Positions 1-54,644 of a stretch of 54,644 bases of DNA are shown piece after piece. Within the stretch, counting starts at the first letter, position 1, and every line of letters begins with the position of its first letter. The position numbers and the translations under genes are program-made. The stretch covers positions 1 to 54,644 of the forward strand of contig QCDD01000005.1 of the NCBI GenBank assembly GCA_003281045.1, in the 5' to 3' direction. The notes under the pieces are model-generated. The model saw nothing but the letters and a program-made list of their open reading frames with translations. It was not told the DNA's origin and ran no database searches. The stretch comes from Pelagibacteraceae bacterium AG-349-L23 (lineage in GTDB: Bacteria > Pseudomonadota > Alphaproteobacteria > Pelagibacterales > Pelagibacteraceae).

Positions 1-69
1 ATTTTTAAGAAATATTGTGATCAAAAAAATGAAATAAAAAGCAAAAAAGATAAAAAACTTTTAAATTAA
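1..69 (+). CDS. 3' end of a plus-strand gene cut by the window start (tentative)
   Basis: Reading from base 1, the frame stays open for 22 codons to a TAA at 67-69. The translated tail is lysine-rich (residues such as KSKKDKKLLN), as is common at protein C-termini in this AT-rich genome. It would converge on the small membrane protein whose stop lies at 61-63, with the 3' ends overlapping by 9 bases, the same tight convergent style seen elsewhere in the window. So little is visible that no function can be given, and the open frame could be chance. Confidence 0.3.
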   Translation: MFKKYCDQKNEIKSKKDKKLLN

Positions 70-450
70 AAGAAACACCAAACAAATCATTTGAACAAAA
101 TTAATTACTACTGAGATAAAGTGTGAATATTTGAATTTTTTATCCTGTTTTTCATCTCTGTATTTATTAATTAACGGCATTAATAAATAGTTTGATATAG
201 CAAATAAAATTGTGATTATTAAGATTAAATAAAAATCAACACCTAATTTACTTAAAAATAAAAAAAGTAGTAGAACAATAAAGCTAATCGCTAAATTAAC
301 ATTATAATAAAAAGGAAATATTCTTCTTATAAACTTTCGAGCATTATCTTCATCTAGAGTAGTAAATACCACTGGAGCAATCACAAACGAAAAAAATAAC
401 ATTATTCCTAAAATCATTGCTATTAAATAAATACTAACTTGTTCAATCAT
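61..450 (-). CDS. small integral membrane protein, DUF4149/TMEM205-like
   Basis: A 129-residue protein made almost entirely of four hydrophobic segments (about residues 5-28, 48-66, 70-90 and 107-129) joined by short charged loops. The motif FxxVIAPVVFTTL near residues 20-33 followed by a charged loop resembles the DUF4149 (TMEM205-like) family of inner-membrane proteins, whose function is not known. It is the last gene of a minus-strand series after the cyclase and DUF6492-like genes, separated from the latter by about 70 bases, so co-transcription is possible but not shown. The family call rests on pattern memory only. Confidence 0.6.
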   Translation of the reverse strand: MIEQVSIYLIAMILGIMLFFSFVIAPVVFTTLDEDNARKFIRRIFPFYYNVNLAISFIVLLLFLFLSKLGVDFYLILIITILFAISNYLLMPLINKYRDEKQDKKFKYSHFISVVINFVQMICLVFLLI

Positions 451-520
451 AATTTAATTTTCAATTGAATTTCCTTCCTTCATTAATATTGATCTTCCAT
501 CATGAACATTATTAAATCTT

Positions 521-1501
521 TTAATCTCTATCATAAACTTTTTCTCTCCAAATAGATCTTTTTTCCTCAAGGTGGATATTCTCATCTTTTTTCTTTGTGT
601 GCCTGATATTCGTTTCAAATGATAAAGAAGAAGGAGGTAGCTGATAATTTTTATATATAAAATTTAATATAGACGAATAAGACGGATAAAAATCTTTTTT
701 TTCATCAAAATTACTAAATTTCTTGTATTTTCTTGAAAATAAACCATTGCCATCATCATAAAATCTTTCTGTGGTTAAACCATATTTTTCATAAGGATAA
801 TAATTTAAATCATCTTTATTTATATGATTTACCCAACTGGCATAAGTCCAATATTCGCCAAAGGAACCATATATATTTGTAGCTTTTATTATTAATTCAA
901 TCCAATTTTGATCTGATTTGAAGTGATCTTTAAATTTTAACTTAAGACTTTTTAAATACTTTTTTTTAAAAACCATATGATGTGAAGTAAATGTTCCTCT
1001 GATGTCCTCAACAGGATTTATTTCCAATACATTGATAATTAAATTTTTCCATGAATTTAAAACATCCTGGTTTCCATATGATTTATCTTGAAGTAAAGCA
1101 AACTTCTCATTATTTTCATCAATGATCGGCCATGATTTTACTGGTAACAAATCTGCATCCCATACTAAAAAAACATCCTCTAATTCATCTATAACATCAC
1201 TAGCTCCTAATTTAATAATCTGTTGATACAACCAACCAGGGGAATAATTGGGTTTATTTTGAGTAATTTGAGAAACGATATCTTTTTTTGTTAAACCATA
1301 TTTATTTAAAAAAAAATTATCCTCTTCCAGCAATGTTAAATTTTCAATATCCCAAGAATTAGATTTATCTTTAAAAATTTTTATCTCATGATCAGAAGTT
1401 ACGACATAAATTTGTTTTGGTTTATATTTTTGGGAAATTCCCTCGAGAACTGATCTTGTACTCCAATTCACATGGTGAATTGGAATCACAAATTGGTACA
1501 T
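521..1501 (-). CDS. DUF6492-like putative glycosyltransferase
   Basis: A 326-residue soluble protein. It opens with a beta strand (YQFVIPIHH) and a pattern like a nucleotide-sugar-binding domain, then the segment GWLYQQIIKLGA (89-100) and an acidic WDADLLP motif at 114-120, which looks like the DxD metal/nucleotide-sugar site of GT-A glycosyltransferases. This combination resembles the DUF6492 family. The ATG at 1501 lies 4 bases downstream of the stop of the sugar-phosphate cyclase gene, so the two are almost certainly co-transcribed and perhaps act on the same product. The GT-A reading is inference from the DxD and the strand pattern; the substrate is unknown. Confidence 0.6.
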   Translation of the reverse strand: MYQFVIPIHHVNWSTRSVLEGISQKYKPKQIYVVTSDHEIKIFKDKSNSWDIENLTLLEEDNFFLNKYGLTKKDIVSQITQNKPNYSPGWLYQQIIKLGASDVIDELEDVFLVWDADLLPVKSWPIIDENNEKFALLQDKSYGNQDVLNSWKNLIINVLEINPVEDIRGTFTSHHMVFKKKYLKSLKLKFKDHFKSDQNWIELIIKATNIYGSFGEYWTYASWVNHINKDDLNYYPYEKYGLTTERFYDDGNGLFSRKYKKFSNFDEKKDFYPSYSSILNFIYKNYQLPPSSLSFETNIRHTKKKDENIHLEEKRSIWREKVYDRD

Positions 1502-1505
1502 TTTA

Positions 1506-3245
1506 TTAATTTAATTTTGCTTCTTTTAATATATTTTCATCTGCTTTAAAAACAGTGACTGGATCTTCAAGGCCTGCATCTGAACAAAGAGGTTCAACAC
1601 CCAATCCTTTTCTAGGATATTTTGAAACTACTTGTTTAAATTCTTGTATGATTTCTTTTAATTCAGGTTTTGTTAAATCATTAATATATTTACATTTTCC
1701 GATAGCAATTGGAACTGGAATAGCTAGGTTACCACCTCTTTTTTGAAGAATTTTATCAAAACCTTCATTCATGCATTTTTCATCTAACAATATATCATGC
1801 CATAAACTTAATTCGTATTCGCTAAATAATTTCAAAATTCTATGTAAATCTTTTTCACTTAACCAGCCTCTTTTGTAAGACATAAAAGAACTTAAGGTCA
1901 TTTCAACACTTATAGCATGACCATGTAGTAATCCTGCTTTAAGTTCAAAGTTTGCACTTAATCCATGGCCAAATGCATGATCTCTGATGCTGTGAACTTC
2001 GTGTAAATTATCATATTCACTCTCAACATAGCTTTTTAAAGACAATCCGATAATTTTTTTTGATTTAGATACTATTTCATTTTGAGAACTGCAATTTATT
2101 GTACCAAAATGAGTTTTCATCAAATCAAGCCCTGTGTCCTCAAGTAAAATAAACAATTCTTTGTCTCTAATTACTGCCATCTTATGAATTTCGGCAATCC
2201 CATGCCTAACCCAAGAAGTTCTCAAGCTTTTAAAAAATGATCGATCAGATATATTTAGCACTGGTGCATGAAAAGATCCTAAAAGGTTTTTAAATCCACC
2301 AGCGTCACAACACGATCTTGGACTAGGTCCACTATCTATTGCGCTGACAACTGATGTTGATAACATTATATAAGGAGTGCTTCTATGATAAATAGATGCA
2401 GCAAAAGCTCCTATGTCTCCTATAACTCCTCCACCAATTATCAAAATAGGTTCATTTCTGTTTACACCTAATTTTCTAAAATCCTCAACTATTTTTTCCA
2501 CATTTTTTATATGTTTATCAACCTCCATAGCTCTATAAACCAATTTCTCTAATATAATAGAATGATGATTAAAATAATTTTCAATTGCTAGTCCATAATT
2601 ATCCTCAATATTTTGATCTATTAAACAAACACATCTTCCAAATGATTTATAGTTATCTCTTAAAAGAGGATTGTTGATATTAAGCGTGTCCTCTTCAACC
2701 TTAATTGATGTAAATGTGTTTAAGTTCATTGTTGCTTCTATTTGTTGATAATCTTTTGAGCTAACAACATGTCCATTAGAATTTCTATAACTGGAAGTTG
2801 GATACAAAGCTAAGGGATTTTTCTGCTCATAATCTAAAATAAGCTGTTTATAAAAAGCATGTTTGGAGCTGTTAAGTAAATTTGAGATTAATTTAGAGTT
2901 TCCAAACTCTGTATCACTGATACTTGAAGATAAAAAATTTAGGTTTTTTGATAAATCTTTATTAAAGGGTAAAACTAAATGTGAAAGTTCAAGAAAAAAT
3001 CTTTCAGTTGTTAAATTTAGAGAAGTTTTTAAAATTCTCAAATGAGGTAGTGAGGAAATAGCATTTAGTTTTGAAAATTCATTTGCTATTTTTACATCAT
3101 AGGGATTTATTTCTGTAAGATTTATCAATAAATTTTCAAAATGATTATTATTTACAAAATTTTCTATTAAATCTTTATTAATTGCAAAATTTTTTTTACC
3201 TAAAATAAAATATTCTGAAAATTTTTTAATCAAATTTAAAGTCAT
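1506..3245 (-). CDS. sedoheptulose-7-phosphate cyclase-type enzyme (dehydroquinate-synthase superfamily) with an N-terminal extension
   Basis: The region from about residue 200 to the end follows the dehydroquinate-synthase fold: NAD-binding GGGVIGD (271-277), the strand PYIMLSTSVVSAIDSG (291-306), FKNLLGSFHAP (318-328), and metal ligands E352 (in HGIAEIHK), H427 (in FGHGLS) and H443 (in LLHGHA). True dehydroquinate synthases have SSVGGKTA after the VD; here it is SGPSPRSCC, as in sugar-phosphate cyclases that use sedoheptulose 7-phosphate (the EEVS, EVS and DDGS group). The product would be a C7 cyclitol, but the subclass cannot be fixed by eye. The protein is 579 residues, against roughly 360 to 420 for the family, because about 180-200 N-terminal residues form an unrecognised domain. 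It is the first gene of its transcript and is followed 4 bases later by the DUF6492-like gene. Confidence 0.72.
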   Translation of the reverse strand: MTLNLIKKFSEYFILGKKNFAINKDLIENFVNNNHFENLLINLTEINPYDVKIANEFSKLNAISSLPHLRILKTSLNLTTERFFLELSHLVLPFNKDLSKNLNFLSSSISDTEFGNSKLISNLLNSSKHAFYKQLILDYEQKNPLALYPTSSYRNSNGHVVSSKDYQQIEATMNLNTFTSIKVEEDTLNINNPLLRDNYKSFGRCVCLIDQNIEDNYGLAIENYFNHHSIILEKLVYRAMEVDKHIKNVEKIVEDFRKLGVNRNEPILIIGGGVIGDIGAFAASIYHRSTPYIMLSTSVVSAIDSGPSPRSCCDAGGFKNLLGSFHAPVLNISDRSFFKSLRTSWVRHGIAEIHKMAVIRDKELFILLEDTGLDLMKTHFGTINCSSQNEIVSKSKKIIGLSLKSYVESEYDNLHEVHSIRDHAFGHGLSANFELKAGLLHGHAISVEMTLSSFMSYKRGWLSEKDLHRILKLFSEYELSLWHDILLDEKCMNEGFDKILQKRGGNLAIPVPIAIGKCKYINDLTKPELKEIIQEFKQVVSKYPRKGLGVEPLCSDAGLEDPVTVFKADENILKEAKLN

Positions 3246-3372
3246 AAATTTTATTTAGAATGCACAAAATATTAGTCAAACTGCACTATGTCTCACATTT
3301 ATATTTCTCAACTCACAAATTCATCTTCTACTAGAAATTATTAATAATAAATAATATTTCAATTGAATAATA

Positions 3373-4566
3373 TTACTCTTTTACGCTGCCAGCAGTTAGA
3401 CCACTGACCAAATATTTTTCAAAATATATGAAAATTAAAAGTACAGGCACTGTGACTATGACTGAACCTGCCATTAAGTATTGACGCGGTGTTTCTGCAT
3501 CTCCGCTAAGATATTGAATAGCTCTTGATAAAGTAAAGGATTTAGGACTATCTAAAAACATCAATGAAAAAAGGAATTCATTCCAAGCAATCATAAAGAC
3601 ATAGAGTGCAACAGATGCAATAGCTGGCAAACTTAAAGGAATTATAATCTTTAAAATTATACCAAACCAATTTTGACCATCCATGATACCAGCATCTTCA
3701 ATTTCTTTTGGAATACTTTTGAAATATCCTTGCAGCATATAAATAGCAACTGGCAAGGTAGTTGCAGTATAAACAATCAATAAACCAAAGATTGAGTTTC
3801 TTAATCCAAGTTGACTAAACACAGTATATAAAGGGATCACTAGAACAATAGCTGGAAACATATAAATAATTAAGATCGAGGTAGATAAAAAGTTTTTGCC
3901 AAAAAAGTTTAATCTAGCAACAGCATAAGCTGCAGGGATTGCAAATAATAACGTGACAATAACAGTTCCGATAGAAACTGCTGAACTTATTAAGATATAC
4001 CTACCAAAATTATAAGTTTCAAAGATAACAAAATAAGACTTAAACAACTCAGTTAAGCTTTTGGTAAAATCTAAACTAAAATTTAAAGGATTAACTAATA
4101 AAGCGATCTGAGTTTTAAAACTGGTAACTAGCATAATGTAAAATGGAAATAGGATTACAAATGCAAAGAAAACAATGCCAAATAAGGTAATAAAATCAAA
4201 AATAATTTTTTCAGATATGAAATCTTCCTTTAAAGATTGCATGCTATATTTTTTGAGTTTGTTCGTAAAAAATAAAGTAATTAAGAAAACTCCAAATATA
4301 TACCAATATGGAGATGCCTCATTTAAGTAAAAATATGAAATTGAAAATATAAAAGATAACAAAAGAATCTTTATTAAGTGGTTAAGTTTATTACCGATTA
4401 AGACAAATGTTAAAGATAATAATATACCAATTAAGAATACAGGTGTGATGTTTAAATTAGTAAAACTTAAACCTTGGAGCGTAGCCATGATTTTCCAAAT
4501 TGATAAAATACATGTAAGAAAAAAAGATGAAATGATTAAAAATATTGCAAGAGACTTAAACTTCAT
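3373..4566 (-). CDS. sugar ABC transporter permease, MalG type, with extra N-terminal membrane segments
   Basis: Inner-membrane permease of a CUT1-type carbohydrate importer. The C-terminal ~270 residues carry the usual six helices and the EAA loop (around EIEDAGIMDGQNWFGIILK) that docks on the ATPase. MalG-type subunits are about 280 residues; this one has about 120 additional N-terminal residues with roughly four more hydrophobic segments before the conserved core. I chose the ATG at 4566 rather than the TTG at 4581 because a purine-rich GGAAAGAGGG lies just upstream, although the spacing is short. The start overlaps the end of the preceding permease gene by 11 bases, so the two are translationally coupled. 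It is the last gene of the minus-strand transporter transcript. Confidence 0.85.
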   Translation of the reverse strand: MKFKSLAIFLIISSFFLTCILSIWKIMATLQGLSFTNLNITPVFLIGILLSLTFVLIGNKLNHLIKILLLSFIFSISYFYLNEASPYWYIFGVFLITLFFTNKLKKYSMQSLKEDFISEKIIFDFITLFGIVFFAFVILFPFYIMLVTSFKTQIALLVNPLNFSLDFTKSLTELFKSYFVIFETYNFGRYILISSAVSIGTVIVTLLFAIPAAYAVARLNFFGKNFLSTSILIIYMFPAIVLVIPLYTVFSQLGLRNSIFGLLIVYTATTLPVAIYMLQGYFKSIPKEIEDAGIMDGQNWFGIILKIIIPLSLPAIASVALYVFMIAWNEFLFSLMFLDSPKSFTLSRAIQYLSGDAETPRQYLMAGSVIVTVPVLLIFIYFEKYLVSGLTAGSVKE

Positions 4567-5815
4567 TAGCCCTCTTTCCAATTAATCTAAAATAAATAAC
4601 CATGAAACTAAGAAGTAACATCACAATGACTATTGAAACAGCAGAGCCCATTCCAAGATCTGAAACTGCAAATCCTTGTTGATAAACATTGATAGGTAAA
4701 GTTCTTGTGCCTGATGCCCCACCCGTTAATAAAAAGATATCTTCAAATTTATTAAAGTTCCAAATAAACCTAATCATAAATAAAATTGAGATAATCGCTG
4801 TAATTTGAGGCAGTGTAATATGGATAAATTTTTGAATCGGGCTTGCTCCATCCACCTCCGCTGCTTCATACAAACTTTGTGGTATTGCCTGCAATCTTGC
4901 TAGAATAAAAAGAAAAGCGAGTGGAAAATAGCGCCAAATTTCAAAAAAGATAACTGTGGTTAAAGCCAACCTTAATTTAAATTCAAATCCTAAAATACTC
5001 ATGGTTATGTATTTTTGGCCTAATAAATTTATTGGTTGTTCAATGATGTTAAAATTCACCAATAATGCGTTTAAAGTTCCACTATTTGGATCCAACAATA
5101 AAGTCCAAGTATAAGCTAAAGCAACTACAGGGCCTACATATGGAAAAAGTAAAATACCTCGCATATATGTTCGGCCTTGAATATTTTGATTAACTAATTG
5201 TGCTGCTAAAATTCCAAAGATAATTGCCCCAACTGTACCAAAAAAAGTGAAGTAAAATGTCGTTAAAAGTAATTCAACAAAATTATTTTCATAAAAAACT
5301 TTTTTAAAATTTTCTAAAGTAAAATTTGTAGTGAGTAACGGGTTATCTGCTTTCCCACTTAAAATTGGTTTTTGAGATTTAATTATTTTTTTGTCAATTA
5401 TTTCACCATTGATATTCTGTATAGTTATCTCAAAATTTTCCCTATATTTTGCCTGCCAATTTCCAAAATCACAAACAACTTTTTTAGATTGAAAATTACA
5501 TCTAGAATCAAGATTGACTGGTGAAACATTTGTTGGAAATTTATCTTGAAACTGAACATTTCTTATTTCTTGAATTAAAGAACTGTTTCTTAATTTATAA
5601 ACAATTTTTAATTCTGATTGATTTTCTGAAATTGATTTAACAATTTTCTTTGCTCGAGGTTCTGGGATTCTAATATCTTTTAATTCAATATCTTTGAAAC
5701 TGATCCAAACATTAGCAAATATGGGAAATAATACGATGGCAAAAACTAATAGGACTGCAGGTAAAACTAAAGTGTAAGCAGTTCTTTTTTCTAATTTTGA
5801 TAATGAATCACTCAT
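4556..5815 (-). CDS. sugar ABC transporter permease, MalF type, with a periplasmic insert domain
   Basis: Inner-membrane permease partner of the MalG-type subunit. TM1 is at about 13-40 and the EAA loop starts near 317 (YEAAEVDGASPIQKF). Between TM1 and TM2, at about residues 45-170, lies a large periplasmic loop. It contains a predicted beta-rich stretch (about 66-135) with two cysteines (C106, C115) in the arrangement xxCxFxxxxVVCDFGxW, reminiscent of DUF11-type beta-sandwich domains of surface proteins. In E. coli MalF a different Ig-like P2 loop occupies this place and caps the binding protein, so a similar role is plausible here. The gene follows the binding-protein gene after a strong hairpin. 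Confidence 0.87.
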   Translation of the reverse strand: MSDSLSKLEKRTAYTLVLPAVLLVFAIVLFPIFANVWISFKDIELKDIRIPEPRAKKIVKSISENQSELKIVYKLRNSSLIQEIRNVQFQDKFPTNVSPVNLDSRCNFQSKKVVCDFGNWQAKYRENFEITIQNINGEIIDKKIIKSQKPILSGKADNPLLTTNFTLENFKKVFYENNFVELLLTTFYFTFFGTVGAIIFGILAAQLVNQNIQGRTYMRGILLFPYVGPVVALAYTWTLLLDPNSGTLNALLVNFNIIEQPINLLGQKYITMSILGFEFKLRLALTTVIFFEIWRYFPLAFLFILARLQAIPQSLYEAAEVDGASPIQKFIHITLPQITAIISILFMIRFIWNFNKFEDIFLLTGGASGTRTLPINVYQQGFAVSDLGMGSAVSIVIVMLLLSFMVIYFRLIGKRANEV

Positions 5816-5822
5816 AATAAAA

Positions 5823-5847
5823 AGCGGATAATAAAATATTATCCGCT
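5823..5847 (-). terminator. intercistronic hairpin between binding protein and permease genes
   Basis: An 11-bp perfect inverted repeat (5823-5833 and 5837-5847, AGCGGATAATA and its complement) closes a 3-base loop. On the minus strand it is followed at once by a T-rich run and then the ATG of the MalF-type permease. This is the form of a leaky intrinsic terminator or an mRNA-stabilising hairpin, which would give more binding protein than permease from one transcript. Confidence 0.7.
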
Positions 5848-5864
5848 CTTTATAAATTTATTAT

Positions 5865-7193
5865 TTAAAACTTAGCTAATTCAGCGTTAATTTTCTTAAC
5901 CGCTTCATCAACTGAGATTTGATCATCAATATATTCTCTAGTGATTCTATTTAAGAATTGAGAATTGATAATTTTTGATGCTCGAGATAGTTCACCTTCT
6001 TTAACACCCCATCTGTTTGCAGTATCTAAACCTGCAACGATGTTATCAATAACATCTGCAGAATAAAGATCTGTTAAAGGAGCTTTTCTATCAACACCTA
6101 CTGGTAATTTACTCCAAGCTTTAGTGTAAGCACTAGGATCACTCTTATTTCCTCTTCTTACTGGAAATTTTCCTTCAGGAGCTATTCCTAATGTCGCTGT
6201 ATAACCTTCACTCATAGAGTACTCGATGAATTTTTTAGCTTCATCAGTATCTGCATCGGCAGTAATACCAAAGTATCTTACATCAGCCCAAGCAGCACCT
6301 TTTTTATTGTTCGGTCCACTAAAATTAGTAATGAAACCAGTTTTAGAAGCTAACTCTGGTGATGTTGGATCACTATTTATTGTTGGTGGAGCAGAGTCTC
6401 TTAAACCTGCTAACTCATCCATAATAAATGGTGACCAAATAATCATTGGTGTTTTGCCAGCAAAGTATAAAGCTCTTGATTGTTTCCAGAATAATTCTCC
6501 TGGAGGGCTTGCTTTCGCAATTACTTTATAAAATTCTAAAGAATTCTTTAAAGCTTTCCCTTGCTTTTTAGTTCCACCTTTTTTAACAAAATTAACTCCA
6601 TTAGCTAAAAGTACATGTTCAAGTACTTGGCTCATAAAGTTTTCATCTGTTTTTGTGGCAGCTACAAAGCCAAACATGTCATTGCTTGATAATGCATTCA
6701 CTGCTTTTACAATGTTTGCATATGAAGTTGGTGGCTCTAAACCAGCTGCAGCAAATAGATCTTTTCTATAAACGACCATTTGTGTCCAGCCATCAACTGG
6801 TACAGCTGCAATTTTTCCACCCTTCTTAGCCATATTTAATGCACCCGGTGCAAATGTTTTCTTACCTAACGACTTAACTACAGCGTTATTTGCATCAACA
6901 TCTAATATGCCTGCCTCAGCCCATGGTAAAACATATTGAAGAGTGTGATAAATCACATCTGGAAGATCTCCAGCAGCTGCTGCAGCAGTAGCTCTGGTAC
7001 CAAGATCTTTTTCTTCAATGGGTATGACTTCAACTTTGATGCCAGTTTTAGCTTCGAACGCTTTAGCCATCTCCTCTTGTTTTGCCATTCTTGCAGGTTG
7101 GACCTCTGTCGTCCAAAATTTAATATCCGCAAAACTAGTATTAGTAATTAGAAATACTAGAGCAAATATATTAATTATGATTTTTTTAATCAT
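5865..7193 (-). CDS. periplasmic sugar-binding protein of the ABC importer (SBP family 1)
   Basis: A 442-residue extracellular solute-binding protein. An N-terminal signal peptide (IIINIFALVFLITNTSFA, cleavage likely before D23) is followed by the family 1 pattern: a strand IKFWTTE, a helix with MAKAFEAKTGIKVEVIPI, then AGDLPDVIYHTL and a hydrophobic core typical of sugar and glycoside binders. The gene has a clear Shine-Dalgarno sequence (GAGGGGG at 7199-7205, 5 bases from the ATG). It heads the transporter transcript SBP-MalF-MalG and is divergent from the ATPase gene. The neighbours suggest glucosylglycerate or a related glycoside as ligand; the sequence alone cannot fix this. Confidence 0.9.
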   Translation of the reverse strand: MIKKIIINIFALVFLITNTSFADIKFWTTEVQPARMAKQEEMAKAFEAKTGIKVEVIPIEEKDLGTRATAAAAAGDLPDVIYHTLQYVLPWAEAGILDVDANNAVVKSLGKKTFAPGALNMAKKGGKIAAVPVDGWTQMVVYRKDLFAAAGLEPPTSYANIVKAVNALSSNDMFGFVAATKTDENFMSQVLEHVLLANGVNFVKKGGTKKQGKALKNSLEFYKVIAKASPPGELFWKQSRALYFAGKTPMIIWSPFIMDELAGLRDSAPPTINSDPTSPELASKTGFITNFSGPNNKKGAAWADVRYFGITADADTDEAKKFIEYSMSEGYTATLGIAPEGKFPVRRGNKSDPSAYTKAWSKLPVGVDRKAPLTDLYSADVIDNIVAGLDTANRWGVKEGELSRASKIINSQFLNRITREYIDDQISVDEAVKKINAELAKF

Positions 7194-7198
7194 ACATT

Positions 7199-7205
7199 CC
7201 CCCTC
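7199..7205 (-). promoter_or_regulatory. strong ribosome binding site of the sugar-binding-protein gene
   Basis: On the minus strand the run GAGGGGG sits 5 bases before the ATG at 7193. Most genes in this window lack so clear a Shine-Dalgarno, so this fits the very high expression expected of a periplasmic binding protein. Confidence 0.7.
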
Positions 7206-7266
7206 TTATATTGTTCCTCTCTGGTATTTAGTTTTCTCTGATGTTCGCGATTTTTTCATTGCGATA

Positions 7267-7295
7267 AATCTAGCAGTGTAATAAATTTTTAACAA
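7267..7295 (-). promoter_or_regulatory. candidate promoter for the sugar ABC transporter genes
   Basis: On the minus strand TTGTTA (7290-7295) and TAGATT (7267-7272) are spaced by 17 bases, an imperfect sigma-70-type match upstream of the binding-protein gene. It would leave a leader of about 70 bases. It is back to back with a candidate plus-strand promoter whose -35 box lies at nearly the same place. Found by eye, so weak. Confidence 0.4.
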
Positions 7296-7316
7296 CATTT
7301 AATGGTTAGTTAAAAT
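7289..7316 (+). promoter_or_regulatory. candidate promoter for the ATPase/glucosylglycerate genes
   Basis: TTAACA (7289-7294) and TAAAAT (7311-7316) are separated by 16 bases and lie about 17 bases upstream of the ATPase ATG at 7334, giving a short leader. The -35 box shares 7290-7294 with the -35 box of the divergent candidate promoter, so one regulator bound here would affect both transcripts. Confidence 0.45.
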
Positions 7317-7333
7317 CCCTTTAAATCAAATAA

Positions 7334-8386
7334 ATGTCAAAAATTGTTATTAAAAATCTCGAAAAATCTTTTGGCGAAAATAAAGTTATCAACAATTTTA
7401 ATATAGACATAAAGGATGGGGAGTTCATAGTTTTAGTGGGTCCTTCAGGTTGTGGAAAATCAACTTTATTAAGAATGGTCTCTGGACTAGAAAGTATCGA
7501 TCAAGGGGAAATCTTTTTAGATACAAAGTTAATTAATAACTTAATTCCTTCTAAACGTGAAATTGCAATGGTCTTTCAATCTTACGCTTTATATCCACAC
7601 ATGAATGTTTTTGAAAATATGTCATTTGGTCTAAAGATGGAAAAAATTTCTAAAAATGAAATTACTGAAAAAGTTAATCACGCAGCTGCTACACTTCAAA
7701 TAGAGGATTTACTAGAGAGAAAACCTAAACAACTTTCGGGTGGACAAAGACAAAGGGTTGCAATTGGTAGAGCAATAACAAGAAATCCTAAAGTGTTTTT
7801 ATTTGATGAACCATTATCTAATCTAGATGCAGCTTTAAGATCTGAAATGAGAGTTGAAATTTCTAAATTACACAAAAAATTAAAAACAAATATTATTTAT
7901 GTAACACACGATCAAATAGAGGCGATGACATTAGCTGATAGAATTGTAGTTCTTAATAAAGGAATTATCGAACAATTTGGAACACCAAATGAAATTTATA
8001 ATGATCCCAATAATATCTTTGTTGCAGAATTTATTGGTTCCCCGAAAATGAATATTATTAAAATTAATAAAGAACAAATTATCAATTCAAACAATATAGA
8101 ATTGTTTAAGAATAAAATAACTTTTGAAAATGTAGATTTCAAAGATGAGATTTATTTAGGTATTAGACCTGAAGATATCAGTATAAAAGATGATTGTGAA
8201 ATTAAGTTAGAAGTTAAAGTAGATCTTATTGAAAATTTAGGCTTCGAAAAAATTATCTATGCTAAATTATCAGACAACCAAATTATAATTAAATCATCAG
8301 AAGATATAAACGATCAGCCACTTAAAATATCATTTTCTAAAAATAAGGTTTTATTTTTTGATAAAAATAAAAACAGGATAAGATAA
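7334..8386 (+). CDS. sugar ABC transporter ATP-binding protein, MalK/UgpC type
   Basis: A 350-residue ATPase with Walker [10 protein letters not shown] (36-44), the signature LSGGQ (134-138), Walker B VFLFDE (154-159) and H-loop His192 in THDQIEA. The C-terminal ~110 residues form the TOBE/OB regulatory region of MalK-type subunits. It would energise import by the SBP and two permeases encoded on the opposite strand. It is the first of four plus-strand genes; only 6 bases separate it from the HAD phosphatase. Placing the ATPase with the synthesis and breakdown enzymes, away from the permeases, ties the transporter to that pathway. Confidence 0.92.
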
Positions 8387-8392
8387 ATTTCT

Positions 8393-9193
8393 TTGAGTAA
8401 AAAATTTTCAATAATTATATTTACTGATTTAGATGGTTCATTATTACACAGAGATAATTTCAAATTTGATGCAATAAAAGATTATGTAAAAAGTCTTATT
8501 AATGAGGGGATTATTATTATTCCTAATACTAGTAAAACTGAAAAAGAGATAGAGGTATTCATATCTGAACTTGGATCAGATCTTCCTTATATATCTGAAA
8601 ATGGATCTTCAATTCATGGGTTGAATTTAATTAATAGTAATTTTCCAAACAAAATAGTTCTAAGTAGAGATAAACAGGAATTAATCAAAGTTTTTGATTC
8701 TAAAGTTCCTGAAAATCTAAAAGCTAAATGTAAATTTATTTCAAAAATGAATTCAAAAGAACAAACCAATATTTTTGGTCTTCAAGAAAATAATTTAAAA
8801 AATGCTTTAAATCGGAAATATACAATTCCCTTTTTATTTGAGGGTGACAAAAAAGAAAAAAATAAATTATTCAATATTTTAAAGTCTTCTTCATTAACTA
8901 TGCAAGAAGGTGGTCGTGTTCTAAATTTAGGTGATAAAACAGATAAAGTTAAATCAATGAATCAAGTTCTTAAAATTTATAAAAAAGTAGAAAGTAAAAT
9001 TAAGGTCATAGCTGTAGGAGATAATTTCAATGATTTAGATATGTTGAGAAATTGTGATATTCCATGTTTAGTCTTTAATGATCAATTTAAACAGGATCAA
9101 ATAAACATAGATAATTTAATAGTTTCGAACAAGCCATCACCTGAGGGCTGGGCTGATGTGATTAAAACGGCACTAGTTAAACTAGCCTATTAA
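8393..9193 (+). CDS. mannosyl/glucosyl-3-phosphoglycerate phosphatase (HAD-IIB)
   Basis: A 266-residue HAD-superfamily phosphatase: motif I FTDLDGSLL (about 10-18, nucleophile Asp), motif II IPNTSKT, and motif IV GDNFNDLDML near residue 205. The order and length match the mannosyl-3-phosphoglycerate phosphatase (MpgP) group, some members of which also act on glucosyl-3-phosphoglycerate. The start is a TTG at 8393 giving MSKKFSIII. With the GT81-like synthase directly downstream, the likely reaction is removal of phosphate from glucosyl-3-phosphoglycerate to give glucosylglycerate, a compatible solute. The choice of glucosyl over mannosyl rests on the neighbour. Confidence 0.78.
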   Translation: MSKKFSIIIFTDLDGSLLHRDNFKFDAIKDYVKSLINEGIIIIPNTSKTEKEIEVFISELGSDLPYISENGSSIHGLNLINSNFPNKIVLSRDKQELIKVFDSKVPENLKAKCKFISKMNSKEQTNIFGLQENNLKNALNRKYTIPFLFEGDKKEKNKLFNILKSSSLTMQEGGRVLNLGDKTDKVKSMNQVLKIYKKVESKIKVIAVGDNFNDLDMLRNCDIPCLVFNDQFKQDQINIDNLIVSNKPSPEGWADVIKTALVKLAY

Positions 9194-9208
9194 GATTAAA
9201 AACCCGGC

Positions 9209-10429
9209 ATGAGTGATTTTTCTCAAAATGGAGTAGTCTCAACTTTGCACGACTTTAAAACAAAGTCCACATCAGTAATTGAAAGTGAGCTATCAAAATT
9301 TTCAAAACAAAGAAAAATGGAATTAATTTTACCATGTCTTTATTCTGAATTAGAGGGAACGGCTTTACCAAAAATAGTAGAGGAAATAAGTAAAACAAAA
9401 TATTTAGATCACATAATTATCGGATTAGATAAAGCAAATGAAGCACAAGCAAAAAAAGCTTGGAAATTTTTTAAGAAATTAAAATCACCCTTTTCAATTC
9501 TGTGGAATGACGGTCCAGGTTTAAAAAAATTAGATCATGAATTAAAAAAAAATAACCTTGCTCCAAGTGAGCTCGGTAAAGGAAGAAATGTTTGGTATTG
9601 TATAGGTATGTGTATAGCAAGAGATAGTGCGCGATCAGTTGCTTTACATGATTGTGATATTAAAACTTATGATAGAAGAATGCTTGCGAAGTTATTTTAT
9701 CCAGTAGTAAATCCACTTTTCAACTTTGAATTTTGCAAAGGTTATTATCCAAGAGTAGCAAATGAAAAAATGAATGGCAGAGTTGCAAGATTATTAGTTT
9801 TTCCGTTACTAACAGCACTAGAAAAAACTATTGGTAAAAGTGATTATTTAGACTTTATGAAGTCATTTAAATATCCTTTGGCGGGTGAGTTTTCATTTAG
9901 GCGAAATGTCTTGCCTGAATTAAGAATTTCCTCAGACTGGGGAATAGAAGTTGGAATTTTATCTGAAATGCAAAGAAGTTTTTCTCCTCAAAATATATGC
10001 CAGGTGGATTTAGCAGATACTTATGATCATAAACACCAAGTACTATCAATTGATGATGAAACAAAAGGACTATCAAGAATGTCTATCGATATCATTAAAA
10101 CATTTATCAAAAAACTTGCAACTCAAGGTAATACTTTTAGTAGGGAAAAGTTTAGATCATTAAAAGCAACTTACTATAGATCTGCCTTAGATTTAATTGA
10201 TATATATAGAAATGATGCCGTAATGAATGGCCTAAAATTTGATTCTCATACGGAAGAAAAAGCAGTCGAATTATTTGCGATAAACATAATGAAAGCTGGA
10301 GAAGCCTTTATTCTAAATCCGATGGATACTCCATTTATACCCACATGGAGCAGAGTAAAAAGCGCTATACCAGATTTTCTTGGAAGACTTGAAAAAGTAG
10401 TTAATGATGATAATAAAAAATATTATTAA
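9209..10429 (+). CDS. GT81-like glucosyl-3-phosphoglycerate synthase
   Basis: A 406-residue GT-A fold glycosyltransferase. Near residue 38 the first strand MELILPCLYSELEG starts the nucleotide-sugar domain; LDHIIIGLD follows; the metal-binding site is HDCD at 147-150 (ALHDCDIKTYDRR). The arrangement resembles GT81 glucosyl-3-phosphoglycerate synthases (GpgS), which transfer glucose from NDP-glucose to 3-phosphoglycerate. GpgS next to an MpgP/GpgP phosphatase is the standard two-step route to glucosylglycerate, so the neighbourhood supports the call. The stop overlaps the start of the GH13 gene by one base. The sugar donor and exact acceptor are inferred. Confidence 0.72.
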   Translation: MSDFSQNGVVSTLHDFKTKSTSVIESELSKFSKQRKMELILPCLYSELEGTALPKIVEEISKTKYLDHIIIGLDKANEAQAKKAWKFFKKLKSPFSILWNDGPGLKKLDHELKKNNLAPSELGKGRNVWYCIGMCIARDSARSVALHDCDIKTYDRRMLAKLFYPVVNPLFNFEFCKGYYPRVANEKMNGRVARLLVFPLLTALEKTIGKSDYLDFMKSFKYPLAGEFSFRRNVLPELRISSDWGIEVGILSEMQRSFSPQNICQVDLADTYDHKHQVLSIDDETKGLSRMSIDIIKTFIKKLATQGNTFSREKFRSLKATYYRSALDLIDIYRNDAVMNGLKFDSHTEEKAVELFAINIMKAGEAFILNPMDTPFIPTWSRVKSAIPDFLGRLEKVVNDDNKKYY

Positions 10430-12150
10430 TGTTAACTCAAAAAGATCAGAAAACTATAAGATCTAAATTAGACAATATTTACAAAATATTCTTATCGAAA
10501 AAAGATATTGATTATTTTGAAAATGAAATTGTTCAAATCATTAAACAATTTAACAAAAAAAATCCAAAAAAGAAAAAAAGTATCTCCGAAAAAACTACTT
10601 TAGTTATTTGTTATGGTGACAGCGTTTATTCAGAAAAAAATAAATCAATTAGAGTATTTAAAAACTTCTTTCAAAAAAGATTGGGTAAAAATTTTAACAT
10701 TGTTCACTTTCTACCATTCTATCCCTCAAGCAGCGATAGTGGTTTTGCAGTAAAAGATCATTACAAAATAGATAGCAAACTTGGAAATTGGTTTGATATA
10801 AAAAGTTTTTCAAAAAAAAGTGATATCATGGCAGATATGGTAATTAACCATTCATCAGCAAGAGGTTTATGGTTTAAAAATTTTTTAAAAGCGAAACGAC
10901 CCGGCAAAGATTATTTTTTAACTGTAGACTCTAAATTTAATACTTCAAAAGTTGTTAGACCAAGAGATCATAAACTTTTAAAAAAAATAGATATCTTTAA
11001 TAAAACTGACTATCTTTGGCGAACATTCAGCCCAGATCAATTAGACTTAAATTTTAAAAACCCTGCAGTACTATTACGTTTTATAAAAATCATGATTAAC
11101 CTAATTAATCATGGAGTGACCATTTTTAGATTAGACGCAATAGCTTACCTTTGGAAAGAAAGTGGAACAAAGTGTATTAATTTAAACAAAACACATGAAA
11201 TCATAAAACTCCTAAGAGTAATTTCAGGCTTACTTAATACTCAAACATTAATAGTTACAGAAACAAACTTACCTGAAAAAGAAAATTTAAGTTACTTTGG
11301 AAAAAATGATGAAGCAAACTGGATATATAATTTTTCCTTACCACCTTTATTAATCCATGCTTTTTTATTTGAAAACAACTCGTATCTTTACAATTGGAGT
11401 AAAAAACTTCCAAGAAGTAAAAATGGAAATTGTTATTTAAATTTCATCGCATCCCATGATGGAATTGGAATGAGACCCACTGAGGGTTTATTAAGTAGCA
11501 AAGCTTTAAAAGATTTTCTTTACAGATTAAAGAAAAATGGATCAAAGTTTTCTTATAGAAAAATTCAAAATAAATCAAAAAAGATTTATGAAGCAAATAT
11601 AACGGTATTTGATGCTTTAAAAAAAACTAATTATGATAATGGCAAGTTTTCATTTGAAAGATATATCTCTGCTCATTCAATAATGATTGCATTCGAAGGA
11701 GTTCCAGCAGTTTACTTCAACTCCATATTTGGTACATCTAATGATGAGGCAAAATTTGTAATCACTGGAAATAATCGAGATGTTAATAGATATAAATGGA
11801 ATTTAAAAAATATTTCAAACAAACTTAATAATAAAGATTCTAAAGAGTATTATTTTTATGAAAAGATTTCCAACCTATTAAGTATCAAAAAAAAACAAAA
11901 AGCATTTCATCCAAACGCGAGTAGAGAGAATATTAATCTTGGACCAAAAATATTTTGTTTTAAAAGAGAGAGTATTAATAAAAAACAAACTATAATTTGT
12001 ATAACAAATCTCTCCTCGAAAATTCAATATTTGAAGTTAAGTAAAAAATTTTTAAAATATAAAGACTTATTAGGAAGTAAAATATTTTTTACAATTGATA
12101 AGAGAATTAAACTAGATCCTTGTCAAACAATCTGGCTATCTAATAGATAA
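10429..12150 (+). CDS. GH13_18 sucrose-phosphorylase-family enzyme, probably glucosylglycerate phosphorylase
   Basis: A 573-residue GH13 glycosidase/phosphorylase with the catalytic triad visible: nucleophile D236 (FRLDAIAY), acid/base E278 (VTETN) and transition-state Asp344 (ASHDGIG), plus DMVINHSS at 136-143. VTETNLPEKENLSYFG and LPFYPSSSDSGF are the marks of the GH13 subfamily 18 branch that holds sucrose phosphorylase and glucosylglycerate phosphorylase. In E. coli a GH13_18 glucosylglycerate phosphorylase (ycjM) lies beside a sugar ABC importer, the same layout as here. It would convert glucosylglycerate and phosphate to glucose 1-phosphate and glycerate. It is lysine-rich compared with characterised members. 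Sucrose cannot be excluded from sequence. Confidence 0.75.
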   Translation: MLTQKDQKTIRSKLDNIYKIFLSKKDIDYFENEIVQIIKQFNKKNPKKKKSISEKTTLVICYGDSVYSEKNKSIRVFKNFFQKRLGKNFNIVHFLPFYPSSSDSGFAVKDHYKIDSKLGNWFDIKSFSKKSDIMADMVINHSSARGLWFKNFLKAKRPGKDYFLTVDSKFNTSKVVRPRDHKLLKKIDIFNKTDYLWRTFSPDQLDLNFKNPAVLLRFIKIMINLINHGVTIFRLDAIAYLWKESGTKCINLNKTHEIIKLLRVISGLLNTQTLIVTETNLPEKENLSYFGKNDEANWIYNFSLPPLLIHAFLFENNSYLYNWSKKLPRSKNGNCYLNFIASHDGIGMRPTEGLLSSKALKDFLYRLKKNGSKFSYRKIQNKSKKIYEANITVFDALKKTNYDNGKFSFERYISAHSIMIAFEGVPAVYFNSIFGTSNDEAKFVITGNNRDVNRYKWNLKNISNKLNNKDSKEYYFYEKISNLLSIKKKQKAFHPNASRENINLGPKIFCFKRESINKKQTIICITNLSSKIQYLKLSKKFLKYKDLLGSKIFFTIDKRIKLDPCQTIWLSNR

Positions 12151-12151
12151 A

Positions 12152-12877
12152 TTATTTTTCCCAATCAAATCTTGGAAAAGAGTTGAAAATTTTAAATATA
12201 CCATCCGACCATTGATTGCATACTTTAGAATATTCATCATCGGAAATATTCAAACACTTTTGTGATAGAATTTTATATTCATCTTTTTTATAAACCACGA
12301 AATCAATTGGTGGCCCAACAGTTAAGTCACTTTTTAAGGTAGAGTCGATTGAAATCAGAGCACATCTAGAGGCATCTCCAATTGAAACATCAGGTTTTAT
12401 AACTCTATCTAAAATTGGTTTACCATATTTAACCTCACCAATTACTAGATAAGGTTTACTATCTGCTGGTTTGATATAGTTACCTTGCGAGTAAATTAAG
12501 TAAAGTTCCATCGGTTGGTCTTTAATTTGTCCACCAACAATAAAAGTTGAACCAAGCAGAACTGTATCTGTATTAATTCCTTTTGGCATTGAATGTTTTA
12601 CATTTAGCGATCCAACATAAGAGGCTATTTGATCAAAATCTTTACAAGTATTTAAATTGAGTTTTCCAGATGTGTCCTCTAAATCTTTTTCAATGGATTT
12701 ATATACAGCTTGAGAGGTACCTAAATTTCCAGAGGTAACGATTACAATTGTTCTGTCACCAACATCATAAGTAAACATTTTTGAATAAATATTAACATTA
12801 TCTAAACCAGCATTGGTTCTTGAGTCTGATGCAAAAACTAGGCCATCTTTTGATTTTATACCAATACAATAAGTCAT
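12152..12877 (-). CDS. Anbu-type proteasome-like peptidase
   Basis: A 241-residue Ntn-hydrolase of the Anbu (ancestral beta-subunit, COG3484) family. After removal of Met the chain begins with the catalytic Thr1, and Asp17 (in FASDSRTNAG) and Lys32 complete the proteasome-type triad. The start is therefore certain: it must put Thr in position 2. Anbu forms a ring- or lock-washer-like assembly in other bacteria; its substrates are not well known. It usually shares an operon with a circularly permuted ATP-grasp, an alpha-E protein and a transglutaminase-like protein. Here only the ATP-grasp is present, divergent across a 110-base gap. The stop converges on the GH13 gene with one base between. 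Confidence 0.88.
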   Translation of the reverse strand: MTYCIGIKSKDGLVFASDSRTNAGLDNVNIYSKMFTYDVGDRTIVIVTSGNLGTSQAVYKSIEKDLEDTSGKLNLNTCKDFDQIASYVGSLNVKHSMPKGINTDTVLLGSTFIVGGQIKDQPMELYLIYSQGNYIKPADSKPYLVIGEVKYGKPILDRVIKPDVSIGDASRCALISIDSTLKSDLTVGPPIDFVVYKKDEYKILSQKCLNISDDEYSKVCNQWSDGIFKIFNSFPRFDWEK

Positions 12878-12936
12878 TATTCTTTAAGCACTATTTTTAA
12901 ATTTTCATAATGTATAATCTATTTCTTACATAACAG

Positions 12937-12951
12937 GTATAACAATTATAC
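12937..12951. promoter_or_regulatory. inverted repeat in the Anbu/ATP-grasp divergent gap
   Basis: GTATAA and TTATAC flank a 3-base CAA, a 15-base dyad lying between the two divergent starts. It could be an operator for co-regulation of both genes. In such AT-rich DNA a 6+6 dyad may also be chance. Confidence 0.3.
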
Positions 12952-12987
12952 AATTGAATTAATTAACTTAAAATTTGAAGATATCTC

Positions 12988-14430
12988 ATGGCTTCAAAAT
13001 TATGGAAAGATTATAATGCTAAAAATGCATATGATGGTTATTTTACATCGGATAACAAATTAAGAAAACACGCAAAAATAATATCTGGTATCTTAGAAAA
13101 GTACGGCAAAAAGAAACTGCAAGAAATTGAAAAAAATTGCCAGAGTACAATTAGTGCAAGGGGAATAAATTTTAGAGTATATGCTGCAAATAATAGAGCT
13201 GAAGAAAAAAAATGGCCTTTAGATATTATTCCAAGAATAATACCTAAGCCTGTTTGGAATAAAATTTCTAAAGGTTTAAAACAAAGAGCTAAGGCTCTCA
13301 ATCTTTTTATTGATGATATCTATAATCAAAAAAAAATTTTTAAAGATAAGATAATTCCTGCTGACTTAATTTTTAAATCTCCCTATTATATAAAACAGTG
13401 TGAAGGTTTTTCTCCAAAATTTAAAGCTTGGTCAAATATATCTGGGATCGATTTAATAAGAAATAAAAATGGAGAATATTTAGTTCTTGAAGATAATTTA
13501 AGAGTACCATCAGGTGTCTCTTATATGCTTGAGAATAGAATGGTTATGATGGATGTCTTTCCAGAATTATTTTCTAGATATAAGGTTTCATCAATTCATC
13601 AGTACACAAATAAATTATACAATTGTATGGTTGAGTGTATTCCAAAAAAGACAGCTAATCCTCATATGGTCGTTCTAACTCCAGGAATTTATAACTCAGC
13701 TTACTTTGAACATTCTTTTTTAGCAGAACAAATGGGAATAGCTTTAGTTGAGGGTAAGGACCTTTTTGTTGAAGATGATAATGTATATATGAAAACTGTC
13801 AAAGGGCCCCTTAAAGTTGATTGTATATATAGAAGACTTGATGACAGCTTTCTAGATCCCAAAGTGTTTAATAAAGAATCTTTAATTGGTGTGCCAGGTT
13901 TATTTAGGTGTTGGTTAAAAAAAAATGTTGGTATCATAAATGCAATAGGCACAGGTGTTGCGGATGATAAAGTTGTTTATTCGTATGTAAATAAAATGAT
14001 TACTTATTACCTTGGTGAACAACCTTTGTTAAACCAAGTAGAAACATATTTATGTCATGAAGAAGAACAAAAAAAGTATGTTTTAGAGAATTTATCTAAT
14101 TTAGTTGTAAAACCAGCAAATGCCTCTGGTGGCTATGGTTTAATGATAGGACCAAAAGCACCCAAAAAAGAAATTGAAGAAGTAAGACAGAAAATTTTAA
14201 AAAACCCAAGAGAATTTATCGCTCAACCACTAGAAGTGCTATCAACCGGACCAACTATAACTAATAATAATATCGAGCCGAGACATCTTGATTTGAGACC
14301 ATTTGTTTTGACAGGAAAATCAAATTATGTAACTTCGGGTGGGCTAACAAGAGTGGCTTTGAGAAAAGGAAGTACTATTGTAAATAGTTCACAAGGTGGT
14401 GGATCCAAAGATACTTTAATTGTTGGTTAA
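12988..14430 (+). CDS. circularly permuted ATP-grasp type 2 protein (COG2308)
   Basis: A 480-residue protein of the circularly permuted ATP-grasp family long annotated as DUF404/DUF407. Recognisable blocks are SARGINFRVYA, the central GIDLIRNKNGEYLVLEDNLRVPSGVSYMLENR (about 155-187, an acidic ATP-grasp strand), VVKPANASGGYGLMIGP (near 375-391, the Lys and Gly-rich nucleotide loop) and HLDLRPFVL near 430. Family members are proposed peptide or amide ligases encoded beside Anbu, and this one is divergent from an Anbu gene. Its usual alpha-E and transglutaminase companions are not in this window. The gene converges on the GGCT-like gene with 6 bases between the stops. Confidence 0.87.
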   Translation: MASKLWKDYNAKNAYDGYFTSDNKLRKHAKIISGILEKYGKKKLQEIEKNCQSTISARGINFRVYAANNRAEEKKWPLDIIPRIIPKPVWNKISKGLKQRAKALNLFIDDIYNQKKIFKDKIIPADLIFKSPYYIKQCEGFSPKFKAWSNISGIDLIRNKNGEYLVLEDNLRVPSGVSYMLENRMVMMDVFPELFSRYKVSSIHQYTNKLYNCMVECIPKKTANPHMVVLTPGIYNSAYFEHSFLAEQMGIALVEGKDLFVEDDNVYMKTVKGPLKVDCIYRRLDDSFLDPKVFNKESLIGVPGLFRCWLKKNVGIINAIGTGVADDKVVYSYVNKMITYYLGEQPLLNQVETYLCHEEEQKKYVLENLSNLVVKPANASGGYGLMIGPKAPKKEIEEVRQKILKNPREFIAQPLEVLSTGPTITNNNIEPRHLDLRPFVLTGKSNYVTSGGLTRVALRKGSTIVNSSQGGGSKDTLIVG

Positions 14431-14436
14431 AAATAT

Positions 14437-14838
14437 TTATTTAATAAGAGCTTTTTTTAAAAATTTTAAATCAAGTTTACAATCTTTGTACCCACGCTTG
14501 ACTACATTAAGATATCTTTCAGTCGGAAATCTAAAGGGTGTTTTTTTTGTCATTGTATATGTCATAACTTTTTTCCCATAATATAAAAAATAATACTTTT
14601 TATATAAAATTGGAAAGTCTTCATAAATATCAAGTTTTTTTTCATCACTCTTTGATATTTCAAAAAGTCCTCCTGGTACAATTGAATTTTTTTTAGGTTC
14701 TATATCTGCCGCTCTATATTTGCTTCTAAAGGTTAATCTAAAATCTTTTAAATTTATCTTTTTTATAAAAATACTATCCTTACATCTTCTTTTCATTTGA
14801 AAATGATGAAGATTACTCCCGTAAGCAAAATAAAGCAT
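14437..14838 (-). CDS. gamma-glutamylcyclotransferase-like (AIG2/GGCT fold) protein
   Basis: A 133-residue protein with the GGCT-fold opening motif YFAYGSNL (residues 3-10), which binds the gamma-glutamyl substrate, and a conserved acidic segment DIYEDFP (near 70-76) supplying the catalytic Glu. Members cleave gamma-glutamyl amino acids or related gamma-glutamyl amides to release 5-oxoproline or similar products. It directly follows, with abutting ends, the CinA-like gene on the same strand and converges on the ATP-grasp gene. Its place beside a putative peptide-ligase/peptidase pair is suggestive, but transcription is with the CinA-like gene. Confidence 0.78.
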   Translation of the reverse strand: MLYFAYGSNLHHFQMKRRCKDSIFIKKINLKDFRLTFRSKYRAADIEPKKNSIVPGGLFEISKSDEKKLDIYEDFPILYKKYYFLYYGKKVMTYTMTKKTPFRFPTERYLNVVKRGYKDCKLDLKFLKKALIK

Positions 14839-15588
14839 TTATCGATCTACTATTTCTATTTTTTTTTCTTTAATAAAATTTAAAATCTGAGAACTACAAT
14901 CATCAATTTTTGATTGTTGCTCAGATCGAAGAACTATGGATACTCCAAGTTTTCCTGCGTGAAAAAAAGGATAACTTCCAATTTCAACATCTTTATTTTG
15001 ATCTTGAACTTTAGATAAAGAATTTGCGATTTCACTTTCTACAGTTCTTAAGCTTATTGTATGGCTCAGTATTGGATCACCACCTACAATTTTTTGTTTC
15101 AAACTACCTAACATTGATTTTAATATCGATGGGACACCTGGTAAACAAAACACATTCTCAACACTAAATCCTGGTGCCCCACTCGTTGGATTTAAAATTA
15201 ATTTTGCATTCTGTGGCATCCAGACCATTTTTTGTCTGCCTTCATTAAATTCTCCTGGTTTATAATAATTTTCTAATATTTTAAAAGCTTCTGGATGAAT
15301 TTCATATTTTAATCCAAAAGCTTCTGAAACAGACTCAGCGGTAATATCATCATGTGTTGGACCAATACCACCAGTTGTAAAAACATAATCATTATTTTTT
15401 CTTAAGATATTTAAATTTTCAATTATAGTTTTTTTTGTATCTGGTATTACTCTTACTTCATTTACCCGAACCCCAAGTGAATTCAGCCAAACAGCTAAAG
15501 TGCTCGTATTTGTATCTTGAGTTCGGCCTGAGAGAATTTCATTTCCAATAATTAATATAGCAGCATTAACTTTTGTATTTTTTTTCAT
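14839..15588 (-). CDS. CinA N-terminal (MoaB-like, COG1058) domain protein
   Basis: A 249-residue protein formed only of the molybdopterin-binding-like domain of CinA: AAILIIGNEILSGRTQDTNT near the start, then VFTTGGIGPTHDDITAESV (about 70-88) and LPGVPSILKSM. Full CinA proteins add a C-terminal nicotinamide-nucleotide amidohydrolase domain, which is absent here; stand-alone COG1058 proteins are common in alphaproteobacteria and their activity is uncertain. The ATG at 15588 faces the sfsA start with only 18 bases between. The downstream end abuts the GGCT-like gene. Confidence 0.85.
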   Translation of the reverse strand: MKKNTKVNAAILIIGNEILSGRTQDTNTSTLAVWLNSLGVRVNEVRVIPDTKKTIIENLNILRKNNDYVFTTGGIGPTHDDITAESVSEAFGLKYEIHPEAFKILENYYKPGEFNEGRQKMVWMPQNAKLILNPTSGAPGFSVENVFCLPGVPSILKSMLGSLKQKIVGGDPILSHTISLRTVESEIANSLSKVQDQNKDVEIGSYPFFHAGKLGVSIVLRSEQQSKIDDCSSQILNFIKEKKIEIVDR

Positions 15589-15606
15589 ATTATCTATAAT
15601 TTGAAT

Positions 15607-16305
15607 ATGGAATTTACCAAGTCTTTAATAAAAGGCAAATTAATCAAAAGATATAAACGTTTTTTTGTAGATGTAAAAATAAATAAAGAAGTTGTGACAG
15701 CCCATTGCCCAAATACAGGCTCAATGAAAGGTCTGCTTGATCAAGGAAATGAAGTCTATTTACTTAAAAATGATAATCCAAAAAGAAAACTAAAATATGG
15801 TTTAGAATTGATTAAAGCCAATAATAATCTGGTTGGAGTAAATACTCACATGGCAAACAAAATTGTACAACATGGACTAAATGCTAATTTAATAAATGAA
15901 TTAAAAAATAATGATAGCGTTCAGTCAGAAGTTTTTTACAATAAAGAAACCAGATTTGATTTTCTAATCGAGAAAAAAAAGCAAAAAAGTTTTATTGAAG
16001 TTAAAAATGTAACTCTTTTTAGAGAGAAAAAAACTGCTGAATTTCCTGATGCAATTACTGCAAGGGGTTCAAAACATCTTCTTACCCTTATTGATGCCAT
16101 AAAAAAAGGTTATAAATCATACTTGATCTTTTTAGTTCAGATACAAAATATGGAAAATTTTAAAATTGCGAAAGATATTGATGAAGAATATTATAAAAAC
16201 TATCTTATTGCAAAAAAAGCTGGTGTTAATTTTCTTGCTTATAGATGCAGACTAAATTCAAAAGAGATAAAAATAGAAAAAAAGTTAAAAATTATAAATG
16301 TATAG
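15607..16305 (+). CDS. sfsA: SfsA family DNA-binding/sugar fermentation stimulation protein
   Basis: A 232-residue SfsA-family protein. The opening MEFTKSLIKGKLIKRYKRFFVDV aligns well with E. coli SfsA (MEF...L...L..RYKRF..DV), which decides for the ATG at 15607 over the in-frame TTG at 15601. Other family marks are AHCPNTGSM, FDFLIEKKKQKSFIEVKNVT (nuclease-like E-x-K core) and AEFPDAITARGSKHL. The family has a nuclease-like fold and binds DNA; its role remains unclear. It starts the long plus-strand run to grxD and overlaps map by 8 bases. Confidence 0.92.
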   Translation: MEFTKSLIKGKLIKRYKRFFVDVKINKEVVTAHCPNTGSMKGLLDQGNEVYLLKNDNPKRKLKYGLELIKANNNLVGVNTHMANKIVQHGLNANLINELKNNDSVQSEVFYNKETRFDFLIEKKKQKSFIEVKNVTLFREKKTAEFPDAITARGSKHLLTLIDAIKKGYKSYLIFLVQIQNMENFKIAKDIDEEYYKNYLIAKKAGVNFLAYRCRLNSKEIKIEKKLKIINV

Positions 16306-17068
16306 TTATTCAGAAAAATTTGAAAAAATGAGAATTGCAGGGAAACTTGCAGCTCAAACCTTAGATATGCTTACCGAAAATATAAAAGAAGGTATTTCGA
16401 CTGCTCAAATTGATAAACTTGGTTACGAATTTATTAGAGATAACGGAGGTTACTCAGCTCCACTTTATTATAGAGGCTTTACTAAATCATTATGTACATC
16501 ATTGAACCATGTTGTTTGTCATGGAATTCCTTCTGAAGAAAGAATTTTAGAGGAAGGTGATGCAGTCAATGTGGATGTCACAGCAGTCATTAATGAACAC
16601 TACGGAGATACAAGTAGGATGTTTTGTATAGGCAAAACTTCTGTCAAATTAAACAATCTTATAGATGCCACTCACGAGTCAATGATGAGGGCCATAAAAA
16701 TTTTAAAACCTGGAAAAAAACTTGGAGATATTGGTCATGAAATTCAAACATATGTAGAGGAAAAAGGTTTTTCAGTTGTCAGAGATTTTTGTGGACATGG
16801 TATCGGCACAACTTTTCATGAGTCACCAAATATTTTACATTATGGAACTAAAAATACTGGAATGGAACTAAAACCAGGAATGACATTTACAATTGAACCA
16901 ATGATTAATGCAGGTAAATTTGCTACAAAGATGCTTAATGATGGTTGGACAGCAGTGACAAAGGATAAATCTTTATCTGCGCAATTTGAACATACTGTTG
17001 GAATAACAGAAAATGGTTATGAAATTTTTACAGAATCTGCTAAAGGTTATTCAAAGCCTCCATATTAA
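16298..17068 (+). CDS. map: methionine aminopeptidase type I
   Basis: A 256-residue type I methionine aminopeptidase, the enzyme that removes initiator Met from nascent proteins. The metal ligands are visible as D in NVDVTAVINEHYGDTSRMF (two Asp), H in CGHGIGTTFHESPN, E in FTIEPMINAG and E in SAQFEHTVGITENG. Length and domain order fit the bacterial enzyme without extensions. The ATG at 16298 overlaps the end of sfsA by 8 bases, and purB starts 6 bases after its stop. Confidence 0.96.
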   Translation: MYSYSEKFEKMRIAGKLAAQTLDMLTENIKEGISTAQIDKLGYEFIRDNGGYSAPLYYRGFTKSLCTSLNHVVCHGIPSEERILEEGDAVNVDVTAVINEHYGDTSRMFCIGKTSVKLNNLIDATHESMMRAIKILKPGKKLGDIGHEIQTYVEEKGFSVVRDFCGHGIGTTFHESPNILHYGTKNTGMELKPGMTFTIEPMINAGKFATKMLNDGWTAVTKDKSLSAQFEHTVGITENGYEIFTESAKGYSKPPY

Positions 17069-17074
17069 TAATTA

Positions 17075-18367
17075 ATGATTAAAAGATATTCGAGAAAAGA
17101 ACTTACTGATATTTGGTCAGAAGAAAATAAATACAAAATTTGGTTAGATGTAGAGATAGCTGCAGCACAAGCTATGGAAAAATTAAATCAAATTCCTAGA
17201 GGGGTCTCCTCAATTGTTAGAAAAAAAGCAAGAATTAATGTTAAAAGAATTCATCAAATTGAGTCTCAAGTTAAACATGATGTCATAGCTTTTTTAACTT
17301 CCGTAACAGAAAAAGCTGGGATTAAAGCAAGATATCTTCACCAAGGAATGACCTCATCAGACGTGATTGATACAAGTTTCAATATTCAATTAGTTCAATC
17401 GGGAAAAATAATTCTCAAGGATATTGACCAAATTTTAAAAGTATTAAAAAAACAAGCAAACAAATATAAATTTACACCATGCATGGGAAGAAGTCATGGT
17501 ATACATGCTGAACCAATTACCTTTGGTTTAAAACTTGCCTCTTTTTACGCAGAATTTAAAAGAAATAGAAAAAGATTAATCGATGCAATAGATGAAGTTG
17601 CAACATGTGCTATTTCAGGTGCAGTTGGAACATTTGCCAATATAAATCCAAATGTAGAAAAACATGTTGCTAAAAAACTTGGCTTAAAAGTTGAACCGAT
17701 TTCAACCCAAGTTATTCCAAGAGATAGACATGCTTTTTATTTCTCAGTTCTTGGAATTATTGCAGGTTCTGTAGAGAGAGTGGCTACAGAAATTAGACAT
17801 TTACAAAGGACTGAAGTTTACGAACTACAAGAATTTTTTTCAAAAAAACAAAAAGGTTCATCTGCTATGCCACATAAAAAAAATCCTATTTTGAGTGAAA
17901 ATTTGACGGGCCTTTCAAGAATGGTTCGAAGTACAGTAATTCCTGCACTTGAAAATATAGCCTTATGGCACGAGAGAGATATTTCACATTCAAGCGTAGA
18001 GAGAAACATTGGTCCAGATGCTAATATAACTATTGATTTTGCTTTAGTAAGATTAACAAATATTTTAGATAATATGATTGTTTATCCAAAAAAAATGTTA
18101 GAGAATTTAAACATAACGAAAGGTTTAATTTTTTCACAAGAATTGATGCTTGAACTTACAAAAACTGGATTAACAAGAGAAAAATCATATAGAATGGTTC
18201 AAAATTTTTCTAAAAAGTGTTTTGCTGAAAATTTGAATTTATTTGATGTAGCGCAATCTGACAAATATATAATGAGTAAAATTTCAAAAAAAAAATTAAG
18301 ATCAATATTTAGCTATTCAAAACACATGAAAAATGTCAATTTTATTATTAGAAGAGTTATCAAATAA
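17075..18367 (+). CDS. purB: adenylosuccinate lyase
   Basis: A 430-residue adenylosuccinate lyase, which acts twice in purine synthesis (SAICAR to AICAR, adenylosuccinate to AMP). The fumarase/aspartase superfamily signature GSSAMPHKKNP lies near residues 263-273, and the HQGMTSSDVIDT (near 88) and GRSHGIHAEP (near 140) blocks carry the catalytic residues. It is the first of five contiguous purine genes; its stop codon shares one base with the purC start. Confidence 0.96.
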   Translation: MIKRYSRKELTDIWSEENKYKIWLDVEIAAAQAMEKLNQIPRGVSSIVRKKARINVKRIHQIESQVKHDVIAFLTSVTEKAGIKARYLHQGMTSSDVIDTSFNIQLVQSGKIILKDIDQILKVLKKQANKYKFTPCMGRSHGIHAEPITFGLKLASFYAEFKRNRKRLIDAIDEVATCAISGAVGTFANINPNVEKHVAKKLGLKVEPISTQVIPRDRHAFYFSVLGIIAGSVERVATEIRHLQRTEVYELQEFFSKKQKGSSAMPHKKNPILSENLTGLSRMVRSTVIPALENIALWHERDISHSSVERNIGPDANITIDFALVRLTNILDNMIVYPKKMLENLNITKGLIFSQELMLELTKTGLTREKSYRMVQNFSKKCFAENLNLFDVAQSDKYIMSKISKKKLRSIFSYSKHMKNVNFIIRRVIK

Positions 18368-19152
18368 TGAAAAAAGAAAAAAAACTTTACGAGGGAAAAG
18401 CTAAGATTATTTATGCAACTTCAGATAAAAATTTAGTCATTCAATATTTTAAAGATGATGCAACTGCATATAACAATCAAAAAAAAAGTACTATTGAGGG
18501 TAAAGGTGTCCTTAATAATAGAATTTCAGAACATATACTTTCAAACCTAAATCAAATTGGAATTAAAAATCATTTAGTAAAAAGACTTAATATGAGAGAA
18601 CAACTTGTCAAACTTGTGGATATTATTCCTATAGAGTTCATTGTGAGAAATATTGCAACTGGATCTTTGACAAAAAGATTAGGTATTGAGGATGGAACTG
18701 TACTTGAATATCCATTAATAGAGTATTGTCTCAAAGATGATAAATTGGGTGATCCAAACATAAGCAGAGAACACATTATGGCATTTAATTGGCTTAACGC
18801 TATTCAGCTTGATTTGATTGATGAAAATTTAAAACGTTTGAATGACTTTTTATTGGGCTTATTTCGGGGTATTGGAATCAAATTAGTTGATTTTAAAGTG
18901 GAGTTTGGCTTCACACATGAAAGCGGAAAAAATAATATTATTCTAGCAGATGAAATCAGCCCTGATACTTGTAGATTGTGGGACTCAATAACTGACAAAA
19001 AACTAGATAAGGACAGATTTAGAAAAGATTTGGGAGATTTGATACCAGCTTATACTGAGGTTGCAAAACGACTTGGTATTCTTCATGAACAATCAAATGT
19101 ATCCGCTGTTAACGTAACAAAACTTTCTTCAATAAAAAAAAAGAGTAAATGA
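18367..19152 (+). CDS. purC: SAICAR synthetase (phosphoribosylaminoimidazole-succinocarboxamide synthase)
   Basis: A 261-residue SAICAR synthetase that joins aspartate to CAIR with ATP in step 8 of purine synthesis. The start KKLYEGKAKIIYAT carries the ATP-binding loop, and family blocks EFIVRNIATGSLTKRLG, LVDFKVEFGF and ILADEISPDTCRLWD are all present. It overlaps purB by one base and purS by four (ATGA), consistent with translational coupling. Confidence 0.97.
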   Translation: MKKEKKLYEGKAKIIYATSDKNLVIQYFKDDATAYNNQKKSTIEGKGVLNNRISEHILSNLNQIGIKNHLVKRLNMREQLVKLVDIIPIEFIVRNIATGSLTKRLGIEDGTVLEYPLIEYCLKDDKLGDPNISREHIMAFNWLNAIQLDLIDENLKRLNDFLLGLFRGIGIKLVDFKVEFGFTHESGKNNIILADEISPDTCRLWDSITDKKLDKDRFRKDLGDLIPAYTEVAKRLGILHEQSNVSAVNVTKLSSIKKKSK

Positions 19153-19391
19153 AAGTTTCCGCAATAATAACATTAAAAAAGGATGTTTTAGATCCACAGG
19201 GTAAAGTCATCCATCAAGCATTGGATGGAATGGGTTTTGAAAATATAAGTGAAATAAGACAAGGTAAATATTTTGAAATAGATGTTAATGAAAATGATCC
19301 AAACAAAGCAAAAGCTGTTGTTGAGGAGATGTGTAAAAAACTTTTAGCTAATCTTGTAATCGAAAACTTTAAAATTATTGAAACACAATAA
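19149..19391 (+). CDS. purS: FGAM synthase subunit PurS
   Basis: An 80-residue PurS, the small subunit that links PurQ and PurL in the three-part formylglycinamide ribonucleotide amidotransferase. The pattern LKKDVLDPQGKVIHQALDGMGF and EVEEMCKKLLANLVIENF is typical. Its presence fits the short PurL encoded downstream. The start overlaps purC by four bases and the stop is 3 bases before purQ. Confidence 0.94.
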   Translation: MKVSAIITLKKDVLDPQGKVIHQALDGMGFENISEIRQGKYFEIDVNENDPNKAKAVVEEMCKKLLANLVIENFKIIETQ

Positions 19392-19394
19392 TTA

Positions 19395-20078
19395 ATGAAG
19401 TCATCTGTAATAACTTTTCCTGGCTCAAATTGTGATAGAGACATGGATGTAGCGCTCAAGAAATTTGGTTTTACCAACAAGATGGTTTGGCATGATGATA
19501 ATGAACTTCCTAATAGTGATTTAGTTGTGCTTCCAGGTGGTTTTTCATATGGAGACTATTTACGATGTGGAAGTATGGCATCAAAGTCTAAAATTATGCG
19601 ATCGGTAATAAATTTTGCAAAATCTGGAGGATTGGTCATGGGAATTTGTAATGGATTTCAAATACTGGTTGAAACAGGTTTAGTACCAGGAGTTTTGTTA
19701 AGAAATAAATATTTGGAGTTTATATGTAAAAATGTCTTTGTGAAATTAGACAACAAAGAAAATGCATATTTTAAAAATCTCAATAAAGATATTTTAGAAT
19801 TTCATATTGCTCATAATGAAGGAAATTATTTTTGTACCAAAGATCAATTGAAAGAGATTAAGGATAATAATCAAATAGCAATTTATTATTGTAATAAAGA
19901 AGGCAAAATAGAAGACCAATATAATCCAAATGGTTCAATTAAAAATATTGCAGGCATTTTTAATAAAGAAAAAAATGTGTTAGGAATGATGCCCCATCCT
20001 GAGAGAATGATAGACCAAAGTTTATCTGGTGAAGATGGCTCAATTTTTTTCAAAAACCTTATTAATAATATTAAATAA
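19395..20078 (+). CDS. purQ: FGAM synthase glutaminase subunit PurQ
   Basis: A 227-residue class I glutamine amidotransferase subunit that supplies ammonia to PurL. The nucleophile Cys is in GGLVMGICNGFQIL (near residue 86), and the His/Glu pair is in MMPHPERM near the C-terminus. SSVITFPGSNCDRD at the start and LPGGFSYGDYLR are PurQ signatures. It overlaps purL by one base. Confidence 0.97.
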   Translation: MKSSVITFPGSNCDRDMDVALKKFGFTNKMVWHDDNELPNSDLVVLPGGFSYGDYLRCGSMASKSKIMRSVINFAKSGGLVMGICNGFQILVETGLVPGVLLRNKYLEFICKNVFVKLDNKENAYFKNLNKDILEFHIAHNEGNYFCTKDQLKEIKDNNQIAIYYCNKEGKIEDQYNPNGSIKNIAGIFNKEKNVLGMMPHPERMIDQSLSGEDGSIFFKNLINNIK

Positions 20079-22267
20079 TGGAAGTTAATGAACAAACTGC
20101 TATAGATCATGGACTTAAGTCTGATGAATATAAAAAAATTTGTCAATTACTTAAGAGAACTCCAAATATTACTGAACTTGGGATTTTTTCTGCAATGTGG
20201 AATGAACATTGTTCATATAAGTCATCACGACTTCACCTTAAAAAACTACCAACCAAAGGAAAAAAAGTGATTCAAGGTCCAGGAGAAAATGCAGGTGTTA
20301 TCGATATTGAGGATGGAGATGCAATTGTTTTTAAAATTGAAAGCCATAATCATCCTTCATTTATTGAACCATATCAAGGGGCTGCAACGGGTGTTGGTGG
20401 AATTATGAGAGATGTATTTACAATGGGAGCAAGACCGATAGCTAATTTAAATTCGATACATTTTGGATCTCCACAACATAAAAAAACAAAAAATCTCTTA
20501 CGAGGAGTTGTGCATGGTATTGGTGGTTATGGAAATTGTATGGGTGTGCCAACGATAGCAGGACAGACCTCATTTGATAGTTCTTACAATGGAAATATTT
20601 TAGTTAACGCAATGACACTTGGCCTAGTTAAAAAAAATAAAATTTTTTATTCTAAGGCCGCAGGTTTAAATAAACCTGTGATTTATGTGGGCTCCAAGAC
20701 TGGTAGAGACGGAATTCATGGTGCAAGTATGGCTTCAGCTAGTTTTGATGAGAAGATTGAAGAAAAAAAACCAACTGTGCAAGTTGGTGACCCTTTTACT
20801 GAAAAACTTTTGTTAGAGGCATGTTTAGAATTGATGGCTGGTGATTCAATTATTGCTATTCAAGATATGGGGGCTGCTGGTCTAACTTCGTCGAGTATTG
20901 AAATGGCATCAAAAGGAAATTTGGGCATTGAAATTAATTTAAATAAAGTCCCATGCAGAGAGACTAAAATGACTCCGTATGAGATCATGTTGTCTGAAAG
21001 CCAAGAAAGAATGTTGATAGTTTTAGAAAATGGCAAAGAGGAAGTTGCAAAAAAAATATTTGATAAATGGAATTTAGACTTTGCGGTTATTGGAAAAACA
21101 ACAAACTCAAAAAACATTGAATTATTTTTTAATCAAGAACCAGTAGCAAAAATACCTGTTAATATTCTTGTCGAAAATTCTCCAATGTATGATCGTAAGT
21201 GGAAAAAATCAAAGTTGCCTAAAAAAAATAAAATTAAAAATGAAGTTTTAAATAAATTAAAAATCAAAGATGTGCTTAAGAAGGTTTTGTCTAATCAGAA
21301 TATATGTAGCAAGGAATGGATCTGGCAACAATATGATCATACAGTTATGGGTGACACTATTCAGAAACCAGGTGGAGACTCTGGTGTTGTAAGAGTACAT
21401 GGAACCAATAAAGCTGTAGCAGCATCAGTGGACTCCTCTGCAGTATATTGTTGGGCCCACCCATTAACAGGAGGTAAACAAGTTGTTGCTGAAAGTTGGA
21501 GAAATTTAATTTCTGTTGGAGCAAAACCGATCGCTATCACCAATTGTTTAAATTTTGGAAGTCCTGAAAAAGAAGAGAACATGGGTGAATTTGTTGAGTG
21601 TGTTCAAGGGATTGGGGAAGCAAGTAAATATTTAAATTTCCCTGTGGTATCTGGCAATGTATCTTTTTACAACCAAACCAAAGAAGTTGGGATTAAACCA
21701 ACTCCTTCGATTGGTGGAGTGGGTCTCATCAAAGATTATACAAAAATGATTTCGATGGATTTAAAAGAAATTGATAATTTAGTTTTAATCATTGGTAAAA
21801 CTGAAGGACATATTGACCAAAGTTTATTTGCGAGAACAATTTTAGATGAAAAAAATGGTCCTCCACCAGAGGTAAATCTTTTTAATGAAAAAAATAATGG
21901 AGAAACAATATTAAATTTAATTGATAAAGGATATGTCAAAAGTGCTCACGACATATCTTTAGGAGGTCTATTAGTTGCTATAAGTAAAATGTGCATTAAA
22001 GGCAATAAGGGAATTAAGATTAGTAAGTCAAAGAATTTAATTAATGAAATTGAGTATTTTTTTGCAGAAGATCAAGGTAGATATTTAATAGAAGTAAATA
22101 AGGACGATTTAAAAGAAGTTACAAAAATTTTAAACAAAAACTCAGTGCATCATGAGGAATTAGGTATTATCACACAAAACGATATGATTATTAATGAAAA
22201 GACAAAAGTTACAATTGACGAATTGAAGTCTTATTATACAAATTGGTTATCAAAGTTTATGAGTTAA
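20078..22267 (+). CDS. purL: FGAM synthase subunit PurL (small form)
   Basis: A 729-residue PurL, the ATP-dependent synthetase subunit that makes FGAM from FGAR in step 4 of purine synthesis. It has the small form (about 730 residues instead of ~1300 for the fused enterobacterial enzyme), which needs separate PurS and PurQ, both encoded just upstream. Family marks include MWNEHCSYKSS near residue 49, GPGENAGVID, FKIESHNHPSFIEPYQGAATGVGG and, in the second half, GGKQVVAESWRN and SAHDISLGGL. bolA follows 3 bases later. Confidence 0.97.
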   Translation: MEVNEQTAIDHGLKSDEYKKICQLLKRTPNITELGIFSAMWNEHCSYKSSRLHLKKLPTKGKKVIQGPGENAGVIDIEDGDAIVFKIESHNHPSFIEPYQGAATGVGGIMRDVFTMGARPIANLNSIHFGSPQHKKTKNLLRGVVHGIGGYGNCMGVPTIAGQTSFDSSYNGNILVNAMTLGLVKKNKIFYSKAAGLNKPVIYVGSKTGRDGIHGASMASASFDEKIEEKKPTVQVGDPFTEKLLLEACLELMAGDSIIAIQDMGAAGLTSSSIEMASKGNLGIEINLNKVPCRETKMTPYEIMLSESQERMLIVLENGKEEVAKKIFDKWNLDFAVIGKTTNSKNIELFFNQEPVAKIPVNILVENSPMYDRKWKKSKLPKKNKIKNEVLNKLKIKDVLKKVLSNQNICSKEWIWQQYDHTVMGDTIQKPGGDSGVVRVHGTNKAVAASVDSSAVYCWAHPLTGGKQVVAESWRNLISVGAKPIAITNCLNFGSPEKEENMGEFVECVQGIGEASKYLNFPVVSGNVSFYNQTKEVGIKPTPSIGGVGLIKDYTKMISMDLKEIDNLVLIIGKTEGHIDQSLFARTILDEKNGPPPEVNLFNEKNNGETILNLIDKGYVKSAHDISLGGLLVAISKMCIKGNKGIKISKSKNLINEIEYFFAEDQGRYLIEVNKDDLKEVTKILNKNSVHHEELGIITQNDMIINEKTKVTIDELKSYYTNWLSKFMS

Positions 22268-22270
22268 AAA

Positions 22271-22501
22271 ATGGCAATGGATTTAAAAGAAATCGAAAAA
22301 TATATCAAAGAAGCAATGCCAGATGCTGTAATAGATATTCAAGATCTGGCTGGAGATGGTAATCATTATTCAGCGACTATAACCTCTTCTCAATTTGCAG
22401 GTAAAAGTAAAATTGAACAACACAAAATGGTTTACAATTCGTTAAAAGGTAAGATGGGAAATGAACTACACGCTCTAGCAATTAAAACAAAGGAACAATA
22501 A
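22271..22501 (+). CDS. bolA: BolA family protein
   Basis: A 76-residue BolA-family protein. It has the small alpha/beta fold with the invariant His in KIEQHKMVYNSLKGKMGNELHALAIKT. BolA proteins pair with monothiol glutaredoxins to handle [2Fe-2S] clusters and iron signalling. Here the glutaredoxin gene follows with a one-base overlap, which is the usual alphaproteobacterial arrangement after purL. Confidence 0.92.
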   Translation: MAMDLKEIEKYIKEAMPDAVIDIQDLAGDGNHYSATITSSQFAGKSKIEQHKMVYNSLKGKMGNELHALAIKTKEQ

Positions 22502-22833
22502 TGGATGATCAAACAAAAAATTTAATTCAAAATCACATTGATACTAATGATGTGTGCCTTTTTATGAAAGGTACTCCAGATCAACCACAATGTGGTTTTT
22601 CAATGACCGTTTCAAATATACTTAAAATGTTAGAAATAAATTTTAAGGGCGTAAATGTATTAGAAGATCAATCTTTAAGAGATGGAATAAAAGTCTTTAG
22701 TGATTGGCCAACAATCCCTCAACTTTATATCAAAAAAGAATTTATAGGTGGGTGTGATATCATCAAAGAAATGTATGAGAGCGGAGAATTAAAAAAAGTA
22801 TGTGATGATAAAGGTATTAACTATAAAAAATAA
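22501..22833 (+). CDS. grxD: monothiol glutaredoxin (Grx4 type)
   Basis: A 110-residue monothiol glutaredoxin with the active site CGFS (in KGTPDQPQCGFSMTV, near residues 32-35) and glutathione-contact segments WPTIPQLYIKKEFIGGCDI. It would bind and transfer [2Fe-2S] clusters with BolA and glutathione. It is the last gene of the plus-strand run that starts at sfsA; its stop converges on rpsD with 3 bases between. Confidence 0.95.
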   Translation: MDDQTKNLIQNHIDTNDVCLFMKGTPDQPQCGFSMTVSNILKMLEINFKGVNVLEDQSLRDGIKVFSDWPTIPQLYIKKEFIGGCDIIKEMYESGELKKVCDDKGINYKK

Positions 22834-22836
22834 TTA

Positions 22837-23454
22837 TTATCTAGAGTAATATTCAATTACTAAATTTGGCTCCATAACAACTGGATATGGTACTTCCTCG
22901 AATTTTGGAATTCTAACAAACTTAAATTTTTTATTTTTTTCATCCATTTGAATATATTCTGGAGCTTCTCTTTCTTTACTGGCTAATGCAATGTCGATTA
23001 TTGCAAGTTGTTTTGACTTATCTCTAATTTCTATAGTGTCTTCTTCTCTAACAGAATAACTAGAAATATTTACTTTTTTTCCATTTACTTTTACATGTCC
23101 ATGGTTGATTAATTGTCTTGCAGAAAAAATTGTAGTTGCAAACTTTGCCCTATATATCACTGCATCTAATCTTCTTTCCAATAAACCAATAAGGTTTTCA
23201 CTCGTGTCACCTTTAAGCATACTAGCTTTTTTATAAATATTTCTAAATTGTCTCTCATTAATATTTCCATAATAAGCTTTTAGTTTTTGTTTCGCTTGTA
23301 GCTGAATTCCATAATCAGAAGGTTTTGAAGTTTTCGTTTGACCATGTTGTCCTGGTCCATAGGCTCTTGTATTAAACGGGCTTTTAGGTCTTCCCCAAAG
23401 ATTTACTTTTAATCTTCTATCAACTTTATGTTTAGAGTTTAATCTTTTTGTCAT
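22837..23454 (-). CDS. rpsD: 30S ribosomal protein S4
   Basis: A 205-residue ribosomal protein S4, a primary 16S rRNA binder that nucleates small-subunit assembly. The S4 RNA-binding domain is clear ([39 protein letters not shown], about residues 95-133). The N-terminus lacks the zinc cysteines of some S4 proteins ([24 protein letters not shown]). It is a single gene outside the alpha operon, preceded by a strong promoter in the 40-base gap after trmJ. Confidence 0.97.
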
Positions 23455-23466
23455 TTAATAGTGGGG

Positions 23467-23494
23467 TTTATAAACTTACTCATTATTTTGTCAA
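23467..23494 (-). promoter_or_regulatory. sigma-70 promoter of rpsD
   Basis: On the minus strand a perfect TTGACA (23489-23494) and TATAAA (23467-23472) are spaced 16 bases apart. The predicted start of transcription near 23460 is only about six bases before the rpsD ATG at 23454, so the mRNA would be almost leaderless. The -35 box begins right at the stop codon of trmJ. This is the best promoter match seen in the window. Confidence 0.7.
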
Positions 23495-24208
23495 TCAACG
23501 TTTTTTACCCAAACTTGCAAATACACCAGATAATATACGTGTTTCTTTATCAGATAAGTCCATTTTGTAAAAAATGTTTCTTAGGTTTTCTAGCATTTTT
23601 GGTCTCTTCTCTTTAGGTCTAAAAAAATTTATTTCATCTAAATTTTTAATGCAAAGGCCTAACATTGATTGAATTTCTTTTTTACTTGCTGATTTAACTT
23701 TTTTTGATTTTTTAAACGGAATATTTTTTAATTTAATAAGACTAGCTACATATTGAGCAATGATGATTAAACTGTGAGATAAATTTAATGACCTGAAATC
23801 AGGATTGGTAGGTATTTGTAAAGTATAATTTGCATAGCTAATCTCATCATTTGATAAACCTGATGCTTCTGACCCAAATAAAAATCCAACTCTCTTCTTA
23901 AAATTAATCTTTTTTAAGTCCACTAAATTAATATGTTTTATATTCTTATTTCTAAATCTTGCTGAAGTGGCAATTAAAATATCAATCTTTCCTAAAGCTT
24001 CGTCTAAAGTATCGTATTTTTTACTTTGATTAATGATGTCTTTTGCACCAACAGAAGTAGCTAAGATTTTATCATTTGGGAAAATAGGTTTTGGACTGAT
24101 TAAAACTAATTTTTTAAAATTAAAGTTCTTTATTGCTCTAGCACATGCACCAATATTTTCTGATAATTGAGGTTTGTGTAAAATAAATGAGATATTATTT
24201 TTACTCAT
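23495..24208 (-). CDS. trmJ: TrmJ-type tRNA 2'-O-methyltransferase
   Basis: A 237-residue SPOUT-superfamily methyltransferase of the TrmH group. The trefoil-knot motifs are ISFILHKPQLSENIGACARAIKNF at the start, RVGFLFGSEASGLSNDEISYA (near 110-130) and LRSLNLSHSLIIIAQYVAS. Length and motif spacing fit TrmJ, which 2'-O-methylates position 32 of several tRNAs. A relative with another RNA target cannot be excluded. The ATG directly abuts the stop of cimA, so it is the last gene of the nadE-cysS-cimA-trmJ series. Confidence 0.85.
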   Translation of the reverse strand: MSKNNISFILHKPQLSENIGACARAIKNFNFKKLVLISPKPIFPNDKILATSVGAKDIINQSKKYDTLDEALGKIDILIATSARFRNKNIKHINLVDLKKINFKKRVGFLFGSEASGLSNDEISYANYTLQIPTNPDFRSLNLSHSLIIIAQYVASLIKLKNIPFKKSKKVKSASKKEIQSMLGLCIKNLDEINFFRPKEKRPKMLENLRNIFYKMDLSDKETRILSGVFASLGKKR

Positions 24209-25810
24209 TTATTTACTAGCAGGAGCATTATCTTTAAATAGTTTATAATCTAAGCTATCAATTAATGCTTTGAACGAAGCATCGATAATGTTTGTAGACA
24301 CACCAATAGTAAACCAATTCTTTCCTTTAGAGTCTGTGCTTTCAATAGACACTCTAGTAACCGCCTCTGTTCCTGTATTTAAAATTCTTACTTTATAATC
24401 AACAAGTTTTAAATCTTTCAGATATTTTGAATATTTTGCTAGTCTATCTACGTTTTGTCTAATAGCATTATCTAATGCATTTACTGGTCCATTCCCCTCT
24501 CCTTCACACATAATTTTTTCTCCATCAACTTCCAATTGAGCCTTTGCAGAAGAAACTATTTCTCCAGACTTATTTTTTTTTACGGAAACGTCATATTCAT
24601 TAATTGAAATATACCTCGGTATTTCTCCAATAATTCTTCTAGCCAATAATTCAAAAGAGGCATCAGCTCCATCATAACTATAACCAATAAATTCCCTATC
24701 TTTAACTTCGTCTAACAATTTTTTAATTTTTGGATCACTTTCCTCAATATTAATTTTGATACTTTTTAGTCTAGATATAATATTTGATTTTCCAGATTGA
24801 TCTGAAACAACAATATTTCTTGTATTACCAACTTCTTCTGGGTTGATATGTTCATAAGTTTTTGGATCTTTTTGTACAGCGGATACATGCAATCCTCCTT
24901 TATGTGAAAATGCTGCAGCACCAACATAAGGTAAATGCTGATTAGGTTTTCTGTTTAAAATTTCATCTAATAATCTTGAACATTCAGTTAAATTTTTAAT
25001 GTTTTCTGATTTGATACTGATTTCAAATTGCGATGAAAAATCTTTTTTCAAAAAAAAAGTTGGAATTAATGACATTAAATTTGCATTACCACATCTTTCA
25101 CCTAAACCATTGATTGTTCCTTGAATTTGTCTCACTCCAGATAATACTGCAGCTAATGAATTTGCAACTGCATTGCCAGTATCGTTATGTGCATGGATAC
25201 CTAGGTTCTTTCCTGGAACAACTTTAGAAACTTCGGTAATTATTTGTGTAACTTCGTGAGGCAATGTTCCTCCATTCGTATCACATAAAACGATCCATCT
25301 TGCACCTTGATCATATGCAGCCTTTATACAAGACAATGCATATTTTGGATTTGCTTTGTAACCATCAAAAAAATGCTCTGCATCAAACATGAACTCTTTT
25401 TTTGCTTTTACAAAATGTTTAGCGCTTTCAGAAATATTTTCTAAATTTTCCTCATTTGTTATTCCTAAAGCTACATCAACATGAAAATCCCAAGACTTTC
25501 CTACTAAACAAATAGCAGAGGTATTTGAATTCATGAGTGCTGATAAACCAGTATCATTTTCAGCACTTCTTCCTGATCTTTTGGTCATACCAAATGATGT
25601 TAGCTTTGAGTTTTTAAAATTATGTTTCTTTTGAAAAAATTCTGTGTCTGTTGGATTAGCACCAGGCCATCCTGCTTCAATATAATCAACGCCTAAGTTA
25701 TCTAAAGCTGAGGCAATTTTTTCTTTATCCTCCAAAGAAAAATCAACACCCTGGGTTTGAGCACCGTCTCTTAGTGTTGTATCAAAAATATAAAGTCTCT
25801 CTTTAGTCAT
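24209..25810 (-). CDS. cimA: (R)-citramalate synthase
   Basis: A 533-residue member of the HMGL/isopropylmalate-synthase superfamily. The catalytic TIM barrel starts with IFDTTLRDGAQTQGVDFS (metal-binding Asp) and contains the metal ligands in LGIHAHNDTGNAVANSLAAV; the C-terminal ~130 residues are the LeuA-type allosteric dimer domain. The pattern TLRDGAQTQGVDFSLEDK with AGWPGANPTD favours citramalate synthase over 2-isopropylmalate synthase. The enzyme condenses pyruvate and acetyl-CoA to start isoleucine synthesis without threonine. It overlaps cysS by 4 bases. Confidence 0.88.
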   Translation of the reverse strand: MTKERLYIFDTTLRDGAQTQGVDFSLEDKEKIASALDNLGVDYIEAGWPGANPTDTEFFQKKHNFKNSKLTSFGMTKRSGRSAENDTGLSALMNSNTSAICLVGKSWDFHVDVALGITNEENLENISESAKHFVKAKKEFMFDAEHFFDGYKANPKYALSCIKAAYDQGARWIVLCDTNGGTLPHEVTQIITEVSKVVPGKNLGIHAHNDTGNAVANSLAAVLSGVRQIQGTINGLGERCGNANLMSLIPTFFLKKDFSSQFEISIKSENIKNLTECSRLLDEILNRKPNQHLPYVGAAAFSHKGGLHVSAVQKDPKTYEHINPEEVGNTRNIVVSDQSGKSNIISRLKSIKINIEESDPKIKKLLDEVKDREFIGYSYDGADASFELLARRIIGEIPRYISINEYDVSVKKNKSGEIVSSAKAQLEVDGEKIMCEGEGNGPVNALDNAIRQNVDRLAKYSKYLKDLKLVDYKVRILNTGTEAVTRVSIESTDSKGKNWFTIGVSTNIIDASFKALIDSLDYKLFKDNAPASK

Positions 25811-27168
25811 TTAATTTTCCAAGTTGTTTTACCATCTTCATCTTCAATTAAAATACCATTATCCAATAACTCATTTCTAATTTTATCAGCTAATTCATAA
25901 TTCTTTATTAGTCTCGCCTCATTTCTCTGATTAATTTTCGATAAAATATCTTTTTCAGAAAGTTTTAGATTTTTCTTTTTAAAGCTATACCATTCCTCTT
26001 TTGATTGATTTAAAAGACCAATAAAATTACATGCAGTTGTAAATAATTCTTTATCCTTTTTATTATTGTCTTTAGCTTTATCAAAAAGCCTATGTAGTAC
26101 TGCGATAAAACCTGGAGTATTTAAATCATCATACAAAGGTTTTAGATCTTTATCTTGTATTAATTTTTTTTTATAAACAGGAACATAGCAATCATACCAT
26201 TTGTTGAGCGTTTTTTCACATTCATCCATAAGTTTTTCATTCCAATCTAATGGCTGACTGTAGTGAGCACTAATCAAAGCTAATCTTAAAACTTGACCAT
26301 TATATTTTTCTTTTAAATCACTTATTTTTAAAATATTTCCCTGTGATTTAGACATTTTCTCTTTTGACATAGTTATGAAATTATTGTGCACCCAATAATT
26401 TGCAAATTTTTTTGTTTTATTTGCACATAATGATTGAGCAATTTCATTTTCATGATGAGGGAATATCAAATCTCTACCACCTCCATGAATATCAAAGGTA
26501 TTGCCAAGATATCTTTTTGACATTACAGAACATTCTAAATGCCACCCTGGCCTTCCTTTGCCCCATGGAGAGTCCCAAGATGGCTCAGTGTCAATTGATG
26601 GTTTCCATAATACAAAGTCTTCTGGATTTTGTTTGTTGTCAGACAATTCCACCCTCGAACCTGCTATTAAATCAGCAACATTTTTATTTGAAAGCATTCC
26701 ATAATCTTTAAATTTGTTCACCCTAAAATAAACATGCTGCTCACTTTCATAAGCAAATTCACCTTCAATTAAATCATTAATCATACTTATCATTAATTCA
26801 ATGTTATCAGTGGCTTTCGGTTCGTGAGTTGGTGTTTCACAATTTAAATATTCACAATCTTCATGAAATTTCTTGATTACATTCAAAGTTAATTCAGTTA
26901 TAGAAATTTTTTTTTCCTTAGAGGATTTTATAATTTTATCATCTATATCAGTAATATTTCGAACATAAGTAACTGATTTGTTTCCGTATTTACATTTTAA
27001 AACTTTAAATAATATATCAAAAATTATTAATGGTCTCGCGTTCCCAATATGTGGATCATCATACACTGTTGGACCGCACACATACATTCCGATATTTTTT
27101 GGATTTATTGGGTTAAATTTTTCTTTCTTGTTGCCCAGACTATTTGATAAATAAATATCCTTATTCAT
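25807..27168 (-). CDS. cysS: cysteinyl-tRNA synthetase
   Basis: A 453-residue class I aminoacyl-tRNA synthetase. It shows the HIGH motif (PHIGNARP, near 40), the zinc site starting with CGPTVYD (near 31) plus LECSVMS and HHENE, and the KMSKS loop (EKMSKSQGN, near residue 268). Its C-terminal domain is short. It lies between nadE, which it abuts, and cimA, which it overlaps by 4 bases. Confidence 0.97.
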   Translation of the reverse strand: MNKDIYLSNSLGNKKEKFNPINPKNIGMYVCGPTVYDDPHIGNARPLIIFDILFKVLKCKYGNKSVTYVRNITDIDDKIIKSSKEKKISITELTLNVIKKFHEDCEYLNCETPTHEPKATDNIELMISMINDLIEGEFAYESEQHVYFRVNKFKDYGMLSNKNVADLIAGSRVELSDNKQNPEDFVLWKPSIDTEPSWDSPWGKGRPGWHLECSVMSKRYLGNTFDIHGGGRDLIFPHHENEIAQSLCANKTKKFANYWVHNNFITMSKEKMSKSQGNILKISDLKEKYNGQVLRLALISAHYSQPLDWNEKLMDECEKTLNKWYDCYVPVYKKKLIQDKDLKPLYDDLNTPGFIAVLHRLFDKAKDNNKKDKELFTTACNFIGLLNQSKEEWYSFKKKNLKLSEKDILSKINQRNEARLIKNYELADKIRNELLDNGILIEDEDGKTTWKIK

Positions 27169-28827
27169 TTAGCTCCAATTATTAAACCCACTAGTAAGTG
27201 GAAATCTTCTATCTCTACCGAAAGCTTTTGATGTTACTTTTGGTCCTGGTGCAGCTTGAAATCTTTTGTATTCAGATTTAGCTAATAGACGAGCTGTTTT
27301 TTCAACAATTTTTCTATCAAAACCTTTCGATACAATTTTCTCAACAGAAATCTCTTTCTCAACTAAATCTTTTAAAATTTCATCTAAAATTTCATATTCT
27401 GGTAAACTATCGGTATCCTTTTGATTTTCTTTTAGTTCAGCTGTAGGTGCTTTAGTTATAATATTTTCTGGAATTACTTTTCCTTTTTGACCTTTGAATA
27501 AATCAGAAAAATTTTCATTTCTCCATTTGCATAATTTAAAAACGTCAGTTTTCCAGACATCTTTGATCGGTGCAAAACCTCCACACATATCACCATACAA
27601 AGTTGAATAACCAACTGCATATTCTGATTTGTTTCCTGTAGCTAATACCATATAACCATATCTATTTGATAAAGCCATTAGAAGTAATCCTCTCAATCTT
27701 GATTGAATATTTTCCTCAGTAATACCTGGTGAAAAATTTTTTCCATTAAATTTTACCAAAGTTTTGTCAACAATTCTCATTGCTTCGCTAATTTCCAAAT
27801 TTGAAAATTTAATTTTTAAGAGATCGGCTGCATCCTTTGCATCATTTAAACTTTCTTGGCCTGTAAAAGGACTTGGGAGCATTATCGCTTGTACCTTTTC
27901 AGAGCCAAATGCATCCGTTGCGATTGCTGCTACTAAAGCAGAGTCAACCCCACCAGACAAGCCTAAAACAACTCCATTAAAATTGTTATTATTTACATAA
28001 TCTCTTAATCCTAGAACTAGAGCTTTGTACAATCTTTCTGTTTCGGATGAATTTTTACTTAGATTTCCATTACCGATCCATTTTCCATTTTGTCTTTTAA
28101 GATCTATAACCGAAACTTCCTCTTTAAATTCTTTTGCACAAAAAAATTTACTTCCATCATTATTTAAACCAAAAGAGGACCCATCAAATATTAACTCATC
28201 TTGTCCACCAGTTCTATTAAGATAAATAAGTGGCAGCTTTATTTCTTTAACTCTTGATGAGGTTATATTATCTCTCTCAAAACTTTTAGAAACTGTAAAA
28301 GGCGAGGCATTAATTGCGATAATTATCTCTGCTCCAGAATCTGATAATTTTTTGAGAACTGTTTTTTCCCAGATATCCTCACAAATTGGTAATCCAAATT
28401 TTGTATCTTTTATCTTTACACAATCTTCTAATTTTCCCTCTGTAAACACTCTTTGCTCATCAAAAACTCCAGTATTAGGAAGTTCATACTTATCTTTTGT
28501 TGCAATAATTTTTCCATTTTCGATAACAAACACAGAATTTTTTATGACTGTTTTATCTTTCCGTGGTGCACCAAGAATTATCGCTGATTTTCCATCTTTT
28601 GTGATTTCTACCAATTTTTTTATCTCACTCTGAACTAAATTTAAAAAATCCTCTCTTAAAACTAAATCATCAATTGGGTATCCTGATACATAAAGTTCTG
28701 GTGCAACTAATACGTCGATGTCGTCATCTAATTTAGATCTTATTGTCGCCAATTTATTAATATTTCCTGAGACATCACCAACTAAGGGATTTAATTGTGC
28801 TAGAGCTATTTTTAATTTTTTGTCCAT
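27169..28827 (-). CDS. nadE: glutamine-dependent NAD+ synthetase
   Basis: A two-domain enzyme of about 552 residues. The N-terminal nitrilase-like glutaminase has Glu in VAPELYVSGYP, Lys in KYELPNTGVFDE and the nucleophile Cys in GLPICEDIWE; the C-terminal synthetase has the PP-loop GLSGGVDSALVAAI (near 290) and GNKSEYAVGYSTLYGDMCGGFAPI. It makes NAD+ from deamido-NAD with glutamine as nitrogen source. I chose the ATG at 28827 (MDKKLKIALAQ) over the in-frame TTG two codons earlier. It heads the nadE-cysS-cimA-trmJ transcript. Confidence 0.95.
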   Translation of the reverse strand: MDKKLKIALAQLNPLVGDVSGNINKLATIRSKLDDDIDVLVAPELYVSGYPIDDLVLREDFLNLVQSEIKKLVEITKDGKSAIILGAPRKDKTVIKNSVFVIENGKIIATKDKYELPNTGVFDEQRVFTEGKLEDCVKIKDTKFGLPICEDIWEKTVLKKLSDSGAEIIIAINASPFTVSKSFERDNITSSRVKEIKLPLIYLNRTGGQDELIFDGSSFGLNNDGSKFFCAKEFKEEVSVIDLKRQNGKWIGNGNLSKNSSETERLYKALVLGLRDYVNNNNFNGVVLGLSGGVDSALVAAIATDAFGSEKVQAIMLPSPFTGQESLNDAKDAADLLKIKFSNLEISEAMRIVDKTLVKFNGKNFSPGITEENIQSRLRGLLLMALSNRYGYMVLATGNKSEYAVGYSTLYGDMCGGFAPIKDVWKTDVFKLCKWRNENFSDLFKGQKGKVIPENIITKAPTAELKENQKDTDSLPEYEILDEILKDLVEKEISVEKIVSKGFDRKIVEKTARLLAKSEYKRFQAAPGPKVTSKAFGRDRRFPLTSGFNNWS

Positions 28828-28907
28828 ATTCAAGATATAATTACTTATAATTAAAATTTTATAATAATAATAGTCATACTTAATTGGCCTATTTGATTAA
28901 TAAGCTC

Positions 28908-30287
28908 TTAAGATGCCGCTTGAATAGCATTTTTAGAATAGCTGCTATTCTTTTTAATCTCATCAGAGATTAAAAAAGCTAACTCTAAAGCTTGGTCTGA
29001 ATTTAGTCTTGGGTCACAATGAGTGTGATATCTGCTTGATAAATCAGCATCAGATATTTTTCTAGCTCCTCCTGTGCACTCTGTAACATCTTGGCCAGTC
29101 ATTTCAACATGCAGACCACCTGCATAAGATCCTTCTGACTGATGAACAGCAAACACATTTTTAACTTCACTAACAACATCATTAAAAGGTCTTGTTTTAA
29201 AACCAGTTGTCGATTTTATCGTGTTTCCATGCATTGGATCACATGACCAAACCACATTTAAACCCTCTTTTTTTATTCCCCTAATTAATTTTGGTAAAAA
29301 TTTCTCAACATTTTTATGACCAAATCTAGAAATTAATGTAATTTTACCTTTTTCATTGTTTGGGTTTAATAATTCGCAAATTTTTGCAATTTCATCTGGC
29401 TTTGATGTTGGTCCGCATTTAATTCCTATTGGGTTTTCGATACCTTTGCAAAATTCTACATGACCACCATCAATTTGTCTTGTTCTATCTCCAATCCAAA
29501 CAAAATGAGCAGATGTATCGTGATATTCTCCTGTAGTAGAGTCAATTCTAGTCATACTTTCCTCAAAAGGTAAATGTAATGCTTCATGTGAAGTCCAAAA
29601 ATTTACAGTGTACAATCTATTATTAAAGTCAGAAGTTATTCCACATGCTTCCATAAATGCTAAAGCGTCAGCAATTTTATCCTCTAGCTCCTTAAATTTT
29701 TTAGCTTGAGGGCTTTTCTTAATATAATCTAAGTTCCATAGATGAACTTTATTTAAATCTGCAAAACCTCCTTTAGAAAAGGCTCGTAAAATATTTAATG
29801 TTGAAGCAGATTGTGAATAGGCTTTAAACATCCTTTTTGGATCTGGTCTTCTTGCTTTTTCTGTAAAATCAATTGCATTTATATTATCACCTAAATAACT
29901 TGGTAATTCTTTGCCACCCTGTATTTCAGTGGGAGCACTTCTTGGTTTTGAAAACTGGCCAGCTATCCTTCCAAGTTTTACAACCGGTAATGATGCCGAA
30001 TAAGTTAAAACTAATGACATTTGAAGAATAACTTTAAACGTGTCTCGAATATTATCTGGATGAAACTCTGCAAAACTTTCTGCACAATCTCCACCTTGTA
30101 ATAAGAAGGCTTTTCCATCCACAACTTCAGCAAGTTGTTGTTTCAAATGTCTTGTTTCTCCAGCAAAAACCAAAGGTGGAAAAGTTTTAATTTTATTTAA
30201 AACTTGATCCAATTCTTTTTTATCCGGATATTCCGGAATATGTTTCACTGGATATTTTCGCCAACTATTTACTTTCCAATTTTTCAT
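28908..30287 (-). CDS. class II DAHP synthase (shikimate pathway)
   Basis: A 459-residue class II (plant/AroA-II type) 3-deoxy-D-arabino-heptulosonate 7-phosphate synthase, first step of the shikimate pathway. Typical blocks: MKNWKVNSWRKYP at the start, FLLQGGDCAESFAEF with the metal-binding Cys, VVKLGRIAGQFSKPRSAPTE, WVWSCDPMHGNT and HVEMTGQDVTECTGG near the end. I use the ATG at 30287; an in-frame TTG lies two codons upstream. It follows glmS at about 35 bases on the same strand. Class II is unrelated in sequence to the E. coli AroFGH enzymes. Confidence 0.93.
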   Translation of the reverse strand: MKNWKVNSWRKYPVKHIPEYPDKKELDQVLNKIKTFPPLVFAGETRHLKQQLAEVVDGKAFLLQGGDCAESFAEFHPDNIRDTFKVILQMSLVLTYSASLPVVKLGRIAGQFSKPRSAPTEIQGGKELPSYLGDNINAIDFTEKARRPDPKRMFKAYSQSASTLNILRAFSKGGFADLNKVHLWNLDYIKKSPQAKKFKELEDKIADALAFMEACGITSDFNNRLYTVNFWTSHEALHLPFEESMTRIDSTTGEYHDTSAHFVWIGDRTRQIDGGHVEFCKGIENPIGIKCGPTSKPDEIAKICELLNPNNEKGKITLISRFGHKNVEKFLPKLIRGIKKEGLNVVWSCDPMHGNTIKSTTGFKTRPFNDVVSEVKNVFAVHQSEGSYAGGLHVEMTGQDVTECTGGARKISDADLSSRYHTHCDPRLNSDQALELAFLISDEIKKNSSYSKNAIQAAS

Positions 30288-30322
30288 TTTCAACTCAAGA
30301 TTGTTGTAACAGAATTTATCTA

Positions 30323-32143
30323 TTATTCAACGGTTACGGACTTTGCTAAATTTCTAGGTTTATCTATATCATAGCCTTTATTTAATGCTGAATAATAAGC
30401 TAATTTTTGTAAAGGAATAGTCAAAAGAAAAGGTAAAAGATCTTCATTAGTGGTTTCAACTTCGATTTTTTCCCAAATATTCTCTGAGATCACTTCATCC
30501 TTACTTTTATTTGTAATCAACAAAACTTTAGCTCCTCTGGCAATTACCTCCTGCATGTTAGAGATCGTTTTTTTATAATAATTGTCTCTTGGGGCCAAAA
30601 CTACAACAGGCATACCCTCCTCTATTAACGCAAGAGGTCCATGTTTCATTTCTCCTGCTGGATAACCTTCGGCATGAATGTATGATAATTCTTTTAATTT
30701 TAAGGCACCTTCAAGAGCAATTGGATAAGAAAAACCACGTCCCAAAAACATAGAACCTTTTGCCTCATTAAAAGTATTTGAAATTGTTTGTATTTTGTTA
30801 TCAATCAATAATGTTTGCTCAACAAGTTTAGGTAAATTTTTAAGATCATCAATTTTTTTATCAAAATAAGTCTTTTCAATATCTTTTCTCAATAAAGCAA
30901 GTTTTAAGGCTAAAATATACAAAATTAATATTTGTCCAAGAAAAGCTTTAGTTGAAGCAACACCAATTTCAGTTCCACAATGTATTGGTAATACAAATTC
31001 GGAGTCTCTTGCAATTGAACTTTCTACAACATTTACAACTGCACATGTTTTAACACCACTTTGTTTACATAGATCTAAAGCAGCATAAGTATCTGCTGTT
31101 TCTCCAGATTGTGAGACAAATACATAAAGTGTGTCTTTTTTAAATCTATTTTTTCTATATCTAAATTCCGATGCTATATCTATATTTACATCTAAAGATG
31201 TTATTTCCTCAAACCAATATTTTGCCATTAAACATGAATGATACGCTGTTCCACATCCAATTAAGGTTATTGATGTAATCTCATTACTTTTCCAAGGAAA
31301 GTTATAAATATTAATGTCCTTATTTGACATATCTATATACTCATTAATTCCATTTCTAATTGTGTTTGGTTGTTCTTCAATTTCTTTAGCCATAAAATGC
31401 TTGTAATCACCTTTGTCGTATTTTTCCTCTGTAGAGGACAATTCTAAAACTTTTTTATTTATTTTAGTTCCTTCCTCACTAAAAAATTCCACGTGATCTT
31501 TTTTGATAATACAGAATTCACCATCATTTAAATACGTAATCTTATTTGTCATCGATTTAAGTGCATAGGAATCTGAACCCAGATAATTTTCATTAGGACC
31601 ATAACCAACGGCTAATGGTGAACCTCTTCTTGCACCAACAATTAAATCTGGTTGATCTTTAAAAATTATACCAAGTGCAAAGCTTCCATGTAAAGATTTC
31701 AAAGTTTTTTGAATTGAATTAACAATGTTTTCTGTTTTAAGATTTTCAGTAATTAAATGAACTATTACCTCTGTATCAGTCTGAGATTTAAATTTGTGAC
31801 CTTTCCTAATTAAAAATTTTTTTAAAATTGTTGAGTTTTCAATGATTCCATTATGAACAACAGAAACATTCTGAGAAGAGTGTGGGTGTGCATTTATACT
31901 ATTGGGAAGCCCATGTGTTGCCCATCGAACATGGCCAATACCAATAGTTCCCTCCATGCTTTGAACTAAGGAATTTTTTTCCAAATTTTCTACTCTGCCC
32001 TCTGATTTTACTTCATGTATTAATCCATCATATAAGGTTGCCATTCCAGCTGAGTCATAACCTCTATATTCTAATTTTTTTAGAGAATTGATTATAGTTG
32101 CTGATACAGGTTTATTGCTATTAATTCCAATAATTCCACACAT
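30323..32143 (-). CDS. glmS: glutamine-fructose-6-phosphate aminotransferase
   Basis: A 606-residue glucosamine-6-phosphate synthase, the first step towards UDP-GlcNAc. The N-terminal glutaminase domain begins with the nucleophile Cys (MCGIIGIN), followed by HVRWATHG and GNPSINAHPH-like blocks. Two SIS sugar-isomerase domains follow (VSQSGETADT and AEGYPAGEMKHGPLALI), ending in the conserved KPRNLAKSVTVE. It lies 2 bases after the acetyltransferase-only GlmU gene, so consecutive enzymes of the same pathway are co-transcribed. Confidence 0.97.
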   Translation of the reverse strand: MCGIIGINSNKPVSATIINSLKKLEYRGYDSAGMATLYDGLIHEVKSEGRVENLEKNSLVQSMEGTIGIGHVRWATHGLPNSINAHPHSSQNVSVVHNGIIENSTILKKFLIRKGHKFKSQTDTEVIVHLITENLKTENIVNSIQKTLKSLHGSFALGIIFKDQPDLIVGARRGSPLAVGYGPNENYLGSDSYALKSMTNKITYLNDGEFCIIKKDHVEFFSEEGTKINKKVLELSSTEEKYDKGDYKHFMAKEIEEQPNTIRNGINEYIDMSNKDINIYNFPWKSNEITSITLIGCGTAYHSCLMAKYWFEEITSLDVNIDIASEFRYRKNRFKKDTLYVFVSQSGETADTYAALDLCKQSGVKTCAVVNVVESSIARDSEFVLPIHCGTEIGVASTKAFLGQILILYILALKLALLRKDIEKTYFDKKIDDLKNLPKLVEQTLLIDNKIQTISNTFNEAKGSMFLGRGFSYPIALEGALKLKELSYIHAEGYPAGEMKHGPLALIEEGMPVVVLAPRDNYYKKTISNMQEVIARGAKVLLITNKSKDEVISENIWEKIEVETTNEDLLPFLLTIPLQKLAYYSALNKGYDIDKPRNLAKSVTVE

Positions 32144-32145
32144 AA

Positions 32146-32769
32146 CTATTTAGACTTTCTTTTATAATTTTTTATTTCAGTCTGCAAACTTCTCGTCAGT
32201 GCTAATGATTTTTTCTTCACGTTTTTTGTAATAACCGAACCAGCCCCAACCACACTATTCTCTTCAATTGTAAGTGGCGCTACTAATGATGAATTTGATC
32301 CAATAAATACATTATCTTTTATTTTAGTTTTACTTTTTTTTACCCCATCATAATTACAAGTAATTGTTCCAGCACCAATATTGACTGATTTACCAATTTC
32401 ACTATCACCAATGTATGTTAAATGATTTACTTTTGAATTTATGCCTAAAGTACTTTTTTTTATTTCAACAAAATTTCCAATTTTAGAACCACTTTTTAAA
32501 ACTACCCCTGGTCTTATTCTGGCATAAGGTCCAACATCAACTTTATTTTCGATTTTACAATTTTCTAAATGTGAAAAAGATTTTATTGTAACATTATTTC
32601 CAATTTTCACATTTTTACCAATTACCACATAGGGTTCGATAATCACATTCTTACCTATCTTAGTGTCTTTCGAAAAAAAAATTGTTTCAGGACCAATCAT
32701 TTTTACACCAACTTTTAAAAATTTTTTTCTAAGATTGTTTTGAGCTTTTTGTAAATTTAATTGTTTCAT
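32146..32769 (-). CDS. glmU: GlmU acetyltransferase half (stand-alone left-handed beta-helix domain)
   Basis: A 207-residue protein that matches only the C-terminal half of alphaproteobacterial GlmU. It starts in the long inter-domain helix (LQKAQNNLRKKFLKVGVKMIGPETIFFSKDTKIG) and continues through hexapeptide repeats with the acetyltransferase marks VGPYARIRPG, GNFVEIKKSTLG, HLTYIGDSEIG and NIGAGTITCNYDG. It should make N-acetylglucosamine 1-phosphate with acetyl-CoA. The uridyltransferase half (GxGTRM motif) is missing, and no remnant lies upstream, where a divergent gene begins 71 bases away. The start ATG at 32769 is clear. A separate nucleotidyltransferase gene must exist elsewhere. It is co-transcribed with glmS. 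Confidence 0.9.
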   Translation of the reverse strand: MKQLNLQKAQNNLRKKFLKVGVKMIGPETIFFSKDTKIGKNVIIEPYVVIGKNVKIGNNVTIKSFSHLENCKIENKVDVGPYARIRPGVVLKSGSKIGNFVEIKKSTLGINSKVNHLTYIGDSEIGKSVNIGAGTITCNYDGVKKSKTKIKDNVFIGSNSSLVAPLTIEENSVVGAGSVITKNVKKKSLALTRSLQTEIKNYKRKSK

Positions 32770-32840
32770 CTATGAAATTCTTTATATTAAGTATATATGT
32801 TTCTTAATTCACATAATATTTCTTAAAAAAACTTTTAATT

Positions 32841-33524
32841 ATGCAGCAAAATTTTACAATTCTTTTTGATTTAGATGGAACTTTGGTTGATACAGCGCCA
32901 GATTTGATGCGTGCACATAATCATGTAATGAAAAAATTTGGTTACCCAACAAAGTCTACTGAGGAAATAAGGAATCTTGTAGGCCAAGGCGCAGGTGCAA
33001 TGCTTGGAAGGTCAATTTGGGGACAAGCTAAAAAAGAGTTTGGAAAAGTGCAAAATGAAAAGATTAAAAAAGAAATGATAAAAGATTTTACTGACTTTTA
33101 TGGAAAAAACATTGTTAACGAAAGTACACTAATAAATGGTGTCAAAGATTTTCTAATATGGTCAAAAAAAAATAATATTTCGATGGCTGTTTGTACAAAT
33201 AAAACTGATTACCTAGCCGTCGATCTTTTAAAAAAAATTGGGATTTATGATTTTTTTGAATACGTTGCTGGACATAATACATTCGATTATTGTAAGCCTG
33301 ATCCCAGACACCTAACATCAGTAATTGAAATATTGCAGGGTGATATAAAAAAATCATTAATGATTGGAGATAGTGAAACTGATGCAAATGCAGCAAAAAA
33401 TGCTGGGATACCAGTTATCTTAATGGAAGATGGATATACTGAAAAAAAAACTAATGAAATTTACCATAATCACTTAGTAAAAGACTTTATTGGTATCGAA
33501 AAAATAGTGTCAAAATATCTTTAA
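32841..33524 (+). CDS. gph: phosphoglycolate phosphatase (HAD-IA)
   Basis: A 227-residue HAD-IA phosphatase: motif I LFDLDGTLVDTAPDL (nucleophile Asp near residue 10), motif II VCTNKT, motif III Lys in DYCKPDPRHL and motif IV MIGDSETDANAAKNAG. The opening LVDTAPDLMRAHNHVM and length suit phosphoglycolate phosphatase, which salvages 2-phosphoglycolate. Related phosphatases with other substrates look alike, so the substrate is inferred. It is divergent from the glmU half-gene. Confidence 0.82.
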   Translation: MQQNFTILFDLDGTLVDTAPDLMRAHNHVMKKFGYPTKSTEEIRNLVGQGAGAMLGRSIWGQAKKEFGKVQNEKIKKEMIKDFTDFYGKNIVNESTLINGVKDFLIWSKKNNISMAVCTNKTDYLAVDLLKKIGIYDFFEYVAGHNTFDYCKPDPRHLTSVIEILQGDIKKSLMIGDSETDANAAKNAGIPVILMEDGYTEKKTNEIYHNHLVKDFIGIEKIVSKYL

Positions 33525-33568
33525 TATTGATTATTTTTTTTTAACTATTAAAAACAATCTCGTTATTT

Positions 33569-33573
33569 AGGAG
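33569..33573 (+). promoter_or_regulatory. ribosome binding site that fixes the TTG start of prpD
   Basis: AGGAG ends 5 bases before the TTG at 33579. No ATG in the right frame lies close by, and the protein from this TTG begins [11 protein letters not shown], so this site decides the start. Confidence 0.7.
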
Positions 33574-33578
33574 TTATT

Positions 33579-35081
33579 TTGATAGTTCATAAAATTAAAG
33601 TCTTCCCATCTAAAATTCACTTACCAAAAAAAAATCAGCTTGCATGGAAAATTGCAGAAATTGCAAGTGATAATTCTAAGTTAAATAAAGATGCAATTGA
33701 AATGTCAATAAATAGAATAATAGACAATGCATCAGTCGCAATAGCATCACTTAATAGAAGGCCAGTTGTTTCATCTAGAGAAATGGCTCTAAAACATTTT
33801 AGAAAAAATGGTGCAACATTATTTGGTGTTAATAGCAAATTAAAATTTGATTGCGAATGGGCAGCTTGGTCTAATGGAACTGCTGTAAGAGAATTAGATT
33901 TTCATGATACTTTTTTAGCTGCTGACTATAGTCATCCTGGAGACAATATTCCTCCTCTTATAAGCGTTGCTCAACAAAATAAAAAAAGCGGTTTAGATCT
34001 TTTAAGAGGAATTATAACTGCCTATGAAGTTCAAGTTAATTTAGTTAAAGGAATATGTTTACATAAACATAAAGTAGATCATATAGCCCATCTTGGTCCG
34101 AGCGTTGCAGCTGGGATTGGTTCAATGTTGAGATTAAAAACTGAAACTATCTATCAAGCTGTTCAACAAGCACTCCATACAACTATTTCTACAAGACAAT
34201 CTAGAAAAGGTGAAATTTCAAGTTGGAAAGCGTATGCTCCAGCTCATGCAGGAAAGCTTGCTATTGAGGCTGTTGATAGAGTTATGCGCGGTGAAGGGGC
34301 ACCGAGTCCAATTTATGAGGGTGAAGATAGTGTGATAGCAAGAATTCTTGATGGAAAAAAGGCATTATATAAAGTTCCATTACCAAAAAAAGGTGAAACA
34401 AAAAAAGCAATTCTTGAAACTTATACAAAAGAATATTCTGCAGAATATCAATCTCAAGCTTTAATAGACTTAGCAAAAAAACTTAAAAAGAAAGTTAAAA
34501 ATCTTAATCAGATAAAAAAAATAGATATTTTTACAAGCCATCATACTCATTATGTGATTGGAACAGGTGCAAATGATCCACAAAAAATGGATCCTAATGC
34601 AAGTAGAGAAACTTTAGATCACTCGATAATGTATATATTTGCTGTTGCACTCGAGGATGGCACTTGGCATCATGAGAAATCTTACACCAAGGCTAGAGCA
34701 AAAAAGAAAAGTACAATTAAGATTTGGAAATCAATAAAAACTCATGAAGATAAAAAATGGACCAAAAATTATCATGATCCAAACCCACGAAAAAAAGCAT
34801 TTGGTGCAAAAGTAGTAATAACTCTCAATAATGGTAAAAAGATTACTGAAGAACAAGGTGTAGCAGATGCACATCCTTATGGTTTACGACCTTTTAAAAG
34901 AGAAAATTATATCAATAAATTCCTAACTTTAACGGAAAATATTTTAGATCAAAAAGAAAGTAATAGATTTTTAAAAGTAGTGCAAAATTTAAAAAAATTA
35001 AAGCCAGGTCAATTGGATAAATTAAATATTGAGGTTAAAAAGAGTAAATTGAAAAGAAATTTTAAAAAAGGTATTTTTTAA
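33579..35081 (+). CDS. prpD: 2-methylcitrate dehydratase (MmgE/PrpD family)
   Basis: A 500-residue MmgE/PrpD-family dehydratase, converting 2-methylcitrate to 2-methyl-cis-aconitate in the methylcitrate cycle of propionyl-CoA breakdown. Family blocks are [27 protein letters not shown] (near 105-131), [19 protein letters not shown] and [27 protein letters not shown]. The start is TTG at 33579, supported by AGGAG. The stop shares a base with the prpB start. Together with prpB and prpC it makes a three-gene operon with no regulator gene beside it. Confidence 0.9.
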
Positions 35082-35977
35082 TGCATTTTATTGAAAAAGA
35101 GCCAACACAAAAAAGAAGAGATTTTGTTAATAAATTAGAATCTAACAAAATTCTAAGAGTTCCTGGAGCCTATAATCCTTTAACCGCAAAGTTAATTGAA
35201 GAAATTGGTTACGATGCGGTTTATGTATCTGGTGGAGTTATGGCAAATGATCTTGGTTTTCCAGATATTGGTTTAACTACTTTGCAAGATGTTAGCACAA
35301 GGTCTTACCTTATTTCACGAGTTACCAACCTCCCAACTATTGTTGATATTGATACTGGATTTAAATCTTGTAAAGAAACAATTGAAACTTTTGAAAAATT
35401 CGGAATTACAGCTGTTCATTTAGAGGATCAAATTGAGAGAAAAAGATGCGGACACCTAGACAATAAAGAATTGATATCAACAGAGGCTATGGTTAAAAAA
35501 ATTAAAGAATGCGTATCAGCAAAAAAAGATGAAAATTTTAAAATTATAGCGAGATCTGATGCAAAAAGTGTTGAGGGAATAGATAAGATGATAGATAGAT
35601 GTAAAGCTTATATAGATGCTGGAGCAGAAATAATTTTCCCAGAAGCTTTACACGACGAAAAAGATTTTGAAAAAGTAAGAAAAGAACTTTCTTGTTACTT
35701 ACTAGCTAATATGACTGAATTTGGTAAATCAAAATTATTTAATTATAAAGAATTAGAAAAACTTGGATACAATATTGTAATTTATCCAGTAACCACTCAA
35801 AGACTAGCTATGAAAAATGTTGAAGATGGATTACGAGACATTTATGCAAATGGACATCAAAATAATATCATAGATAAGATGCAAACTAGAAAAAGACTTT
35901 ATGAACTTGTTGATTATGAAAAGTACAATAGTTTGGATGAAAAAATTTATAATTTTAGCACCAAGGGACATGAATAA
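35081..35977 (+). CDS. prpB: 2-methylisocitrate lyase
   Basis: A 298-residue isocitrate-lyase-superfamily enzyme that splits 2-methylisocitrate into pyruvate and succinate. The catalytic KRCGH loop is at about 121-125 (Cys123), and the substrate/metal segments YVSGGVMANDLGFPDIGLTTLQDV and DIDTGFKS match PrpB. Its start and stop overlap prpD and prpC by one base each, so translation of the three is coupled. Confidence 0.93.
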   Translation: MHFIEKEPTQKRRDFVNKLESNKILRVPGAYNPLTAKLIEEIGYDAVYVSGGVMANDLGFPDIGLTTLQDVSTRSYLISRVTNLPTIVDIDTGFKSCKETIETFEKFGITAVHLEDQIERKRCGHLDNKELISTEAMVKKIKECVSAKKDENFKIIARSDAKSVEGIDKMIDRCKAYIDAGAEIIFPEALHDEKDFEKVRKELSCYLLANMTEFGKSKLFNYKELEKLGYNIVIYPVTTQRLAMKNVEDGLRDIYANGHQNNIIDKMQTRKRLYELVDYEKYNSLDEKIYNFSTKGHE

Positions 35978-37101
35978 TGAGTGATGATATTAAAAAAGGT
36001 TTATTAGGAATAGTTGTTGATGAAACAGAAGTTTCTAAAGTTATGCCTGAAATCAACTCTCTTACATATAGAGGTTATGCAGCCCAAGATTTATGCGAAT
36101 ATTGTAGATTTGAGGAGGTGGCTTATCTAATTTTAAATAAAGATTTACCGAATACAATACAACTTAGAAAATTTGAAAAAGAAGAAAAAAATAACCGAGA
36201 TTTGTCCAAAGATCTTTATTCAATCATTAAAAAAATGCCAAAAAAATCTCATCCAATGGATGTTGCAAGAACGGCAGTAAGCATTATGGGTCTTGAGGAT
36301 AAAGAGACTACTGACTCCTCAGAGGAAGCAAATATGAGAAAGGCTATAAGAATTTTGGCAAAAACACCTACCGCATTAGCTGCTTTTTATAGATTAAGAA
36401 AAGGGAAAAATATTATTAAACCTAAGAAAAATCTTAATATAGCTGAGAATTTTTTCTATATGTGTTTTGGAAAAGTTCCACAAAAAGAAATTGTAAAAGC
36501 ATTTGATGTATCGTTAATTTTATATGCTGAACATAGCTTTAATGTTTCAACATTCACAGCAAGGACCATTACTAGTAGCTTATCGGATATTCACGGAGCA
36601 ATAACTGGAGCAATAGCTAGTTTAAAGGGCCCTCTCCATGGTGGTGCTAATGAAGAAGTAATGCATATGATGAATAAAATTAAATCTCCAAATAACGCTC
36701 TTAAATGGATAAATAATGCATTAGATAAAAAAGAGGTAGTGATGGGTTTTGGGCATAGAGTTTATAAATCAGGAGACTCTAGGGTCCCAACCATGAGAAA
36801 ATACTTTGCTAAAGTTGCCAAAATTAAAAAGGATAAAAAATTTGAAAAAATTTACGATATTGTTGAAAAAGTAATGATTGAAAGAAAAAATATTCATCCA
36901 AATGTCGATTATCCAACTGGTCCTACTTACCATTTGATGGGTTTCGATACTGATTTTTTTACACCAATATTTGTGATTTCAAGAATTACAGGTTGGTCAG
37001 CACACATAATGGAGCAACATGCTGCCAATAAACTTATTAGACCATTAGCGAGCTATAAAGGTAATAAACACAGAAAAGTATTACAATTAAATCAAAGATA
37101 A
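35977..37101 (+). CDS. prpC: 2-methylcitrate synthase
   Basis: A 374-residue citrate-synthase-family protein that condenses propionyl-CoA with oxaloacetate. The catalytic residues lie in LYAEHSFNVSTFTAR (His), GPLHGGANEEVM (His) and MGFGHRVYKSGDSR (His), with the Asp in YPTGPTYHLMGFDTDFF-type context near the C-terminus. The length and start SDDIKKGLLGIVVDETEVS fit PrpC rather than the ~430-residue citrate synthase. Last gene of prpDBC; its stop converges on the FkbM-like gene. Confidence 0.92.
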   Translation: MSDDIKKGLLGIVVDETEVSKVMPEINSLTYRGYAAQDLCEYCRFEEVAYLILNKDLPNTIQLRKFEKEEKNNRDLSKDLYSIIKKMPKKSHPMDVARTAVSIMGLEDKETTDSSEEANMRKAIRILAKTPTALAAFYRLRKGKNIIKPKKNLNIAENFFYMCFGKVPQKEIVKAFDVSLILYAEHSFNVSTFTARTITSSLSDIHGAITGAIASLKGPLHGGANEEVMHMMNKIKSPNNALKWINNALDKKEVVMGFGHRVYKSGDSRVPTMRKYFAKVAKIKKDKKFEKIYDIVEKVMIERKNIHPNVDYPTGPTYHLMGFDTDFFTPIFVISRITGWSAHIMEQHAANKLIRPLASYKGNKHRKVLQLNQR

Positions 37102-37105
37102 ACAC

Positions 37106-37717
37106 TTATTTGCTTGCCAAAATATTCTCCTTATCTATTTTCTGAATTTTGTAGCCGTTTGACTTAAGTTTTTCTTCAATCTCTTGCAATTTTTTTCCCT
37201 CAACAAAAGTACCATCAAAATGTTTTGACTCAAAAAATATTTTATTTATCTCTATTTTCTGAAAATTTATTGAATTCATAATTTTATATTCTGCACCTTC
37301 AACATCTATTTGAAGTTTATCAATTGATTTGATTGAATATTTTTGAATTAAATCATCAAAAGTAATAAATTCAATTTCAATAGTTTCTATATCATCTTCT
37401 TTTACGTCAAATCTTTTATTTCTATGATTTAGAATATGATTTTTATCAAAAGATCCTATTTGACTCGCCCAATGCTTTCCAAGTTTGGCTATCGACTCTT
37501 TTTTCACATAATAAAAAAAATCTTTTTTAGATTTGTCTATTATTGCATTTTTACAAATTGTAATTTTTCGATTATCCTTGTATTCAGAATTAAGTATTTC
37601 ATAATTATAAGGAACAGGCTCAACTAAAAGTACGTTTCTATCTTGATATTCGTTTACTAGATCTTTTAAATAAAGTCCTGAATGTGCTCCAATAACTACT
37701 AAACCAAAGTCTTGCAC
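37106..37717 (-). CDS. FkbM-family methyltransferase
   Basis: A 203-residue SAM-dependent methyltransferase of the FkbM group. The first strand and SAM site are in LVVIGAHSGLYLKDLV, followed by the acidic NVLLVEPVPYNYEIL and the hallmark IDKLQIDVEGAEYKIMNSINF (near 140-160). FkbM enzymes O-methylate sugars or lipid-linked saccharides; the target here is unknown. The gene lies 6 bases after nrdB on the same strand and could be read through from it, although a functional link is not obvious. Confidence 0.8.
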   Translation of the reverse strand: MQDFGLVVIGAHSGLYLKDLVNEYQDRNVLLVEPVPYNYEILNSEYKDNRKITICKNAIIDKSKKDFFYYVKKESIAKLGKHWASQIGSFDKNHILNHRNKRFDVKEDDIETIEIEFITFDDLIQKYSIKSIDKLQIDVEGAEYKIMNSINFQKIEINKIFFESKHFDGTFVEGKKLQEIEEKLKSNGYKIQKIDKENILASK

Positions 37718-37723
37718 TTGATA

Positions 37724-38740
37724 TTAACTAAATGCTTCTACCCAAGTCCCTTGAGTTGATGCTTTAGAATACTCTGTTGCACGACCTTCAAAAAAGTTCA
37801 TGTGCTCAACAGCATTTAACATTGTATCAAGCCATCCTAGAGGATTTTTTTCTACATCGTAAATTGGTTCAAGACCTAGTTGGACTAATCTTCTATTTCC
37901 AATAAATCTAATGTAATCTTTAACCTCTTGTGCTGTTAAGCCTTCCATTGGACCCATCTCAAAAGCTAAATCAATAAAAGAATCCTCATGCTCTACTATT
38001 GTTCTGCATGCTTCATAAAGTTCTTTCTTTAGTTTTGGTGTCCAAATTTCTGGATTTTCTTTTATAAACTCTTTAAAAATTCTTATCATAGAATTACAAT
38101 GGAGAGTTTCGTCTCTAACCGACCAAGTTACTATTTGACCCATACCTTTCATTTTATTGTGTCTTGGAAAATTTAAAAGAATTGCAAAACTTGCAAATAA
38201 CTGAAGTCCTTCTGTGAAAGCACTAAATACAGCAACAGTTTTGGCAATATCTTCTTTTGAGTTAACATTAAATCCTTGCATGTAGTCATATTTATCTTTC
38301 ATCTCTTTGTATTTCATGAAAGCTGAATATTCAGATTCAGGCATACCGATTGTATCTAATAAATGAGAGTAAGCAGCTACGTGGACTGTTTCCATAGATG
38401 CAAAAGCAGTCATCATCATTAAAACTTCTGTTGGTTTAAATACTGTTGTGTAATGTCTTAAGTAACAGTTATTTACTTCAACATCTGCTTGAGTAAAAAA
38501 TCTAAAAATTTGAGTTAAGAGATTTTTTTCTGGTTGAGACAAGTTTTTTTGCCAATCTCTTACGTCGTCTCCAAGTGGAACCTCTTCTGGTAACCAGTGT
38601 ATTCTTTGTTGAGTTAACCATGCATCATAACACCAAGGATATCTAAATGGTTTGTATACAGGGTTCTCAACTAATAGACCCATCTTTTTAGGTTGAATTA
38701 TTTCTTTATTTTCTGTCTTAATTTTATCTGCTACTGACAT
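37724..38740 (-). CDS. nrdB: ribonucleotide reductase class I beta subunit
   Basis: A 338-residue beta subunit (R2) that generates the radical for deoxynucleotide synthesis. Numbering from the ATG at 38740, likely diiron ligands are Asp86 (FTQADVEV), Glu117 and His120, with the radical-site Tyr124 in METVHVAAYSHL; the second set is in TEGLQLFASFA and WSVRDETLHCNSM. The ATG at 38740 is preferred to the GTG at 38749 because AGGAG lies 8 bases before it. That site and the first 10 bases of nrdB lie inside the end of nrdA. The protein is only distantly like E. coli NrdB. Confidence 0.93.
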   Translation of the reverse strand: MSVADKIKTENKEIIQPKKMGLLVENPVYKPFRYPWCYDAWLTQQRIHWLPEEVPLGDDVRDWQKNLSQPEKNLLTQIFRFFTQADVEVNNCYLRHYTTVFKPTEVLMMMTAFASMETVHVAAYSHLLDTIGMPESEYSAFMKYKEMKDKYDYMQGFNVNSKEDIAKTVAVFSAFTEGLQLFASFAILLNFPRHNKMKGMGQIVTWSVRDETLHCNSMIRIFKEFIKENPEIWTPKLKKELYEACRTIVEHEDSFIDLAFEMGPMEGLTAQEVKDYIRFIGNRRLVQLGLEPIYDVEKNPLGWLDTMLNAVEHMNFFEGRATEYSKASTQGTWVEAFS

Positions 38741-40671
38741 GATAAACACTCCTCATATTCTGGTTGATCGTTAGTTTGTTGATTTTTTGATTTATATACA
38801 TTGGCTGTAACATCAATCGATTTTGTGTTGTTGATATTTTCAGCTCTTTGAATTGATTTTGATCTACAATAGTAAAGGCTTTTAAGACCTTTTTTCCATG
38901 CATCAAAATGAATTCTATGTAATTCTTTTTTATGAACATCAGCAGGTAGAAATAAATTTACCGATTGTGCTTGGGAGATATATTGAGTTCTATCTCCACT
39001 CAGTTCAACAATCCACTTTTGATTTAACTCAAAAGCAGTTTTAAAAACATCTTTTTCTAAATCAGTTAAAAAATCTAAGTGAGATACTGATCCTTGATTA
39101 GTTGTTATTGTTGACCAAGTTTCGTCATCGTTTTTACCATGACTTTCTAAGATCTCTTCTAAATATCTATTTCTAACATTAAAGGATCCAGATAAAGTTT
39201 TATGCGTATAACTATTGGCTGCAATTGGTTCAACACCAGGAGAAGCTCCTCCACAAATAATGGAAATAGAAGCTGTTGGTGCGATTGCTGTTTTGTTAGA
39301 AAATCTCTCATTAAATCCATATTCAGCTGCATCTGGACACGCACCTCGCTCTTCAGCTAATTCTTTTGATGCTTTATTTACTTGCTCATCAATTTGTTTG
39401 AATATTTTTTTATTCCAAGATTTAGCCATTACAGACTCAAGTGGAATTCTATGTTTTTGTAAAAAGGAATGAAAACCCATTACTCCAAGACCAACACTTC
39501 TTTCTCTCTCTGCAGAATATTTTGCATCCTTGAATTGGTCTGGGGCCTTATTAATAAAGTCTGACAAGACATTATCTAAAAATCTCATTACATCACTAAT
39601 CATGTTTGGATCGTCTTTCCATTCATCGTATTTTTCTAAATTTAAAGATGATAAACAACAAACAGCAGTTCTGTCTCTTCCATCTTTATCAATGCCCGTA
39701 GGGAGAGTTATTTCACTACACAAATTAGAAGTTTTAACAGTTAGGTTTGCAAGTTTGTGGTGTTGTGGAATTTGTCTATTAACTGTATCAATATAAATAA
39801 TGTATGGCTCACCAGTTTCAATTCTAGCTGTTAATAATCTAATCCATAAATTTCTTGCAGATATAGTTTGTTGAATGGATCCATCAGCTGGACTTTTAAG
39901 TGCCCACTGATCATCAGTTTCAACAGCACGCATAAATGCATCAGAAACTAAAACTCCGTGATGTAAATTTAAAGCTTTTCTGTTTGGATCACCACCAGTT
40001 GGTCTTCGCATTTCAATAAACTCTTCTATTTCAGGATGATCAATAGGAAGATAACAAGCAGCTGAACCTCTTCTTAAAGATCCTTGACTTATTGCCATAG
40101 TTAAAGAATCCATAACTTTAATAAATGGAATTATCCCAGATGTTTTTCCGACTTTACCGATCTTTTCTCCAATTGATCTTAGATTACCCCAATAACTTCC
40201 TATACCTCCACCCTTGGCAGCTAGCCAAACATTTTCACTCCAAAGATCTAAAATACCACCTAGACTATCTGATGCTTCGTTTAAAAAACAAGAAATGGGC
40301 AATCCTCTTTTGGTACCACCATTCGACAAAACTGGAGTTGCTGGCATGAACCAAAGATTACTAATGTAATTGTAAATTCTTTGAGCGTGTAAATTATCAT
40401 CAGCATATGTGCTTGCTACTCTCGCAAACAAGTCTTGATAAGACTCATTATGACCAAGATATCTATCTTTCAATGTTGCCTTACCAAAATCAGTTAAGTT
40501 TGCATCTCGAGAACGATCTATTTTGATTATGATACCTTTGTCATTCTGAAAAAGTTCAGTTTCGTTGTTTAGTGAAAAAAGGTCTGGTCTATTATTTTTT
40601 TCTACTTCTTTAACTTGTGGGCTATATTCAGAGACAGCTTTCTTTAGGGCCTGCGATAGAATTTTATTCAT
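38731..40671 (-). CDS. nrdA: ribonucleotide reductase class I alpha subunit lacking the ATP-cone
   Basis: A 646-residue alpha subunit (R1). Catalytic residues are visible: Cys128 (LPISCF), Asn316-x-Cys318-x-Glu320 (SNLCSEI) and the partner Cys at 338/339 (AVCCLSSLNL); the C-terminal swinging-arm cysteines are ECLSCQ at the very end. E. coli NrdA has 761 residues with a ~90-residue N-terminal ATP-cone that senses dATP. Here the first ~90 residues lead straight into the YQDLFARVAS region with no cone motif, and NrdB carries none either. Promoter, NrdR-like boxes and coding end are described separately. A start at 40671 is fixed by the promoter just upstream. Confidence 0.94.
   Translation of the reverse strand: MNKILSQALKKAVSEYSPQVKEVEKNNRPDLFSLNNETELFQNDKGIIIKIDRSRDANLTDFGKATLKDRYLGHNESYQDLFARVASTYADDNLHAQRIYNYISNLWFMPATPVLSNGGTKRGLPISCFLNEASDSLGGILDLWSENVWLAAKGGGIGSYWGNLRSIGEKIGKVGKTSGIIPFIKVMDSLTMAISQGSLRRGSAACYLPIDHPEIEEFIEMRRPTGGDPNRKALNLHHGVLVSDAFMRAVETDDQWALKSPADGSIQQTISARNLWIRLLTARIETGEPYIIYIDTVNRQIPQHHKLANLTVKTSNLCSEITLPTGIDKDGRDRTAVCCLSSLNLEKYDEWKDDPNMISDVMRFLDNVLSDFINKAPDQFKDAKYSAERERSVGLGVMGFHSFLQKHRIPLESVMAKSWNKKIFKQIDEQVNKASKELAEERGACPDAAEYGFNERFSNKTAIAPTASISIICGGASPGVEPIAANSYTHKTLSGSFNVRNRYLEEILESHGKNDDETWSTITTNQGSVSHLDFLTDLEKDVFKTAFELNQKWIVELSGDRTQYISQAQSVNLFLPADVHKKELHRIHFDAWKKGLKSLYYCRSKSIQRAENINNTKSIDVTANVYKSKNQQTNDQPEYEECLSCQ
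38748..38752 (-). promoter_or_regulatory. nrdB ribosome binding site inside the end of nrdA
   Basis: The minus-strand AGGAG eight bases before the nrdB ATG (38740) is made of the nrdA codons for Glu-Glu that precede the C-terminal Cys-Leu-Ser-Cys. Translation of nrdB is thus tied to the end of nrdA, and the overlap fixes the nrdB start. Confidence 0.65.
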
Positions 40672-40679
40672 ATTTTTGT

Positions 40680-40708
40680 ATTATATTTTGTTATTAGTAC
40701 GAAAACAA
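40680..40708 (-). promoter_or_regulatory. nrdA promoter
   Basis: On the minus strand TTGTTT (40703-40708) and a perfect TATAAT (40680-40685) are spaced exactly 17 bases apart. Transcription would begin about 40673, only a couple of bases before the nrdA ATG at 40671, which implies a leaderless mRNA. There is no Shine-Dalgarno sequence upstream of the ATG. The -35 box overlaps the first NrdR-like box. Confidence 0.65.
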
Positions 40709-40721
40709 CTATATGTTGTGT
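40705..40721 (-). promoter_or_regulatory. NrdR-like box 1 over the nrdA -35 region
   Basis: Read on the minus strand, the 17-mer beginning ACACAACATATAG matches the NrdR consensus ACACWATATNTNGNNNT at all but one fixed position. It overlaps the nrdA -35 box, where NrdR binding would block transcription. NrdR is the dATP/ATP-sensing repressor of nrd genes; its gene is not in this window. Confidence 0.65.
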
Positions 40722-40736
40722 GCGTTTAGCGTTAAT

Positions 40737-40753
40737 ACACTATATAAACAACA
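40737..40753 (+). promoter_or_regulatory. NrdR-like box 2
   Basis: The plus-strand run ACACTATAT matches the first nine positions of the NrdR consensus, with a poorer second half. It begins 32 bases from box 1, the three-turn spacing (about 31-32 bp) that paired NrdR boxes usually show. The partial match makes this box weaker than box 1. Confidence 0.5.
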
Positions 40754-40830
40754 AATCAATAGAACATTTATAGAACACAAGGAAAAAAAATCAATAAAAA
40801 AATTAAAAAAAATGTAAGTAATTAACAATA

Positions 40831-42285
40831 ATGTCAGTAAATTTAAAAATCGACCCCTATGGTTTTAGAGAGTATGACGCTCGATGGTTGTATGAAAAAG
40901 ACATAAATCTCCTAGGCATAACGAATCTTGGCAAAGGACTAGGTACACAAATTATAAAACAAACAAATAAAACTAATCCAAAAGTAATTGTTGGTCATGA
41001 TTATCGATCATATAGCGAAGATATAAAAGCAGCGCTTAAAAAAGGTTTAGTTTCAACAGGTTGCTATGTTGAAGATGTAGGTTTGTCTTTGTCTCCGATG
41101 GTTTATTTTGCACAATTCCATTTTAATTCTGATGCTGTTGCAATGGTAACTGCAAGTCATAACGATAATGGTTGGACAGGTGTTAAAATGGGTATTAGGA
41201 AAGGATTAACACATGCACCTGAAGAAATGAAAGAATTAAAAGAAATAACATTAAGTGAAAACTTTGTAAACGGACAAGGTCAGGAAAAAAAAATAGAAGA
41301 TTTTCAAGATATATATAAAAAAAACTTAATAGATAACAATAAAATTAAAAAAAAAATTAAAGCAGTAGTAGCTTGTGGTAATGGAACTGCAGGAATTTTT
41401 GCTCCCGATATTTTGCGTGGAATTGGTTGTGATGTAATAGAACTTGATTGTAATTTAGACTGGACCTTCCCCAAATATAATCCTAATCCAGAAGATTTAA
41501 AAATGTTACATGCAATTTCAGATGCTGTTAAAAAAAATAATGCTGATATTGGGTTTGGATTTGATGGTGATGGTGACAGAGTAGGAGTAATTGATAATGA
41601 AGGAAATGAAATATTTTCAGATAAAATAGGATTATTAATTGCAAGAAGTTTATCAAATAAATATAAAAATTCAGTTTTTGTAGTGGATGTAAAGTCAACA
41701 GGGTTGTATGCAAATGATAAATTATTAAATACTAATAAATGTAAAACAATTTATTGGAAAACTGGCCATTCACATATCAAGAGAAAAGTTAACAATGAAA
41801 ACGCCTTGGCAGGATTTGAAAAGAGTGGACACTTTTTTTTCAATGAACCTTTGGGTTATGGGTATGACGATGGTATCAATTCAGCGATCCAAGTTTGTCA
41901 TTTATTGGATAAACAGAACAAAAAAATGAATGAAATCATTAAAGAAATTCCAAAAACATTTCAAACACCTACTATGGCTCCTTATTGTAAGGATGAGGAT
42001 AAATACGTGTTGGTAGATAAAATTGTTAAAGATATTGAAAAACTGAAAAATGAAAAAGTTAAAATAGATGACCAGGAAATTGAGGAAATCTTGACAATAA
42101 ATGGAGTTAGATTTTCGTTTAAAGACGGCTCATGGGGTTTGATAAGAGCTTCCTCTAATAAACCTTCGTTAGTAATTGTAACAGAAAGTCCTACATCTGA
42201 TGATAGAAAGTTAAAAATATTTAGATTTATAGACACTTTACTTCAAAAAACAGGTAAGATTGGTGAATACGACCAAAAAATTTAA
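40831..42285 (+). CDS. phosphomannomutase/phosphoglucomutase
   Basis: A 484-residue alpha-D-phosphohexomutase. Phosphoserine loop VTASHNDNGWTGVK (Ser109), metal loop DGDGDR (245-250), sugar-specificity loop GFEKSGHFFFNEPLGYG (near 329-345) and the C-terminal phosphate-binding RASSNKPSLVIVTES are all present. ManB/AlgC-type enzymes of this length interconvert mannose or glucose 1- and 6-phosphates. In this genome glucose 1-phosphate would also come from the GH13_18 phosphorylase, so a bifunctional role is attractive, though inferred. It is divergent from nrdA; both share the 159-base gap. Confidence 0.9.
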   Translation: MSVNLKIDPYGFREYDARWLYEKDINLLGITNLGKGLGTQIIKQTNKTNPKVIVGHDYRSYSEDIKAALKKGLVSTGCYVEDVGLSLSPMVYFAQFHFNSDAVAMVTASHNDNGWTGVKMGIRKGLTHAPEEMKELKEITLSENFVNGQGQEKKIEDFQDIYKKNLIDNNKIKKKIKAVVACGNGTAGIFAPDILRGIGCDVIELDCNLDWTFPKYNPNPEDLKMLHAISDAVKKNNADIGFGFDGDGDRVGVIDNEGNEIFSDKIGLLIARSLSNKYKNSVFVVDVKSTGLYANDKLLNTNKCKTIYWKTGHSHIKRKVNNENALAGFEKSGHFFFNEPLGYGYDDGINSAIQVCHLLDKQNKKMNEIIKEIPKTFQTPTMAPYCKDEDKYVLVDKIVKDIEKLKNEKVKIDDQEIEEILTINGVRFSFKDGSWGLIRASSNKPSLVIVTESPTSDDRKLKIFRFIDTLLQKTGKIGEYDQKI

Positions 42286-42289
42286 TTAA

Positions 42290-43357
42290 TCATTCTTTAT
42301 CTTCAGACTCGTTTTTATTTGATGAGTTGTCACTATAAAATTTTTTAATTAATTCTTCTTCCTTCTTTTTTTGCTCTAAATCAAATTTTTCCTCCCACTC
42401 TTTCAACCTTTTCTCTTCCTCTTGAATTCTTTGTTCTTCCTCTAATTTCTGTTTAATTTCTCTATCTTTTTCCTCCTCAATTCTTTTTTGTTCTTCCTCT
42501 TCTTTTCTTAATTCTTCTGTTCTTTCATGCTCTTCTTTTTGACGTAGAAATCTCTCCTCTTCTTCAGCTTTAATTTTTTCCTCTTTAAGTCTTAATTCTT
42601 CTTCTTTAACTCTTTGTTCTGCTTGCTCCTTTAAAATTTGTCTCTCTATCTCTTTTTGTCTCTCATTTTCGATCTCTTTTAGTCTAATTTCTGACTCTTT
42701 AAGTTTTTCCTCCTCATATTTTAATCTTTTAGCTGCTTCTCGATTTTTTTGTTCCTCATCTAATCTTTTTTGTCTTTCTATTTCACTAAGTCTAATTTGT
42801 TCTTGTCTTTCTCTCTCTTTTTCTTCTCTTAATTGTTGTGCTTTGATTTCTTTTTCTTTTAAAGCTTGTTCTTTTGCTTTTATTTTTTCTTCCCTCTCCC
42901 TTTGTCTCTCTAACATTCTTAATCTAAGTTCTTCCTCTTTAATCTTTCTGGCATCCTCTCTAATTTTTCTAGCTTCCTCGTCTTTAATTTTTTGTTGTTC
43001 AATTAATATTCTTTTAGCTTCAATTTTTTTTCTTCTTTCCTCATTTTTTTTAATTTGCTTTTCGTTTTCAATAATCAGTCTTCTTTGTTCAAGAATTTGT
43101 TTTTTTTCTTCTTTTATTCTTTCTTCTTTTTCTCTTTGAGCTTGTTTTTTTTGTAATTCTAATTCTCTTTTTTCATTGATAATTCTTTGCTTTTCAGACC
43201 TTTTTTTACTTATTGCTCTGTCTTTTTGTAACTTTTTATAGAAATTCTCTAATTTATTTTTACCTTGTTCAATGAAATTAAATGGGTTCATATCAAATTT
43301 ACCCTTTTTACTAGCTCGACTATCAGATTTATTGTTATCTCTTTTTTTTTGAGCCAT
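42290..43357 (-). CDS. highly charged coiled-coil protein
   Basis: A protein of about 355 residues dominated by Lys, Glu, Arg and Gln in irregular heptads from about residue 35 to 345. It has no cysteine in the helix region, no signal peptide and no membrane segment. A short N-terminal part (MAQKKRDNNKSDSRASKKGKF) is basic, then a NPFNFIEQGKNKLENFYKKL stretch precedes the coil. It looks like a long single alpha-helix or coiled coil similar in composition to the stalk of TolA or to cytoskeletal and ruler proteins, but it has no TolA membrane anchor. I chose ATG 43357; an in-frame GTG at 43372 is possible. Function unknown. Confidence 0.75.
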   Translation of the reverse strand: MAQKKRDNNKSDSRASKKGKFDMNPFNFIEQGKNKLENFYKKLQKDRAISKKRSEKQRIINEKRELELQKKQAQREKEERIKEEKKQILEQRRLIIENEKQIKKNEERRKKIEAKRILIEQQKIKDEEARKIREDARKIKEEELRLRMLERQREREEKIKAKEQALKEKEIKAQQLREEKERERQEQIRLSEIERQKRLDEEQKNREAAKRLKYEEEKLKESEIRLKEIENERQKEIERQILKEQAEQRVKEEELRLKEEKIKAEEEERFLRQKEEHERTEELRKEEEEQKRIEEEKDREIKQKLEEEQRIQEEEKRLKEWEEKFDLEQKKKEEELIKKFYSDNSSNKNESEDKE

Positions 43358-43454
43358 ATTAAAAGTTAACACTATTTAAATTATTTTAAATATAAACCAT
43401 GTGTTTAAATTGAGGTTTTTTGATTATTTCAATTTTTACGTGCACAATGAGATA

Positions 43455-43545
43455 ATTTTTTTAAAAAAATATTTTGATTCGTAAGGAGAATCGAATAATT
43501 TTCAGATATGGGTGGTAGAGGGAGACTGAAGCCACCCTTTTTTTT
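43455..43545 (+). ncRNA. candidate small RNA with an intrinsic terminator
   Basis: The 171-base gap between two minus-strand genes holds plus-strand features that need their own transcript: a weak promoter match (TTGATT 43420-43425, 17 bases, CACAAT 43443-43448), a hairpin GATTC/GAATC near 43475-43491, then two interleaved pairings, TTCAG/CTGAA (43501-43505 with 43526-43530) and GGGTGG/CCACCC (43510-43515 with 43532-43537), which together would form a pseudoknot. Eight T residues (43538-43545) follow at once. The 5' end is a guess from the promoter. No protein-coding frame explains the region. No match to a known RNA family is recognised. Confidence 0.4.
43510..43545 (+). terminator. intrinsic terminator on the plus strand
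   Basis: A 6-bp GC-rich stem GGGTGG/CCACCC (43510-43515, 43532-43537) with a 16-base loop is followed directly by TTTTTTTT. There is no plus-strand gene just upstream (the nearest ends at 42285), so it most likely ends a small RNA. The T-run overlaps the end of the minus-strand GNAT-like gene. Confidence 0.6.
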
Positions 43546-44194
43546 AGTACTTCTTATTCTTAATAACTTTATATTCAAAATTTTGAGTTGTTTCGTTTAC
43601 ACTAATTAGTTTAGCGCCATTTTTTATGTGAAATTTATAAGCCATATCTGTTAAAGGAGATAAAGTTACTAATCTGTTGAGATGATTTGATTTCTTTATT
43701 TTATTAAATACTTCTTTGACAATTAATTTTCCACCACCTTTTTTTTTTGACCATACCGTATAGGCGATTGCAATTTTACCTACATTCTGTCCTCTTAGAG
43801 TACTCTGTAAATGAGCATCTTGACTCATAATATCTAACTCTTCTACAGACTTTGGTATTTCATTTGTATAAGCAAAACACATGACAGCATGGATTTCTCT
43901 TTTATACTTAACCCCAAAAATTTTTCTTCCATAACTTCTTCTAAAAGTATTATCAAGCTCTGGTCTTACAGGATCTTCTTTAGTATTACATTCTTTCAAC
44001 TCTACTAATTCTGCGCCTTTAACCCAATCGAAAAAATTACCAATATTTTTACCTATAATTTGTTTATTTTTTCTAAATCTTGCTTTTATTCTTGGCTTAA
44101 ATTTCTTGGTTCTTTTTGAATAGTTTTTAATAGAACCATCTTTCAAATATTTAGCTACAAGTTTTTCTTTAACGACTTTAATAATTTCTCTCAT
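43544..44194 (-). CDS. GNAT-like acyltransferase, function unknown
   Basis: A 216-residue basic protein. The N-terminal ~55 residues are rich in Lys and Arg (KPRIKARFRKNKQIIGKNIG). The C-terminal half has the layout of a GNAT N-acetyltransferase: strand VGKIAIAYTVWSKKKGGGKLIVKEVFNKIKK (about 133-163, similar to the acetyl-CoA loop) and then RLVTLSPLTDMAYKFHIKNGAKLI (about 170-193), the usual strand plus FxxxxGF-type helix. The acetyl-CoA Q/RxxGxG/A motif is not clear, so activity is uncertain. It follows the two TauE/SafE genes with a short gap and may end their transcript. Confidence 0.6.
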   Translation of the reverse strand: MREIIKVVKEKLVAKYLKDGSIKNYSKRTKKFKPRIKARFRKNKQIIGKNIGNFFDWVKGAELVELKECNTKEDPVRPELDNTFRRSYGRKIFGVKYKREIHAVMCFAYTNEIPKSVEELDIMSQDAHLQSTLRGQNVGKIAIAYTVWSKKKGGGKLIVKEVFNKIKKSNHLNRLVTLSPLTDMAYKFHIKNGAKLISVNETTQNFEYKVIKNKKY

Positions 44195-44207
44195 AATTTT
44201 AAATTAG

Positions 44208-45041
44208 TTATAAACTAAAATATCTAAATATAAAAATTGTCCCAATAACATAGAGAAAAACTCCAAACATTCTTTGAGCTTTAATTTTACTCATTTTATG
44301 TACTGTATTAACTCCTACTCTTGCCATTAAAGTTGTTATTGGAATAAATATTAAAAAAGCTGGGATATTTACAAAACCAATACTTAAAGGCAGACTAACA
44401 TCTAAATAAAGTCCAGTTGAAAAAAATCCTATTGTGCCTGAAATGGAAATAACCCAACCAATTGCAGCAGCGCTACCAATAGCTTTTGTAATTGGATATC
44501 CAAAAAATCTTAATATAGGAACATTCATCATTGCTCCTGTAATACCCATAGGTGCAGAAATTGAACCAGATATAAAGCCTAAAATAGCTTTCGAAAAAAA
44601 ACCAAAACTAGGTTTAATTTTGTTTGAATTTTCTTGTTCTAAAAGCAGGTAAGCACCAAACATGAAAACAACAATTGAAAAAAAAAGAACTAAATATTTT
44701 GTTTTTAAAAAAGCTGCTAAAAATGAACCAAAAAATACTCCCAAAATAACAAATGATCCAAAAATTTTTAAAATACTTAAATCAACTGCATTATGTTTTC
44801 TGTGGGTAAGAACAGAGGCTGTTGAAGTAAATATCGTTATGAAAAATGCAGTACCAACAGCTAAGTGCATTGTGTAATCATCAGTAAGATTTAAAAAGTC
44901 AAATATAAAAAAAAGAAATGGAACCGATATTAAGCCACCTCCTATCCCAAAAAGGCCAGCAAAAAAACCAACAGGTATAGCAGCCATGACCATCAAAATA
45001 ATCAAATAAAAATAATTTAGATTTGTAAGGGAGTCGGTCAA
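44208..45041 (-). CDS. TauE/SafE family permease (second copy)
   Basis: A 277-residue inner-membrane protein with about eight hydrophobic segments in two related halves. Family marks are GFFAGLFGIGGGLISVPFL in the first half and SGSISAPMGITGAMMNVPILRFFGYP in the second. TauE/SafE proteins are thought to export or take up sulfite, sulfoacetate or related sulfur and organic anions. It is clearly a paralogue of the protein encoded just upstream, 11 bases away. Substrate unknown. Confidence 0.87.
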   Translation of the reverse strand: MTDSLTNLNYFYLIILMVMAAIPVGFFAGLFGIGGGLISVPFLFFIFDFLNLTDDYTMHLAVGTAFFITIFTSTASVLTHRKHNAVDLSILKIFGSFVILGVFFGSFLAAFLKTKYLVLFFSIVVFMFGAYLLLEQENSNKIKPSFGFFSKAILGFISGSISAPMGITGAMMNVPILRFFGYPITKAIGSAAAIGWVISISGTIGFFSTGLYLDVSLPLSIGFVNIPAFLIFIPITTLMARVGVNTVHKMSKIKAQRMFGVFLYVIGTIFIFRYFSL

Positions 45042-45052
45042 TTTTTATATTT

Positions 45053-45889
45053 TTAATTTATACTTAAATACTCGATAAAAGATCGTATTGATACTAAAAT
45101 TAAGAATATTCCAAAAATTTTACTAAGTAATTTTTTATCAATTTTATGAACAACTTTAGCTCCTATGCGAGCCATAATCATTGTAACAGGTACAAATACT
45201 GCAAAACCTAGTAGATTTATGTAACCAACGCTATAGGGAGTATTGACATTATCAATTATCTTACCACCAGTTATCATTGTAATTGTTCCTGTTATAGCAA
45301 TTAAAAATCCAACTGCTGCTGCTGTACCTATTGATTTTCTAATGTCATATCCAAAAGTTCTCATAAATGGAACCATTAAAGATCCACCTCCAATACCTAA
45401 AGGCACAGATATAAATCCAATAATTACACCGGAAACATTTTTTACAATAGCTGAAATTTGTTTGGGATTATCTACTAATTTTTCTCTTAAAAATATAAAA
45501 AACAATCCAACCATGAGGGCGAAGATTGAAAAAAATAAAACTAATGTGGGAGTTTTTAAATTCACAGCTAAGAAAGTCCCACCAATAACACCTGCTAAAA
45601 TAAAAACACCAAATGATCTGACCATTTTAAAATCAACAGCATCATACTCTTTATGGGTCATTGTTGAAATGATTGAAGTGGGAATAATTATTGCAAGTGA
45701 TGTTCCAACCGAAAGATGCATTCTCGTGACGATATCGAAATCCAAAACAGTAAAAGCATAATAAAGCGCAGGAACCATTACAATACCACCACCTACCCCC
45801 AACAATCCAGCCATGAAACCCGCTCCCGCAGCCGCAACTGCTAAAACAAATAATAAATTTATTAATTCAGCAATAGCAATTGTTTCCAT
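45053..45889 (-). CDS. TauE/SafE family permease (first copy)
   Basis: A 278-residue protein with about eight membrane segments. AGAGFMAGLLGVGGGIVMVPALYY and GFISVPLGIGGGSLMVPFMRTFGYD mark the two TauE/SafE halves. The ATG at 45889 overlaps the stop of dusA by one base. Two tandem copies of this type are unusual enough to suggest a heterodimer or two related substrates. Position after a TRAP transporter suggests a role in handling an organic or sulfonate acid, but this is only inference from order. Confidence 0.88.
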   Translation of the reverse strand: METIAIAELINLLFVLAVAAAGAGFMAGLLGVGGGIVMVPALYYAFTVLDFDIVTRMHLSVGTSLAIIIPTSIISTMTHKEYDAVDFKMVRSFGVFILAGVIGGTFLAVNLKTPTLVLFFSIFALMVGLFFIFLREKLVDNPKQISAIVKNVSGVIIGFISVPLGIGGGSLMVPFMRTFGYDIRKSIGTAAAVGFLIAITGTITMITGGKIIDNVNTPYSVGYINLLGFAVFVPVTMIMARIGAKVVHKIDKKLLSKIFGIFLILVSIRSFIEYLSIN

Positions 45890-46893
45890 TAGGAACTTAC
45901 TTGATTGGCTTTTTCGTTATTTTGAACAATAGTCATAATATGTTTGGCCTTTTGGAAATCAGAATCTCTCGCCATCATATTATCACTTAAATATCTTTTC
46001 CAATCTTTGGAACCTACCTGACCATGGTATAAACCAACTGTGTGTCTCATTATATGATTTACTTTAGTTCCCTTCTTTACTTCATTATCCAAATATTCTA
46101 AAAGTTTTTTAACGACTTCTTCTCTTGAAGGATTGTCATTTGTTTTAAATATCTTTTTTTCAATTTCAACCAGTGAATATGGATTTTGGTAGATTGACCT
46201 ACCAATCATTACTCCGTCACAAAATTTCATGTGATCATTTATTTCGCTTACTTTAGTTATTCCACCATTTATAATTATTTCTAAATCTGGATTTGCTTTT
46301 TTAATCTCATAAACCATTTTGTAATTTAATTTTGGAATATTTAAGTTTTGCTTTGGTGACAATCCAGAAAGCATTGCTTTTCTTGCATGTAAAATGAATG
46401 TTTTGGTACCTACGTCCCTTAACTTGTGAATAAAATTATTAAGATAGTTAAAATCTTCAACATCATCAAAACCTATGCGAGTTTTGGCTGTAACAGGAAT
46501 TTTACACGCTTTAACCATAGAATGAATACATTCCGCTACTAAATCTGGTTCCTTCATTAGACATGCACCAAACTTATTTTTTTGAACCTTTTTACTTGGA
46601 CATCCAAGATTAATATTTATTTCATCATATCCCATGTCCTCTGCAATTTTTGCGACCTCTGCCAATTCATTTTTGTCAGATCCACCAACCTGTAAAGCTA
46701 AAGGTTTTTCCTCAGGGCTAAATGATAAAATTTTATTTCTATCTCCATGAATTGCAGATTTTGTGGCGACCATCTCGGTATAAAGCATTACATTTTTGCT
46801 CATTAATCTAAGAAAAAAACGATCGTGCCTATCAGTACAATCCATCATTGGAGCGACTGAAACTTTTCTATTAATTTTTTTTTTAGTATCCAA
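45889..46893 (-). CDS. dusA: tRNA-dihydrouridine synthase A
   Basis: A flavoenzyme of about 334 residues that reduces specific uridines in tRNA D-loops. The FMN barrel begins with VSVAPMMDCTDRHDRFF; NLGCPSKKVQKNKFGACLMKEPDLV carries the catalytic Cys, and LHARKAMLSGLSPKQN, DINGGI-like and GVMIGRSIYQNP follow. The open frame extends further upstream, but I take the TTG at 46893 (MDTKKKINRKVSVAPMM), which overlaps dctM by 11 bases and gives the usual DusA length. It sits between transporter genes on one transcript; no functional link is apparent. Confidence 0.9.
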   Translation of the reverse strand: MDTKKKINRKVSVAPMMDCTDRHDRFFLRLMSKNVMLYTEMVATKSAIHGDRNKILSFSPEEKPLALQVGGSDKNELAEVAKIAEDMGYDEININLGCPSKKVQKNKFGACLMKEPDLVAECIHSMVKACKIPVTAKTRIGFDDVEDFNYLNNFIHKLRDVGTKTFILHARKAMLSGLSPKQNLNIPKLNYKMVYEIKKANPDLEIIINGGITKVSEINDHMKFCDGVMIGRSIYQNPYSLVEIEKKIFKTNDNPSREEVVKKLLEYLDNEVKKGTKVNHIMRHTVGLYHGQVGSKDWKRYLSDNMMARDSDFQKAKHIMTIVQNNEKANQVSS

Positions 46894-48214
46894 GTGCTTT
46901 ACCCATGATTTTATCAGGTAACCATGTAACAATTTCAGGAAAAATACATAGAATTAAAATAGCCAATGCCATAATTATCATGAACGGAATAGAGCCTTTT
47001 AAAATTTCAGATAAACTTACATCTGGGGTAATACCCTTTATAATATAAAGATTTAATCCAACAGGAGGAGTTATCAATCCTATTTCCATATTAATAGTAA
47101 ATACAATTGCAAACCAATAAGGATCAAATCCTAAAGTTGTTATTACTGGCAACAAAATTGCAGAGGTCATAACAATCACTGCAACAGGAGGTAAAAAGAA
47201 ACCAGCGATCAAAAGAAATATATTAATTAAAATAAATACAACCCACTTATTTGAACTTAACTCAACCATACTTTGAGCTAATGACTGAGTTACGTATAGT
47301 TGTGAAAGAGTGAATGCAAAAAGATAAGAGGCTGCAATAATAAACATTATCATTACACTTTCTTTCATTGATACTTTAACAATGTTCCAAATCTTTTTTG
47401 GCTGATAAATTTTGTAAACAACAGCTATCAAGACAAAAACTAAGAACGCTCCAACACCAGATGCTTCCGACGGAGTTGCAACCCCACCATATAAAACGTA
47501 TAAAACTCCTGCAATAATTGCTAAGAATGGAAGAATTCTGGGTAATACTTCAAGTTTTTCTTTTAATGTTGGCTTTACCCTATTTCGTAAAGCTTTTGCA
47601 GCATCTTTATCAATAAAATAACTATGGATGAGTGCCCAAATTGCAAACATTCCTGCTAACATGAAACCTGGCACTAACCCACATAAAAATAATCTTCCGA
47701 TTGATGTTCCGGTTGCGATTCCATAAACAATTAAAACAATGCTTGGAGGAATTAAAACTCCTAGTGTTCCACCAGCTGCAATAGTTCCTGTAGCTATTTG
47801 ATCTGAATAGCCCCTTTTCCTCATTTCTGGTATTCCCATAGTTCCAATAGCTGCACAAGTTGCAGGACTTGATCCACTTAATGCAGCAAAAATTGAACAT
47901 GCTCCTATATTAGAAATAACTAATCCACCCGGTACTCTCCAAAGCCATCTATCTAATCCTGTGTATAAATCTTTACCTGCAGGAGAATTAGCAACTGCCA
48001 TTCCCATTAAAATAAACATTGGTATCGATAGTAAAACAAACGAATTTAATCCAGCAAAGAATGTTTCAGCAAAAACATCAAGCATTTGAAAACCCTCAAA
48101 TGATACTAAAAGTACTATTGATACAAAACTCAAACCAAAAGCAATTGGAATTCCAGAAAAGAGTACCAGCAAAGTAAAAACTGCAACAATTAAAGCTATT
48201 ATTAATGGGTCCAT
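46883..48214 (-). CDS. dctM: TRAP transporter large permease DctM
   Basis: A 443-residue large permease subunit with about 12 to 13 membrane segments. Typical blocks are FSGIPIAFGLSFV, SIPMFILMGMAVANSPAGKDLY, GSSPATCAAIGTMGIPEMRKRGY, GTLGVLIPPSIVLIVYGIATGTSIG and MEIGLITPPVGLNLYIIKGI. TRAP importers use an ion gradient rather than ATP to take up carboxylates and other organic acids from the periplasmic binding protein. It follows dctQ with a shared base. Confidence 0.94.
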   Translation of the reverse strand: MDPLIIALIVAVFTLLVLFSGIPIAFGLSFVSIVLLVSFEGFQMLDVFAETFFAGLNSFVLLSIPMFILMGMAVANSPAGKDLYTGLDRWLWRVPGGLVISNIGACSIFAALSGSSPATCAAIGTMGIPEMRKRGYSDQIATGTIAAGGTLGVLIPPSIVLIVYGIATGTSIGRLFLCGLVPGFMLAGMFAIWALIHSYFIDKDAAKALRNRVKPTLKEKLEVLPRILPFLAIIAGVLYVLYGGVATPSEASGVGAFLVFVLIAVVYKIYQPKKIWNIVKVSMKESVMIMFIIAASYLFAFTLSQLYVTQSLAQSMVELSSNKWVVFILINIFLLIAGFFLPPVAVIVMTSAILLPVITTLGFDPYWFAIVFTINMEIGLITPPVGLNLYIIKGITPDVSLSEILKGSIPFMIIMALAILILCIFPEIVTWLPDKIMGKALGY

Positions 48215-48708
48215 TAATTATAATCCTTATCGTCAGTTAGTTTGATAATTTCAGCTATATATTGAAGAATCATTAGTATAGCACCTAAAGCCATTGAAGA
48301 ATATGGTATCCATAAAGGTGGATCCCAAACTGTTCCAGTCGAATAATTTTTGGTAAATGCTTCCTCAACCATTAAAAATCCAAAATAAAATAAAATTAGA
48401 AAAAATAATAAACTTAATAATGAAGTAAAAATTTTTAAGCGAATGATATTTTTTTTGGATAGAAAGTCATAAATCCATTCCATGCTTACGTGAGCTTTTT
48501 CACTAAGTACATACACACTTCCTATAAAAGTTGATGCAACTAGTAACATGGTAACTAATTCTGTTTGCCAAGTAATTGCTCTTTGAAAAAAATATCTCTC
48601 AAAAACTAGCTCTACAATAACTAAAATTGATAAGAGCAAAGCTAATACTGCAAAAGCACCACAAGCTTTTGCGATAAAATCACAAAATTTAAGATATTTT
48701 TTTTTCAT
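48214..48708 (-). CDS. dctQ: TRAP transporter small permease DctQ
   Basis: A 164-residue small TRAP subunit with four hydrophobic segments and the family pattern FFQRAITWQTELVTMLLVASTFIGSVYVL. It forms the membrane complex with DctM. The ATG lies directly after the T-run of a hairpin that separates it from dctP, and no Shine-Dalgarno is visible apart from that run, so its translation may be weak or tied to the hairpin. Confidence 0.88.
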   Translation of the reverse strand: MKKKYLKFCDFIAKACGAFAVLALLLSILVIVELVFERYFFQRAITWQTELVTMLLVASTFIGSVYVLSEKAHVSMEWIYDFLSKKNIIRLKIFTSLLSLLFFLILFYFGFLMVEEAFTKNYSTGTVWDPPLWIPYSSMALGAILMILQYIAEIIKLTDDKDYN

Positions 48709-48744
48709 AAAAAAACCCCTATTTAATAGAAATAAATAGGGGTT
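48709..48744 (-). terminator. intercistronic hairpin between dctP and dctQ
   Basis: A perfect 12-bp stem (48714-48725 with 48733-48744) and a 7-base loop are followed on the minus strand by a run of seven T just before the dctQ ATG. It has the form of an intrinsic terminator. Partial read-through would give much more binding protein than membrane subunits from one promoter. Confidence 0.75.
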
Positions 48745-48758
48745 CTTTATATATTATT

Positions 48759-49769
48759 TTATTTAACTGCTAAAGCCATTTCCATCAGCTTATCACCACC
48801 TGGAACTTTATCAGCGAATGCCTTGTGAGATGATTTTTTCGCAATCTCTACCCACGCAGCATGATCTTTTTCGTTCATGTATACTAATTTAACACCTGCA
48901 GCTTTATAAGCTTCTTCAAACTTTTTATCTAAGTTTTCAACTTGAGCTGTCATGTATTTTTCAGCAACTTTTCCTGCTTTCATTAAAGCTTTTTGCTGCT
49001 TAGAATTTAAAGCATCAAAAGACTTTTTAGACATCAGAATTGGCTCATACATAAACCATAATCCAAATTTTCCTGGAGGTGTTGCGCATGAAACTTGCTC
49101 ATAAATTTTGTAACTCACAAAACTTCCTGAGCTAGTATTTGCACCTGTTAATACACCTGTTTGTAAACCAGTATAAATTTCAGATGATGGCATACTTTGT
49201 ATACCTGCTCCTGCAGCTTCTAACATTTGGTTAAATGCTTTACCCGCAGCTCTCATCACTTGTCCTTTTGCGTCGCTAGGGTTTTTAATACATTTTGTTT
49301 TTGAAGCAAAACCACCACCTAACCAAGCATCAGATAAAACTACAACACCAGCATCATTAATGATTTTTTTAATTTCAGTCATCATTGGACCTTTATTAAA
49401 TCTTAATGCGTGATCATGATTTTTTACAGTTCCTGGCATTAACGTTGCATCAAATTCTGGATGAAACTTAGATGCGTATGCTAAAGGAAAAGCAGAAATA
49501 TCTAACTGACCAGTTGTCATAGGTTTCCACTGTTCTTTTGGTTTATATAATGATTTAGCTGGATAAATTCTGATATCTATTCCAACATTTGCTTTTTTAA
49601 CCTCGTCAGCAATGATTTGAACCATTTCATGACGTGGATCATAAGATCCATCAGCTCTTGGAGTACCAGGCCATTGGTGACTTGCTTTTAGCGTAACTGC
49701 ATAAGCAGAACCAATAGTAGTAAAAACAAAAACTAATGAAGTTAAATATAAAGATATTCTTTTTAACAT
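48759..49769 (-). CDS. dctP: TRAP transporter periplasmic binding protein DctP
   Basis: A 336-residue periplasmic binding protein. The signal peptide (LYLTSLVFVFTTIGSAYA, cleavage near residue 25) leads to the DctP fold: LKASHQWPG, IYPAKSLYK, GQLDISAFP and, near residue 165, GQVMRAAGKAFNQMLEAAGA with the conserved Arg that binds a carboxylate. An SD (GAGGG about 8 bases before the ATG) and a good promoter lie upstream. The ligand is probably an organic acid, but the exact one cannot be told. It heads the dctP-dctQ-dctM transcript. Confidence 0.93.
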   Translation of the reverse strand: MLKRISLYLTSLVFVFTTIGSAYAVTLKASHQWPGTPRADGSYDPRHEMVQIIADEVKKANVGIDIRIYPAKSLYKPKEQWKPMTTGQLDISAFPLAYASKFHPEFDATLMPGTVKNHDHALRFNKGPMMTEIKKIINDAGVVVLSDAWLGGGFASKTKCIKNPSDAKGQVMRAAGKAFNQMLEAAGAGIQSMPSSEIYTGLQTGVLTGANTSSGSFVSYKIYEQVSCATPPGKFGLWFMYEPILMSKKSFDALNSKQQKALMKAGKVAEKYMTAQVENLDKKFEEAYKAAGVKLVYMNEKDHAAWVEIAKKSSHKAFADKVPGGDKLMEMALAVK

Positions 49770-49804
49770 TATTTTTTCCCTCTATTGTTATTTTTAATAA
49801 TTCA

Positions 49805-49833
49805 ATTAAAGTGAACTTATTAATAAGAGTCAA
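49805..49833 (-). promoter_or_regulatory. dctP promoter with a palindrome in its spacer
   Basis: On the minus strand TTGACT (49828-49833) and TTTAAT (49805-49810) are spaced exactly 17 bases apart, starting transcription about 30 bases upstream of dctP. A perfect 12-base palindrome, CTTATTAATAAG (49816-49827), fills most of the spacer and could be an operator. Confidence 0.6.
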
Positions 49834-49863
49834 GTCGACAAAAACTCATGTAAGATAAATAAT

Positions 49864-51009
49864 ATGGATGGACCTTTAAAAAACCTACTGGTAGTTGATT
49901 TAACAAGAGTATTAGTTGGTCCTTACTGCACTATGATATTATCTGATTTAGGAGCTAGAGTAATTAAAGTTGAAGCACCTGAAATTGGAGATGACTCAAG
50001 AAAATTTGGACCATTTATAAAAGATTACTCTGCTTATTTCATGTCTCTTAACAGAGGAAAGGAAAGTATTGCACTTAATTTAAAGAATGATGAAGATAAA
50101 AAAATTTTTGAAAAAATTTTATCTGAAGCAGATATTTTAGTTGAAAATTTCAAACCTGGAACTTTAGAAAAATGGGGGTTTGGCTGGAAAGATGTTAATA
50201 AGAAATATCCAAAACTAATTTATGCTTCAGCATCAGGCTTTGGTCAAACTGGTCCACTTAAAGAATTACCCGCTTACGACATGGTAGTTCAAGGTATGGG
50301 CGGTTTAATGAGTGTTACTGGTCAACCAAACTCTGAACCTACTAGAGTTGGAACATCGATTGGCGATATTACTGCTGGGCTTTTTACTGCGATAGGTATT
50401 AATGCAGCTTTATACGATAGACAAAAAACTGGAAAAGGAATGTTCATAGATGTTTCTATGCTTGATTGTCAAATAGCTATATTAGAAAACGCTATAGCAC
50501 GTTATCTATCTAAAAATGAAATTCCAAAACCAATGGGTTCAAGACATCCATCAATTGCACCCTTTGAAGCCTTTAAGACAAAAGATAGTTATATAATCAT
50601 TGCAGCTGGAAATGATAAACTTTTTGAAAAACTTTGTAATCTTCTTCAAATCCCAGAAGTAAGTAAAGATCCAAAATTTTCAGATAATTCATCTAGAGCA
50701 AAAAATATGGATGAGCTTAAAAAAATTTTAGAGGAAAAATTATTAAGTAAAAAAACAGGTGATTGGGTTAGTGAAATGGAAAAAGATAAAATTCCATGTG
50801 GACCAATTTTTAATATCAAAGAGGCTGTTGAAAACCCACAAATAGAGTCTAGAAACATGATTGTTAAAGCGTTTCACAAAGTTGTTGGGGATTTTAAACT
50901 GGCTGGTAACCCAATTAAAATGTCCTCTTATAAAGATGAAAAAACAAGAGGTGACATACCTGATTTAGATGAACATCGACAAAAAATTATCAAGGAATTT
51001 TGTAACTAA
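49864..51009 (+). CDS. class III CoA transferase (CaiB/BaiF family)
   Basis: A 381-residue family III CoA transferase. The catalytic Asp168 is in GTSIGDITAGLFTAIGI, with the usual VVDLTRVLVGPYCTMILSDLGARVIKVEAPEIGDDSR at the start and ENFKPGTLEKWGFG near 94-107. Such enzymes move CoA between carboxylic acids (formate, oxalate, succinate, carnitine, mesaconate and others). It is divergent from dctP, so it may activate the acid taken up by the TRAP system; this is inference from position. The substrate is not determinable here. Confidence 0.9.
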   Translation: MDGPLKNLLVVDLTRVLVGPYCTMILSDLGARVIKVEAPEIGDDSRKFGPFIKDYSAYFMSLNRGKESIALNLKNDEDKKIFEKILSEADILVENFKPGTLEKWGFGWKDVNKKYPKLIYASASGFGQTGPLKELPAYDMVVQGMGGLMSVTGQPNSEPTRVGTSIGDITAGLFTAIGINAALYDRQKTGKGMFIDVSMLDCQIAILENAIARYLSKNEIPKPMGSRHPSIAPFEAFKTKDSYIIIAAGNDKLFEKLCNLLQIPEVSKDPKFSDNSSRAKNMDELKKILEEKLLSKKTGDWVSEMEKDKIPCGPIFNIKEAVENPQIESRNMIVKAFHKVVGDFKLAGNPIKMSSYKDEKTRGDIPDLDEHRQKIIKEFCN

Positions 51010-51015
51010 TAAATT

Positions 51016-51543
51016 TTAAGAGTTTGAAGTGTCAGTGTCGTCTGCTGCTTGATCTTCACTTTCAGAAACTTGATCTAAAGAAACGTCTCCCTGTTCTGCT
51101 TCAGCATCATCGGATACAGGAGCTTCTGGCACTTCAGGCTTAGCTGTGTCTGATAATTCTGCTAAATCATCTTTAGAAACTTGAATTTTTTCAGGAGCTT
51201 TTCTTGCTCTTTTAGATGGTAAAATAGGTGTTCCACTTTTTGAGATCTCACCTTTGTATAAGCTTTCAAAATCATCACCCACGTCCTCATCAGCTTCGGC
51301 ACCATCATCAACTTGTTCTACATGTTTTCTTAATTTGTAGACAGCGCTTTCAGTTAAATCGTCTACTTTAATATTTTCTTCAGCTATTTCTCTTAAAGCA
51401 ATCACTGTATTTTTATCATTATCACGATCTAAAGTTGGCTCTATCCCAGTATTGAGTTGAGTTGCTCTTTCCTTTGCAACTAAAACTAATTCATATGGGC
51501 TATCTACTTTATCAATACAATCTTCTACTGTAACTCTTGCCAT
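51016..51543 (-). CDS. rpoZ: RNA polymerase omega subunit with long acidic tail
   Basis: A 175-residue omega subunit. The first ~65 residues ([30 protein letters not shown], then [17 protein letters not shown]) carry the conserved omega motifs that help assemble beta-prime. The remaining ~110 residues are dominated by Asp, Glu, Ser, Ala and Pro (for example [18 protein letters not shown] and [17 protein letters not shown]), which is a low-complexity acidic tail longer than the common omega of about 90 to 130 residues. Its gene is alone here, not next to spoT or gmk as in enterobacteria. Confidence 0.9.
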
Positions 51544-51585
51544 GCCGGTTATCTATAAGTTGTGATTAAAAAAAGCAAGGATTAT

Positions 51586-52794
51586 TTAAATATATTCAGG
51601 ATTTAACCTATTTCTGACCATGAACAGAGCAATTAAAGATAAGAAAATATATACAAATGAAATCACCGCTATTTGCTCAATTGTAAAGCCTTTGTCAATT
51701 AACAATCCAAATAAAGCTGTGCCAAAGGCAGTAGAAAATACCATCAATGCTGTTGTTAGTGCTTTAATTGAGCCAATGTATTTTACGCCATAAATCTCAG
51801 CCCAAGTAGAGGACCCCAAGACATTGGCAAGCCCATTTGAAATTCCAATTAAACCAAGGAATATAAAAGCAGAAATAGAAATATCTAAATAAAACAAAAC
51901 CAACATTGAAATCAACAAAGGTATGTTCATAAAGATCAATAATTTTCTGCTGGTAAATTTATCGATTAAAAACCCAGAGCCCAACAAAGTAATTACTGAT
52001 AAGACAGAATAAGCCATAAATGATTGTGCTATAACAAATTCACCCCACTCTTTCGATTCTGTTATATATGATTGATAAACAAATACACCGGTAGCAATCC
52101 AAGGCATTGCTAACATATTCAAACAAACTATATAAAATCTATAATCTTTTAAAACCTCAATACGTGTCCAATTTTTAATTTCTTTTTCAACAAAATTTTG
52201 ATCATTTACATCTTCTCTAGAATCAAAGTTCAGGTTTTTAATTAAGGCAAAAGAAATCAATGGTAAAAAAAATAGAATTAATACAGAAATAGACAGCCAA
52301 ATGTTTTGCCACGCAGTTAAAGTAAGTAAATAGACAATTAAAACTGGTAAAATAAATTCTGCAGTTGATAATCCAAACCAACCAATACTTAAAGCTTTGC
52401 CTCTAGATTTAGTAAAAAATCTTGAAATTGTTGTAGTTGCTGTGTGAGACATTAATCCTTGACCAGAAAACCTCATTAAAAAAACAGAAATAAATAAAAA
52501 AACTATTGATGAAATTTTTGAAAAGAAAAAACAAGAAAAAGCTAACAAAAGAGTTACATATAAAGCAAATCTAAAAATATTTATGTCATCAATTTTTTTA
52601 CCAACCCAAATTAAAAGAAAGCTACTCAATAATGTTGCAGAAGCATAAATTGAGCCAAATTGTCCATGAGTTATTGAAAGTGTTTCTCGAATACTTGAAT
52701 TGAATAAACCAAGAAAAAAACTCTGTCCAAAACTAGAAAAAAATGTAAAAATAAATCCAAATATAATTACTTTTAAACTTAAACTTTTAAACAT
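51586..52794 (-). CDS. major facilitator superfamily transporter
   Basis: A 402-residue MFS protein with 12 hydrophobic segments. The A-motif analogue lies in LIWVGKKIDDINIFR (between TM2 and TM3), followed by FLMRFSGQGLMSH in the TM4 region, and the second half repeats GFLIDKFTSRKLLIF. It resembles oxalate/formate-antiporter-like or related organic acid carriers, but the substrate is not clear. Its ATG is only 8 bases from the start of the divergent dehydrogenase gene, so the two promoters must overlap each other's coding sequence. Confidence 0.85.
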   Translation of the reverse strand: MFKSLSLKVIIFGFIFTFFSSFGQSFFLGLFNSSIRETLSITHGQFGSIYASATLLSSFLLIWVGKKIDDINIFRFALYVTLLLAFSCFFFSKISSIVFLFISVFLMRFSGQGLMSHTATTTISRFFTKSRGKALSIGWFGLSTAEFILPVLIVYLLTLTAWQNIWLSISVLILFFLPLISFALIKNLNFDSREDVNDQNFVEKEIKNWTRIEVLKDYRFYIVCLNMLAMPWIATGVFVYQSYITESKEWGEFVIAQSFMAYSVLSVITLLGSGFLIDKFTSRKLLIFMNIPLLISMLVLFYLDISISAFIFLGLIGISNGLANVLGSSTWAEIYGVKYIGSIKALTTALMVFSTAFGTALFGLLIDKGFTIEQIAVISFVYIFLSLIALFMVRNRLNPEYI

Positions 52795-52802
52795 AAAAAA
52801 TT

Positions 52803-53672
52803 ATGAGTTGTAATGTTGCTTTCATAGGTCTTGGTGTAATGGGCTATCCAATGGCAGGATATATATCAAAAGGTGGTCACAATGTAACTGTTTTTAATCG
52901 TACAAAATCAAAAGCAGAAAAGTGGGTTGTCGAATATAAAGGTAAAATGTCTGAAACTCCAGCGGATGCCGCTAAAGATGCTGAATATATTTTTACCTGT
53001 GTTGGTAATGATAATGATTTAAGAGAAGTAACTTTTGGTGACAAAGGAGCTTTCAAATCAATTAAAAAGGGCGCAGTCTACATTGATAACACTACAGCCT
53101 CAGCAACAATTGCTAAAGAAATATATGAGTTCGCAAAGAAAAATGGATTTGGTGCGTTAGATGCACCTGTATCTGGTGGACAAGCTGGAGCAGAGAATGG
53201 TGCACTAACAGTAATGATCGGTGGCGATCAGGCTGACTTTGATAAAGCAAAAGATAAAATTGATTGTTATAGCAAAAAAATGAAATTACTTGGTAAAGCT
53301 GGTTGTGGACAATTAGCTAAGATGGTTAATCAAATTTGTATTGCAGGATTGGTTCAAGGATTATCTGAAGGAATTAATTTTGGAATGAAAGCTGGATTAA
53401 ATATGGAGGATGTAATTGAAGTTATTTCAAAAGGTGCAGCTCAGTCTTGGCAAATGGAAAATAGATATAAAACAATGATTGATGATAAGTTTGATTTTGG
53501 TTTTGCAGTTGACTGGATGAGAAAAGATCTAAAAATTGCAATGGATGAAGCAAAAAATAATGGTTCATTGTTACCTGTAACAGAACTAGTAGATAAGTTT
53601 TATGGAGAAGTACAAGGATTGGGAGGTAATCGTTGGGACACTTCAAGCTTAATTAAAAGATTCAGAAAGTAA
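52803..53672 (+). CDS. 3-hydroxyisobutyrate dehydrogenase family oxidoreductase
   Basis: A 289-residue NAD(P)-dependent beta-hydroxyacid dehydrogenase. The Rossmann motif is FIGLGVMGYPMAG (7-19), followed by substrate-binding DAPVSGGQAGAENGALTVMIGG (120-141) and catalytic Lys173 in GQLAKMVNQI. Members reduce or oxidise 3-hydroxyisobutyrate, tartronate semialdehyde, glyoxylate or succinic semialdehyde; the exact substrate cannot be read. It is followed by the PNPOx-like gene 3 bases later and is divergent from the MFS transporter. Confidence 0.9.
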   Translation: MSCNVAFIGLGVMGYPMAGYISKGGHNVTVFNRTKSKAEKWVVEYKGKMSETPADAAKDAEYIFTCVGNDNDLREVTFGDKGAFKSIKKGAVYIDNTTASATIAKEIYEFAKKNGFGALDAPVSGGQAGAENGALTVMIGGDQADFDKAKDKIDCYSKKMKLLGKAGCGQLAKMVNQICIAGLVQGLSEGINFGMKAGLNMEDVIEVISKGAAQSWQMENRYKTMIDDKFDFGFAVDWMRKDLKIAMDEAKNNGSLLPVTELVDKFYGEVQGLGGNRWDTSSLIKRFRK

Positions 53673-53675
53673 TGT

Positions 53676-54275
53676 ATGCAACCGGCATACTATGAAAATT
53701 TTGAGGAAATTCAAAATAAGTATTGGTCTATGCTCGATGATGCTGTGACTAATAGAGGTTCTCCTTTTAGAATTCCTGTCTTTATTTCTGCCCACCAAAA
53801 TGAGGTAGATGGAAGAATTGTTGTTCTAAGAAAATCAGATAGAGCAAACAATCTATTACAATTTCATACTGATTTAAGATCACCAAAAGTAGAAATTCTT
53901 AAGAAAAATAATAACGCTTCTTTAGTTTTCTACGATAAAGAGGAAAAGATACAATTAAGAGTAAAAGTTGAGTGTGAAATAAATAATCAAAATTCTACGA
54001 CAGAGGAATCTTGGAAAAAAACTCAACATATCAGTAGAAGATGTTATCTAACCGATAGTCCTCCAGGAACTATGTCAGAAAATCCAACATCAGGCATGAT
54101 ATCTAAATTAGAAGATTTTGATTATACAATGGAACAAAGCGAAGAAGGTTACAAAAACTTTACAGTTATAAAATGTAAAATAAAGTCTATTGAATGGTTA
54201 TATCTTGCAGCTAAAGGACATCGAAGAGCAAAATTTGATTTAGAAACTAATAAAAATGCTTGGATGGTTCCTTAA
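53676..54275 (+). CDS. FMN-binding pyridoxamine-phosphate-oxidase-like protein (Alr4036 type)
   Basis: A 199-residue split-barrel flavin-binding protein. The pattern [52 protein letters not shown] and the C-terminal [17 protein letters not shown] matches the Alr4036-like PNPOx group. True PdxH differs in its active-site residues, so vitamin B6 synthesis is not implied. The gene is 3 bases after the dehydrogenase and its TAA overlaps the stop of the opposing gene. Confidence 0.8.
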
Positions 54276-54644
54276 AAAATTGATTTAGAATATTTTTTCC
54301 AATTATCTTGATAGTGCTTTGTGTTTTCAAAAACTGCTTTCTTTTCCTCTTCAGTGACCTCTCTTACAACTTTACCAGGTGAACCTATTACTAAAGAGTT
54401 ATCTGGTATCTCTTTGTTTTCAGTAATTAAAGCTTTTGCACCTATGATACAATTTTTTCCAATCTTAGCGTTATTAAGAATCACTGCACCAATTCCAATT
54501 AAACTATTATCCCCTATAGTGCATCCATGAAGCATGACCATATGACCTATGGTTACGTCTTTGCCAACTTTAATGGGATATCCTGGATCGGTATGTAAAA
54601 CACATCCATCTTGAACATTTGATCCCTCACCTATATGAATATTT
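54272..54644 (-). CDS. gamma-carbonic-anhydrase-family protein (5' end beyond window)
   Basis: The frame is open from the stop at 54272 to the right edge of the window, so the start lies outside. The visible ~123 residues are a left-handed beta-helix of hexapeptide repeats. Three His that should bind the metal are visible: one in VLHTDPGYP and two in GHMVMLHGC. The family (YrdA, PaaY, CaiE-like) includes carbonic anhydrases and acyltransferase-like proteins; activity is unknown. An internal ATG at 54541 gives a shorter frame but would cut off conserved repeats and a metal His, so it is not the start. Confidence 0.85.

Follow-up and report, generated by a model that had tools for sequence, protein, structure and literature searches.

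Small RNAs of the CsrB/RsmY type titrate a protein, CsrA recognizes the motif ANGGAN, and pseudo-ToxI is a phage RNA that acts as a mimic or decoy of a host RNA. In the window, by which we mean the whole 54,644-nucleotide stretch of Pelagibacteraceae bacterium AG-349-L23 DNA that was analyzed, we found a plus-strand hairpin that can be compared with these and other systems. It resembles an intrinsic (Rho-independent) terminator in that a GC-rich stem is followed by eight T in the window, but it differs in having a 16-nt loop with a conserved 12-nt core on a freely varying stem, and in occurring without the T-run in 62 of 190 distinct host elements and in 50 of 51 distinct viral copies. With the CsrB/RsmY-type RNAs and CsrA-binding hairpins it would share the loop-recognized hairpin and the decoy logic proposed below, and AGGGAG of its loop fits the CsrA motif, whereas it consists of a single hairpin only, its conservation extends to ACUGAA, and CsrA is absent from the genomes tested. 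The resemblance to pseudo-ToxI is that an RNA element of the host has a counterpart in a phage; here, however, phages of more than one lineage have it, the copies are embedded in mRNAs, and no toxin partner is known.

Two further comparisons concern the host. The upstream DNA is similar to the GcrA/CcrM-dependent promoters of Alphaproteobacteria in placing GANTC near sigma70-like elements in bacteria that have GcrA; the element has GAATC where the motif described for Caulobacter is YGAKTCK (PMC7987155). The rhtB element and other Pelagibacter candidate RNAs are likewise SAR11 hairpins, with poly-U in about half (Meyer 2009, PMC2704228). That element belongs to another locus (rhtB/SAR11_1363, 1297623-1297755), whereas ours lies at 1142943-1143029 of an HTCC1062-like complete genome, within the intergenic region 1142870-1143031 (SAR11_1190/1191, 29 BLAST hits) that Table 1 of the same paper gives without an RNA. 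No earlier description of this hairpin was seen among the matches listed from the open-access literature, and as far as tested it appears to represent a new hairpin RNA family.

The hairpin occupies the plus strand between two minus-strand ORFs (42290-43372 and 43544-44194) and consists of a 6-bp stem, a 16-nt loop and T8 (Table 1). Folding of positions 43508-43545 gave -14.5 kcal/mol (z -2.85), a value that no sequence among 200 shuffles equaled, which bears out the plus-strand hairpin with eight T that had been proposed from the letters alone. A simple terminator scan returned no match at the site because it allows only loops of 3-8 nt and this loop has 16. The tRNA search of the window found none, and Rfam 15 gave no match in the window at the gathering threshold; the 14 matches at E up to 10 were all sub-threshold, the best being SpF39 with 24.7 of 60 bits. 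The copy in phage HTVC031P had no Rfam match at E up to 1, and five host and phage loci had none at gathering. The sequence-only reading had also noted a weaker hairpin with a T-run on the minus strand; over 43373-43507 that strand showed no more folding than its shuffles (z -0.48). The self-complementary TTTTTTTAAAAAAA at 43455-43470, inside a clade-specific insertion, may explain the hairpin so noted.

Table 1. Features of the hairpin locus in the window (window positions) and loci of a second phage loop.
Feature	Position	Strand	Basis
Upstream box TTCAATTTTTACGTG (consensus TTCAAYTATTAMGTG), candidate activator-binding site	43428..43442	+	alignment, profile
A/T-rich stretch holding the 29-nt sub-clade insertion, contains TTTTTTTAAAAAAA	43443..43473	+	alignments; insertion ends inferred
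Possible -35, TTGATT, 16 nt before the -10	43474..43479	+	window sequence; putative
GAATC (= GANTC, CcrM methylation site), between -35 and -10	43488..43492	+	190-element profile
-10, TAATTT (family consensus TAnnnT)	43496..43501	+	190-element profile
Predicted transcription start at the hairpin foot, 7-9 nt after the -10	43508..43510	+	spacing; predicted
Hairpin, stem GGGTGG 43510-43515 / CCACCC 43532-43537	43510-43537	+	covariation + model R2
Conserved core of the loop TAG-AGGGAGACTGAA-G	43519-43530	+	covariation + model R2
T8 tract TTTTTTTT, intrinsic-terminator tail	43538-43545	+	window sequence
Second phage hairpin loop, capsid/tail tubular A slot	L386, L393, L384, L387, L391, L380 21045-21141		

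BLAST over 61 genomes found the 3' part of the locus in several genomes of the same genus, and the aligned same-genus loci shared the box TTCAAYTATTAMGTG, GAATC and a hairpin with the loop AGGGAGACTGAA. Two covariance models were then used, both built on some of the sequences that they afterwards matched: R1 includes the promoter part, and R2 covers the hairpin only and derives from 18 hand-picked host and phage sequences. With R1 (E up to 0.1) the element was present in 238 of 399 genomes of the window's genus. It was carried by 40 of the 57 near-complete genomes (at least 90% complete), and since the other 17 had no match, it is not essential genus-wide. Over the order (E up to 0.01), R1 matched 160 of 297 genomes; of the 11 genera only two were represented, and these belong to the window's family. 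R2 found 229 of the 399 genus genomes, and over 289 genomes of the class it found the window's genome, one same-genus genome and one borderline match (E 0.006). The element hardly occurs outside the window's family.

R2 also showed the element to be single-copy in 228 of those 229 genomes, the exception being G404. Its only hit in the window (50 bits, 43506-43541) and its only hit in the complete genome of 1,308,759 bp (44.5 bits, the next reaching 15.1 bits at E 3.8) arise by construction, the training set of R2 containing the window, the complete genome and seven phages; the absence of further hits does not. R1 gave two matches in 16 genomes. G404 has a true duplication (locus L372, around 2074 and 2554), in which the whole unit stands in tandem 480 bp apart, each copy with its own box, GAATC and hairpin. 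A second R1 scan of 96 loci added three matches, all weak (19-22.5 bits), of which one overlaps its locus's hairpin on the opposite strand.

Base pairing in the stem was assessed on 18 hairpins hand-picked from host and phage as diverse. Paired cells made up 99.2% of the stem against 75.0% in shuffles (0 of 500 as high), double-change cells numbered 35 against 8.4 (0 of 500), and changes on both sides affected all seven pairs (2 of 500), while sliding the partner strand destroyed the signal. This covariation among relatives, together with the lack of a gathering-score match in Rfam, lends support to the proposal of the sequence-only reading that a plus-strand small RNA of no known family lies opposite the neighboring genes. 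What that reading overlooked is that the loop is the conserved heart of the element and that the same hairpin is carried by the host's phages. The loop AGGGAGACTGAA was exact in 37 of 40 model-found loci and differed by one or two bases in the other three; that of the HTCC1062-like genome has two differences. Among 190 pooled distinct host elements, a set for which at most two loop mismatches were allowed and to which an exact-loop scan contributed 120 loci, it was exact in 185, on 16 different 6-bp stem pairs. The exact scans (120 host and 104 viral loci) accepted only an unchanged loop on a stem of the form GGYGR..YCRCC, and loop invariance and stem make-up in those loci are therefore partly due to selection. 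The T-run follows the hairpin in 128 of the 190 elements, and the 3' end is uncertain in the others.

The conserved DNA upstream of the hairpin has the layout of a promoter. GAATC precedes the loop core by 29-33 nt in 188 of the 190 host elements and by 18 nt in the other 2. Elements found with R1 were selected for the promoter part, but loci chosen by the hairpin alone were not, and GAATC stood 5-35 nt upstream in 118 of 119 of these. At 8 and 9 bases after GAATC, the 190 elements have T in 98% and A in 100%, the beginning of a -10 whose last T is kept in 78%. For the -35, the family profile points not to the window's candidate but to TTnAnA with an 18-nt spacer, its TT occurring in 79 and 97% of the elements. 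The upstream box adjoins these promoter elements in the profile, and its distance to GAATC was exactly 16 nt in all 16 pattern matches, although 14-20 nt was allowed. In the window the box is shifted 29 nt upstream relative to the aligned relatives, an arrangement common to the five loci examined (L510, L511, L513, which is the window, L516 and L517), and the 29-nt insertion of this sub-clade falls between box and GAATC. The window's inverted repeat GATTC/GAATC (43476-43480/43488-43492) lies, as comparison shows, within this promoter-like DNA. In the sister genus g8 (L339-L358), 19 of 20 elements have a second GANTC in the box.

In the complete genome the whole-promoter score was 35.6 at the element and 3.8 at the next best site; the upstream box by itself had a weaker match at 1110614 (18.2 against 24.5). 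A promoter common to other genes was rejected, as the block pattern occurred once each in 16 of 61 genomes and, by coordinates, at the hairpin locus. GcrA was encoded in 11 of 11 genomes tested, and GANTC is about half as frequent in the complete genome G427 as base composition predicts (1586 found, 3473 expected). For HTCC1062, Meyer 2009 (PMC2704228) names bablM as a site-specific DNA methylase. Because 6-10 nt separate the last -10 base from the first stem base in 188 of 190 elements, the predicted transcription start coincides with the foot of the hairpin, which we regard as probable. With a start at the foot and an end at the T-run where present, the predicted RNA would measure ~38 nt and be essentially a bare hairpin. 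As in a small RNA gene with its own promoter, conserved promoter-like DNA stands at a fixed distance, and the transcript is predicted from it.

These results leave little of the larger RNA that the sequence-only reading had drawn, a pseudoknotted small RNA or riboswitch of ~170 nt. The 173-nt extent (43373-43545) is rejected because the conserved upstream blocks have promoter geometry, with the fixed spacing of promoter DNA. Both proposed crossing stems can indeed be written in the window, TTCAG (43501-43505) with CTGAA (43526-43530) crossing the hairpin stem, but the former pair is not conserved: the window is the sole carrier of TTCAG among the 190 host elements, against a shuffled mean of 2.25, and the close relatives L510, L511, L516 and L517 break the pairing with TTTAA or TTTAG at that place. 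The pseudoknot is thus rejected, and riboswitch-like geometry falls with it; a same-strand gene follows in 0 of 113 host loci with a called downstream ORF. We consider the whole reading hardly conceivable.

In the host, the neighborhood was compared over 120 named-contig loci. Wherever a downstream ORF was called (113 loci), it was convergent, and 75 of these ORFs fall in a TauE/SafE-like cluster (the window's TauE is at 44208-45041), so the host hairpin is not the leader of a downstream gene. In the window, ORF 43544-44194 (216 aa) overlaps with its end the end of T8 and matches the C-terminal domain of malonyl-CoA decarboxylase only below threshold (19.6 of 23.2 bits). The claim that no plus-strand gene precedes the terminator holds for the immediate neighbor, ORF 42290-43372, beyond which lies a phosphomannomutase-type gene on the plus strand (40831-42285). 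ORF 42290-43372 itself encodes 360 aa with a very high content of K, E, R and Q and matched no Pfam family at E 0.001; an antisense K/E-rich ORF of cluster c4 stands upstream in 35 of the 120 loci.

The upstream side of the host locus suggests another explanation, in which the hairpin acts in cis as a 3'-end or processing element that a nuclease or termination factor of the host recognizes. It would end upstream-gene transcripts in the host and separate or protect segments of long mRNAs in phages. The upstream ORF has the same strand in 69 of 111 loci, 53 of these in the phosphomannomutase cluster, with a median distance of 71 nt from its stop to the hairpin (69 loci), and the T-run of most host elements would suit such a role. 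A terminator, however, needs no conserved 12-nt loop, the promoter-like DNA is conserved as well, and in the window the antisense ORF separates the phosphomannomutase gene from the hairpin. The phage copies bear further on this explanation.

An exact pattern scan of IMG/VR found the same loop on other stems in 104 contigs, 51 of them distinct. The gene upstream of the viral hairpin is on its strand in 95 of 100 cases, and the gene downstream in 98 of 101. Of the 51 distinct viral copies, 1 has the T-run and 2 have GAATC; of 119 distinct host copies, 86 have the T-run and 118 have GAATC. Two contexts dominate, one with a PHROG 2402 protein of unknown function upstream (53) and primase downstream (53), the other with capsid upstream (36) and tail tubular protein A downstream (35).

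Named phage isolates, which do not depend on IMG/VR contig assembly, were searched as whole records (22, of which 20 infect Pelagibacter and 2 roseobacters). In 12 of the 20 Pelagibacter phages, exactly one match to GGGAGACTGAA (at most one mismatch) was found, each in a hairpin of at least 36 bits, whereas base composition predicts ~0.004 exact 12-mers per phage genome. Seven of these phages had contributed to R2 (HTVC031P, 021P, 022P, 168P, 109P, 120P and 027P) and five had not (HTVC142P, 121P, 019P, 201P and 131P). After GGGAG the phage loops continue with ACTGAA, ACTAAA, ACTTAA, ACTCAA or ACTGGA. Of three loop matches in the T4-like HTVC008M, one sits in a hairpin that scores weakly (22 bits). 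No clear copy was found in HTVC010P, 023P, 025P, 200P, 119P, 011P and EXVC025P, 7 of the 20, the last with a degenerate copy of 21 bits. In HTVC011P a short GGGGTT-GGGAGACT-AACCCC was seen by eye. One of the two roseobacter phages had a one-mismatch match but no hairpin, and the other had none. Altogether, comparison shows that Pelagibacter phages carry one hairpin per genome with this loop, on stems unrelated to those of the host and in the sense direction of the phage mRNAs.

The hairpin fills the slot between capsid and tail tubular protein A in HTVC031P, 142P, 168P, 109P and 120P, and the lysozyme/primase interval in HTVC019P, 021P, 022P and 121P. It precedes primase in HTVC027P, an HTVC023P-type phage (PMC12753301), and, in its weak form, endonuclease V in HTVC008M; the copies of HTVC201P and HTVC131P are found at 8.2-8.6 kb. 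Since the positions differ, no single regulated phage gene explains the copies. Two other phage hairpin loops were observed besides. A second conserved loop, approximately TAACAC[AT]GACAA, occupies the capsid/tail tubular slot of HTVC201P, 131P, 200P, 119P, 011P and 019P (loci in Table 1), and no exact copy of it in a stem of at least 5 bp occurred among the host and IMG/VR loci scanned.

The capsid/tail tubular A position of the five phages would suit the cis-acting element. T7 offers analogues in the terminator between genes 10 and 11 and in its RNase III sites, and we take the capsid/tail tubular A position to correspond to that of the T7 terminator; in two Pseudomonas phage records a terminator is listed with the tail tubular match. 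Against this stand the near absence of the T-run from viral copies and its placement elsewhere in other phages, between lysozyme and primase, ahead of primase or, weakly, ahead of endonuclease V. We judge the cis-acting element unlikely. A T7-type phage promoter (GGGAGA) was considered as well. Such promoters occur in several copies per phage genome, and a phage RNA-polymerase promoter is rejected because GGGAGACTGAA matches once, at up to one mismatch, in all 12 phages whose hairpin is clear. An attachment site was judged unlikely, as host and phage stems differ and the phage copies stand among structural or replication genes.

The proximity of primase genes raises the question of whether the element acts as DNA, as a cruciform or a single-strand initiation site, and not as RNA. 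A primase-like gene comes next in 56 of 104 viral contigs (clusters c3, which matches annotated primases, and c15, judged by eye), and a DnaA-box-like TATCCACA precedes the box in 19 of 20 g8 elements, in 8 of them as the full TTATCCACA, though in 0 of 170 other elements. The orientation, however, is fixed with respect to the following phage genes and, in the host, to promoter and T-run. By the GC skew of the one complete genome (minimum near 340 kb, maximum near 980 kb), the element at 1143 kb is away from both origin and terminus, and a role as either was rejected. A DNA-level element is therefore very improbable.

The exposed, conserved loop of a hairpin is a usual seat of a seed, and a free-standing hairpin of this kind could be a base-pairing small RNA that pairs through its loop with target mRNAs, the phage copies redirecting or sponging the targets. 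The complement of the loop is rare in the complete genome: AGTCTCCC occurs once besides the locus itself, and GTCTCCC has ten sites, the locus included. Base pairing of the loop to mRNA was set aside on this ground and is improbable. A protein that reads the loop suits the data better than base pairing because the complement is rare, and better than a terminator because there is almost no T-run in phages. No candidate for such a protein came to light. CsrA, the obvious analogue, was found in 0 of 11 genomes, while the control detected it in three of 14, E. coli among them; a CsrA decoy is rejected accordingly.

Comparison shows, in the hosts, a single-copy unit in which promoter-like DNA of nearly fixed spacing precedes a hairpin with a covarying stem and a little-changing loop, AGGGAGACUGAA. 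Very probably this is a real plus-strand RNA hairpin gene. A fixed loop on free stems, in single copy, free in the host and embedded in mRNAs in the phages, favors a host protein as its reader. The best overall explanation, to which we give slightly less than an even chance, is a small hairpin RNA gene whose loop is bound by a protein and of which phages carry copies. The unit would yield an RNA of ~38 nt, started at the hairpin foot by a sigma70 promoter that may need an upstream activator and CcrM methylation with GcrA. A host RNA-binding protein might then bind the loop. The host would make the free hairpin as a titrating decoy or a carrier for that protein, tied to replication, and the phages would build the hairpin into their mRNAs, where it would either sequester the protein or serve the flanking genes as operator or protector. 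The protein ligand and decoy mechanism is possible but on balance doubtful. In its most specific form, which we think rather unlikely as a whole, the proposal is of an undescribed SAR11 hairpin RNA of ~38 nt under a replication-coupled CcrM/GcrA promoter, whose loop phages of at least two, perhaps three, unrelated lineages mimic, each with one copy, so as to bind the RNA-binding protein that it binds in the host.

Few ocean bacteria are as abundant as SAR11, yet we found only a small number of described small RNAs for this group. The surprising part is that this hairpin is shared with the host's own phages. A single-copy hairpin that different phages preserve points to a host RNA-binding factor important in infection, for which the loop would be a ready bait, and published infection RNA-seq can be re-read with it in mind. 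If true, the finding would mean that viruses mimic an RNA of their hosts in a group that counts among the most abundant bacteria of the sea.
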